A stretch of 64,000 nucleotides of DNA, from contig WIXG01000023.1 in assembly GCA_009869945.1 (NCBI GenBank), positions 248,001 through 312,000 on the forward strand, written 5' to 3'. The stretch comes from Mesaphorura yosii. Lineage: Eukaryota > Arthropoda > Collembola > Poduromorpha > Tullbergiidae. Positions 1 through 64,000 of this stretch are shown here, piece after piece. Under the pieces are notes generated by a model, which saw nothing but the letters and a program-made list of their open reading frames with translations, made no database searches and was not told where the DNA came from. The stretch's first letter is position 1. Every line of letters starts with the position of its first letter. A program made the translations under genes and the position numbers.

Positions 1-2026
1 AAGGCAAGTACTGGTTGTTGGCTCTCAGATAGTAATCCGGAGTCAGTTGAAACTTGGTACGTGGTACCATTTCAAATGAGACCATAAATGAGTGCAACAT
101 TGCTTGGGCTGGACAAAATCCTGCTGCATATTAATTAAACCTCTCAGCATGGCTCAGCACGGCTTAGCATGACTTGAGCCGAAACATCAATTAACTCTAT
201 CCAGCCCGCATCTACTGGCTTGGCCTGTGATTGAAAATTTTAAACCCTAAATTAGATTTATGAAAACGAACACTTGTTTGTCCGCACATTAATCCCCGAA
301 AACGCATGCTTGTAATTTGGAGGCACGCGTGTGGATGGCGGATTTTCGTTGGACAAAAAAGAAAAGTGCATATGAGTAACGCAAAGTGCACATGAGAGTT
401 CGTGTCACGCATGAAATATTCGCCTGGCCCACGAGTATTCGGCAACACGAACGTTATTTTTGAAAATCTAGTCTCGCGATTCGAAACGTCTCGTAAGTAA
501 ATATGATGGGAGTTTTTGCGTTTGATGAATTGCCCTGTCAGTCCACCTTTAATGGATCTGGTCACCAGGTATTTAGTTTTGCACGCAAAAAATACAAATA
601 AAGAAAGCGACGACGTGAAGCCGCCCTCGCTTTCATATTGCTAGGTAATGGATCACACATTGCGTTGTGCGTAATCGCACGCCCTTTCTGAAAACTCCAT
701 CCATTCAACGTCCATCAAATGAAAAATGCGTGGAGGAGACGAGAATGGCTTTTAGATTCTTTCATTTTTGCAATTTGCGAGTGCTTCATCCATTTGGGTT
801 ACTTGGAAAATGTCATTTACCAGAAATCATCGTCCTTTGTCAATTATCTCTGTCCAGCTTGTGTTTTGAGGATCTGAAGTGTGTGTCCTGCTCGTGTTCT
901 GCTCTGGAGCATTGAGCAATTCTGGGAAACTCGTATTTGCATTGATTTACCAGTTGTGGTTGTGGAGCTAATCCCGTTCTTGCCCTGCACACATGGATTT
1001 CGAGTCTGACATTTGGTTGACGTGACATGCGCTCATGGTTTGCCATTGTGCACCACGGCCGCGGCCACAACCATCAGTACGCCATAATAACAGTCCTCGC
1101 TAGCTCGTAGGTTGATTATTCAATTCCCGAGAACCACGCACACGGGGACATGAGCATGAACAATAATATTTTGGCAGGACAGATTTGATGAAATGGGAAT
1201 GGAATTCAGGCACAGGCACAATTCCTTTGTTGGGCAGGAAAACCACCTCGAGCGAACCAAACTCAAGGGAGAGAAACGGTCGGGTTATTATTATTATGAA
1301 TATTGCATGCAGGTTTGTTGTTAAATGTTATCAAAACATAACACGTTACATGTTCACTGTTTCACATTTCCCGTGAAAATTCATATCAAGCTGTGAGCCT
1401 TTGTTTTCACAAAAATGGCTCTTTTCTGCCTTTCTCCGTGATTGTGATTATTGCCTCGTAATGGCTTTACTGTGCCTTTATGCAGTGCAATTATTATTAG
1501 TACAGCCTAATCAATTCTCTTAAACTGACATTACACTCACGGTGTCGTGTGCAACGGGCTGAATTATTGCAATACATGGCGAGTCGGGAGCAGGAACAGC
1601 CGAAGCACTGAGCAAAGATTAAGTGCATAATAATAATCCAAACGAGGTTTGTACTTGGTCGTAATGTTATCTCTCTTATTAATCATTCATATACGAGAAA
1701 ACTAACAACCTGTGCAGGCATGCTATCGCGGGGCACTCTTTGCATTGCAGTGCGGTGGCAGTCATGACAGTCAAGTCACAAATTAAAAACCAACACAGCT
1801 CTGCTTTGCACTGCTCTGCGTAAGTTTTACTTAAATATTACTTAAATCATTAAGATATATTTTCTTTTCCGTGTGCAAGATGAAGTCAGGGTTTTTCTTA
1901 ATTGTATTCGTATCTTTGAGTTTTTCGAGCGTATTACTGTTTAATAAAAATGAATCCACTTAAATATTTATACTGTGAGCCATTACACAAATCAAATCAC
2001 AAATGAAGTGAAAACTTATTTTCCAT

Positions 2027-2049
2027 ATTATTATTATTATTATTATTAT
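2027..2049. repeat. ATT/TTA trinucleotide microsatellite
   Basis: An uninterrupted run of ATT units, followed by a few more degenerate ATT/ATA units up to about 2060. It is a simple sequence repeat with no coding context. Confidence 0.85.
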
Positions 2050-2203
2050 ATAATATTATTGTTACATATTCCAACGCCAGCAAGCACGGCTTGCGTGCCT
2101 GCCTCTCCTCCAAACACATGTTTCGAGTTAATCATTCTCCCATTACATTACATCACACTGCAGGTTGCTTTGCTTGCTTTAGTCATGACACTGGAGTACA
2201 ATT

Positions 2204-2244
2204 TTAACATGTGTATGCGTATCGATATCGCATACACATGTTAA
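2204..2244. repeat. Perfect inverted repeat, 16-bp arms
   Basis: The arms TTAACATGTGTATGCG and CGCATACACATGTTAA are exact reverse complements around a 9-nt centre (TATCGATAT). Its role is unknown. It could be a cruciform-forming site, a short hairpin or a binding site for a dimeric factor. Confidence 0.85.
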
Positions 2245-2362
2245 GATATCCAGAAAATTGCTCAGCACGCAAGATTTGGTGCTATGCTCGGTTTGTAGCT
2301 TTCACCTTGTAGCTTTTATGACACACGTCGTTTTCCAAAACTAATAATTAGTAAATATAACT

Positions 2363-2389
2363 ATCTGGAACTAATAATTAGTTCCAGAT
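2363..2389. repeat. Perfect inverted repeat, 13-bp arms with 1-nt centre
   Basis: ATCTGGAACTAAT is followed after a single A by its exact reverse complement. The core CTAATAATTAGT also occurs about 20 bp upstream (2341-2352), so the motif is partly duplicated. Confidence 0.85.
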
Positions 2390-3115
2390 GCTTAAATTTA
2401 CATGCCCTTCCCATTTTACTCTAGTGGCTCTTATGTTTAACATGGCGTGGTGATTCTCTAGGCAATATATTTTACTGATATCTAAGTTCATCGCAATAAT
2501 CACCTCCCATTTGAGTGCTATTGTGCAATTCGTCATGTGTTAAGTAGCTAAGCTCTAGGAGAGCTCTGAGCTTCCGAGAATTATTTTAGCAATAAAGCTG
2601 CATGCGAATAAGATTATGAATTGAGAATCAAATGCTTCACATGGCCATGGCGCACCCTGAAAATTTGAAATTTTAGGAGGTTGTTATTGTCCTTGAATTA
2701 TTAACGAAGTAACTAATACAGCGTAAACCGACGGGGTACCGCCGCGCTCTGTTTGAATTGTACATTTGTGAATTGTGACTTGTACCGAGTATCCTCCATG
2801 CATGAAAATGTGCCGGTATGAATAAACTATTTTAATGAACTTCGGGTACGATGCGAATCCACGTGCAACACTACTCAAATACACTGGGTATGCGTTACAT
2901 AATGGCTTGGACAGCGAGCTAGCTTGAAAACACAGTTGAGTCAACTAATTTGGAACTTGGAATTTATTCGTTTTATGTGCCTGCTCGCTAAGAAACCAAC
3001 ATTGTAAACTAAATTGGTACCACTGCATGCAGCGGATGCAATGCTGCATTATTCGTACTGGTTGTCGTTCGTAAGTAATAAAAATCTCGATGTACGTTTT
3101 ATTTGTATTTATGAG

Positions 3116-3130
3116 CCGAGCCGAGCCGAG
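3116..3130. repeat. Short CCGAG tandem repeat
   Basis: Three exact CCGAG units in tandem. This is a minor simple repeat with no gene context. Confidence 0.7.
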
Positions 3131-6100
3131 AAAGTGCACCAGCATTGCATTACACGAGAAAAAGTTACGCCAGCACCACTCCCCTCATCAGAGTTAACAA
3201 GAATTGCTCAGATTATCCTCATTAGTTTACAAGAAATGCCGCACTGCATGGACAAGCGGAGGCATGCCATGCATTGTGAATGGAGGCTCGTTAATTCTTT
3301 TGAGAACAAGCTTTCTTCTTGGTCAATTTATTATTACCGCACCAGTCCCAAGACACGCGGACATCGCACCAGCAGCGCGAGTGAATGAAATATTGTTCCA
3401 AATTCTGCACGACAATAATATTTTCTGGCTCCAACTTTTCCAACCATTCATTTCACGATTTCATGCAATATTAAAGTTTCCGAGTTATTTTACTATTTGT
3501 CAAAATTTATTGCGCTTGGGTATTCTGGACTTTCGCAAATAAGAGACACACATTCAGTACGATTACACACTCGGCCGCGTACGAACGGACTTTAAAATAA
3601 TGTTAATAGTCGTAGTCAGAGTAAACACTGCTAAACTGTAACTGCGTACGCTGCTGGCCGCAACTCTTTTAATAAAATGTACACATGAAATTCTGTGGAA
3701 AGATAAATTTTTATGCTGACTTAAAATGAACAGAATTCTTCGTCGCATTCATATGTCGACTGCGTTGCGGAAACTTATTTTATGAGGAGCGAATGAAACA
3801 CACTTCCGAGTTAATTCGAAATTCAGTGGTAGACAGGCAGGCGAGCGGACGGGAAACAGGCAAAAATGTCTGAAAGCGATAAAATTTTGTCACGTACGAT
3901 TTTTTGCTAACCCTTTTGAAAGGCTATTTCCTGGCACTGCTCATTTCCATTCATTCACACGTACAATTCTCGCCATTAAAGGGGTGCCAGACCAGACCGA
4001 GCCATTTTCCGTAAAATGTGTTACAATTTCAGTAAAGATGAAGCGATTTGTTCATTAAAACCCAGCGCGCAAAGATTATGACCTCAAAAATCGAATAAAA
4101 TTTTATGCCAAAGTCATTTGCATTTACAGACACAAAATATTTATAAACATGATATTAGAAAGTATTTGTGCAATTTTCGAATAAAAGCAAACATTTTACA
4201 TTTATCACATGACCAAATTGAAGAAGTGGAACTATGCCTTCGCATAAACCCTTTTTCATCCTTTACATCTAATTATGAATTCAATTCCTGTTCGAAAAGT
4301 CAAAACTGCTGCTTTCTCCTTTGTGCTAGAATGTGTATGTTCGGAATTCGGAATGCTTAAGAAAGGCTAATAAAATGAAAAGTTGCACAGAAATCCCAAC
4401 TCGCTTTGGTTTGGTTGTTCGAAATGATTCACAACTTACTCGTATTTGCATTTGTGGTCGCCAGAATCGTCGTGAGCCCATTTTGAGTGTTGAATTGAGG
4501 GTGACGAGGCCGGAGTGTACGACAGAATTTAAATGTGGTGCTTCGATACACAACATTGTGGAATTTATGGTTGCATTTCCCCAGAAGTAAAGCAGAAAGT
4601 TTATAATTTATGTAAAAGAGGCAAAGTCAGGCGTCAGGCCAAAGCCAAGCACAGGTTGTTGCAAGTTCGGTTCGCTTGACAAGCTGTACCCCGGCTGATG
4701 AATTAAATACAGGGAAAAGTATCTGAAACAGGAAATTGAAATTTTCGAAACTCCCATTTCATTTTCCGTACAATGCAGTGCAGTGCGGAGCGCAGAGATC
4801 CATATTGAACTCATTACTACTACACTACACAGGCGTTGAATGCTCAATGCGTACATTTCAGCAGGTAAATAAAAAATAAGGTAATTTATCTTGTTCTTTT
4901 CTGCTTTCACTTTCCATCCTCGACTTAATCAATACACCCAAACCCGAATGCCAAGTGCCGTACCAATGCCACCGAACATAGTGAAGTGCAAAGTAGAGGT
5001 TAATACCGCACTTGCACCAAATATATTTTCGACACCATCAAAATCTATGCGTTCAGAAAATAAATCGCTGAGACCGAGCCCAAACACGTTCGCCGTTGTC
5101 GCTGAGAACGTAGTTTGAGAAGAACTCAACGCAAATGGGAAGTTATTGGGAGAGACAAGTGACTTTTTGCTTTAAAGTAGTTGCTGTACATGCACTTGCA
5201 CGCACTTGAATTACGCACATAAGGTAAAAGTCAAAATGCCGACGGAGTTTCTCCTCCGGCCTGGAGGTTCTCAGAAGAAAATAGTTAAGGTAGATCTCGT
5301 TCAGGTCCGAACACAAGCATTTTATGGCTTAGATGGCCATCATTTCGATTCCAACTCGGCTTGCTTCAGGAGGGTAGAAATATATTGGCCAATCCATATG
5401 ACATTTATTGTGATTTCCTGACACCCGAGGAAATGGGAAATATTTGATGTTCTGTTGTGCAGCAACATGGCACCAGGCCATCTGCTTGCGAGCTTGCAGG
5501 CAGAGGAGTTGGAAGGAGACGGAAGGTAAAACGAAAATTACTACGATGGAGATCACGACCTTCCTCGGCTAGCCAACGGTGAAATTACATAGAATGGTTG
5601 GAGTTGGAAATGAAGGGGAATTTAATTCTGTTGCTTCTGGCTCCCTCATTGCTACCCGCTTTTTTAATCATGATAAAATCTCAATCCACCGCGTCTGCGA
5701 TCTGTGCTTTATGGTGGTACAAAGAAAGTATTTGTTGCTGGACAAATTAAAGTTCTGCGTAACCGGATTTCCTCTTATTCCAGAAATTGACAAAGATTTT
5801 ATTCAAACTGTTAGGGTAATCTCCTTTGGTTTAATCTTTTGCAAAAACTGAACAGAGCTACAGATTGCACACAAAATCTGGATCAGATGCAATTAATTCG
5901 GTGCAGATGCATTTCTAAACGCGATTTCAAAGTGCAAAGATAAGTAAACATGGAAAATGCATTTAATTGAGATGGATGCAGATAAAGTACATCCCAGATT
6001 TGCCTCAGCAGTTGTGATAGATTAAGCTGAGGTGTACAGATCTCTTGATAATTATGAGTAAAATGCACTCCCAGTGCTTCCAAAGCATCAGGGCCGATTC

Positions 6101-9100
6101 ACTCTCGCCAGTGCCACAGCACGTATTGGTTATGTTTCAGTGTGACTGTCATACCGGTTGGAATCCTGTTGTAATTACCATAAACACCTTTTTTCGTTTA
6201 AGTTAGAATAGCATGGCAAAATACGAATCTTCGGTTCACTCGGTGTGGTCTTACTTTGTTTCCGGACTACGCTTGTACGCTTGTGTGCGCGCAGCGACTG
6301 TGACATTGCTTGTATCCCAGAAAATCTCATCAAAGCTCAAGTACCACTCGATGCACGGTAATAGTAGTACGCAGTAATAGTACAGGGGAAATCGTTAGTG
6401 TTAATAAGTTGTGACGGGACTAAATACTTTCCTGCAACAATAGCAGCACGATACAGGCGTACTGACATCGTAACTTGCAAGTCTACGAACGGTTCAGTGC
6501 ACGAATGCTCGAATTGAGTCGCAAACTCATTTTCTCCTGTATCATTTATTCCCGGAATCAGAAGCTGAGGCTGAAATATCATTTTCTTTCTCCCGACTCT
6601 TTCTCTAATGAATTTACTGCAGTGCAATACGACAAGAGTCGCGTCTGAGAGCTATAACTGATACGTGCCTAGTGCGGTGTAATGGCAAAAACTCTCATCT
6701 TGAATCTATTCATTCAGTCGTGTAACAACTAAACACGAAAGAGATACAAAAATTGCTATTGCCCGCCTGTCTGCATGCCGTTCTCTTTCTCTGCCGCCTA
6801 GCAGCGTGAGGCGCGCTGTTGTTCATTTACAACAAAAGCAGTTACATTGCATAACGATAATGATCCTATTTATTTTGATGAGATTAGTGACTTTTTTACT
6901 TTCGTGTTCAAAAGCCGCCTCATCGCGACAAAAAGTAATGAGCAATTCAAAATGAATGAAGGAGCCAAGGAGGAGAGGTGAAGAAGTGCCGGGAAATGAC
7001 TTTCACTTTTAACTTTCACTGAGAGAATGTTAATCATTGTCATCACTTTAGTTTTTCTAAATACTAGCAGAAGCACAGCTACAGTCAAGTGAAGGGGAGG
7101 AGTAAAGCCATTCCATTGTTATTCATGACGCTGATAATAATCGTAAAGAAAAATGTGCTGTGCTGCTGCATGTATCGAAATGTTGTTGAGCTCGCAATAA
7201 TAATTAGACAAGAAAATTGGATTTTTCGTACCTTTGCCCAAATTATGGTTATTATTTGGCTATTAATTCGAAATTCGAATTGTTGTGAAACAGCAATTTC
7301 GTCGCTGAACTGTAATTATAAACCCAAACCGGAGAAAGGGCATCAACACCTCGGAACCATTGCGCAATGTATTCGGCCAATCTTCGGGTGCTTCTCTGGT
7401 TCGCTTCACAATCATTAATTTTGCCGAACACTCGCACTTGTGCGGGTTTCGGTTGAGTTGAGGGCTCCCTTCTTGTGTTTCATCGGTCTGACATAAAATA
7501 TTTGCTTAAGACAAATAATAGGAGCAGAATAATGCGTGGAAGTCAATACATTATGTAATATTTATTACTCGAGCCGAAGCATTAGTCATCGTTTGTTTGC
7601 GGAGACCTGTGGCGGGGCATTCGGTGCGAGTGACAGGTGATGGCTAAGGTCATCCATTATATTCCCATTCCACCTTTCTTTAAATTCGTTGCTCGAACTC
7701 AGCAGCAGCAGCGGGATTCGAGTTTCTTTGGGGGCATTGTTGCGTGTTGAACTCACGCCACTCGCGCTTTCACTTCGATGCAGAATCGCGTGGAGTGTAC
7801 ACTTTCGCCAGAGTTGGAAAAATTGCAACTGTGTCCGCTCTCCGCTTTTGTACAAATTGACTCTGTACATGAAATGCAGAAATAAAAATGACGGTACGGC
7901 GAGTGCAAGGACTTATAAATGCGGTGCTTGTGGTTTACCTGGAGTACTGGACGTTGATTTATAGTGCATTGCACAACCAATGCAACTACTACACAGTCGC
8001 GTTCAAGTGCAATATTGTGCGAATGCATTGAATTGTAGTAAACGTGCAACATTTCTAAGAAAATGTACTCAATGGATAACTTTTTCGATTTTTGTGACAT
8101 TCTACATTGATTTTCAGTTACAGTCGATTATTTCTTAAATTGAATTCCAAATTAAAGGAAGAAAATGCACTCAGGAAGAACGCAGTTAATTAAAATCTGA
8201 ATAAATGCGCTTGCAGAGGATGGCATTGAAAGACGCCTGAGCAATCATGCGTGAACTGAAGCAAAGAAAGGGCTCAACTATGACGTGTCTGAGTATTTAA
8301 TAACTCAATCGATTAAAAGAATTTCAGAATTCTTTCAACTTGTCTCGCCGGCTTTTAATTCATGAACTGATAATACGCATTTTTAATAACTCATGTCTTG
8401 ACTTTTTGATTTATTCTTGAACAGAAGGAGCAGACGAGAAGGGGAGAGGGAGTCATACTCCGTAGACGAGAGTTTAAATAGTAATGAGCGAAGGGGGAGA
8501 AAAGAATTGGGAATGTCTTTTATTTTAGGTGACAGGTCGTGAAAGTTGTAGGATTGTGCGAAGGTGAAAAAATGTGAATTAAGATACGGCGGGCGGCCAG
8601 GCAAGACGAATGCTGACGAGAGAAAGTAAATGAATTACTCAACCGGTGTCAATGAGTAAATCGTCAAGTCAAGAATCATTCGAACAACTTCTTAGCTTAA
8701 AATCAGCCATTTATTGGAAGTTCGCGCGCATTCCAAAACCAGAGCCATAAAAACTCGTATACCATGGCCAACGAGATTTGCAGCTTGCCATAAGATTGCG
8801 CCGTATTTCATCACTGCATTGATTGGGACTGATAACATTTGGCACTAGCATGCCAGCGGCGGCAGGAAGGACGCACCACTGGCAATGCATCAGCGCCATA
8901 CTTCGTACTTGTGCACCTGATTGCTTTCCCAACGAATTTCCTGACTCGCAACACAAGAAATAAGTAGCTGAGAGACAGACAGACTCTCCAGATTTATTCC
9001 CATACACTATCTCGTGCTAAGGTGAAAATAATGAGTTTTGGATTTATTGATCTTTTACACTCATTTTTCTCTGTCAAAAATATTATTTTCAATTCATGCC

Positions 9101-10485
9101 CTGTTGTTTTACGAGCGTGCAGCTACGGCTACATCATTCCTCTATTAAGAATTTCAGCACATTTCTGGAATAAGCTATCGATTGTGTGTGCCTGCGATCC
9201 AGTCGGGTAGGGTTCCGGTCTGGGCAGAATTGTACTTCCTGCTGTGGCTCATAATCAAGCCATTGTTTTCTCGAAAGCCGGTTCGTAACTGTTGAAGTGG
9301 AAGGTCTTGTGCACTCAACTGTTTTAATTCAGTAGTAATTAACCTCCGAGCTCCTGCCCGGTAATGAGATTTTAATACGAAATGGTGAACGAATCGAATG
9401 CAGAAGAGCAAAAATTCCTGCGACATTTTAACTGGTGACATGCAATGGGGAATGAGGATGGATTCTTGAGTGCACTCAAAGCGGAGATTAGTTTTAAATT
9501 GGGGATATGACTAAAGATGAGCATGAAAATGAAGTGAAAACGGCATCCAAGAATTTAGTTGTCGATTTCAAATGCCATCTTCATTGGTGTCACATTCGAA
9601 TTTGAACTTCTGCTCAAGCAGCTGTCCTCCACTTGATTCTTTGGCTTTCAGTTGAAATAATATGGATATGAATTCGGAATGAGCGCTTGGCTCAAATTCA
9701 TAACATTTTGACAGACTACGCTGAAGTTGAAAATGATTTTGCCTTGATTCACAGCAGAATTTAAGTGAAATGAAGCTGGATCATTCTCAAGCCCATTTCA
9801 TCAGTGTAATTCGTAATTCGTTGAAAGAAAATTGCCATTATTAGCAAGTCAAACAGTATCAAGCAGACATTTAATTAAGACCTTTGGGATTTGTGAGCAA
9901 GTATCCTCATAAAAATTAAATCCTTTCTTGATGAAGTCGAAACACGAAAGGCAAATGGCGAATTTCCAGTAAATAAAAAGCAAACATATTAAATTTACTG
10001 CATGAATAACTTCTTTGAAGTTCTGTCGCTGGCTGGTAGCAGATTTCCCAGCGGGGACTCCGACGCTCGTGTGTCTTGCAAGTCCGGAGATTTCATTAAG
10101 ATTGCAGTAATGAAAATAGGATTATTTGAATATTTCATCCATTCATTCAAGCGTGCTCGGCCTCTTGGTTCGTTTGTTTGATTGACCAATCTGGCTAATG
10201 GCGAACTGAAATGTCTGAATTCTCCTGATGTAAATGTACAGAAATTTCGCCGTAATGACTCTTTTCTCAACAACAAATAATGCTAAATACATTGTAAAAA
10301 GAATTAAGATAATGCAAGATAATTTCAGAGAAGACAGAAAATTGTATTGAGAACTTTGTTCTTAAATTCCTAACGTCTGATTTTATCAGAATTTTAAACT
10401 CAAGTCAGAAAATTATTCTAACCTTCCTGTGTACTTTTACTTTAAATTAAATCGGCTAATCGCTAATTTTGTTCGTTTCTTCTAG

Positions 10486-10636
10486 CACTTCGAGATGAGT
10501 TTCGGACATCGCCCCAGAACACATGGGTCGCACAGGGCGACACAGCCATGCTGGACTGCGAGCCACCGAAAGGAAATCCAGAGCCGAAGGTGCTGTGGAA
10601 GAAGAATGGACAAGTGATTGATTTGAAAGCGAACGG
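10486..10636 (+). CDS. robo: Robo exon: first half of Ig2
   Basis: Follows an acceptor at TTCTTCTAG and ends before GTAAGT. It enters in the middle of a codon (two bases) and leaves in phase 2. It encodes LRDEFRTSPQNTWVAQGDTA and onward, with the B-strand cysteine and the WKKNG core. LRDEFR followed by VAQG is characteristic of Robo Ig2. Confidence 0.93.
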
Positions 10637-13600
10637 GTAAGTCGATCAAAAATCTGCAAGCAATGCGTAACTGCCATAAAAGAGGTCAATGAGCGTTCGA
10701 ACATTTCCTTCAAATAAGTTGCGTAATGTCTGAAGATTTGCCCAAATCGGACTTCCACTTTTTGCACACCCGCATTGCCAACTTCTCGAACTCTCCGTCA
10801 AGAAACCCAAAGCGTGAGAACGCGCGGTCCGAATTCTGGATGGACTAACTACTAACTACATTACATTGTCCATCAATTTCCGTTAAGTGGATTTATTGAC
10901 CCACTTCCAGTTGGTTTCGCCCGCACATTTTACAAGTGGAGAGATAAATCGTTGAAGCTTAACACAACATTACTCTTTTCGATGTAGCTCACGTACCAAA
11001 AGCACAAGCGTCTGAATTTACTCGTTACTGAATTTGTATTTGCCCTTTAAGGAGATATCGAATTATTGCATCAGGAGGCTTAACCATCTCTCATGTGCGC
11101 CAAAGTGATGAAGGACGATACACGTGCGTGGCCAAAAATATGGTGGGAATAAGACAGTCGAACGCAGCACTTCTTCGTGTCACAGGTAAGTGTCCAGTGC
11201 CCTATTTCTGAATTATGTTAAGCACATTTCTGTCCGGTGTTTCCAGTTTATTACCAATCGATGGCTGATTAAAGAATGTATAACCATTCCTCCGTCATAG
11301 CTGGACTGACATTTTCTGAAGCTAACACTGGCTGAGAAAAGCTGTGCGTTGTATTGTGTCGAGTACAATAATGAAAGTCTTTTATTTTATTGACAGTTCG
11401 TCCCCAGTTCACAATTGTGCCAGCAAACACTTCGGCCCTTCTTGGCAGCGACGTCTCCCTCGCCTGCGTGGCTCGTGGCGATCCACCACCTGAGAGTGAG
11501 ATTTAATATTTAATTTGAATAATAAGAGAATTCTGGGTTCAGTGAATTAGCAAGTAAATACTCCAACAGTCCAAGTTCTTTTGCGGATTCCTTGACCACC
11601 ACCACGAATTAGAGAACATATTTAGTTACAACAATCTTCAGCTAGTGCTCTTTGGCCATGGTTTTTCTAAGTTGGGCTACGAACTCTGATTCTTCCGATT
11701 CTTTTGATTGCTGAGAATCTCGAACTTCATTCACAGGACCTGTCTCCTTGTGTGTATTGATTAAGGAGAACACTCGTCTGGTACAAGCGCTGCAATAAAC
11801 AAATGAAAAATGAACCACTCGCTCTTGTAAGAGTACTGCCGGCATGACTTACTATTTGCAATTTGTTTTACAATTAGTCGCCGCAGCTTCTGTACCAAAT
11901 TCTTTCTTGCAAAAACTGCACTGAAATTGTCTACGACTTCCTGATGCCATCGCCTCAGTTTCTGCTTCCTTCACTTATTGCTTACGCTTAGTCTTGTTTT
12001 TATTTCGTATATTTCTGTACTTTGCCTTATTTTTCTGCACTATCTCCTTCTTTCGACTATTGGCAGCCACGTGTAGATTAGGGTAGCATTTTTCGCAATG
12101 AGTTTCAATGGAATTTCTGGCCTGCTCCTTATTCTTGAATTTGGCTAAAATGGCTGTGTGGTTGCATTTTTGGCATTTGAAGCTGCCGGACATGATCCCG
12201 ATGTAATTTATACCTGCCTTCGCTGTGCCATGACACTTAAACAAATTCTCTTTAAGTATTCTTTGAGGTAATAAATTGACGAAATTAGGAAGTAAAAATT
12301 ATTTTACCTTATCGTACGGATCCATTTTGAAAGTATTTCAATGAGCAATAATAAAAGATCCTGAAGAGATGTCAGATGGAAATTAGTAGAACGAAACTGA
12401 TGATGTCTCCAGGAAATGCAACTCAATTAACTCAACTCGCAAATAAAATGCTTGCCAAAAAACATAAATATTCACAGAAATATTGACAGCTCAAAGACAG
12501 CCGAAAGATGGTATAAGCGAACCGAACAAAACTGCAAACTATAATGCTGAACATTACCATATAGCCATATAAGACATCATTTGTTCAGTGATTTCTATTT
12601 CTTACATATTCTCATTTTGCAGTTACATGGAAGAAGCAGAGCGGAGACTTGCCTCTGAAGCGAGCGCATTTTGACGAAGAAAGATTTCTCATATCAAATG
12701 TGTCAGAGACCGATGTGGGAGTCTATCTTTGTGTTGCCGAGAATAAGGCTGGCTCCATTGTCAGCTCAGCGACTGTCAGCGTACTTGGTAAGCAATACCG
12801 CAAAATGTCTCGTTGTATCGAGTCTGTGTGCGTTATATATTCAAATACCTTACGTGCTAGAAATATTTTGTATTGTCAATAAGCCGGCTGGAGAAAGCCT
12901 AAGAAAGGCTCAACTGTCTCTTGCAAACCTTTTCCATGTTCACTTGAGAGACAATTTTTATTACATTTTTGTTGGTTGATGAATGGCAATGAGACAGTGT
13001 TGTCGTTGTATAAAAAGAATTCAATTCATGCTTCATGCCACCTCACAACACGATGGCAAGTCAAGTCCAACATTCTCATAGACGAATAGCATATACGCAT
13101 GAGAATAATTTGAACACCACGAAGCTAACTTAGCTAACCGTTTGTAGTGTAGTGCATTATACACGGTTACACGGAAGTTCTTAATTAAATATTTACTAAA
13201 CATGTACACCTTGTTTCTTTTTCAGCACCACCAGTTTTAACCGTTGTACCGCAAAATATTGAAATCCAACCAAACACGACGGCGTTTATTGGCTGCCAAG
13301 CTGAAGGGGAACCTCAGCCGACATTGTTTTGGTCGAAAGAGGGAAGTCATTCAATCGTATTCCAAGGGAGCAGCAGTGGCAATGTCAAAGTCACTCCGGA
13401 AGGGACGCTGCAGGTAATGCGGGGCACAATTTTATACTCTGAACCAAGAATTCACTGAGTTCAGCGAAGAAGTCGCAAGTACATATCCCTCTTTCGTTTC
13501 AACTTTTTACTTAATTAGAAAATGACTTTCAAGTGTCTCCGCACCCAAATGCCATAAAAGCTTCTCACAGACCAGACTTAAAATCGTGAATTTGTCAAAA

Positions 13601-16600
13601 ATTTCCTGCCTTCCCGTTTCCCTTACTTTCTCCTCATTCAGGCAGCTCAACAGTATGCTTAATTCAATAACGTGCCGGTGAAATGAAAGAAAACGCTCGA
13701 GAGCAAAAGCAAAATGCAAGATCGTAGTTGAGTGAGCTTTCAAGAGCTCCAATTTCCGAGCCGCCTAGCCAAGCCACCCGCAATGCAATGTCATCTGCAT
13801 CCTAATCCAAATGCACTGCACCGTGTCTTTTACTCATCTTTTTAATTTTGTAGATTGACAACATTTCGGAGCGAGACGAAGGTGGCTACATATGCGCTGC
13901 AGTGAGTTCTTCGGGATCCGTGATGCATAAAGTTGATCTCAAGGTTTGTACATAGCTAAAGCTAATGTTATTATGTACATTATGTGTATTTGCATATGTT
14001 CATCCGAGTGAAAGCTAAATTACAAATAGAATCACTGAGGAAGGCACCGGCACAGATGACGAATCCTTCTCCGTTTTCGCATATGTATCTCTGAAAGAAT
14101 TACGAACTTTCTCCCTACCGCTACCGTCGCTCACATCTCACACGGCATTTTTATAGCAGAATCCTTTTCGGTCCGCCCGCCTGCAAGTAAATTTATTAAT
14201 TAATTAGCAAACTGAGGACGAGGGCTCATAACGTGAAAGAGACTGCCTGGTACACATGTTTTTTGTTGAGTTTACACTGGTAATGGACAAATGCACCAGC
14301 CACAAGCTGGCTGTGATCAAACTTAAGCTAGGCCCGGCCACTTTATGTAAAACTTCAGACTGTTCAACTCAAACTTCAAACCATCTGCTTCACTTTGAGC
14401 AAGTTATTAATCCCTTCAAGTTTAAAGTGCGGTCCAGGCTTAAAACGCAGTGAAAGTTTGAAACTTGACCAAATACTTTCAAAATTTGGGCCAGCACGAC
14501 GAGCAGATGAGTAAACTGTACTACGCCTTAGGTTATGGTTACTGCTGCCACTAATTAAGTTTTGCAATGATTCTTGCTCAGTTCTCTACAGACACAGACA
14601 ACAGGCTTACCACTTCATTTCATTGTCCGTTATTTGTTCTTCAAATTTAGGTTATTGCTTTAGCTTTGATATTTGGTGACATTTGAATAATTAATATATA
14701 TGAATATAATCATATAATCATATATGTAATGAATATCAAATTCTTATATCAAATTTGAATCAACACAACGTCGGTTTACTTGAATTGCAAAGAAAGTCGA
14801 CTCTTTTAACGCCTTTGGGTCAACAACTACGGTCGAAATTAATGGTCCAACAACTTCGTAGGTAATCTACTAACTTAATTATTTAATTCATCAGGTTACA
14901 ACTCGCGAGGATCTTCCACCACCAATCATCACAATGGGCCCTATGAACCAAACCAGACCAATTGGGTCGGTTGCAATTATGCCCTGTATTGCACATGGTG
15001 GAGGTGGTTTCCCAGTTCCAATTCTTACTTGGTACAAGGATGGCAACTCTTTCCAACTTAATCATCGGATTTTTACTGATGATGCTGGCACGCTGCGTAT
15101 AAACGGTAAGAACCAGATAAATTCCGGAATCTTTACAAGCCAGGGTAATGACTCTTCACAATTTGTTCATGCTTCGACTTTGTATTCCGTTTGGAGCTTT
15201 CCGTTTCTGTGCACATAACGTGATTACAGCCTACTATCAGATTAGAATCCGAAGGGACCAACTTCCGCTGTCTTGTTTTATTTCCTCCATTTTTCTCTTG
15301 AATCGAGCAGTTTTCATTTGCTAGACGCGTTCCTTGCTCTAATCAGGAGGGACTCATTAGGACGAGCTGGTCCAAGTGCTGCCTGTATGGATTGCAGCAT
15401 AGCACCAAGAAGGCGCCCGACGTATTGTTTACCCTTTTCTCTTGATGTACGCTTGCGAAGTCTGTGAGACTGGTAAACTGGTATGATGACCGAGCCAGCT
15501 AGCGAGCCAGCTGTTGCAAGACGCTACGATACGAGAAGTGCTGAGATTAAATTACATAGTAGAGGTCAGATTAGTTTATGAAGGAAAATATTTGGTTAGA
15601 GTTTAGCAGTGCGCAGCGCCAGTGCAGTGTGCCAAAAATCGGATTGCTTTAGAGCCCGGTGAAACTTGAGGCTAGCAGTTTGCAAAATATGTTAAAAGTC
15701 TGGGGAATTTCGGTACTTCACAAGTCAACAACTCACAACTACGCTCCGCTGCAAGTTATTACTTTTTCGTGAAGAGGTTTTCTTGCTCAACTTTACTTTG
15801 GGCAATTAAGAGAAATTGTTATTGTTACTTTTTGCGCCGACTGAAAATGGCTTTCGGTTAGTCGACTCCTCGCTCTTGCCCTGCATGCAGTTGTCGAATG
15901 TCGGAGCGAATTTGCAAAATCACTTGGCTATCCTAAAAGTCGGCGGAGGCACGTCGAGATGGAGTAGCCCCGCAGTTCGACTTTATTAAATTAGGGAATT
16001 ACGTGGATTGGAATAGGTTTGCCCGGGGCTTTTAACTCCATTTCTATTATTTGCATTCAGTTATTGCGGTGTCGACAGCGTTCATCTTAGCAGAGTTCAA
16101 GGCGGTTCAAAGTAAATATTGCATTAACTATTTTCTTTCTTTTCGTTTCGTAAAATGTGCAAAGTTTCTGGATTACGAAATATCGACATTGTAAAAAAAT
16201 AAGAGCACCAAACCGTGGCGTGGATGTCAGAGCCAAAGAAAATACTCGCTATTCTTTTAAATATCCAGGAGATTTGAGGCACTTGGAGCCCTTTGAGAAA
16301 TGACGAGATGAGGAGATGAACAGAGCAGAAATCGAATTCCATTGGGATAATTGACTATGAATTGCGTGTTCACTTTTCCATCCCAGGATTCTGGATTAAT
16401 GTACATTTGCACTGTGTGCCATTTCATTTCTTCGAAGCTTTTAATTTCAATTTCTGACGCTTTCTCATCCATGCAATGAGCTTTTGCCTCTTATGTCTTA
16501 CCACTCAATTTTTGTTCTAAAGTACGCGCCATCACAAATAAAATTACGTCTTTCCCTTCATAGATTTGGAAACAAGCGACAGCGGAATGTACGAGTGTGT

Positions 16601-19600
16601 TGCGTCGTCAAAAAGTGGCAAATATGTCTGGAGATCATTCCTCCACGTCGAGCATCCGTCGAATCCACATGCTGTCTTTCGCCGTACTGGTTTCGAAATG
16701 GCCAGTCAAAGGCCGAGGGAACCCATGAAGCCATTTGTCGTGAAAATTGAGTCAACATCAGTTACAATCGCTTGGCACGCGCGTTTCTTACACTTTACGG
16801 ACGAGGAAGACGATCACAGTCATCGGGCAGTATCTGGCGAGGAGTTTCGGCGAGGCATTATCGGTAATGAAGAGTATCAGAACAAAAGGGAAGGCAAGAC
16901 AAGTGGCAGTGATGGAAAAATTGAATTTGGAGCCGTTGACCAGCCTCCTCCGCCTTTCTCGCATTATAATCATCATCAACATCCGTCGTTTTCTCTGCAC
17001 GAGGACAGGAAGCGCTCTGATTCCAACAGCGGTTCAGGATTTCCCAAGCCTCCACGCAACAGTTACGACGATGATGACGATAATGAAGAAGGAATGGTGG
17101 ATGATGATCCGAAAACTGAAAGTTTGATTGAAAAAAGTGCATTTGTCGCAGAAAATGACTACTACAAAGGAAACATACGAAATAAAAGATTCAGTTACAC
17201 GGACGACATGAATGCTGCTTCTGGTGACATTTTATCTGATGCAGCTTCGAAAGGAGCAGAAGAGAGAGGAAATGGCAAAATACGAAATCGATCCCAATCC
17301 CAGCCGTCTGAGCCTGTCCTTCAACTTCAACCTGTCGGCTCTAATCTTCACCAGGATAAGAGTTCCCAGCGCAGCTCCAGCTCAGACAATGGCAGGGAGA
17401 AAATTGGGTACAACGAGGAGGCAGAAAACGACAATCAAAGTCAAAAGATTAATAATTTCAATCCATTTGAAAACGACCGTAATCACGATAATGGTAATGA
17501 AGAAAGCGACGAGAAAAGTGGAGAAAGCTTTGGCCCGAACGACGACGACGACGACGTGGACACGGATGATATTATCCGAGAAGATGACAACGACGACGAA
17601 GATGAGGATTATAAAGAAGAGAAGACAAAATTCCAGGAATCGGTTCGCGAGGCAAAGTACATCGAACAAGGCTCCGTGAAAGCAGTCGAGGAGGGGAATC
17701 GAGGCAGGGACGGTGACGACACTGAAACTGAAAATAATCTCGGCGTCAATAATTTAATAATTTCAAGCACCAGTCGCAGCAGTAGTTCGAATGCAATACC
17801 GAAACAGAAGTTGTCATCGAATTATAAGAATGCAGATTATTTCCCAGCTGTCGTCACTTCAATAGAAGATCGTCCGACGACGACTGAATCTCCGTCGTCG
17901 TCGCTATCTTTCTCAACCTTCGAGAGAAACGCGAGCATCCATCCTAACCAGATTACTTACAAAGTAGAGTACTACAGCGCAGAGGAGTCCAAAACGGAGT
18001 GGCTCCTCGGAGCGACAAACGTGCCAATTGAGATATTTAGGTAAGTTATCAGACGTGCATGGAATATCAACACTTTTTTAATTTATTGATAATTCATGCA
18101 ATGTAACCTAAACAATTGTATAAATTGGTATAACTGTTTACAATTGGTCTAGAATGCTTTACGTAGACTTCAGGACTGCTTTCTCTCGTTTCCACCTTTG
18201 TCTTGCGAATAGATTCAGCTAATTCAATAGCGAATAGCAAGTGGCCATACGACAATGCGAGACGATCTTCCCATTCCTATTCTTGTCTGTAATTGATGTG
18301 CCACCTTTTTTTGCATGTATAAAGATCATTTCCGTTGTTCAAATAGTGAATGTCAATCTTCGAAGATTTGTACATATTCAAAATGAAAAGTGTTGGTTGA
18401 GATTAATGAGAAACTCTTATGTAATTAACATGATCGAAATACAAATGAGCTTGAACTAGTGTAGCATGCCTAAGTACATATTAGGTTAATTAAATTACTT
18501 TGTCCGGATGTCCAATGAATCAGCGAATCTGCTTAGCTTCAGGGTGAATCGAATTCAACAAACACAGGATGGCTGTAACAACTTAACTAGTTTAGTTTAG
18601 TTAACTTCATATTGAAAGACAGTGACGAATGAAATTCACGATGCAGCAGCGGGAGGAGGTTACCAGAATTTGTTTGTGCAGATTAGTCAGCTCTTGCCTC
18701 CTCTTCTCCCTCGTTTTCTTGTTCCATTCACTAAGTGAATCCTTTTTTTATCAAACGAGATGCAATTTTCGTACACAATTCCAACCCATGTTCTCTAACT
18801 CATCATTTGTTTTAATTTCAGACTTCACTACTTGAAGCCAAATACCGAGTACATATTTTTCGTGCGTGCTGTGAACAGTGCTGATGGACTCGTGTCAGAA
18901 CCGAGTCCATTATCGGATCCTGTAGTAACTGCTAAAATGGGCACTTCGAAGTACAGTCTGAAGGATCTGAACGCGGCGAGGGCAAAATTGGATTCAAGCA
19001 TTGTAGTCCTACTCAAGCACGCGTACCCGACGTCGTCCATGTCCATTAAATGCGAGTGGCAGGTGAGAATACTCGGACATCACATGCCTTTATTGTGTTG
19101 CTGTAATTTTGTTTTTGACAAACGATTGAGCTCGAGCACAAATCTGAAATGTGGTTTTCTTATGCTTTCATGCGCGTCCTTTCAACATTTGTGATGTCCG
19201 TTTCCATTCCCTTTGCCATTCCACTGAAATCTTAATATCAAAAACTGTCGTGGACTTTTGACACACATGGCCGCAGCTGGTGAATGCGGGCGACTTCGTC
19301 GAAGGTTTCCTCATTTACTACCGACCCCTGCAGAATAACGACGATGGCAGTTATCAAATGCTAACTGTTTTAAACATTGCTACAACATTTCAAATAACTG
19401 GTTTAGACAAATTTTCCACCTACCAAATCTTTCTTGTACCCTTCTACAAAAATATTGAAGGCAGACCTTCAAATTATATCAACGTTACGACTGCTCAAGA
19501 TGGTAAGATGCAATCATGCTATTTTACTGGCTTAGCTTGCGATGACTTTATACGCATAATATGCTTTATTTTCGCAGTTCCAAGTGTCGCACCAGAACTT

Positions 19601-22522
19601 CTTGATCCTGTTGCTGTAAATAGTTCCGCATTAGTGGTACGATGGAAGTCCGTTCCTTCAAAGTACCAAAATGGAATTGTTTTAGGATATCAGGTAAATG
19701 TGACAACTGCGACATGATGTTGACGTGAATGACGTGTGAAATTCGTGAAGCTGATACCTAAATTATTCTGCTTTCAGTTAAGAGTATGGTCGGGCTCAGC
19801 TTTAGTTGGCAACATGACTACAAATGGTTCTACGCTTTCGCTTCTGCTTAATAATTTAATTGGAGGTCGTCAATACAGTTTACAAATCGCGTGCTTCACG
19901 TCAAAAGGTGTTGGTCCGTTCTCTTCAATGAAGACGTTGCACTTCAGGCCCGATGTGCCCCTCAATAACAATGAGAACAACATAAACGTGTACACTGGTG
20001 GTGATAGAATTAGCGTTAGTAGAGGCAATGGTGAAAGTGGTGCTACAAATAGCAATGGCAATAGAAGGCATAAAGATAAGTCATTAGACGGAAGCAACAT
20101 AAACTTTGGTGGAACTCATAACAATATGGAAAACAACAACATTTTCGACGATTCAAGTGAAGACTTTGATCCAGAAGGGTTGATTCGATCGACAAATCCG
20201 CAGCATCGCAATTTTGACAGTGAAATCTTAAGTGAAGTCTGGTTCATTGCCTTAATCGGTAGTTTGATATTCTTCATGCTTCTCGTCTTCGTGGCAGTGC
20301 TCTACCTGAGAAGATGTCAACTCAGACATGGCAGCGATAAGCTAAAAGGTAAGCCGATTCTACGCTAACTCGAACGCATCATAAAATAGAAGCAGAAGCC
20401 AAAGCCACACGTGTTTAGAATTCAAATGACATTTGAGACTTTATAGTTCCTCTTAATAGTAGTAAACTTTTATCTGTTTGCCATTTATGGGCTTGAAGCT
20501 GTGGTTTTTATTATGATTGGAGTTCATTCACCACACGCACACGTGCGCATGCATTGCACACGTCATATTTCCAAAGTCAAAAAGAAATTAGGTCAATTTA
20601 CACAGAAGGTTAACGTACTGAATGGAATCATTATCGTGGGCATAGTCAAAGCCACCGACATTTACTCTGTAATTTTTGGGCTGGAAAGAGCACTGGATTA
20701 CCACAACTAAGGCTATCTTATCAATCAGCGACACCGGCTCCATGTCAATGGCGTACAATTTTGCGCAGCACTCACATAATTTCTGTTTGCTCATTACAGT
20801 TTCGACAACTGAGATTCCAGATGGCTCGATGCCGCCCCACTACCCTAATGATAATGGTCTCTGGATCGACTCTCCTCACCAGCAGAGTAAACAACTTTCA
20901 CTGAAATCAGTCAAAACGAGTAATAACGACATGATGAATGAGTACGAGAATGGAAATAATTACGCGGTTGTCGAAGAAAGACTTTCTCCAATTGCCTACG
21001 CAACAACCACGCTAGTCAATGGTGAAAAGCATGTAAGTTTCAGCTCCTATTTACGGATAGGGCGATAAAATATGAACTACAGTAATCAAAAACTGATTAT
21101 ATGCTATTTCAGAAGTCGAACTTCAGTCTATTCGGCGAGCCAATTAAGGGCATGCTCAGCCTTGGTAATGGACACGGTCCAGGACCCCACCAACAACGTC
21201 CGTCAGATTTTGGAATGATTTCGGCATCTCCGAAAATACTTGGATGGACGTCATCATCATCTGGTGTGACTGCTGCGCCCATAATTCCAGGAAATAATAA
21301 AACTGGATCTCTTAATATTTGCTCCCAAGATATGAAAAAGGTATTGAAATCGTAAAAAGTTCTATATTAACTATTTTTATGGCTTTCGTGCTTGCTGTCC
21401 CTTCGCTTGTGTTCGACTCGAGATTATGATAAAATTGGACGCTACGCTCCGCGAGACCTAGACGCTTGTTGCTGGAAGCAGAAAAGCAACATCCACGAGG
21501 ATGCAGTTTTATTGGACCTTTTATACCAATTTGTTATGGGTTATGATTCAATATTGAATGTCGTTCGCAGCATGCCATGTTCCCGAAATCGAGGCCCAAA
21601 CTCAACAATATGACGTTGTCAGCTTGTCCGAAGTAGCAAATTTCCAACTAGCAATTTTCTTATTCTCGTCCATTCTCTCTTGAACTCTCCTCCGCGCCTT
21701 CCGCATTCCTTGTAATCATATTTTGATTAGGCCACATATTTCAGACTTTCATTATCTTGCAATTAAGGAGAGCCTGCGCTCGCAGTCTCGCAGATAATTG
21801 AAGTCAAGCTGTGTCAGCTGTATCACATTGCCAATTACAACAGCCCATGCTTTCGTCCGACATGCTTTTGCAAACTTGCTTCCAAAGTAGCTATGTCTCG
21901 CAATTTTGTGAAATTGTGTGCTTTAATTTTGTTTCATTTTCTTGTTTGCCTGTAATGACAGCCATCTTGGTACGCATTAATGTCAGCAGAGCCGTCATTA
22001 TCAGAACCATCATCATCTTCCTATTCAAAAAATTCTCCGAAATATTCGCGGAAGAATATTGAAAGGACACCCAGTGGCATGCTTTCCAAAGCCAAATGGC
22101 AGCGGAGCCACAGCCACAGCCACAGCCCTAACAATAGAAAGCTAATGCCGAGGCAGTGCGATGGAAGTGCAGCTGAACGAAATGATGGCGATGGCGATGA
22201 TGACCCGGTTAATAGCCCAACATACTCACTCCGCTTGTAGTCGTAGAGTTTAAACAACCATAAATTGCAATATGATAACGATCATGAAATGACTCCAGCC
22301 TTTCTTTTCGCAATGCAGGAACTTGGAAAGGGGACATCGCTGAACGTGTTGACAACATTCCAGACGCCATTACCATCAAGGAAGCATTTAATTGTGGACT
22401 ACACGAATGGGCAAAGTGTCAACAGCATTCTACAATATCATGAACCAAGACTGAGTACTTACAGTAGCATAAGTAACAATAACAGTAATCATAATGGGTA
22501 CACCAACCATAATGCGTTCTAG
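10486..22522 (+). CDS. robo: Roundabout (Robo) axon-guidance receptor, 5' end missing
   Basis: This is a single-pass cell-surface receptor. Family members bind Slit and repel axons and migrating cells. Sixteen exons join in frame: 10486-10636, 11052-11185, 11397-11495, 12623-12787, 13226-13413, 13854-13943, 14895-15105, 16564-18040, 18822-19062, 19277-19502, 19578-19693, 19778-20348, 20800-21032, 21113-21340, 21962-22207 and 22319-22522. The first exon opens with the second and third bases of a codon. They encode 1525 residues: Ig2, Ig3, Ig4, Ig5, three FN3 domains, an Asn-rich stalk, one membrane helix and a cytoplasmic tail with a CC1-type motif (SPIAYATTTL). Family hallmarks include LRDEFR at the start of Ig2 and the linker KDLNAARAKL between FN3-1 and FN3-2. 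FN3-1 carries a very large acidic insertion. The Slit-binding Ig1 domain and the signal peptide are not in the window. I see no CC2 or CC3 proline motif. The receptor identity is secure. The last two exons are less certain, and the Robo paralogue cannot be assigned. Confidence 0.93.
11052..11185 (+). CDS. robo: Robo exon: second half of Ig2
   Basis: The acceptor is CTTTAAG and the donor is GTAAGT. It carries GGLTISHVRQSDEGRYTCVA, the canonical D-x-G-x-Y-x-C motif of the Ig F strand, then the Asn-x-Val-Gly turn. It leaves in phase 1. Confidence 0.92.
11397..11495 (+). CDS. robo: Robo exon: first part of Ig3
   Basis: Preceded by TTGACAG and followed by a GTGAGA donor. It encodes VRPQFTIVPANTSALLGSDV followed by SLACVARGDPPPE, that is the A-B strands with the first Ig3 cysteine. 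It leaves in phase 1. The following 1.1-kb intron contains the antisense zinc-finger gene. Confidence 0.9.
11642..12325 (-). CDS. Nested four-exon gene: small cysteine-rich zinc-finger-like protein
   Basis: This gene lies antisense inside the Robo intron that splits Ig3. Exons on the minus strand are 12325-12308, 12247-11986, 11940-11853 and 11789-11642. They join in frame to 516 nt, or 171 residues plus a TAG stop. The start MDPYDK has a good context (CAAAATGG). Intron 3 is a clear GTAAGT...TTTATTGCAG. Residues 31-60 hold C31-x2-C34, then H56, C57 and C60. Residues 101-121 show C-x2-C-x12-C-x3-C, the spacing of a C2H2 finger with cysteines in the histidine positions. Between them lies a very basic stretch (about residues 68-97) that could bind nucleic acid or act as a nuclear signal. 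The C-terminus is Ser/Glu-rich. I do not recognise the family. Introns of 60, 45 and 63 nt are much shorter than most of those in Robo. The 45-nt intron has a poor pyrimidine tract and is the weakest point of the model. Confidence 0.7.
12623..12787 (+). CDS. robo: Robo exon: remainder of Ig3
   Basis: Preceded by CATTTTGCAG, with donor GTAAGC. It encodes ITWKKQSGDLPL, then FLISNVSETDVGVYLCVAEN and the G strand. It enters in phase 1 and leaves in phase 1. Confidence 0.92.
13226..13413 (+). CDS. robo: Robo exon: Ig4, strands A to E
   Basis: The acceptor is TTTTTCAG and the donor is GTAATG. It encodes APPVLTVVPQNIEIQPNTTA followed by FIGCQAEGEPQPTLFWSKEG, which matches the Robo Ig4 layout. It ends in phase 0 after TLQ. 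Confidence 0.92.
13854..13943 (+). CDS. robo: Robo exon: Ig4, strands F and G
   Basis: A 90-nt exon encoding exactly 30 residues: IDNISERDEGGYICAAVSSS and onward. It contains the D-E-G-x-Y-x-C motif and is phase 0 at both ends. Confidence 0.9.
13944..14894 (+). other. Robo intron within the Ig4-Ig5 linker
   Basis: This is an intron of 951 nt with no supported coding sequence. It is AT-rich, with an ATATAT/CATATAATCATATATG-like stretch around 14693-14730. Confidence 0.8.
14895..15105 (+). CDS. robo: Robo exon: Ig5, strands A to E
   Basis: It encodes VTTREDLPPPIITMGPMNQT, then the cysteine strand IGSVAIMPCIAHGGGG and the LTWYKDG core. The PPPII..GP.NQT signature is that of Robo Ig5. A run of four glycines after the cysteine looks like a small lineage-specific expansion. 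It leaves in phase 1. Confidence 0.92.
15106..16563 (+). other. Robo intron splitting Ig5
   Basis: This intron is 1458 nt long with a GTAAGA donor and a CTTTCCCTTCATAG acceptor. The open frames inside it on either strand are short and carry no domain that I recognise. Confidence 0.8.
16564..18040 (+). CDS. robo: Robo exon: end of Ig5 and FN3-1 with giant acidic insertion
   Basis: A single 1477-nt exon. It opens with the Ig5 F-G strands (DLETSDSGMYECVASSKSGK), then the linker HPSNPHAVFRR and the first FN3 strands (FVVKIESTSVTIAWHAR). About 375 residues rich in Asp, Glu, Asn and Ser follow, before FN3-1 resumes at NQITYKVEYYSAEE (from about 17949). Arthropod Robo proteins known to me have only a short B-C loop here. 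The insertion includes Asp/Glu runs near 17066-17110 and 17539-17635, Ser runs, a PPPP stretch near 16945 and a basic Arg-Asn-Lys-Arg site at 17178-17189. About 490 codons without a stop and a strongly purine-rich sense strand argue for genuine coding. It leaves in phase 2. Confidence 0.9.
16776..17948 (+). other. Disordered acidic insertion inside FN3-1
   Basis: This marks the extent of the insertion between the conserved FN3 B-strand tryptophan (codon at 16773-16775) and the C-strand ITYKVEYY. It spans roughly 390 codons, of which 10-15 would be the ordinary loop. Composition is dominated by D, E, N, S and K with few hydrophobics, and it has no cysteines that I can see, as expected for an intrinsically disordered extracellular loop. 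Several stretches consist of GAC/GAT/GAA codons, consistent with triplet expansion. Confidence 0.85.
18041..18821 (+). other. Robo intron within FN3-1
   Basis: This intron is 781 nt long, from GTAAGT to TTTTAATTTCAG. I see nothing else supportable in it. Confidence 0.85.
18822..19062 (+). CDS. robo: Robo exon: end of FN3-1 and start of FN3-2
   Basis: It encodes LHYLKPNTEYIFFVRAVNSA (F strand of FN3-1), then the Robo-specific linker KYSLKDLNAARAKL and the start of FN3-2 ending at KCEWQ. The L-x-P-x-T-x-Y-x-F-x-V-R-A pattern is classical FN3. It is phase 0 at the end. Confidence 0.93.
19277..19502 (+). CDS. robo: Robo exon: FN3-2 remainder
   Basis: It encodes LVNAGDFVEGFLIYYRPLQN, then the strand YQIFLVPFYKNIEGRPSN. 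The F-x-x-P-F-x-x-x-I-E-G-x-P-S-N pattern is a Robo FN3-2 hallmark. The acceptor GGCCGCAG is weak in pyrimidines, but the protein match fixes it. It leaves in phase 1. Confidence 0.92.
19578..19693 (+). CDS. robo: Robo exon: FN3-3, first half
   Basis: It begins VPSVAPELLDPVAVNSSALV and continues through VVRWKSVPSKYQNGIVLGYQ. This is the FN3 A-C strands, and it ends in phase 0. The upstream intron is only 75 nt long. Confidence 0.92.
19778..20348 (+). CDS. robo: Robo exon: FN3-3 end, Asn-rich stalk and transmembrane helix
   Basis: The FN3-3 strands are LRVWSGSALVGNMTTNGSTL and IGGRQYSLQIACFTSKGVGP. A juxtamembrane stalk of about 95 residues follows, rich in Asn, Gly, Ser and Asp. The helix VWFIALIGSLIFFMLLVFVA VLYL (20237-20308) comes next, then the stop-transfer RRCQLRH. 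It leaves in phase 1. Confidence 0.92.
20237..20308 (+). other. Robo transmembrane segment
   Basis: Twenty-four consecutive hydrophobic residues without a charge, from Val-Trp-Phe to Val-Leu-Tyr-Leu. They are flanked by acidic residues outside (SEILSE) and by Arg-Arg-Cys inside, which gives an N-out, C-in orientation. Confidence 0.93.
20349..20799 (+). other. Robo intron after the membrane exon
   Basis: This intron is 451 nt long, GTAAGC to CTCATTACAG. I see no other feature in it. Confidence 0.85.
20800..21032 (+). CDS. robo: Robo exon: cytoplasmic CC1 region
   Basis: It encodes a short LWID stretch and then NYAVVEERLSPIAYATTTLV. The segment PIAYATTTL (Tyr codon 20997-20999) matches the CC1 tyrosine motif of Robo receptors, a known Abl phosphorylation site in the family. 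NYAVV (Tyr codon 20961-20963) may correspond to the CC0 (YAEV-type) motif, unusually close to CC1. It is phase 0 at the end. Confidence 0.92.
21113..21340 (+). CDS. robo: Robo exon: cytoplasmic tail
   Basis: Acceptor TATTTCAG, phase 0. It encodes KSNFSLFGEPIKGMLSLGNG, a His/Gly/Pro-rich part and a Ser/Thr/Gly-rich part ending MKK before a GTATTG donor. If that donor is not used, the frame continues VLKS and stops at 21353-21355, giving a shorter tail. Confidence 0.8.
21341..21961 (+). other. Robo intron in the tail region
   Basis: This intron is 621 nt long with a good acceptor (TTTCTTGTTTGCCTGTAATGACAG). An internal open frame (21392-21613) exists, but I could not join it in phase to the flanking exons. 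Confidence 0.7.
21962..22207 (+). CDS. robo: Robo exon: Ser/His-rich cytoplasmic tail
   Basis: It begins PSWYALMSAEPSLSEPSSSS, then a SHSHSHS stretch and an Asp-rich end (DGDGDDDP). It is phase 0 at both ends, 246 nt. The donor CCG|GTTAAT is atypical. Without it, the frame runs to a TAG at 22238-22240, which would be an alternative C-terminus. Confidence 0.7.
22319..22522 (+). CDS. robo: Robo terminal coding exon
   Basis: It follows a pyrimidine-rich acceptor (CCTTTCTTTTCGCAATGCAG) in phase 0 and encodes ELGKGTSLNVLTTFQTPLPS and onward. It ends in an Asn/Ser-rich sequence (SISNNNSNHNGYTNHNAF) and a TAG. The Asn richness resembles the extracellular stalk. Assignment rests on splice phase, position and acceptor quality rather than on family similarity. 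Confidence 0.7.
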   Translation, partial: ELGKGTSLNVLTTFQTPLPSRKHLIVDYTNGQSVNSILQYHEPRLSTYSSISNNNSNHNGYTNHNAF

Positions 22523-22591
22523 ACTTGCTTCTTCTGTGTGTCAATTTGTACTTGCTTATCACTTTTCATGATATTTAGGAAAAACTTTACG

Positions 22592-22845
22592 TTAGCGCCG
22601 GGTCGATTTTGACTAGCAACCATAGTTTTTAACCTAATTCGACCTCGATTAGTCCGAATCCGGTGAAATTTTTGTGCGGAAACGCTTCCAAGCAAAGTTA
22701 CAGCGCTTCCAACATCCGCCGTCTCAGCATTCAAGCCTGTGATACTTGGAAGCGTTTCCGCACAAAAATTTCGCCGGATTCGGACTCATCGAGGTCGAAT
22801 TAGGTTAAAAACTATGGTTGCTAGTCAAAATCGACCCGGTGCTAA
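22592..22845. repeat. Foldback element: 101-bp inverted repeat with 52-nt loop
   Basis: The left arm is 22592-22692 and the right arm 22745-22845. By my alignment 98 of 101 positions pair, with no gap. The spacer (22693-22744) is unrelated. Outer ends start TTAGC[G/A]CCGGG. I see no clear target-site duplication, so it may be a MITE-like or foldback transposon remnant or a local inverted duplication. If transcribed with Robo it would fold into a long double-stranded RNA stem. The 3 mismatches imply a recent origin or ongoing gene conversion. Confidence 0.92.
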
Positions 22846-23232
22846 AGTGTAACCATTACTTATCTTGTTGATTCGAAATTCTTGGCCATTTTTGCGTTTT
22901 AAGACTGCCAAAAACGTTTTGAGCTTCTAGAATTTTAGTCTGATTCATAACTTTTGTCACTGCCTAACTGCTATTCTGCTCTGACTTGACCTGTTTCTAT
23001 TTATTAGCGTTGAAGAACATAATATGTGTTTAATCATCCATTGCATATATGAGTTACGAACGACTGATCTGATAGAGAAGATGCTAAGTTCCGTGTGGAT
23101 GAAAACTTAAATTGTTCCAGTCGAAGGCGAGGCCAGTCCTATTCTGTCCAGAGGGCTTGACTATAATCTATAATCTCGTAATAATATGTAGGGTAATTAT
23201 ATACAAATAACCTGAAACTGTTGTACTTGTAC

Positions 23233-23238
23233 AATAAA
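23233..23238 (+). promoter_or_regulatory. Candidate polyadenylation signal for Robo
   Basis: Canonical AATAAA, the first good one after the stop codon at 22522, followed by T/G-rich sequence (TGCTTTTGAGCATGTTCTTG). Confidence 0.5.
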
Positions 23239-23255
23239 TCATGCTTTTGAGCATG

Positions 23256-24404
23256 TTCTTGAGAGATATTCGTTTGTTACTACTAGTAATTAAGGATTCG
23301 TATCTCTGTGTACTATAATCCTGTAAATATTAAATTGATAGATTTGTATCTAACATAAGCTTAAGCTAAGAAATGTTTTAGCTGCTGCCTTCAGACTATT
23401 CAGACATGAAAGGGGCAGAATGAGAATATACGGCGCTGTTTCTTCTTGTACTTAGCGTAGGAATTAAAGTTTTAGACTGTCTAACCGTAACCGCAACCCG
23501 CAACACAGCAGCTGTTTAAAACTTTAAATCTGTTTTACCGTGATTTATTTAAAAACTGCTCCATAGGTTGGTTTTATGCAGTACTTCGATTCGGCGTGTG
23601 AGTAATAGCGCGGAGCGGAAGAATTTGCATATCTGCTGGCAAAATTGTTTTAATTCTGAATAGTAGAAGAGTACCGCCTCAAAGATAACTGCCATATTAA
23701 TAAGATAGAATACAATGCATTGTGAAATGATATGAGAAATCGATGACTACAGTTCAAGATTACTGGCATAAGAGGAAATTTTGGATGGAAATGCTGGAAA
23801 GCTAATACGGAATTTGTACATATCAGATGAACAATAAAAGAAGTATTACAAATTCGGAAAGCGAAACACAAGACAAAAGTGTTGAAGCCATTGAAGTGAT
23901 TTCACTCATTCATTACACGATTTGGATTTAAGAAGTTTTAGTCCATTGTACTGCCGAAGCTGAAACCTCAAGACTCATTTAATGGTCGTGAATCTTCATT
24001 TTCTACGCTGATGACAAGAGCGCACACACTGCGTTGAACATTGAAGCCGCAAGCTTGCAAAAATGCATTACACGATTACACGCAATTCGAGTACAGTAAT
24101 TTGTCAATTGTCAAGAGCAAAATTGTCAACAAGTAGTACGCTAAACACTCACACCCAAACTTTTTTGCCAAATACTGCTAGCATCTCTGAATTTTTCGCT
24201 GGTATGCATCGCATCGTCGATTTCATCCGCATCAAAAGAGGTAAACGAACCGTGCAATGCAATCTCATTCAATTGAGGTACTTTCATTCGGGATTTCTTG
24301 AAGAAACTCAACAATGAACCAAACAAAAAGTGACGCTACATCTTTTTGGCTTGAAGCGACGTGATTTATGTTATAGAAGTGCGAAATTCCCAATTACTAC
24401 ATAC
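23256..24404. other. Intergenic DNA
   Basis: I see nothing supportable here. It is AT-rich with scattered short frames on both strands. Confidence 0.6.
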
Positions 24405-24606
24405 TAGCAGAGCTAGCCGGCCTTCGGGCGGGGGTACTAAACTGGTGGGTTAGGGGCCCTACGTTGCTGATAAATGAAGAAGGCAACCAACCATAGAGGG
24501 TTGGGATTAGGGAGGTGTACTGATTGCACACCTCCTCAATCCTTGCTCCTCCCTTCTTGTACAGGGCCGGGCGCTGCGACGGCGGATTTCGGGCAGCACG
24601 ATCCAT
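24405..24606. other. GC-rich segment with hairpins
   Basis: This stretch is clearly richer in G and C than its surroundings. It contains a stem CCAACC/GGTTGG (24487-24492 with 24499-24504), a stem GGAGGTGT/ACACCTCC (24511-24518 with 24528-24535) and a CCTTCGGG tetraloop-like sequence near the left end. On the minus strand it is open for 69 codons (24606 to 24397), starting MDRAARNPPSQRPALYKKGG. I do not recognise the product. It could be a repeat fragment, a structured RNA or a chance frame. Confidence 0.4.
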
Positions 24607-24780
24607 TGTTTACCTCAGCTGTCCTAAGCACGAAGTAAAAAAGCTGATCTGAAGTCTTTAGTAAAGACACTAAACTGCTAAATGATAACCTTTCGGTGAA
24701 AAACCACGATCATGAATTAAAAGCAGCATGTCGAAAATGGCGAGCGTTGCGTAAGGAAGGCATTCACCGGAGAGAGCTCT

Positions 24781-24883
24781 GCATCGTCTTGTGCTTTGCT
24801 TGCACTTCAGAGCATACGAAGTCAGGCACAGGACGTCGTTTTATGTTTTACTTGTACTTTCAAGTATACGATGTCTCAGGTCA
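24781..24883 (+). repeat. Diverged tandem duplication of about 50 bp
   Basis: Copy 1 (24781-24828) and copy 2 (24832-24883) align as CATCGTCTTGTGCTTTGC against CGTCGTTTTATGTTTTAC, and continue in register to AGG. Most differences are C-to-T or G-to-A transitions. Confidence 0.55.
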
Positions 24884-25104
24884 CCATTCAAACAAGATCC
24901 ATTCGCCTCAAAGCTTTTTTTTCTTTAGAAGAAGGACAACGCGAGATGCAGCTGGTGAATTGAGAAAGCGTGCGTATGCAAAATCTCATCAAAGCTGCAG
25001 CCACCAAAGCTAAAGCACAGCTCAGCGCAGTACGTCGCTTCGTAATACCAGCTTTAGCATCAAAGGAGCTGCTGTATAGAAATAGTATTTTAAGCAGAGC
25101 TCAG

Positions 25105-25110
25105 TATATA
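25105..25110 (+). promoter_or_regulatory. TATA-like element upstream of tRNA-Gly
   Basis: TATATA ends 4 bp before the first tRNA base. Upstream TATA-like sequences are known to assist RNA polymerase III initiation at some arthropod tRNA genes. Confidence 0.4.
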
Positions 25111-25114
25111 AGAA

Positions 25115-25185
25115 GCATTGTTGGTTCAGTGGTAGAATGCTCGCCTGCCACGCGGGCGACCCGGGTTCGATTCCCGGACAATGCA
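25115..25185 (+). tRNA. tRNA-Gly (anticodon GCC)
   Basis: A complete 71-nt cloverleaf. The acceptor stem GCATTGT/ACAATGC has 7 perfect pairs and the discriminator base is A (25185). The D-arm contains TGGTTCAGTGGTAGA (the A box). The anticodon stem is 5 pairs around loop CTGCCAC, with GCC at 25147-25149. The T-arm is CCCGGGTTCGATTCCCGG (the B box GGTTCGATTCC). There is no intron and no encoded CCA. It closely resembles the widely conserved animal tRNA-Gly-GCC and should be functional. Confidence 0.97.
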
Positions 25186-25191
25186 CTTTAA

Positions 25192-25197
25192 TTTTTT
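25192..25197 (+). terminator. Pol III terminator of tRNA-Gly
   Basis: A run of six T residues starts 7 nt after the tRNA. This is the usual RNA polymerase III termination signal. Confidence 0.85.
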
Positions 25198-26730
25198 GCA
25201 CGTTGTCACCTTAAAATCCGTGCCCGTGCCTCATGATTGAAGGCTGTCTTCAATGTTAATGATCATTTTTCATTCTTTTTACGGACAAAAATTTATTTTA
25301 TTCATCTCAAGTCAATTACATGTTAAAATTAGCACAATATTAACAGCTTTAAATTAAAATCATACGTTCCACAACACAGAGTGAGTGTGGGCTCGGCTCT
25401 TAAAATAATACTCGAGTCTGACGAGTTAAGAAGTTAAGCACAATACGCACTAGCACGGCTAATTAATTCTTATATATAACAACGACTGTATTAATCTCTG
25501 CATTGTACAAATAAAAACTTCGAATGCAGGTTCACGTGCTCATAATTTACAATTCCGTCAAATGGTCATCTTTTAGCAGCATTAACGATAATAATGCCAC
25601 GCTACACTACTACAAATGGTACAGAAATGCATCGTGTAATGAGATTAAAAATTCTATCCTAGTATAAATTAGTAACAAATGAAAGCTTCTTTTGGATTGG
25701 AAGATTACGAGTCGGAGTTGGGAGAAATTGATTTCAATCTTTGTGCACTGCCAAAATAGTTTTAAGATCAGCAGTCCGCAAGATAAAATTCTCTCGACAC
25801 ACACTGTCTTGCTTCAAAAATTCAAAATGCGGTTTAGAAAAGTTAAATGCAGTTGAATTTACTGGTTAAAAAGGAAGGCTTTCGGTGAGAGTATTAGACG
25901 GAGTTAAGAAAATGGTTCCATTATTCAGGTTACAGTTAGTTGTTATAAAAGTTACAAACTTATTGTTATTGTACAAGCTGACCGATGATTGAAGATAGAA
26001 AACGGCTTTGCGTTCGCAAAAATTTGTGATTGCATCCGGTGGGAATGGCCTCAACAAAATTTTTAGTTTTGTTTTGATTTTATGCTGCATTAAAAATTCA
26101 GAAGCGAGTCTGCGGTAAGAAAGTGAAAATTCACTGCTGCTCAAACTGCTCAAGCTGCTCAAGATGCAGCCTACAAAATCTATCAGCATTATTCTACGAA
26201 CTCGCTAGCAATAAATAACAAGATTTGGCAAATTCGGAAAAGAGTTCAACCTGCCTAGTCCGGGTTAATCAGTTTGCGGTTGAATTTTCAAGGAATCAAT
26301 TTCTCGTTGTAAAACTTTCCAGTAGTTATTAGTTCTTACAATCAGTACAATCTCTAGGAAGCTGCCTTGCCTTAATGGTACAGTACACAGTAAAATACGT
26401 CATCAGTCGTACTTGCATTAAAAAATAATTCTAAAGCAATAAATTCTTAACTACTGAGTGCTTGGAAGTAAACTGGCATTAACCAACCATAAATAACTTT
26501 CTAACATACTTAATTTCAGATTCTAATCCCACAATTTCATTCACAATAGTTTAGTTACCATCTACCTCCCAACCTGTTCAGGACATTATGGTCTCACATT
26601 ATGCGGAAGGTCGCAGTACGAGTAAAATATTTCACAAAAATTAAAAGCTGCCAATTAGATAAATACAATTTTTGCAGTACAAAACAAGTCATCCTGCACT
26701 TTGTTCTTCAGAAAGCTACGTTCCAATAGT
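25198..26730 (-). other. Probable Fas3 3' UTR (tail B) and intergenic DNA
   Basis: Downstream of the Fas3 tail-B stop on the minus strand I see no coding sequence. Overlapping AATAAA-type signals for the minus strand lie at about 25292-25302, roughly 110 bp from the tRNA. The 3' UTR could therefore be as long as 1.4 kb. Confidence 0.45.
25292..25302 (-). promoter_or_regulatory. Candidate polyadenylation signals for Fas3 tail B
   Basis: The plus strand reads TTTATTTTATT, which is two overlapping AATAAA on the minus strand. No other canonical signal was noticed between here and the tail-B stop at 26731. Confidence 0.4.
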
Positions 26731-26991
26731 TTACTTTTTAGGGCTTCCGCCTCCTTTGGCTGGACTTTTATCAGCAGCCGTTGTCTCCGCTGCAGGAACG
26801 ACAGCAACAATCTCAGCGTATTCCGTTTTATCATCAGATCGTACTACAACGGTTGGTGGTTTACCTTTCAAATTAGTGTCTAAGGTTAAATCCAATTCTG
26901 CGTAAACAATATCGTCTGGTTTCTTCTCCTCGGTTCCGGCAGGTGTAGTTTCTGTCGCAGGTGCAGTATCTTTATCCTTGTCTTGCTTTTC
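26731..26991 (-). CDS. Fas3: Fas3 tail B, last coding exon (YAEL/YAEI)
   Basis: Acceptor CGTTATTCAG, phase 0, 86 residues and a TAA stop. It starts EKQDKDKDTAPATETTPAGT and contains DDIVYAELDL (Tyr508) and KTEYAEIVAVV (Tyr536). It ends in a Lys/Gly/Pro-rich sequence finishing SPKK. The two Y-A-E-[L/I] motifs are spaced 28 residues apart and could be tyrosine-phosphorylation sites. Confidence 0.88.
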   Translation of the reverse strand, partial: EKQDKDKDTAPATETTPAGTEEKKPDDIVYAELDLTLDTNLKGKPPTVVVRSDDKTEYAEIVAVVPAAETTAADKSPAKGGGSPKK

Positions 26992-29900
26992 CTGAATAAC
27001 GCGGAAAATGTTAGACAGGTAGCCATGCTTATCTTTGACTCCAAGAAATAGGAGTCTTTAAAATGTACCTTGCCTGCCTCTTCGTCAATCGGTGCCGTCT
27101 TGTCCTTCTTTTGAGGCTTCAGCTTTTGGAGGTTCTCGTAGATTGCACTCAGACGAGTTTGGAGACGCCTGGTGACTGGGACCTGTTCGGTTTCCTTTGG
27201 CTTTGCAGGTGCATCAGTTTCGGTTCCAGCCGCACTTTCACCGCCATCACCGTCCATTCTGTGCAACGAAAGAAACATGTTAATTTTAGTATGATATCAC
27301 ATTTAAATGAATGAACTTCAATTTCTTACCTTTCCTTTTCCGAAGCAGTTCCATCGTTTCCTGTGGAGAAGCGAGAACAAAAGAAAAATAATAAGCAATA
27401 GTGACGGAAAACCTTTCTGGGGCAGTGCCAGGGACGAGGTAAAGAGTTTTCCAAGAAACAATCAAACAACTGCAAAATTGCAACTGTCATCTATCTAATT
27501 TCCATTGTTTTAAACACACATTTACGCAACTAATTCTAAGAAGCTGGGATGCAACTCAACGGTATTCAAAGACTTCCACAACAAAAACGTACAGAACGAA
27601 GGTGGTCTCTTTTACTCGACTCTCGTTCAATAATTAAAAAATTCACTTTTAACATTTTATTCAATTAAGAGTGAGGCTATAATTTAATTTTTGTAACAAC
27701 AACTTGTAAGCCGATATGAATGAATACGCTTAAACGATAATTAATTGAGAACTAAGAAAACACGAGCCTCCTATTTCCTATCATGTTATTAATGTAGTTG
27801 CTAAATAAGCTTAGCTGAGATTGGATTTACCAAATCTTACGTCCTAAAGTTAATTCGTCCAGTAAATCTTGTAATGTCCTAATTTAGCAACGTTTAGGCA
27901 GGACGCACAACTCGGCTCGTCCAAGCTTTAAAGTGATAAATATTTGTGGAATGATATGGTCGACTTTAACAGCACAAAACTCAGACTTCACATTTTGATA
28001 GATATTCATATTTGCAAAGCTTGCGTAAGGTAAATGTGAAGGCAATGCAGTATGTAGTCACTTAGCAATTGAACCCCAAAATGCTTGGCACTGTTCTAAT
28101 GATTCTAACATAATCCTAATCCTTACTTGCCCTAAATCTCCTCGAACTATTTACAGTGGGCGAATTCAAAGGATATAAATGCCAAAATGTCTCACACAAG
28201 CTAAATATCTAGACTCATAACACATAAAACTTTACAAATGGTAGCACATAGCTGCTTTGTGTCCGAAATTCTCATTCGGAGCTCACCTATTCTTACCGAA
28301 GCATTCTACTAAGAGCTAATCCTCTGGGCGTAAAATAGAATGAAATAAAACCCATATATTTAGAAAAACTGCGATGAAACCAAAAAGAAACCCCAGAAAT
28401 TGAAAGTTAGTACGTGGAAGGAGATTTGAGCCAATTATATTTGTTCGTTACGTTAATATAAGGAGGGTATTCGGAATTCATTCACTTCGTTGTCTAACTA
28501 CGATTTTGTAATCGCAGTGCGGCTGTGCGAGGAAAGTAGCTCGGCCGCTCACGACATATAGCAAACAACAGTATCACCAGATTACGTGTTCACAATGCTA
28601 ACAATTAATGATAAATACACAGAGTCTATTTGAGACTTGCGAATAGTTCAAATGCAACAATAGGCAAATTATTGAATGGATGGAAACATTTATCTAGTAA
28701 GTAGTCTTGACTGCCGTTAGTGTATTATTGAATTTGCTAAGAATGGAGTGAAAGCATGGACGGACAACAGCCAACAGCAAAAGCAAAGCGAATAATAATA
28801 ATAAATAATCGTAAGATAGCAAAGGGCACTTAATTAACTACAGTGAACAACATGGCAGGAATTTCTTAACTTAAAACTAACAAATACACTTAAAATGGCT
28901 ATAGAAAATGAGTTTCTTAATGCGCAAGACAGAAAATGATGTACTCTTTCACTCATCCGCAACAAAGGTCGATAAAATAAAATAATTTGTGTTAAGAGTA
29001 ATAATTATCTTTCCAGTCAATGTCAGATTAAATTCTCAACTCAATTCTTTAGTTTTCGGTGTTTTAACAATTTTATGATTAAGTTCTTGGAGTTCGTTTA
29101 AACTGGACTATCTTTCACACTTCTGTGCACGACTTCGTTATCGTCCATTGGTGGAGGAGGAATAGTTGGTGCAGGAGGCGGAACTCCAGAATTGCCGTTC
29201 GTGTATTTTCCTGGTGGGTTGTGTGAATATGGCGCATAGCCTCCTTCACCACCACCGGGAGCATTTGGGTTCTCGGCACCAGAGTCACCCAGGTCGGACG
29301 GTGCACCTTCGATCTTTGCCGTTGAATGAGAATCGTCTTGGTACTTACTTCTCCCTGAAGAAGCAGAAGAACATCAACATAATTATTAATTGAGAACTCC
29401 CCACAGAATGAAATTAGCGTTGAAAGGTTAATTTTGTCAAATAATTCGTGAATTATGCTGCCGTTACTTTGCACTATGATTTTGTTTAATTGACCAAAGG
29501 ATTTCACCCAACGTTACTGTCACACTACGTTAAGAGCTTAAAAGTTTAAATTTAAGTTTCAGGAGTCTTTCTCAATTAAAGAATTATGTTGATATTCTCA
29601 GATTCTCACCCAACTCAACGATCAGCTATTCCCCTTCCACCGAAGACTTTTCATTGTATCTCGCTTAGTTATTCCAGAATATCACAAAACAATTAAGTAT
29701 GGCATTAGATTACAAAAATCTACACAGAGTAGGAAAAATTCTTAACTAGCCCATTCCCAAAATAATACAGAAACGTCGATCAGAATCTTCAATCATAAAT
29801 TCGCATGTACAAGAAAGAAAAATGAAATGAAAGAAGGCATCGCTTTGGTCAATCCACGCAAAATCATATAAAAGAGTCGCAAAATCATAAAAATTCGCAA

Positions 29901-32900
29901 GACACGTAAGGAAACGTAGAAAATAATTTGAGCAAGGCATGAACATTCCTAAATTAACGTGAAATCACGGAACACTGAAGACATAATTGAGCAACTTTTA
30001 GCTTGAAACGCATTTTCATTAATTAATGCAATTCCTTGCATTCTGCGTTGTCAATTAAAGACCAAAATTGCGCAAGCACATTATTTCCAACCGGTTGAAG
30101 CCTCGCTTATTGACAAGCACGTGCGACAGCTTCAGATTCAAAAGTCTAAGACGATTCTAATCTAAACTTTGTCGTGAAAGATAGAAGCGGTACCAAATCT
30201 ATAAAAAGTCTGGGAGTGTAGGTTCACCTTTGAAGCACAGCAATCCTTTGGCGCGCGTGTAGACCACAATGATCGCAAGTATGATAAGAATAGCCGGGAT
30301 TCCCAGGACCAGACCCACAATGCCACCTGCACTCAATGCACCTGCAAGAAATTACGTTTCGTCAGATCATTTATGGAATAAACAAAACTCATTGAGATTA
30401 TGAAATCATACCGGCTTCAGGAGACGCGGTTGACAGCTCAATTTGCAATTCAATTGGTTGTCCAAGTTGGTTGTGTGCGCGAAGTCTGTACACCTTATCG
30501 AGATCCTCTTCTTCCAATTTAAAGATTTCCAGGCGGTATTCAAATAGGCCAGACTGATTCTGGGAACAAATAACAAAATGCGGATTCGTTTCGACTTTTA
30601 CGTAGTTCGCCATTATTTTCAATAAATAGTTGCAGCTAAAGTTTCACTTACAGCAAAAGCAATGGGTCGGTGCGCTTGGTATCTTGGGCGTGTGCTGTCG
30701 GGTGAAAGCGGAGGCTCATTGCCAACAAGCCATGAAACTTCGGGGTTTGGATTTGACGAGATGTTGACAGCAATAATGGCCCTTTCCCCAATTCCACTAA
30801 CGTACGCCGGACTGAATCTGTCAACAGCTCGTGGTGGAACTGGAAAGAAAATACGACCAGGGTTGAACGGCACCAGTGAACGGTCACGAATTTCCCGTAT
30901 TAACTTTTAAACTTACATTGAACAATGATGCGTTGACTAGCTGTGTACTCCAGTTGTTCGTACTCAGAGACTGTCTCGTGAATCAGCATACATCGCACAT
31001 CCATTCCATTGTGTTCTCTAGTGAAGGTATATCCAGTCAACTTCTGTCCAGTAAAGTTCCTGCTGTCATTCGTGGTTCTGTCCAAGACAGGAGAGCGGTT
31101 GACGATTTCCATGTCGCCTGTATACAAAAACAGACCAAATTTGAGCAAATGCAAGTTCAATGCTTCATGGGCCAGCAGGAGTCTGGCGTGGCATCTGGTT
31201 TGCTTACCGATGAACCATTTGAATTGAGGTTGAGGCTGGCCACCCTCAGCGTAGCATGTTAGATCAACACCCTGGTCAACTCGTGACACTTCGGGGTCGA
31301 GCAGATTCTTCAGCCGGTTGCCTTCATCGTCAAGATGTGGTCGACTTGGTTTTTCTGGTTAATTAATATGCATCATTAGAACACAGGAAAATATAGTTTC
31401 ATTGGACAATTTCAGCCAAACTAGTGTGCCCATGTCATTCAACATTCTTCCCGCTCCAATAAACTGTAAAATTGGCCAACCACCGTCATTGTCATTGTCG
31501 TCGTTTAATGAAACTAAAGTTCATTCCTACCTCTGCATTAATAATGCATGACTGGCATTGCCGCTGCCCCTTCATGAGCGGTGCAAAGAAATAAGGAAAC
31601 CTAGCATTACGCATAGAGTTCAACAATTTGTCAAGCCACTGGAACTATTCCGCACAACAATGCAGAAAACAGAAATGGATGCACCGTCACAAAAGAGCAA
31701 AATTCTCCAACTTCCGGTCTCAGACGCAGACATGAAGACCTAACAAGGCATTTATGCATCGGTGAATTCGTATAATCATTGCTATTATCGTGGCCATCAT
31801 TTACATATGCTTTTCCAAGTGTGCAATTGTGAATCTTCCTCTACAATGGAATCACACAACTACAATGGGTCATGAGTATGGAAAATGAAGTTGTTAATAT
31901 GTGAAATTGAATAGCTTGTAATTCACAATAAACTCAGCCCTACGACTTAACTGGCAAGGTTCACGTAATTCACGTTTGCTATAAAACAATCTTCGAGGAA
32001 ATATGACACTCAACTTTGTTCTGAATTTCTTCATGATGCAAACACGCCTTTTCCTTCAATTCTTCAACCTGATTAAAGGAACGGCTCAGTTGTTAGCGAA
32101 ATTCGCGACCTTAAACCCTTTCTGAAGGTGGGAGGTTTTATTTCTGTTCTTGCCGTACTAAAAGTAAGATTTTTGAACACTTCATAAAAATATGCAGAGA
32201 ACACAAAGAAGGAAAGAGTGCGTTTTCTCATCCAATTTCCTCACAGCAGGACACTTTGTTCTCAAGACGCGAAATTCTCATAATTATTTGCGTAACCTTT
32301 GGAGGAAAAGGCTGAATTTGTTTTGCCAAAAGATAAGCGTGACATTTTCTAAATGGCAAGGGCAGACATAAATTTCCAGGAGGCAGATTATGAAACTGAA
32401 ACCAATTGTTTCAAAGATGCATGGGCTGAATCCTTACTGGGCATTTGGCAGTCCATCTCATGAAAATGATCCTGATATTAATGGCTAGCCTGGCCAGCCC
32501 AAAGTAATTTACAATTACAAAGAAATCTGGAACCAAAACCATAAACATAAACCTGGTCTTATCTACCTAACCTAACCAACCCACGACAGACATGAGCTTC
32601 GTCTACTTCGTGCGTCCCGGCCTTTACTCGTTACGTGCAAGACAAGATTACAAAACCGAACCAAAGAGATGAGATCAGGAAGGTCATCAACACTCATTAT
32701 CATTAATAACACTGCTTTCTGCTATTCAGTCTCCTTTTCACGTCTTTCTTCTATGGCGAAAATAATGTGCAAGGGGAATCTCGACCGCTCAAAAGATTTT
32801 CGCCTCGAGACAAAAATTCTCAATGTCAAATTGCAAAAGGGATGAAACACAGCTGCATAGCGCATAGAAACAAAATACGCAGGGCGAATTCCTGTTTCAA

Positions 32901-35900
32901 GTAGTCTCATTCTTACGTCGCGTCTGTCTTGCACAACCAACAGCCAAAATGCAATGCTTATTGCTAAAATCCAAGTAAGATGTGTTTTACATCAAGCATC
33001 AAGCTTCATTATTGCGCTGCATATTTTGAATGTTTAATAATTTGTACACACGTTTTTCAGCCGTTGTAAAATTAATGTCTCGTCGTTTATGGATAACTTA
33101 ATGCTCAATGCTTCGTTTTCCCTTAAAACCTTTGTCTTGTGCAAAAAAATTTTGGTTCGACATCCGTTTTTTACTTGCAGGTTATGATTATGATGAATTG
33201 TCGACGTTCAAAGTTGCATGGAATTGCGAAGGCGAGGAATTCAAAAAATGAAGTTTACTCCATGGACGATGTGATGAATCAAGAATTTCTGTCAGACCCG
33301 ACGTTATCTTTGTCCTTTATCCAACAGCCTACGAGGTTCTCCCTAATTTAATTGATGTTGATAGTGAATTCTAATTGGCAGGCAAATAGCGAACTGTCTC
33401 CTGCTCATGTCCAGTCGTCAATTTAAATGATTTTGACTTACTCAGAATCTTCAAGTCCACCATGCCAGTGTATGCTCCTCCAGAGGCAAGAATCAATTTG
33501 CATTCCCATTGTGCCCGATCCTCGTCCTTCACGATGCTGATGACAAGACCACATGATCCGCGATCCAGCCCATCTCCAGTGTAAGAGTAACCGGGTGCAG
33601 CGGTGCTTGGCAGCCCGGATCTGTCACTGCCAGGAAGGAAGGACACGAAAAATGGACTTCCTTTTCGTTCCCACAAACAGACCGCCAGTGGCTCCCGGTA
33701 ACTTTCACAAGTGAAATTGGCTGAATATCCAGTTCTGGCTATCACTTCAGGGGTTGGCACTTGTGCGGGGCGATTGCCTGCACCCTGGCCATTTGTACAA
33801 GAGATCAATCCTGCAAAAGAGAAGAAAGGGCATAAGTTAGTGACTTGCACGTGCACAAAATGAGAGCCACATGCTCTCGATTTCATTTTCAGGTTAGGCT
33901 GCGATTGAGCAAATTATTAAAGCTAAAGCAAGCGGAATGCTTTTAGCACCTTAAATATGAAAGCCATCATCAAGGCAGAAGGCGAACCAACACCCATTAA
34001 AAATAATGACATTTAATAATTGTGTATTAATGTTTCATTTCATCATTCGCGTCCGACGCCAGTCAACCGAGAAATATTCTTGCGCCTTATGGTACAGCTT
34101 CTATCACAAAGTTACCTCGAATACTTCCACTTCTTACTGCGGCTTTGGAATACAATTCATACAACTTTCTCGTAAACTGCGACTGAACTCAGACAAAGAA
34201 GAATTTATAATTAATTAATTCTTGCTTTCCTCTGCCGTTCTGCCGTAATGTAAATATTCAAGTTGGTAAACACCCGAAAAATGAAACTCAAGCGACACTG
34301 GCGCTGACAAGTTTCATGAAACAAACGCTGGTATTCTTGCTTGGTGCTTATTAAATATTCACAAAATTGAGTCCGTCGCTTGTGGTTTTTGGTTTACCTT
34401 TTTAACCTTAATCTCGAGCTCATTGGGCATCGGCTAATTTCAACTTGTGACTCAGCCTGCCGTTGTGAGTTCAAGCGATCTTTCAAAACAAGCAAGCAGT
34501 CAATCTTCAATTTATTGTGTTTGATCAAAAGCTGAGCCTCGATCAATGCAGCTAGAATTGTGTCAATGCAGGCCCATGTTCAATTTTCACCCGTCGGACA
34601 GGCTTTTAGGTGTTAGGGCGCATGCAATCTTTAAACGGTACAAAATATCATAATTGAATTTTTAAAAAAAACTACACAGACACTTATTCATTCAGTTCGT
34701 CCGTAGTTCACAGCAATTAAGCCGTATCACAACATTATAGGTTGTAACTAGCAGAAGTCATTAACAAAACCTACGTTGCAGCAAAGTGATAATTTAAAAA
34801 ACAGTATTAAGCCAGGGATAAATCCCTGGCAAGTCAGCGAAGAGTGAATAAATTGTGGCTAATCTTATCCAAGAACTGTACAATGTTGAGCCAAGTAACC
34901 GCACGTACGCGTACGTGAAAATGAGAAATAAGATTTCGGGAGCGAGAATTAACGTTGAACTTTTAACACTTTTTGACTTTCGAAGAAATAAAGTAACGAA
35001 GTGAACACTCATTAAATTCGACGTTCTCCTTTCAACTTGAAAATCTCTTCGTGTTGTGACGGATGGCATAAAATATGGTGGAGGAGATTAGCTTTTAAAG
35101 TTCATTGCCAACTCACGCAGTTAAACACTTGGGAGCTTTGTGTGTGAGGTTTGTAGTTTGTGATATCGATGCGGTGCCAATAACACCACACCAGCATCAT
35201 TATCATTTTAGAAATGTGTGAACCGTGAATGCTACATGTTACAAATGGTTACGTTGGTAATACATCTGCGTTTTGTTGAAAGATGATTATATGTCGGTCA
35301 TAAAAGGCTCCAAATTGGCTACAAGCAAGAGCGAGCCAAAATAGACTGCAGCTTTTAACTGGCAAAGGTCAAGATAACTTTCCATTTAAAAATTCTGCTT
35401 TGCCCTTTCCTGTGATGGGTTAAACTTCCTGCAGTTCATTTTTGTCGTTCCAGATACGATTCCACTTCGTAACCCGCTTGTGGTACGACTTCCTCCTTTA
35501 TTTTTACCAAAGAAAACAGGCGAAATGCTGGCAGTTGAACTAATCTTATTTATTTTGCAACAAAAAATAATGGCAATGATTCGTAGCCGCATGCCAAAGA
35601 AATTGTACCTCAAATGTCGGAAAAGAAAACAAAGACAGATGTTTCATTTCTGCTTCAGCAGATGCAGGCCTGTGGTTCGAGATTGAAATCAGGAAATCGT
35701 CCAACACGGTAATTAAATTAGCCAATTGTCTGGCCCTACTTTATTTTATCAGCTTGACTTAGAACCACAAACCGTTATCAGCAAATTGCTTTCGCAAGTC
35801 GCAAGTAATTACGAATAGAACCTCCCCAAATGTCAATTCTAAGAATGAGGAAATGGAATAGAAATCGTTCATAATGTTTAGTGACTAGTGAGCGATGAGA

Positions 35901-38900
35901 CTGCAAGTCTCTCTGCAGTCTGCGTCTTGTCGTCTTACGGGTGTGAAATCTTAAACCCAAACCGCCCAAGCACTCTTCTACGGTGCACGATGTAGTCATC
36001 GTGCAGCTTAACAAACGACTGAATTGTCAAGATTAAGTAAAAAAAAGTCGATACGTGTCAAGTGTCATCGCTCTTTCTTCTCGTACAGTCACGACATGAT
36101 GACGAAATAAGATAAAACGCAGCTCAGGATTTTGACAAAAGGATTTGACACAGTCATTAAAATATGTTTTTATTATTGGAGGGAGGAGAACCGTTTTTAT
36201 TACGAAAATACAGTGCTATGCAATGCGATGAATTTTCATCATGCTCAAGATGCAAGAATCCACTGACGATACCATTCAAAGTGACTTGACTGCGTTTATG
36301 CCATTGCATTGCATTATTACGGTTACTTATGCAGGTCGTAAACCGGTAATTGTTCTATTCTACTCTGCCTTTGTGTCAATCAGCCAATCACTCATTCACA
36401 TATTTGGTATTTGGATGAAGGTGGATGTTGTCAAATGCACTTGAGTCAGGAAGACAAAACAGAAGACTTAAAGGAACATTAAGAATACAAGACACTGTGT
36501 ACTAAACACAAAGAAATTGTGGCTCAATTGGATTTTAATGGCTGAAACCTTGTATGCTTCTAAAGTCTTTATTATCTGAGACCAACAATAATGCCCCATA
36601 CACAAAAATGTCAATGTTATGCCTTGATTTCATAAATGGGCCTCTCTTTAGGCACAGGAATGTACAGGCGCTTTCGTTGAGCTCGATTTTTGCATAAAGA
36701 ACTGCTAATGACCCTCGTTTCAAGGGCAAGTACCACATTACTCACTATTTGGTAGGTTATTGTCTCGCTTTAATTATTCCTGCGTCGTGGTGTGTTTACA
36801 TGAATCGGCTATCAAAACAATTGGATTGAAAACCATATGGTGCAATTTGCCTTTCATCCGCAGTCATTAACTAACACGGCATCGCTTTAACCTCAGCTTG
36901 TGCCGAGTAAAAATGGCTCAGCCTCAGCATGCCCTGGTCTGCTGTCAAATTCGTTCTTCACACAAAGGAAAAGTCCGCCGCGTGCCGACCTTTTGAGTAG
37001 GAGTTTAATATCTCAATCAGATAAATCAGCCAATGTATTGCTGCTAGATTTTCTTCGCGATTGTGGTTCGAAACGAGTTCTACATTGTGCAATGCGACGC
37101 GATTTGCTTTTGCCGTGTAAATGACCGAAATGATCTTTGGATCCACCGCCACAGAGCAGAAATAAAGGAATGCACTATGACGTTAACACAGAATGATACA
37201 ATAAAATTAACCGTACGAAAAACCTCTCTCGCTCTAAATTTTTCCATGAGGCATACTCAAGTTGAATGAATTGCAAAAATAGTGCGAGAAAAATGTCGAA
37301 ACACTATTCACGCAAATTTTGAGTGAATTCAAGCCGTAATTTTCTTACAATGCAGTGTGGAATTTTGTATTTGTTAAGGGAATGGGGCGGTTAATTAATG
37401 TGCAGGTGAAATGACGCAAGGAGACGTTCGTTCTCATGTTCCCAGGTTACGCGTATACGAAATGCAAGTCAGCCACGTCGAGTCGAGCCGCGTGCTTGGT
37501 TAGTGTACCAAATTCAGTTCAATTCACGTGCTCGGTACATTGCACTAATGACCAATTTAAATAAAACTCGAACGCATGCCACCTGCAACTGTAAAACTAC
37601 AGTGCATTGTTTACATGATTTCATTTTTGTTTCTCATCTTGTTAAAATGAAGAATCAATTCGAAGCAGTGCAGTGTATCGTGGCTGTAATGAGTAATTTG
37701 GAGCTGTCAATTGTGATGCCAATTAGCAGAGAGTAGCAAACAGGAGATCGACTCATATTACGCAACATGATAGCGATAGCCGAGACTCGGGTGATTGAAT
37801 GTGCTGAATAGAATACTGCACCTTGCGCCACTTCATGTCGTTTTCAATATCAATTTACCTTCGGCTCAGTGATAGCGATACCTCTTATCACGGAACGACT
37901 TTGTTTACCTCTGGCCTACTTTGTTTGGGTCCATCGCTGTCACGATGTATCCAACCATGCTCATGCTTCATTAATCAGAGCTAGGCTATAACCTACTTTA
38001 TTAGTTGGTCGTTCCAGTTTCCTTTCCCTGAGCTTGACAGGAAAAGTTGAAGCAGAACAACGTCAGTAACAGTAACCAGTCTGCCAGTCTCACTGGAATA
38101 TGGAATTTTTGAAATATGTCAACCAGGCAAGTAAATCCTACACGGTGCGTTATTTTCACCGTTCACACTGATTGCTCCGCAGAGACCCACGGAATGAGCA
38201 CACGAATATGGAAATCATAAACTAGGAATATGCATATGGCCCGTTTGGGGCTGTCGCTCAATAAATTAGAACACAATAATCAATCGACTGAACAATTTTA
38301 GTAAACTTGGGTTTAATGGAGGATCAAAGAGTCTCTGAAACCACAGCCGCAAAATCAATCCTTCCTTTCGTCAACACCGCAAAGGCAGCGGCAGTGGCAA
38401 ATGACATTGTCATTTTGTCATGCTGTCGTCTCTAGCAGCTCTCAATTATATTTATAAAAATTTTACCAAAAAAAAAGAGGTTCGTATTAGCGCCATCAGC
38501 ATGTAATGCAAATGCAACCAGCGAATCCGTGAGCTAGCTCAAGCGATCAATAATTCTATTATGATTTTTATGTTCAAGCTGATACGCTGATTTTTGTAAT
38601 CTCTCCGCCGCCCTAATGACCTCAATACAATGCCTGCCGAACACATCGGATGTCTTTGCTCTTGCAACACTTTCATTACGCCAAAAGTGCACGCCTCAAC
38701 TCTGAAATATGCAGATGCAAAAATAAATCATAAACCAGCATTTAAAATGCGGTTAACCAAAGACGCCATCAAACCAAGAGCCAACCAAGTGTCGCAACAG
38801 CAGAAATGAATTATGAAGTCGTGTCAGAGCGGACTTGCAGAATGTTTGTGTGGGTGGCAAATAGTGAATGAAAACACAATAATAAAATTCAGTTCTAAAA

Positions 38901-41900
38901 ATATACGCCTGTACTAACGCGTCGAAGCGCCTACGTTGGCCGTTTTACGACAGGTAAGAACTCATGTCGAATTTATGAAAAATCACGCGTGCTAAACTGT
39001 CGAAAGAAAACCAACAGCCAAGGCTCAGCATTTTTACGGCAAAACACGCGTTCAATGCTGTCATTATGCAGCGCAGGTTGTGGCTGCGGCTATTATGTCA
39101 TCACTGTCATCCTTGTTTCGTTTCCTTTGTGGAATGAAAGTTAATGTCCAACACGACAATGCAAATGCCTCGATCGAGCTACTGTTCACGAAGGAAGGTG
39201 TAGCAAGTTCTTAAGAAACAAAGCCAAGTTCTAGTTCTCATCGGAATAGTTCCACATTTTTATCATTCGTGTACGCATTTTGTTCGAATGTGAATTATTG
39301 CGTGACAGCATGCGAATCAAGTGGAATAAATGCAATGGTACGGATCTTTTGAACTCAAACGAAAGGAAAAAGGTCACCTGCGTCCTGAAACAGGGCCAGT
39401 GAACACGTACAGTCGCGTCGCAGGTAGTCATTTAACTCACTTTTTATGCATCTGATTTTTCTGCCGGCATATTACTTGTCAATCCGCTGAACTCAATAAT
39501 TTGAATAATAACTTTAATTGGGAAAAGGGTCAAAATGGCAGCTTGGAATTAAGAAGATTGATTTCTTGCATTTACCGTACTTGCGTGCACTAATTTGGTT
39601 AGAATTCATGCCCAAGGTGGACTGATCCGATGCAGTAATTGTTGTACGGTACGTTTTTGACATTAGTCACAACAACAGTGATACTCATTTATGCTCAAAT
39701 GTGCTAATTGGTTATTATTAGTCATCGGCATAAAACACGAGGTCCACCGACATCGCACCGTTGTGAAAGAATATGAAGCCCGCAGTTTATTTACCTGGTA
39801 TTATTTCATTTTTTCGTTAAAGTTTACGACGTCAAAGCGTCATTCCTAGTTGAAACTGAAGTTGACAACTCACATGTTACTTTTTATTTACGCAAAGAGC
39901 AGTAATTTTTTATATTTTAAGAAGTTAATGATGAATCATGAACAAGTGGAATCACTAGAAAGCAAAACAGGAAAATTAGAGCGAGGCTTGCCAAAATTAG
40001 GACCCTGATACACACATACATGTTGACTTCAGGTTATACTTCAGTTTTAGTGTTTTGTCAATAAAATGTTTCATGCACTTCAGTTTCTTTTGACGAGTAC
40101 GCGCAAAACGCTCAATGCGCGGTAAGAGTTTTTAGAAGCATTTGTGCTCCTTGTATTGTACAAGTTTCAGCCAGCCCTTAGGAATATTTGTGCACTGATG
40201 TACCAAGAACACGAAAATGATGAATAATGATGAGATCATTGTGTACAAAGTGCAGAGAAGTATTAAATGGCGAAAATCGCCTTGGGTTAAATTAAATTTT
40301 AAAATTCTTGAATCATGACTACACTCGACTCGACTCTGCTTTCTTGATACCTCTTGCATTATTGTGATATGACATTGATTGCTGTAGCACAATGATTCAG
40401 TGTGGATGACGATGTTTTATTTATTTTTATCAGCACAGGCAATCGCATGCGAACTTCCATATGCAATCGATAACCACGGCTGGCAAGGCAGGGCTGTGAG
40501 AATATGTGCGCTGTGAGTTCACGTCAGTCAGGACTGAAGAATTATTAAACTCCGGCTGACTGAATCAAGCTTCAGCAAACAATTCGATAACAGAATACAA
40601 AACATGCACGCGTTTCTTGTGTTGAAATATTGAAATATTTGGTTTCGCTTCCGAATCGATTTTTCTTAATTCTTTAGCCTGCCTAGCGTGAACATGAGTA
40701 ACCGACGATAAATCTCCACAGTAATTTATAGGCATATTTACGCTTTGACTTTGACAAGTAGTAAAATCCAAGTCAGAAATAGGCTTCCTGGAAAATAAAA
40801 TGATTTATTTCTCACGAAAGTTCAGCCAAAGTTATGATTCGGCTCAAATTAATTAACCCTAGGTTGATAAAAACTCTTTCACACATACGCATGCTAAATG
40901 AAGGTCAAGTGCGTAAGGCAGCAACAGCAACTCTATTGTCACAGTTGATTTGGTGACTAATGTGCATCCTTTCTTAACGTGTGGCAGTGACACGTACAAC
41001 TATTTTGTCGAAAACATGAAATTGACACCAGGACTAGAGTGGCATGCGGATCGAGGCTTGTATCACATTTCAAATCCTTTTCAACCTTTCACGGACCCAA
41101 ATGAATAAATTTATTTTGACACCTAACTCAGCCCGACTTGGCCTGTCTTATCCTGCACACGCGCGCATGCACGCCGAAAGATGAAGAAATATCCGAGAAA
41201 GGAAGGGGTTACATTTCTTAATAATGCCATTCCTGGCTCAATTGCTGTTGCCACATATTTAGGTTCGAATAAATCGTCACGAAAGTCTTAATGAATCCCG
41301 AACTGGCGTTTGAGTATTGACAACCGTGACGTAAAGTTACGTATATCGTGGCCATAAATTCATTTTAAACCCCGTCTTGTATTCCGTAAAGAGTCCCACC
41401 AAGAAAATAACGCACACATCCCATCGCAAGTCACTGATAAGGCAACGGGATGGGAGTGTTGAACGCGTGCATGCCTAGATTTCTTTTGTAACACTTCTTA
41501 CTCTCGTCCGCTATTGTGTAGTTTTAACAATTGGCTGCCAAAAATGCCGGCCTGCTATGCCTCGTCTAGCGCAGAAATGCACGCATAAAAAACACAGTAA
41601 GAATTATTGCATGGTTACAAATATAGATTTTACCATCGCCCCACTAAAGCCTGGCTTATGCATGTGGAAAATTGGGATTCCGTTCTGTTCATTAAATTCC
41701 TTTTGTAAAAAAAATGTGTTGATAAGTTCCAGAAAGGAGCAGACAAAGGAATTTGTACGCTTCAGACGTGCCAACGCGAACAAAAGGCAGAGCTCCGACT
41801 CCGACTGAAGACTTGGTTAGCACAAATGCAAACGCATTGACAAGGTATAAATAATACACACCCGCGGGAATTTTGCTAATTAGTTTCTTTGTAGTGGGGA

Positions 41901-44900
41901 AACCTTTGACCAACAACAAATTCTGGGTCTCGTCTTGGGTCACCCGGCGTGCCAGAGAAACTCCGGCAGAGCGAATTTTGAGAATGGAAAATGTGACATA
42001 ATATATTGTCAACTGTGTGGGTAAGCTAAACAGATTTTTGGACACTTCTCAAAATTCTGTGTGCCATCGTGCCAGGAAAATTTTTTACACGTGCACGAGG
42101 AGGCAAAAGCTCATCAGCTGTAGGAACAACCAGCAACAATACACAGTCGGTGTGCAGCAGAGTGAACTGGCCAATTATGGAGTGCATGACTCCGGGGGCT
42201 TTTGGACAGGAAGGAGCGGACTGCTGGAACCTTCAGAATCAATGCCATAATGAAAAACAGTCACATCACAAGTCTTCGAGTCAAGCAACTTTAATTAAGT
42301 ATCAAAAGAAGAGGAAATTAAAGAAAGACTGCGCTGCCTCGCATGATGGTGCATCCAGCCAAATCTTGACTTTGACTTGACAGGCCTGGCAAGAGTGAAA
42401 AATAGCACCATTGTCATTTAATCCGAGTTAATCAATTCACGGCCCGCGCTTGGTAAGTAAAAATAATTTATCGGACGTCCAGCAAGTGTAAATGCCTTTG
42501 CATTTTTATTTATTAGCCCAAATCCTGGCCAAGACACGAATGTTTCTGAAGACGGAAGATGTTTGTGTTTCTCGTCTCGCAACCTCACGTCCACTTGCTT
42601 TACACAAAGCACTTTTCATCCGCTGACTGTTCCAATTAATATCATGCAGAGCACCACTTAGCCACTTGCCACTTCATTTGGCTACCAAAACAAAAGAGAA
42701 AAACTTCCTCAGAAAAATTCTGGTCGCAAAGTCGTGCCAACATTTTCGAAAATGCCGTTGAATATACTCGATGATAATCCACTGCCACGCAATGGCATGC
42801 CATGTGAGGTTAATTATTGCCTGCAAAATGCTACGCCGAGTCCCAGTTCACAAGTTTTGAAGATACGCCGACTTACCGACCGACACACACAGTAAATTAC
42901 AGTGTTCGCTAGAGCTGCTAGAACGAATGTGGCTCTGATAATAAATTATAATTATGTAATCGCAATCCTACAGAAGAAAATATTAACTCGCATTTTTTCG
43001 ACTAAAGATTTTGTGTTGTGGGAAACGAGTGCAAGAGCACAAGAATCATCACCACGCAAATGCAAATAAAGTTATTGCATAGCGTTAGCACTCATTCGTC
43101 AAGAGCAGTTTACATCTTTTACATGGTTAAAACGAATTGACATGTTTTTACATTCCGTTGAATGTTGGTACATTCTATTAACTCTGCGAAGCCAAAGTCT
43201 CAGCTCTCAAACGAATAAGCGAACGCAAGGAGTCTTTGATAAACTGTAAATACAAATAAATAATATCTGAGTTGAAAGATTTCGTGAAGAAGTTGCACAT
43301 GAAAAGGATGTCTCTTTAAATAAGTACAAATTTTCTTTAATAAGATGTGATCTGCGCTGCGTCCTCTAATACTGGACGCATATACACGTGTACGAGTGCA
43401 TGTGCCTCCACGAAATTTGTTAGCGTCCATGTCGCACATGAAGACTGACTTCATCTTCATCTGATAATAACCGTACTTTTAAAAGTAATCATCGTGTTTG
43501 CGTTACGGGAGACTCCCACTTTTACCATGCATGCTTAGTTCGTTCGTTCGCGAAGAAACAACAGTAAACGGCACGACACGTCACCAAAGACCGACCGAGA
43601 ATACGTATACGTAAATCGCATTATTGCAATTTGCTCGTAGCGTACGGTGTGCCCAAGAAGAAGCAAATAAAGCGAGTAAATCCCTACTCATAGTAAAGTG
43701 GCGAGGATAACGGTAAACAATTTCCTTAACTAAACTCGTCTTGAGCTGTGCTGCATTTTGCAATGCTTGACATTTCTCATACACCGTCTTTGTAGTGTAG
43801 AGAGTATTGTTATTCCACTAAGCAATAATAAATTGGTATTAAAAGTTAGAGTCAACAATCAGCAGTCAGCAGCAGTCTGAGCAGTACCGTACACCGGCCG
43901 GGCAGGCCATGATTACATTATTACGCATTGTGGACTTATAATTTAGCACTTGAATAACGTGATCTAGCTTTCAACAATGGCGCATCTCTCTTGTGGATCG
44001 CTGCTAGTCTGACCACATCCATAAATTAAATCATTAAATTCGTAAATACGAATACAAATACTGAAGCCATCTGATAAACGAATAAACGGAAATCTCTGAA
44101 CTGCTTGACTCCTTATACGGCACTGACAATGCAGTGCAAGGCTTCATAATTAGGTTAATCAGATCAGCATTCAGCAGCTGCGCTGAGGGCCAAAATCCTG
44201 AAAAAGGTGACAAGTAAAAGTCAAGCTGTGCTCTCTGGCCTAAAATCACGGCAAAACGGCCAACCTCCATTATGCCATGCCCAAGCCATGTTGACTTTGG
44301 AGTATCATTCAAGTAAGAACTAAACAAAGGACTCATGTTTCAAAGTCTGTTTTCTTACTGCTCGTTCTGTTTTTCTTAATTTTCTTGAAGCGTATCCTTT
44401 AATTTTCGGTTTAATATTTCCTTCTTGCTCTTGTGTTATTTCTCGCTGAAGAAAAGCTAACAGCAAGAGTTTGTCATAAAAATCTCTGTGATGCGAAAAG
44501 AGAAATGAACTTGCTGTTTGTATTTGTTTTTATGAGCTTTAGTACTTGTTTTCAAAGGGAGAAGAAAAATCTCTCCAGCTGGGAGTTAAATCTTCACAAA
44601 GCCAAGATCTCAAGATCCAAGTCTCAGGATGCCACCACAAAGCCAGTGACTCAGCGAGCAGTGAGCCAGAGCCCGTGGCAATGGGCAATGGCAACACTGG
44701 CGATAGCAAATGATAGGTTTGGAGTTTACAATGCCAAGAGACTTGGAGACACAAAGTAAATTACATGGACGTAATTGTAGCTTTGGCTGGCTGACGAAAT
44801 TGCTCAGAAGAATTAGTTTGGCGTGCAGAGCACCTTTATCATTGCTTGCTGCTGCTGCTAAATTCCGAAGACTCGCTCGTCGCGTCGTCGCACAGAAAGG

Positions 44901-47900
44901 ATTATAATTCACTTCATCTTAGATCGTGCCGAGTTTTGGACTACTTTCCTTCTCTTCATCATTCATCGTCATCTCCTTGAAATTATCTGAATGCTGCTTG
45001 GCGCTGCTACTGCGAGCATGCAACAGCAATCACAATCGCAATCAAGGCAAATGGAATGACGGCAATAATGATGCATTGCATTGCTCAATACTAATTCGGC
45101 TATACTTCTCGTAATTATTCAATTAAACTTATCATGAAAGTAGCACTGCACTGGCATTAGCTCTCAGTTGAACACGGTACATGGTTCATCTTGTAATTCA
45201 AGACACAAATTCAAGTTTTTGTAAGCCCTGAGATGACGACTGAAGCAAATTAATCCAACAAATACGGATTGACTTGGCTTTTGACGATTTGTCAACTGTG
45301 TGAGAGATACTGAGAGATTTATGCGATGTTTGGAAAGAGTCCATTCCTTCTCTGCTTGACAGCACAGAACTTTTGCCGCCTATGCCAAATGTCGAATGCC
45401 AAGTACTGTCGATGCCGACGTTAATTGTGTAGGAAGTAGTAAAGAAAAGGCAGGCAAATGACAGTTTAGTTTAGTAGTAATTTGATATCACCTCGTAGAT
45501 CACGCATGCTTTACATCTATATTTATCGCAATTCTCTCTTCTTCAAAGAGCCTCGAACGCGTAAGAAGAGTACGAATGTATTTGCACTGTACTGCCTTGC
45601 CATTACGATTGCCGTTGCCATTCAAAGGCCAGAGATAAATCTCGACAGAAAGCATCATGCCTGGTTGAGAAGAACGCCTCCGCACGAACGAAGCACGAGA
45701 AAGAGGAAGACACTACAAACAGCACGGCTTACTTAAGTTGATTAAGTTCGTGAATAAACGGAGTCTTTTGCTCATATTATTGGAGAATACTTAAGATGGA
45801 ACATTTAGATACGCACTGTGACACATTATTTATGGTTTGGACCACGAAGTACGAAGTAAATTAATAATTTCTGAATTAATCCCGAGTCTTGACAAGTGTA
45901 ACAGTTTTCAAAGTTCTACGTTCATCAATCTCAAGCGCAAGCCGACTTGTACTACTTTACAACTACAACTAATGTACGTGTACGTGTAATGACAACTTGC
46001 TAATGTCGTTTCCCATTATGTTTGTATTGTGATTCCAATAGTGAATAACTGTTCTTCAGTAATAAAATTCCGATACATCCGTAGTAATTTGCCACACACG
46101 TTCAACGAGCTGAGTTGACAATGACAGCATGCAAAATGACAACTTCCAAATGAGCAAAAACGTGGCAGCAGGAAAATGAAACATAAAACTCATTTAATTT
46201 CTCATCAATTATATTCTCTCTCGGGTGCTATGGCTTGTTTCTGACAGTCGCTCACATTATTATAGCAGCTTATTTTGATATTTTCACTTCATTTCTTTCC
46301 TGAGTTATGTTCTTTTCATGATAACGACGTTCACAAAGTCCCATAAATAAATGTAGCACAGGTACGTCAAATAAATGTGCCGTCAATTGGGATTCGTAGA
46401 CTCAAAAATACTAAAGAAAGGCTGAGTGAAAGAACAGATCACCTCAATCATTTTAGATAAGTATTTGGAACAATTCATCTGGAAACAATTTACTTGGGAC
46501 ATTGGGAACAAATTCTCTAAAAATACATTTGTTTCCAGACAATTGTTCCCGGACACTTCTTCTCAGACCATTGTTCCCAGTAAAAGTGTTCTAGAAGACA
46601 TGTAGGTTCTTATGCTTTGGCCTTTTACCTTATCCTGAAGAGTATGAATCTTTTGAGTTCATTACGCTCATCCTCACGTTCAAGCAATTAAATTTCAATA
46701 TATTCCTGAACCTGTGTAAATGCCTTACCGAATCTCTTCATATTAATGCTAATTTGTCGCTAAATCCTTTTTCCACTCATGTTAATGGAAATTAAAATTA
46801 GTTATGATGCAACCAGCTCTTTGCAGTAAAAATGCAAAAGCACACTACATCGATGCCGACAAGAAGTCAAAACGTTGTCGATCGTGAACTTAACTCCATG
46901 TGCTTAAAAACGACAAGCAGAGGCGACAACGACAGGGCAGCAGCACCACCATGGTTGAACGCATCATTTGATTTCTCACACATTATACATGGGAAGGTGT
47001 TGCACTGCATCTCATCTGCATAAAAATTTCCTCCACATGCTGAAGCTAAATAGTCGTGAAAATCTTTTACACTTGACGCACATTCCGTGTAAAACGTCTC
47101 GTTGGATTTCGCGTCGTAATCGCAATCGCAAAGCAAACGTTTCTCAGTGAAAAGAGTCACGGTCTTTGCTCGGCTCGTCGTCACAAGAGCCACGCGCGAG
47201 CGAATCGGCTCGTCGACGCGGCGGTGAGTAATGATGGATGATGAGGCGTCGTTTATTACTCAGAGTCGACATAGTTGTGGAATTGGAATCTGGGATGCAT
47301 ATGGTGGTTTTTGGTATGACACACTTTTGAAGATGAGAGACAAAAAAGACAGTCGTACAGTTATTAAGCTGGCTTGCCGTTGTCTTCTGTTCGTATTGTT
47401 GCGCTAATGTTTCCTTGTTATTTTGTTATTGTATTGCATTGTTGTCAGTTGCTATTTGCTAATTTGGTTGTCGCAAATTATTCCCAGTATTGACTGTGAC
47501 TTGCCAGGCGTATAATGTACCTGAGATGAGTAGACGGAAGTTTGGCATAAGGCACATACCTGCGGGGAAAATTAGGCACCACAAGTGCGAATTCACAACG
47601 GCACAGCAATGGCAATATCATTGTCTTGTTAGCAATACGTCGTCTCTGTCTCATTACCTGCACAACTCCGTCATCGTCAATCTCATTTTTCAGCACTTCA
47701 TCACCGGATCAAAGGCCGAAGCCCAAGTCGCTGTCGCTTGTAGCCATGTAATGGCGAAGTGCCGGTGTCAAGTTGGAGTTTTGATTCGCATGAGTCATGA
47801 CATGACTTCTTAAATACTATTTGGACATTCACATGCCGTATATCCTACCACACATGAACAATACTATTAGCCAGAGAACTGTTTAATGTTCATTCAACAA

Positions 47901-50900
47901 TGCAAAACGCATCCGTTTACAAATTCTTCTGCGTCGTACGTAATGCAGTGGGAGAGGAAGTAGTCGAGTCACATCTCGCGTGTACAACCAATTCAACCCA
48001 ACTCATGACGACAAAATTAAAGCTGAAACCACTCATTTTTCAAACTCTGACTTTGACTTCCACACGAAACGCACGAGCACGACGATGCGCTGGGTCGGTC
48101 TCAAAAATTCACCCAAAAAATAAATTATTCAATGTTCGCGTCGTCGCGCAGACTTCTGAGCTCGTGCAAGTGCCTTAGTAAAGGAATTCTTGATCTTCGA
48201 ATATTACAAGTTCATGCGAGACGCCCAACCCCGACGACAACGATAAATACAGAAAAGGATGGGTTGGTTTATGGGTGACTCATTTAATGAGGCAATGCAA
48301 TGAGTTCATTTCTTCTAGTAATAATCGTCGTATTTATCTTCATCTTTGAAGTGTGTAGACTTTCTCAACAGAAGCAGAAGCTCCGTTTACACATTGTCGT
48401 TACTCATTACGTGACTCTGTCACTGTCACCCTCGCAGCCCTCGCTTCGCTTTGCTTGCAGAATATGAACGATGAGGATCCACAGGAATCTTTGGCAACTC
48501 ATTTAAACTCTACAAATCGCTTCACTCTATTTCCAGTCGATTTGAAGGATGTGGAGACATTAAGCTTCGGGTTGAGCACTCATCTTTCTATTTCTGATAC
48601 TCATCTTTAGCATTGACTTTTTGAATTATTGTTTCGAACGAGTCCCGATCTATTATTCCATGACAGCGGTAATCAGAAGTACTTGCACTCTGTACGGCAT
48701 ATAATTTTTATTATGAATGACTGCCATTACCGTTTGCATTGTCAATGAGACGTAATTGGGTTGACAACCCCACGAGCCACTGCCGCTGCCTCTGCTATCG
48801 CAAGAGCAGAAGCAGAGGCCAGTCTGCTGTGCAGGACTCTTGATTTTAATTCTAGATTTGCATGATTAAAACACATGGCTGAGAAACCATAACTAAATTC
48901 CAGCTCATTTCGTATTCAATTTATTATCTGTCTAGAAAATTAATTAAAATGTGAAAAGGCTTCAGTAGCCGAGCGAAGTTGAGTCAAGCCATTGGTTAAT
49001 GGTCACATTTTGTGCTTTGTGCTCGCATTCTGTGGCTCAAGAGAATGAATGGCATTAATTCTGCAAAGTGCAGTACAACGCACTGTGCACGCCATTGCGA
49101 TGCAATTCGTGTACACATACATCATTAACGAGTAAATTGTTGTACTGGCCCAACTTGACATTGAGCCACGCTCACCAGAATATTCAATTGCGAACCGGCG
49201 TCACTTGTTTGCTCTCAATGCGACGTGGCGTGGGTTACCTCGTGCGTGTTTCAGAACAGCAAAGACAAAACATAAAAACTTCGCCCTTATTTTTCATGTC
49301 CTGATACAAATGCATGCACTTTTTAAGTATTCGAGTTTATTATTCTGCATAATGCATGCATTATTCATATGCATTTTTGTGCTTAACGTTCATTTCTGCA
49401 CTTATCCTCGAAAGAATTTTGTTGATGCGTGTTGATTTCATCTTTTCAAGAAAATTGTAAATATTTTAACAAGGAAGCCATACAAATGGTACTCAAGAAA
49501 ATGTTGAATAGGTGTCTTGTCTCATTCCTGCAATTTCAATACCCATTTCTGAATTGTACAGCAAAATGTACCCAACAAGAAGAAAATCGGCTATCCGGAT
49601 CCTGAATGCCAATAAAAGTCGAATAATCATCAGTCGACGGTTTCTCTTTGTGCGGAATGAATCATGCGTTATGCGTATCCACGTAATCATACGACTGACT
49701 GGCTGCTCAACAACTTTGATTCGAGCTCACTTTGTGCGAATGAACTGCAAGCAATTATTTCGTTTCCAAGCAACTCAACTGCTATATCGTCGCTCGACTG
49801 CGCTCTGCGCTGCACAGCTGCAGCAGTCAGCCATTGACTTTAATTTGACTCGACTCGACTACAATTTTGTTCTGTTCTCCTTTCCATTCAGTAGTTAATT
49901 CAGTAAATTGTTTAAAAATAGGCGACGGCCATTTTTCAAAGCACAGCGCATACATGCAAATGAAATTAAATTAGAAGTGAAATAGAATGCAAGAAATGCG
50001 TGTCTGTTTTGCTTTTCTTTCGTGCTTTTTGTGTCGTCTGCTTTCGTTAATTCGAATTCTGCATCTGCGAGAGCACAGATCATGCCGTAGCTGTAGCATT
50101 TTAGTTCCTGCTCCGTGTCGTGCTGGTGCTCCCCCTTTCCCTTTGAATTCGAACGCGCAACACATCACAGATGCATCGACTTTGACTTTGAAATTCAAGT
50201 TTCTTTTTGTGCCACGGTACAATGCAATAAGCAATATGCGCTGGGAACGGAGTGCCGTGCGCAAGTGATTCATGCGTGATTGCGTTTTATACGAAATTCC
50301 GGAGTCTAAAAGAGAAGATTAACGTTTCTTCTCACTGGAGTCGAGGCTTCCTTCATTTTCCATGGTTGCTGCGTCCTTTCTCCTCTTCATTTTCATCTCC
50401 GACATAAATATGCCTCGAACTGCCTCACTGGCAGGAGTTCATTCAATTCATGTCTCTTAGTAACTGCAACATAATCTTTATTGATCAATACATTAAAGAG
50501 CCACGCAAAGGAGTCGTACTGGGATTGCTACTGGTAGACGAACACGAAGAAATGGAAATAGCTAACGAGCACTACAGACAAACTGAATGGAGAATGAATT
50601 AACTGCTGCTGCTGCTGCATGAAGTTCGTAACGCTCCAGTACATAAATAAACGGAAGAAATTACTTATACACATTCTAATTTAAATGAATTAAACGTTGG
50701 TCTTGGTTTTGGCCCACAGTCCGCAGACACAGACCGACCCTTTGAAAAAGAATTAGAATTAGCTCGCCTTGGATACGGTTGGGTTTTGGCTCTGGCTCCC
50801 TTCAATACATGAAGTGCAATGTTCATATGCATGTGTCACGTTATTCTCCGGCCGAAGAGCCAATAAATTATTCCAGGAAAAAGAAACAGATTGAACTCAG

Positions 50901-53900
50901 CACGCCCAACGCACATTAACAAATTTACAAACTACTTGTGGACTTTCTGTACGACAACGATAAAAATGCATTGTGCACCCGGCTCAAGCTCAACAGAAGC
51001 TAAACATTGAGGAAGGGTACAAGTACAAAGTATAAATTAAGGTGAGGTATACACACCAATTCCGAATTTAGATTCTGTCCGAGGAACTTCATCGTTTCAT
51101 GTACTTAAACCTGTCACGTCTGACAAATCGGGTTGGCTATTGTTATAATGCGAAAGGAAGGAAACGAAAACTTGAACTTGGCGCTGATAAGGTCAGCTTG
51201 AGTTATATTTAAGCCGTAATGAGTGCAATGGTGGTGGTGCTGGTTCCAAAATTAGGTACAAACCCATTCAACCATTCATACAGGTTGGGAGTCGAAAGGG
51301 CAAATCAGTTTTGGTTCAATGCGTGGCGCGTTCTTATTTTTGTTTGTTCTAAATTACTTTCTAAATTCCAATTCCAAATGCGTGCTTATTTTCGACTTGC
51401 TGTGCTACGAACAAACTCATAAATATTCATTGTTCCTTTGTTTTGAAATGCGAAATATGAGCAGTATTTTTGTTGCTGTTTCTTGACAACTGAACGTCTG
51501 TTTGCAAATTGCCAATTATGAAGGCCAAGCTTTGAACTCTGACGCAGGCGCCATGGCTCACTTGGACATTGATTGTACATCTCATTGCAGTAAAAAGAGT
51601 TCAAAACAAATCACAGACATACGCAAAACATTTGAACCGACGTTTTAAACAAGTTTACGACTTTCCAACGCAGAGTAGTAAAAGTAAAATGCGAGTGCGA
51701 TGCAGTGCAATCAGGGAATCACGAATCAGTGACGATTGCATCTTCATTGTAGTTATTGGCAGTAAACCTCACTTTCCAGCCGAATTTATCGCCTGCCGTT
51801 GCCGTTTCGTGCAATGTCCGCATAAATTAAGGCCCAATGCACTCGAGGCTTGAAAGTATTAAATTGGCTGGTGCTATAAAAATGCGAAGCGATTTCCTAC
51901 TCGAGATATTTATGAATACCTTTTATTATCTACTTAAGCGTGATGGGCGATTCCCCAGCAGCGAGCCATTCATCTATTCACTCTTATGTAACATGTAATG
52001 GGCATCTCAAAGGTTACCAACAACACATGTCCAGCTCCAGCACAGGATAAATATTTACGTGTACTGTACGTGCAACATGAGATAAAAAGATGATTGACCT
52101 TTGAGTTTAGTTGGTCGGATCTTCTTACGAATTCTTAATTCTAATCGCTAATCACACAATCCTTTTTTCCAGGATTCCCGTGGACGTGGACCGTAGTCGA
52201 CTGGATGTGAACATGGACTGTCGTCATGTTGGCTGTTGGAAACTAAAACTAAAACCCTTTACCGTGATCGTGATAGTTAATAGCTTTCAATAAACTTATC
52301 AACACAACTTTATACTCTCGCATGTTTCTTGGGCATACATTACAAATGTTCGACTCGAGGGTGTTCGCAGTAGAGTTCCTTGTTGAGTGATAAGAAAAAC
52401 AAACTCCGATCCATGTATCTTCAGGTCATTACAAATATTATTATTACACTATTTGTAATGGAGAATGTAAACGAATTTACGTTCCGAGGCATCTGGCATG
52501 GTCGCATAGTTTTAGAACTTTGTCTTGCAATTACAATTCATTCTTATTACAGTCGACAGTACACAGAAGATCAACTTAAAGCCAAGACACGAAAGATGCG
52601 CAAAGCAAAGGATTATAAAATATTTATGGGTGTTCTGAAAATGAGTTTGATGATCTCTCGAATGACCGTGCCTCCTGTGCTGCGTCATGGCGAATGTGAG
52701 CATCTTGTCCTGTGCGTAAACTGAGTTCAAGTTTAAGGACGGTCGTAAAAAAAGTTTTGATGACGAACTGCTGCTCGCGAGACGGCTCGTCGGCCCATTA
52801 ATAGACAAAGTTAAAGTCGGTCATAGAAATCATAAATTTAATAATTCAATTGAGCAGAATTCGCCGCAAAGCAGACACAAACGCAGGCCGAGACCGCGTC
52901 CTTATAATTTCAAGATAACAATAGGAAATGAGACTGACTACAAAATGTGTGCCTCAAATTTACTTTCGATTCGAACGAGCAGATCCGAAGGCAAAAAGAA
53001 GAACCACAGAAAACAACAGTACAAAACACGCATTGTAATTGGAACGTTAACGAATTGAATCGTGATGGATCACAATCCACACGGAAAATGTATTACAATT
53101 AACAATCGTGTTAAACCGGTCTGAAGTTAGCGAGTCTTTGGGCTTGACTTTGACTTATTTTGTTTCGCTAATGAAAAAGTTACTCAGTTGCCTGATTTTG
53201 AGTCTACAAACTCAAACTGCCTACCTGCCTGCAACAAGTGCATGATTACCTTTCATTATCTTTGTTGCTAAGATTGTTATACCGAGTGGATGATGATCAT
53301 CAATAATTGAGAACAATAATAAAGTGTTGTGACCTACAATGCAAATAGAATCTTGCAAGTTGCAAGTAATACGGCCAGTGCAGGCATTGCATTACTGCGG
53401 CTGTGGTGGAGGTGGCAAATAAATCCTAAATGCATTCATTCGACCGTACTCGTCTGTGCGCATAAGGAAAGAAGAGTTTCAGGCTTCAAGGCATAATTAC
53501 AACAAACGAGAAGCAGCAGGTAAAAGACGGATGGATGGACGGATGCAAAGGAAACCATCTTGGCTTGGTTTCTTGAGTTTTGTGGTAAAAAAAGCAAGCA
53601 AACACTTTGCACTTTGTACCAACTCAAGCCAGTCAAGCATTGTTTTAGGTACTGCACTGCTTCAGTTCTTGAGTACAGCCGTAAGCATTGTTGGGCATGC
53701 GAACCATTTCGTCGGGTCTTTGCCTCATTGTTATACTTGTCCTTATGGCCATGGCTATAATGTTTCGCTTCACAGGTAGTGAAGTGGGCACATAAATTGA
53801 ACAACCGCTCTTGCTCTTGCCTTCCATAAGTCGACACAAAGAAAAGTTGGGCGAACGACTAAATACAGCACAATGCCTAATTTCTACTACTTTTAAGGAA

Positions 53901-54644
53901 AAGGAAGTCGGTAACATAAAGTTCAAAATGGACTCCTGTCCGATGAACACGTGGACGCATGTTCACGAACCCACGAGCTCAAACTCTTAAAAATGACTCA
54001 AGTCTTAAAATACGTCCGATGGATAATTTCGTAATACAGAATACAAGTACGGAATTATAAAAGGTTCGTGATAAATGCGGGCATTGCTTGCTGAAATTAT
54101 ATTACCTTAATTGAATGGCTGTCCTGGCATTGGCATGAACTGTCGAACGCCAAGCCAAGCCAGCCAAGCATACCCTGACTTTCATTTAAAGGTACGCTCG
54201 TGCTCTGCTCTGTATTGGCCATCGTTATGCGTCATCCCAACGTTCCCATTGTTGCATGTACTAAATATAGTGAACGTAAAGTACGACAGACAAGACAGGT
54301 TAATGACACACGAAAGACACGGGCGGAATAGGATGGAAGCCATAACCATCACAAAAACTCTTTGATGGATATTTTTATGCTGCATGCAGTAATGAGCTTT
54401 TCGCAAACGCAAATCGCAATGTCGATCTCAACTCGACTCGCCCTTTGTTATGATTTTAACTTATAAATGGCAATAAAAGCAATAGTGCGCCGAAAGTGAA
54501 GGTTATACTTTTTGAGTGTCAGCAAGCAAGCTAGCGTTCGCAATTGCAATTATGATTGAAGCTATGAAGCTGATTTTGCCAAGAACTGGAGGGCTCACCT
54601 GTTAATGCTAGCCCAAGTAGTATTAAATTTCTTGTTCGTCCCAT
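26731..54644 (-). CDS. Fas3: Fasciclin III-like Ig adhesion protein with alternative tails
   Basis: A single-pass homophilic adhesion molecule. Drosophila Fas3 acts at septate junctions and in motor-axon target recognition. Shared exons on the minus strand are 54644-54599, 33810-33442, 31354-31208, 31117-30917, 30839-30652, 30559-30412 and 30341-30228 (1213 nt, phase 1). Tail A is 29354-29098 (489 residues in total). Tail B is 27360-27330, 27258-27069 and 26991-26731 (564 residues in total). Residues 1-23 form a signal peptide. Ig1 has C50, C60, C102 and C119, with the family pattern PGYSYTGDGL..GSCG. Ig2 has C172 and C230. Ig3 (about 255-366) lacks the cysteine pair, as in Drosophila Fas3. 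The membrane helix is about 372-394, followed by YTRAKGLLCF, very like the Fas3 juxtamembrane sequence. The length is close to the 500-580 residues usual for the family. All splice phases agree. Confidence 0.92.
27069..27258 (-). CDS. Fas3: Fas3 tail B, middle exon
   Basis: Acceptor TTCGTTGCACAG, donor GTACAT. It encodes MDGDGGESAAGTETDAPAKP and later RRLQTRLSAIYENLQKLKPQ, a short charged and probably helical segment. It enters with one base completing a codon and leaves in phase 0. The ATG near its start is internal, not an initiation codon. Confidence 0.88.
27330..27360 (-). CDS. Fas3: Fas3 tail B, 31-nt micro-exon
   Basis: Acceptor TTCTCGCTTCTCCACAG and donor GTAAGA. Joined to the membrane exon in phase 1 it reads G-NDGTASEKE-R and passes into the next exon without a break. 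The exact phase fit on both sides supports it despite its size. Confidence 0.82.
27361..29097 (-). other. Fas3 intron (tail-B transcript) and 3' UTR (tail-A transcript)
   Basis: No coding sequence is visible here. For tail-A transcripts this is the 3' UTR. One candidate minus-strand AATAAA lies at 27656-27661. Confidence 0.55.
29098..29354 (-). CDS. Fas3: Fas3 tail A, alternative terminal exon
   Basis: Acceptor TTCTTCTGCTTCTTCAG. It joins the membrane exon in phase 1 and encodes GRSKYQDDSHSTAKIEGAPS, a Gly/Pro/Asn-rich middle and the proline stretch GVPPPAPTIPPPPMDD. It ends KDSPV followed by TAA. The last three residues S-P-V fit a class I PDZ ligand, and the proline run fits SH3/EVH1-type binding. 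Six bases into the exon there is a consensus donor, GTAAGT, discussed in the findings. Confidence 0.88.
29355..30227 (-). other. Fas3 intron after the membrane exon
   Basis: This 873-nt intron separates the membrane exon from tail A. The donor is GTGAAC, not perfect, which would suit regulated tail choice. I see no other feature in it. Confidence 0.75.
30228..30341 (-). CDS. Fas3: Fas3 transmembrane exon
   Basis: It encodes GALSAGGIVGLVLGIPAILI followed by ILAIIVVYTRAKGLLCFK. This is the membrane helix and stop-transfer signal, phase 1 at both ends. The sequence YTRAKGLLCF resembles FARATGRWCF of Drosophila Fas3. Confidence 0.93.
30412..30559 (-). CDS. Fas3: Fas3 exon: second half of Ig3
   Basis: It encodes NQSGLFEYRLEIFKLEEEDL and then VYRLRAHNQLGQPIELQI. 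The F strand has leucine where cysteine is usual, matching the Fas3 family (IYNLRASNELG in Drosophila). It enters in phase 0 and leaves in phase 1. Confidence 0.92.
30652..30839 (-). CDS. Fas3: Fas3 exon: first half of Ig3
   Basis: Acceptor GTATTTTCTTTCCAG, donor GTAAGT. It encodes PPRAVDRFSPAYVSGIGERA and then AVNISSNPNPEVSWLVGN. The B strand lacks cysteine, and NIS is a potential N-glycosylation site. Confidence 0.92.
30917..31117 (-). CDS. Fas3: Fas3 exon: second half of Ig2
   Basis: It encodes GDMEIVNRSPVLDRTTNDSR, a glycosylation site NFT (Asn208), and GMDVRCMLIHE with the second Ig2 cysteine (C230). Acceptor TTTTGTATACAG, donor GTAAGT. Confidence 0.92.
31208..31354 (-). CDS. Fas3: Fas3 exon: first half of Ig2
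   Basis: It begins KKPSRPHLDDEGNRLKNLLD and contains VDLTCYAEGGQPQPQFKWFI, with C172 and the Ig tryptophan. It enters and leaves in phase 1. Confidence 0.92.
31355..33441 (-). other. Fas3 intron between Ig1 and Ig2
   Basis: A 2087-nt intron without supportable coding content. Near 32567-32578 it has CCTAACCTAACC, two copies of the arthropod-type TTAGG unit, which is too short to be significant. Confidence 0.8.
33442..33810 (-). CDS. Fas3: Fas3 exon: signal peptide end and Ig1
   Basis: Acceptor CCCTTTCTTCTCTTTTGCAG, donor GTAAGT. It encodes LISCTNGQGAGNRPAQVPTP, then the whole first Ig domain with four cysteines and the segment PGYSYTGDGLDRGSCGLVIS, the best single match to Drosophila Fas3. 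An ATG-started open frame reaches back to 33886, but the upstream residues do not form a signal peptide. Confidence 0.93.
46468..46579. repeat. Cluster of direct and inverted GGAACAA/TTGTTCC motifs
   Basis: Within about 110 bp the motif appears as GGAACAATT, GGAAACAATT, GGGAACAAAT and, inverted, TTTGTTTCC, AATTGTTCCC and CATTGTTCCC. TCTGGAAACAA (46478-46488) and TTGTTTCCAGA (46529-46539) are exact reverse complements. It may be a degenerate repeat or a cluster of binding sites. Confidence 0.6.
47160..47225. other. Locally GC-rich, CpG-containing patch
   Basis: A stretch with many CG dinucleotides (CACGCGCGAGCGAATCGGCT and onward) that ends in GGCG|GTGAGT, a consensus donor on the plus strand. 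It could be a promoter or a non-coding first exon. I see no open frame that supports a protein. Confidence 0.25.
50603..50617. repeat. CTG trinucleotide repeat
   Basis: Five CTG units in non-coding DNA. A minor simple repeat. Confidence 0.7.
54599..54644 (-). CDS. Fas3: Fas3 first coding exon: signal peptide
   Basis: It encodes MGRTRNLILLGLALTG, with the last codon split in phase 1 before a GTGAGC donor. Joined to the Ig1 exon it gives a textbook signal peptide: two arginines near the N-terminus, a hydrophobic core, then ISCTNG before the mature domain. The start context is CCACAATGG. The phase fit, the signal-peptide character and the strand all agree, although the exon is very short and 20.8 kb from the next. 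Confidence 0.72.
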
Positions 54645-57600
54645 TGTGGAAGTAAAATGTGATGTGTTGAGTTGGGAACACGTTAAAAGAATCGGTTAAA
54701 TTAAAACGCACTAATTTCCGCAATTGTTCCAAAAATAGCTGGCAATCTCCAGAGATGACAAGATGAGGGGATTCCGGCTCGGTGATGAATGATTTTCTTA
54801 AGGAAGGAAAACAACTTCACCCATTCACTGAATCCTTCTACTGTACTGCTTTGCTTATTGTCGGTGTGTTGCTGTTCGCTTTCAACTTGTCATAACAGAA
54901 TAACAACAATCACGAGCGAGCGTTGGTCTTTCGGCTTTCGTAATACTCTCGTTAATTATTTTGTCACAAAATAAATGCAAACACTGTCGAGTATGTCGCC
55001 GTTCCGGGGACGCGTCGTGGTCTTGCTTGAGTGAGAGAAAGCACGCTTGCACTGATCCAAGTTGTCGCTTCGGATCCGTCCGACTGTCGACTTCTCGGAG
55101 AAAGAGTGCAGTTGCCCCGGTCTAGAACCAGTACCAGCAGCAGCGATAGCAATAGCAATGGTGGCTTGGGAAAAGAGCGACTCTCTCCAACTACGAACGA
55201 TAATACGCCAAGACGCGAAAAAATCAATACATGTGTAGGAATCTAAAAACTGACAAACTCCAACACGAATGCGTAGCGGTGTCCTGCTTGGCTTGTGGCT
55301 TGAGTTGTTGTGAGACGCGAGACGCACGAACGACAAGAGAGTTCCTTCCACTTGTGAACCTCCAATGCAACTAAACTGCTTGCGCTTGTTTAACGACAGT
55401 CCGTACGCGTACCTCACTCAAAACAGAACGCAATGCAACGTAGCGAGCGACCAAAAGTAAGCAAATGAAGTGACGTAATTCTTATCACTTCTATGATTCT
55501 AGACTGAATTAGTCACTTTAAATGCTGAATGAATGGGTGCGTTGCGTTCTAGATTCCGTTCTGCTGTAGGTCGTAGGAAATAAGAAATGATCTGTCGCTG
55601 TCAATGAGTCACCAAATAAACCGGAGCGTGTACGTTTCGCCTGTGCTATTTTAGATGATCTTTATGCTGTATTGCGTGAGTGTGAGTAGTAAGAGGCAAT
55701 GCAGGCGGTACGCACTAAACTGTAACCAGAGAAGACACCGAATTGAACTGATACAGAACGAGTTACAAGCGTTCGGGAGATGATGACAACCAAAAAAGAT
55801 GCGTTGCGTGTGTAAATTCAACTCTACACGGATGCTGTGTACGTGAACCAGAGTAAAGGAGTGCGAGCACAGCCTGTTGCCAGTTTTAAAGCAAACCGTC
55901 AACTTTTCTATTGTACTTTTGTAGTTTGTACGGGAAATACACTGAAAGTACCATCAACATCAACGTCGAATCATTGCTGAGATTTTCAGCAGTGCAGGAG
56001 ATGGGAGACGGGAGATAGGCGAAATAATGAAAAGTTACGTGTAGCCAAGTCCCTATTACATTTATTCGTTGGTTGTTCAAATCAATTTTGGATTCAGTTA
56101 CACGCTGTGGCTGGCTACGACGCTTTCCTCTTTGGCATTTTACCCTTGCTCTGCTGGGACTCGGATGGGGAGAGAGCGTTACTCTTTGGATGATTTTTAT
56201 TTCTCACAACACAACGTGTAACTTGACTGTGGGGTTCGAATCATTGCATTGCATTGTGGCATTGTTGGATTTTGTTGCAGACAGAGGAGGGATGAGAACG
56301 CTTTTGGTAGTAGAACGTAGCCCAGCGTCAGCGAAGATTACAGGCGTACAGGGTGAAAAGCGTTGTTCAGGTTCGTGATTCGGAATACGGCGACCACTGC
56401 TTGAAATTACAGGCCTCCCCTGTGCCAGTGCTAACTCATTGTTGGGCTACTGTCATTGTTGCTGTTGGGCCTGCGCACCTCGGCTCTCTTGCAATGCGAT
56501 GGAATTGCAAAGGTAAAGGTAAAACGAAACCTCTCACCGCTGATTATGCCGTTGGACTAAAGGACATCTTTTGTCGTTGAACCGTCCACGTCTTTCCATC
56601 GCTCACAACGTTATTTTCCACTGTACTGCGGCGATACAACTGAAGTTCACGCGTTTCAAACATCAACAACCCCGTAAAAATACAAAATCCATAAACAGGC
56701 ACAGACTCATGAAAATTCACAATTGCTTTTGCTTCGCTTTGAGTCTTGAATATTGAGTTAGCAAAAGCTACAGGCAGGCAGCAATTCCATCCACATCCAC
56801 ATAAAACCGCATGCATGCTGGCGCTGGTGTGTGTGCTGGCGGCGATGTGATATTCAAGTGCGGTGCGCGCAATAGATGATGAAGGTTCTTTGTGCATTTT
56901 CTCTCTTGAAGTTTCCGAAAAATATTGTATAATCAAACACCGCGCCGCACCAGTGGCACAGAGCAGAGCAGCGCCTCAGCCACAGCAAGTCGCTGTGTCG
57001 TGGCCGTGGCCATAATAATGGGAAAAGGAAGACGTAAAAGTGCATCGTACGAACGAACGAAGTGCTTTACGTAATAATATTTAGCCAATGCAATAATGCA
57101 GCGAAGGCGTGGCGCTCCCCTCTTCATCTTTTATTTCATCCTTTCCATCATCTCGCCTGTGAACTGCGACTACGATCTTCGATGGTGATCTTTCTCCCCG
57201 GCTGAACATTTATTAGCGCGGATTAATACGGCGGAGGCAGTAGCAGTAGCTCTCCAGAATTTAATAAAGTCATATTCGTACCAACTTTATACCAACGCCC
57301 AGTCAGAAACTGAGTCAGAAGCCAAAGAAATCAAGTTCGATTCCGGGAAAGTGTCGAAGTCTGCAATTCATATACAAATTGTAAACAATCATGGAATGAA
57401 GCACACATTCGATTCGATAACTCTCGATTTCTATATTTGCATGTCTGTTAACAGAAGAACTGGGGTAGAAGGGTGGAACGTGGAAATAGCACATGGGAAA
57501 ATGCAACACACCAGTTTCGATACGCTGCTGATAAAACATGTCATTATCTTTCCGGCTATCGATATTACCTTACGTAAATAATAACAGACCATGCATATGC

Positions 57601-60600
57601 AATGCATACATTACGGATTAGGGTCTCCTGTGGACGGACGTAGCGTGGACGTGAGTATCAAGCAAATGGGCTCCGGCTTGGTTCAGTTACAGTTCGCGTT
57701 TGCCAACGACGTGCGTGGCGTGGCTGCGTCTAATCCAGCGGGCGCTGCACCACGCTGGACTGGATGGATAAGACTTTTCCTCGTGTGCGTTGCATATCAA
57801 AAAATCCATTATTATAATGATTATGACATGGACTTCACAAACATGACATGTTCCATTCAATTTCACATGCCACACGAACCGTCCGCTGCCGATATGCCGA
57901 ACCGAACTACTCGTATTCTCTGTTCGGTGTCTTGTCCTATTTGTGGGTTCTCGAGATCCAAATTCGACTACCATTCGAGTGCGTCAGGCGTGTTCGTGCT
58001 CGCAGAAAGCTATTACTAGCCTCTTCTGTTATTGTTAAACTGTGGCATAAAGAGTTACGATATTTCGGTTTATCGAGTCGAGTAACAAAGAATGTTAAAA
58101 AGTTGGACAAGGGAGAGCAAATCTGCTCAGGTACAAGCCCAATTTGTACCGGGTAGTTTTGCTGATGGTGGGAATTTTTTTTTCTTATAGAATCAAAGCC
58201 ATATTCGTCTTCAAATCGTTAACCCTCTCAGCTTATTCGAGCTTACATTGCACTTTTTATCTCTCTTCCAAGTTCTAATGAACTGCCGAAGAGAGCCACA
58301 GTTTGACAAGACGCTCGAAGGTAGCGTATATTTTATGGACAATCAATTTACACGAGTCAGAAGATCCGTCCTCTATAATTGCAGTTGTCTTGCTGAAGAT
58401 TCACCTGCTACTGTATCCCCTTTTCAGTTTCAGGCGTAATGGACGCATAAAATCTTGAGACTGTGAGAGCCACTGTCCTAGCCTAGCATGAATAGGCTAT
58501 GCCGGTTAAGATAATGGTCGCAAAATGAAAGATGATCATTTTTTCCTTCGCATGACTGGCAGTACCGAAAAGTAGAGTGAAAAGTGTGTGAGAATGAATT
58601 TTCATTTCTGCTTTTTATGTTTACCTTCCCACAAGCGCCACCACCACATGTCCGTCCGTCCTTTCGTCTTACCTGTGGTTGCTACCTGCGCTAGGACCAG
58701 GCCTTAATGGTAATGGCGAATGTGAACAGCGAGCACTCCAACTCATTGCTGTACCATCTGTTGACTCTGTAACTCAAGTAGGAGAACAGCACGCAATTTT
58801 GCTTAATGCAAAATTCGTGATTCGTGGTGCTAGCCAGCTCGATTTTATTTAATTTGTCGTGTTGTGCTCTGAAATCCGGCACAAAGGCCATAAACTGACG
58901 TTGCTGGTGCAGCTACTCTGCATCATGTACGCAGTACGCAAGTTCTACTTCTGTATTCTGCGTCCGCGACATGACAAATACCCTGTCTTGCCTTCACTCG
59001 TAAATAAAAACTGGTTTTGTTTTAGTAATCATGAGAATTATGAATCGGTTGACCGTAACTCGTTCAACCAGAGGAATACAACCACGGTAGAACGATGCGA
59101 ACTATCGTACAACCCATTAAAAGAGAAGTTGCCAAGTGCCTTGCACCTTTTATATGGGAATATTGATTAACTTAGAGCTCAAATAGGTGCATGATCACGG
59201 GAAATAAAATGAATAGGTAATTTAATATCGCGCAAGGCGATATTAAAAAGAGACTGGTGGCAAAGGTAATTTAGAACTCCGAGAATGCGCATTAAGTGGG
59301 TGCAAAATGCCCTGGTATTGATTTCGAGGGCGCATGCTGCTCTCAACTAATTATAAATTCATATTCAAGTATCGAGTCCGAATCGGTCGGCAGTCACTCC
59401 AGCTGCCTTGACTTAATCCTTTGTTGAATCGCGTCGAGAGTCGATTGCATACTATGCGATTAAGCAAAGCCGTTGTATTGTCGTTGTCGATGTCGTGTTC
59501 AATCATGTAATCAATTAATTTAATCTCTGAAAGAGGGATGACGAAAATGACGATCGTGCGCGCATTATTGCAATTACAACCCAAGTCGCCTCAGTCACAA
59601 TGACAATGCCAATAATCAAATTCCTTGTTCTTGTAGTCCTCCAGCTATTTTGATCCGCGCATGGTGCACCGTTCATTTCATTTGCAAATGCAAGTGCAGC
59701 GGCAATGGCAATGATTTTGCTTTACAGGTGTAATCTTAACCATCATGACGTTCTATGCATTGCTTAATTTAAAATCTCGCCGATGATTAAGCTTTTCAGA
59801 CAATCCTTTTCCTGTGTCTGGCTGTTCCATCTTGCAGACATTTCAGAGCAGAGAGTTTTCTCACCTGCGATGCGAAACACTCAAGTTAAAAATTGTCTTA
59901 TGCCTCGAAGGTAGGAAACCGTTAATGACCCATTCGTTCTCTTGCACTCTGTCTTCGTATGTTTTATATTTCACTCACAGCCTCAGAATTTCAACTTCTA
60001 CGTCTTGCAACCAAGCAGAAGGTAAATGAGTCTGAAACTCCAACCAAGCTCTGCATTTTATTATTCTTGCAAAACACATTGACAGTGGCAGTGGCAATAG
60101 CAAGAATTGAATGTGTCTGTAAAAGTAAAACATCGAACAAGCGATAATGGAGCGAAGCAGACAATGGAAAAGAATTGTAATTTGTTTTATGCTTTTCTGG
60201 TCCGAACAAGCCAACAAGCAGGCGTCTTTTCATATTTTCCACCTGTACACGCAAAAATAATTAGGTTTCATTTTCTTCGAAAAGACAGGTACAAAATGAG
60301 CCAGCCGGCTGTCGCGTCAATGTAAATTCGCGGTTGAAACACAACTCCTTCCATGAGTTCGAAGAATTACTTTTCGCAATAGTCTTTTACTTAGTTGAAT
60401 ATGGAAAATTTCCTTTCCTCCAAGCACCTGAAAATGCTTTTAAGTGCACCAGGAAAGGAAAAAGGCAACTTCAAAAGTGTTTTGAACAAAGTGTATTTAT
60501 ATTTGCATAACAAAACCAGAAAGCAGACAAAGTATACAAATCGTAAAATGTTGACCATCCTTTCCACGTTTCTTGGGACTACAACTTACAACAATGCCAT

Positions 60601-63600
60601 GCCGGGAGCTGTAAGCAACAATGAGTCGATGTGCCATTGGCTGAGAAATCCCGGTCATTTTGTCCGTTGAGATTTGTACGCTGGCAAAGATTTATGGGCA
60701 CGTACCTTTCGGACTTTGGAAGCAGTGCAAAGAGTTGTTGCCTTTCCTGTCCTGTGATAATTAACGTACATAAAATGGTTGAAAATACTACAAAGAGCCT
60801 TTACCCTTCCAATTACAAAAGAGCTATTTTGATTCAAGAATAAAAGCACCTTCGTCACCCCTCATCAACTTCCTGTCTTGCTTTTTATTTTTTCCTCGAG
60901 TACAGTTACAGTGATTGAACGATTGGAAAACAAGCACTGTAAAAATACTGCAGGATAATCCCGCTGCATTGTTGAACCCTGCATAGATCGATTGGAGAGG
61001 CTGACATATTTGGTAGCAATATTTCAATTTTGCACAAATGCACAAAATGTCTTCAAACGAACTTAAGGAAGTGCCAGCGTGTGGTTCCATTCCTCAGATT
61101 TTTACGGTAGCAATTCAAATCCGATCTGAAACCGTGCCAACGAAGGTGTTGTCTCTTTTAATTTTGTTACCTGAGCTTGAACTTGAGCCTCTTCTATTCG
61201 TTGAGGCCACTTAATCATGTTACAATGCGTATGTGCGGACTCGAAACTTTTTTGTCACAGCAGTACAACCAACCTCAACATTCCTTGGGTTAAGCAGTTG
61301 ATCCTCACAATAATTTCTTAGCTGCGTGCGATTGTTAAGATCTCTTTCATTGGAGAGTGCACGAATTTACAAAGAATGTGAATGAATTATTGTGAGCCTC
61401 ACGAGTAAACGACTTAATTCAAAATTCTTGAGGTAAAATTTTCGAATAGCATGAAAAAGACGCTCAATGTGGTCTGCTTTGATGTGCTGAATCCTAATTT
61501 AAGAAATGACAGAGCTTAATAAGTAAAACTTGAAGTTGTTCTGCTGAAAATACACAATTAAATTGCGCTCTAAGAAACTAGAACGTCGCTTTGCCTGAGA
61601 AAGTTTACACATAAAATCCAGAATTACAGTAGCACAGGTGATAAAACCTTATAGCGATAATTTCGACTCAATTAACTAAATGTGGAGTGAGAGAAATCGT
61701 TATAGCATGCACATTTGACTGAAACCGGAGTTGCGTATCCACAAATAGACATCCTTATCAAAGCTTGATTTTATAGCTTCGCCTTGATTGCAGGAGCACA
61801 CGGAAGCATTACACCGTATTTTATTTGGGCAAATTGAGGCGATATAATTACTGGGTTAAGCACGCTGCTTTTTGCATAAAAGGAGCATCAAAATTCAGCA
61901 CGCTAATTGCCGGCAGCGACAGAAAAGCTGCTCTATTCCTTTGAATATTCTGGTGCGTCAGATTTTATACGGCCTGAATTTATGCTCATGAGCTCATTTC
62001 TTGTTTCTTTATATTTAATTGTTGTAAAAACAGAAGTCGGAACTCGAGAGTGTAGTGCTTTGAAGTTATTGACACTAATGATGGTAATAAAAATTGACAT
62101 TTGAGTCAGTTTTTGAGTCTTATCACGAACATGCGGTGCGTTAATGTATTCAGAGTTTGCGTCGTGATGAGTCAAGCCGAATGCTATTTGCAAAAAAAAT
62201 TTCGGCTTCAATTGTGGTCTTCTGAATTACCCACTTTAATGGATCAGAGAAGGGCCACCATGAATTATCAACAGACATTCACGTTTTCACATAGCAGAAC
62301 TTTGTTAGGTCGTAAATTTAAAAATTTTCTGATATCTGTAATCCGAGCTGCCCTTCTTGGTCGTAAACACCGAGCGGACAAATTGGGATGTAGCAATCTT
62401 ACTCTGCAGTCTCGCTTGTGTAAATATTTACTCGCTTGCTGAAGGCTTGGTGGGCTGATAATGATAGGAGATACGTTTGCAATTTGCGAAGTACGAAATG
62501 CAAGGCAAGGCAAGGCATTGCAACAAAAATACTTTTCATGTTAGTTATCAAGCAAAGGACTAAATAAATACTCTGGCTGGAATGTAGGTCAATAGTTAGC
62601 AGATGTCATTGCATACTTGCCTTACTTATTCACTATCCGATAAATTGTGATCAAAATCTCGGACCGGAATGTGACAATGGCAATCCACTGTGCCCTGTAA
62701 TTTGCTGAGCTCAATAAATTAAAATTAATTCAATTATAGGCACGCGCTTGAGTGTCATCTCACTGGTAAGTTGTGCTTTTCGGAATTCCCGTTTCGTTTC
62801 TATGTCATTAAGTCGTTATGCATGCATGTAATAAGCAGAGTCATCACGAAGCGGAAGAAGAGCTGACGCCAGCGACGTAATACAGAAGATAAAACATTTA
62901 ATGCAAGCAGTATTTGAAATTTGGAATTTGTCCTTCCCGCCGTCATTGTCGTCGCCTTGAATGCAAGTTACAAGTTAAGGTGCCATCTCAGAGTAGAGCA
63001 AACACATAGACTAAAGATTCCAAAGTCACTAATGGCTGTGCTTGTCTTGCTCTAGTAAGACGATAATTTCCTTGTCGTGCAGTTTCTGTCATCGCTGGCG
63101 GCAGTGGTGCATTTAGTTCAAGATGAATAATGAAACGTGATGCAATGCAACGTGTTAATGGCTTGACAAGGATGAAAATGAGTCCACGGAATGCAGTTAG
63201 GAGAATTGATGAACAGTAGAATAAAATTAAAAACTTAAAAATTGATAATTAGGGCCAGAAACCCAAGCGGCATAACCTCATTGAGGTTTGTTTTATTCCT
63301 GCAAACTATAATTACGCACAAAACGCAGGTACTCATCTCCCTGGATGGAGTAAATGGAGTTGCTGCATGAAGCTTTCGTTCTCTTCGTCCGGTAAATGTG
63401 GATTTTTCATTTCTACGAGATTGACGATGTTTGAAAGCATGCAACTGTTTTCCGATGGAAAAGCGTTGAGCCTCGGACGTTTTAGCGGCAAACGTCTTAC
63501 AGTAAAACTTAAAAATTCAACAATTAGAGTTTTCCTTTTACCTTTACCTTTGTTTTCTCAATGCATTGAATGTTTCTAGTTGCAGTGCCGAGTCTCCGTC

Positions 63601-64000
63601 TGACGAGCAACATCGACAACAGGCCGCTGTAACCCAACAATGAGTTGGCTACCATTACCTGTGATTTCAAGCAATGTTAGCTGTGTATTCCGATCCAAGA
63701 AGTAAAGACACCTGCAATGTGCACTCAGAACTGAGCTACGGTTCACCGAAAGAATTTTCTTCCCTTACTATAAAACCCTTCTCCAAGAATGCCGCAATGC
63801 AATGAGTCGAACCCCAAAGCCACAGCCGCACATCTTCCATCTCGCTGCAGTGCTGAAGAAAATCTCAGCAATGTAATGGTCAATGATTCGATGTTGATGG
63901 TACATTTCAGTGGAATTCCAGTAAAAAATACAAACAATGGAAAAGTTGATGGTTTGCTTTAAACTTGAACAGACAGTACTCGTGCTCTGGTTCATGTGCA
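54645..64000. other. Region upstream of Fas3; no gene identified
   Basis: I find no supportable exon here. The longest open frame (57591-58019, plus strand, 142 codons) has no recognisable domain, signal peptide or splice context. A moderately GC-rich stretch at about 55000-55240 could belong to the Fas3 promoter or 5' UTR, but no core-promoter element stands out. A short perfect hairpin lies at 59221-59247. Confidence 0.5.
59221..59247. repeat. Perfect inverted repeat, 11-bp arms, 5-nt loop
   Basis: TTTAATATCGC and GCGATATTAAA flank the loop GCAAG. It is a stable short hairpin of unknown role. Confidence 0.8.

Follow-up and report, generated by a model that had tools for sequence, protein, structure and literature searches.

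Roundabout (Robo) receptors such as human ROBO2 and ROBO3 and Drosophila Robo1 carry five immunoglobulin (Ig) domains and three fibronectin type III (FN3) repeats followed by a transmembrane segment. This ectodomain plan is broadly conserved, and the exceptions named in the excerpts consulted from two papers are domain losses only (PMC5919748, PMC7580999). Silkworm BmRobo1a/b and vertebrate ROBO4 are, in such partial accounts, exceptions to the 5+3 plan at FN3-1, being without Fn1 (and Ig domains); the lack of Fn1 in silkworm Robo1a/b is given by both papers (PMC5919748, PMC7580999). According to the excerpt of PMC5919748, Drosophila Robo1 can lose any single Fn repeat and still mediate repulsion, while the receptor lacking Fn1 is raised in neuronal cell bodies, and the fly FN3-1 is thus not without any role. 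For the mammalian receptors, the portion of PMC7083938 at hand reports that Robo3 FN1 put into Robo1 yields a pure monomer, describes the Ig5–FN1 linker as one flexible point and concludes that FN1 can determine both the state of oligomerisation and whether the conformation is open or closed. A similarly partial account has NELL2 contacting the CDFG sheet of Robo3 FN1, the contact residues being kept in chordate and not in protostome NELLs.

To our knowledge, the closest layout to the one described here is that of the insulin receptor insert domain, and the likeness is one of layout only. The insert domain sits in an FnIII-2 loop, is about 120 residues in size and requires chain-linking cysteines. 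It is intrinsically disordered and contains a furin site at residues 720-723 (excerpt of PMC7039211). Among the open-licence papers listed, we found no report of a Robo with a disordered, low-complexity or acidic insertion, or with an insertion in an FN3 B–C loop.

Here we analyse a Robo gene, Robo-A, in a 64,000-nucleotide window of the Mesaphorura yosii genome. Robo-A shares the 5 Ig + 3 FN3 + transmembrane plan of human ROBO2, ROBO3 and Drosophila Robo1 and is a known receptor type; its 388-residue FN3-1 loop is a new variation. In contrast to BmRobo1a/b and ROBO4, Robo-A keeps Fn1 and has it enlarged. Like the insulin receptor, it is an FN3-domain receptor with a disordered insert bearing a dibasic protease motif, but the receptor is unrelated, the loop is a different one, and the insert is about three times longer, has no cysteine and carries its motif at a frequency not above chance.

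Results

Five Ig domains were recognised in Robo-A by tblastn with human ROBO2 Ig1–Ig4 and by alignment of Ig5, with Ig1 located just upstream of the window (L020, 8725-9201) and Ig2–Ig5 within it. On the forward strand, and with approximate ends, Ig2 extends over 10497-11172 (pieces ~10497-10628 and ~11050-11172; E 8e-9 and 2e-6), Ig3 over 11402-12783 (pieces ~11402-11491 and ~12622-12783; E 3e-10 for the second) and Ig4 over 13225-13946 (pieces ~13225-13416 and ~13860-13946; E 2e-8 and 2e-4). For the first piece of Ig3 the evidence is limited to a weak hit with the Ig4 query (E 0.04) and a by-eye reading of the open reading frame (ORF) list. Judged by its sequence, Ig1, the domain of Slit binding in Robo/Roundabout, is present and Robo-like.

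Exon ends between 14895 and 20348 were set from the reading frame and GT/AG ends. The forward-strand exons encode the first part of Ig5 (14895-15105, also aligned with ROBO2), the end of Ig5 with the interrupted FN3-1 (16564-18040), the FN3-1 remainder and FN3-2 start (18822-19062), FN3-2 (19277-19502; Pfam fn3 on the containing ORF, E 5.5e-7), the first part of FN3-3 (19578-19693), and finally the FN3-3 end, a juxtamembrane linker and the transmembrane segment (19778-20348). Three fn3 stretches follow Ig5, with an overall E of 9.4e-24 when the insertion is excised. Searched against PDB, the joined Ig5–FN3-3 sequence matched ROBO2 best (E 3.1e-70), followed by contactin-2 (E 2.9e-29), in agreement with the Robo identity proposed in the initial annotation. 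By eye, the transmembrane segment VWFIALIGSLIFFMLLVFVAVLYLRR is similar to VWFIVLMGLLLFIFLLLLVIILYTKR of a paralogue (Robo-C below; L013). An ORF at 20673-21068 on the forward strand (ORF bounds, not exon ends) contains cytoplasmic Robo-like sequence (GLWIDS ... SPIAYATTTLV), and NNYAVVEERLSPIAYATTTLV of Robo-A resembles by eye a sequence of the same paralogue (TLWIDQRWRP ... TPYATTTLI) that we take to be of CC0/CC1 type. No CC2 or CC3 was recognised by eye in the listed ORFs of at least 45 aa between 20600 and 26500. With five Ig domains, three FN3 repeats, a membrane-spanning segment and cytoplasmic sequence like that of Robos, the receptor looks complete. The Asn/Asp/Ser-rich juxtamembrane linker (~19970-20235; FoldIndex -0.22 over 87 residues) is long at about 90 residues, compared with 46 residues in Drosophila Robo1 (excerpt of PMC7580999).

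The exon at 16564-18040 (acceptor ACGTCTTTCCCTTCATAG/ATT, donor TAG/GTAAGT) covers the last part of Ig5, strands A and B of FN3-1, the insertion, and FN3-1 from strand C onward. Read from 16566, its frame has no stop in 491 codons, against 9 and 45 stops in the other two forward frames. The insertion itself (16788-17951, forward strand) is flanked by TIAWHARF (WHARF) on the 5' side and ITYKVEYY on the 3' side. The initial annotation had proposed a single open exon in which FN3-1 is split by about 375 Asp/Glu/Asn/Ser-rich residues; the single exon and the composition stand, and the length is corrected to a counted 388 residues. Shuffling the mononucleotides of the insert DNA 2000 times put a mean of 22.3 stops, and at least 9, into the same frame; in seven noncoding stretches of the Robo-A gene with approximate limits, the longest forward-strand run without a stop was 73 aa. 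The open frame of the insert is thus not due to chance. Base composition by codon position is uneven and exon-like in the insert, whereas the two introns taken for comparison show a flat profile; at the third codon position the insert resembles the other exons. As the exon stands, the 388 residues would be translated.

The whole exon from 16566 matched no Pfam family at E<=1. With the 388 residues excised, FN3-1 matched Pfam fn3 at 36.2 bits (cut-off 25; E 7e-9) over profile positions 8-81 of 84, and a PDB search placed Robo FN1 domains at ranks 1, 3, 4 and 5 of 14, with titin at rank 2. These Robo hits were 1uem, two ROBO3 chains (6pog/6pol) and ROBO2 6iaa; 1uem was deposited as KIAA1568 and its printed sequence is ROBO2 FN1. 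Since excision gives back a recognisable Robo FN1 domain, the stretch is an insertion rather than a misjoined gene, and the same matches place the break between strands B and C, both as originally annotated. The B–C loop of ROBO2 and ROBO3 is about 6 residues longer than that of excised Robo-A, whereas Robo-A as it stands carries 388 residues extra.

The insert is rich in Ser (51), Asp (45), Glu (41), Asn (36), Gly (26), Lys (23) and Arg (22) and has neither Cys nor Trp. Its 86 acidic residues against 45 basic ones give a net charge of -41, nearly half of which falls within one 45-residue block. This main acidic block (17502-17636, forward strand) contains 23 D/E and 5 K/R, and a first, smaller acidic block, SYDDDDDNEEGMVDDD, lies at 17061-17108 on the same strand. 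When the insert was divided into 13 consecutive stretches, each of 28-30 residues, the charge was -14 in one, -10 in another of 30 residues, and between -3 and +2 in 8 of the 13. The description of the loop as strongly negative therefore fits the two acidic blocks and does not fit the loop as a whole. The highest net acidity per 25 residues is 16, a value reached by 0.04% of shuffles. Disorder prediction on the joined protein, suggested in the initial annotation, was carried out with FoldIndex, a crude disorder measure. It returned -0.31 for the insert, where all 14 windows scored were negative, whereas the averages were +0.14 over Ig5 plus the beginning of FN3-1 and +0.23 over the rest of the FN3 region; of 19 windows outside the insert, 3 were negative, including two at the juxtamembrane end. 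By composition the insert is disordered, and it would probably be so in the folded protein.

Motif counts were judged against 5000 composition-matched shuffles of the insert. Ser-Gly-acid triplets were the sole standout, with 3 found where 0.76 would be expected, a count that 3.5% of shuffles reached (with no correction for the several motifs examined). Acidic-tyrosine sites numbered 2 (0.92 expected; 23% of shuffles), Ser-Gly with many acidic neighbours 1 (0.39 expected; 33%), and acid-x-x-Ser-Gly-acid 1 (0.17 expected; 16%), while N-glycosylation sites numbered 3 against 5.7 expected. Functions assigned to the insert from its motifs were rejected because most of these counts are at chance level. 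A foreign or mobile origin was also considered and rejected. Among 12 candidates scored, the genome gave no further match to the insert at E<=1, and no Pfam family matched at E<=1, although simple sequence may hide matches. An IMG/VR scan gave 13 pattern matches, none of them a relative.

Three Robo genes were found in the genome by searches with Ig5–FN3 and with Ig1–Ig3, which gave three Ig1 and three FN3-1 copies among the best candidates scored, and only Robo-A carries the insertion. By contig reading, Robo-B has its Ig1 on C495 (L028) and Ig2 to cytoplasm at C491:4474-13868, and Robo-C has Ig1–Ig4 at the end of C491 and continues from Ig5 into the cytoplasmic part at the beginning of C235 (L013); the contig ends suggest that the halves of each gene belong together. 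Both paralogues resemble Robo-A in their Robo exons, their transmembrane and cytoplasmic sequences and, apparently, the site of the Ig5 intron (by eye). Their FN3-1 likewise lies in one open exon but has a short loop, of 15 and 19 residues from the Trp to YTLESY/FTLESY (WTWSWPTKLRTPALLGYTLESY; WMWTVPTKQIPFSRTQPLLGFTLESY), compared with the 388-residue insert of Robo-A. The short loop previously asserted to be usual in Robos is found in human ROBO2 and ROBO3, in Robo-B and Robo-C and, going by domain size, in Drosophila Robo1, whose Fn1 as deleted comprises 111 residues in total. In the FN3-1 exon, Robo-B and Robo-C share 71% of 179 aligned aa. The FN3-1 of Robo-A shows 27% and 31% identity to these two and 39% and 40% to human ROBO2 and ROBO3, so that Robo-A is apparently no recent copy of Robo-B or Robo-C. 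Scoring 150 of 184 candidates across the genome gave 132 fn3 matches, the longest of which covered no more than 408 bases. Robo-A FN3-1 is not among them, and a survey for split FN3 domains made in this way would therefore miss like cases. Searched for other markers, the genome gave no COX1 hit, and its arginine kinase pieces resemble arthropod enzymes by their PDB matches, of which the top one was a two-domain enzyme scored on both halves. A search for the Comm family found nothing, although its control gave no signal either.

Two further features of the paralogues were observed. Robo-B and Robo-C are probably arranged in tandem, C491 (L025, L026, L027) holding one receptor body and Ig1–Ig4 of the next gene, and in both, FN3-1 and FN3-2 are joined by an acidic linker, FRGS...DEEE. 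At the 3' side of Robo-B (L026, 6419-9873), hydrophobic ORFs resemble chemoreceptor exons by eye.

Discussion

We favour, with a probability of roughly 0.55, the reading that the insert is translated and acts as a bulky, partly anionic spacer at the Ig5/FN3-1 hinge. Because both of its halves are present, FN3-1 would still fold, with the insert looping out as an unstructured chain. The B–C loop lies at the N-terminal pole of the FN3 fold, which would put this chain at the hinge between Ig5 and FN3-1. Generic chain scaling gives it an estimated radius of gyration of about 6-7 nm (5.7 and 6.8 nm). Such an anionic bristle would disfavour compact or oligomeric packing of the ectodomain, leading to an open, more monomeric receptor, and would keep other polyanions away from its vicinity; Ig1 should still be able to bind Slit. 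An effect on packing may be argued from the mammalian Robo1/Robo3 findings, by which analogy the loop could alter how Robo-A packs on the cell surface. A loop of this size could be tolerated in FN3-1 because the repeat is individually dispensable in Drosophila Robo1 and missing from silkworm Robo1a/b. If translated, Robo-A would offer a natural test of whether FN3-1 sets receptor packing, the conclusion drawn from the mammalian Robo1/Robo3 chimaeras.

The main rival, which we hold to be possible but clearly less probable, is that the loop is translated and idle, having grown as low-complexity sequence in a weakly constrained domain with no consequence for signalling. The same fly and silkworm observations, known from partial sources, speak for such weak constraint. 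Short imperfect GAC/GAT-rich direct repeats, 71-81% alike, occur in and near the acidic blocks and suggest growth by slippage; the juxtamembrane linker of Robo-A is likewise disordered by FoldIndex, and the insert is without other match in the genome. In the one species examined, the insert may be young and idle. Against this, 388 open codons stand beside runs of no more than 73 aa in the noncoding stretches of the gene, and the peak of net acidity, reached in so few shuffles, indicates order beyond composition, although slippage alone could explain it. An idle loop would show how much extra length an axon-guidance receptor can take on with nothing lost.

A more ambitious reading, on which we place rather little weight, takes Robo-A for a derived receptor with the loop as a working module. 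The loop would be a conserved, anionic arm at the Ig5/FN3-1 hinge, perhaps carrying sugars or undergoing cleavage, that would hold the ectodomain open or act as a competitor of heparan sulfate. The three Ser-Gly-acid motifs would then be candidate sugar-attachment sites, and the lineage would have a Robo with a built-in regulator.

It is unlikely that much or all of the stretch is an exitron or alternative intron, spliced out to leave a usual receptor with a short loop. FN3 homology does restart directly after an AG at 17951, and weak splice-like sites are present within the insert, including internal GT/AG sites such as 16864/17865, whose use would take out 334 codons in frame. Scored with generic weights untrained on this species, however, the best of 849 in-frame pairs at least 300 bases apart reached 6.8 bits (donor plus acceptor), and the best of 158 pairs taking out at least 330 codons reached 5.4 bits, compared with 9.0, 9.9, 12.8, 13.1 and 15.0 bits for five real Robo-A introns. 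The coding-like composition of the insert by codon position also argues against removal, and an exonic intron was rejected as the main reading on both site strength and coding signal.

We give little credence to a processed receptor, in which a proprotein convertase would cut at RNKR (17178-17189, forward strand) to produce a two-chain Robo. The insulin receptor, with its disordered insert domain and furin site (PMC7039211, in excerpt), provides the precedent, and this possible R-X-[KR]-R motif is the only one in a loop of disordered composition. Such a motif, which might provide the protease-sensitive hinge envisaged in the initial annotation, nevertheless arises in 12.5% of the composition-matched shuffles and is thus not above chance, and there is no cysteine among the 388 residues for linking the chains. 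An assembly or sequencing error joining foreign sequence into the exon is highly improbable: the assembly is fragmented (1127 contigs) and Robo-B and Robo-C apparently break across contigs, which is nothing specific to this stretch, but the stretch is internal to a 420,839-base contig, is in frame with both flanks without a stop, and has no second genome copy that could be found.

Neighbouring features

Several other features were noted in and beyond the window. Within a Robo intron, two adjoining reverse-strand ORFs (11761-12298) contain repeated Cys pairs and match no Pfam family above cut-off. Further reverse-strand ORFs with Ig-like domains lie at 30900-33913 (Pfam C2-set_2, E 1.6e-5, over the cut-off; Ig_3, E 5e-4, under it). 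A tRNA gene is located at 25115-25185 on the forward strand (Rfam RF00005, 65.5 bits). Elsewhere in the genome, a receptor with Ig and FN3 domains and a transmembrane segment, judged by eye to be DCC/neogenin-like (L008; G000:C938:12280-14817, reverse strand) forms one open frame of 1218 aa and is apparently intronless over this interval.
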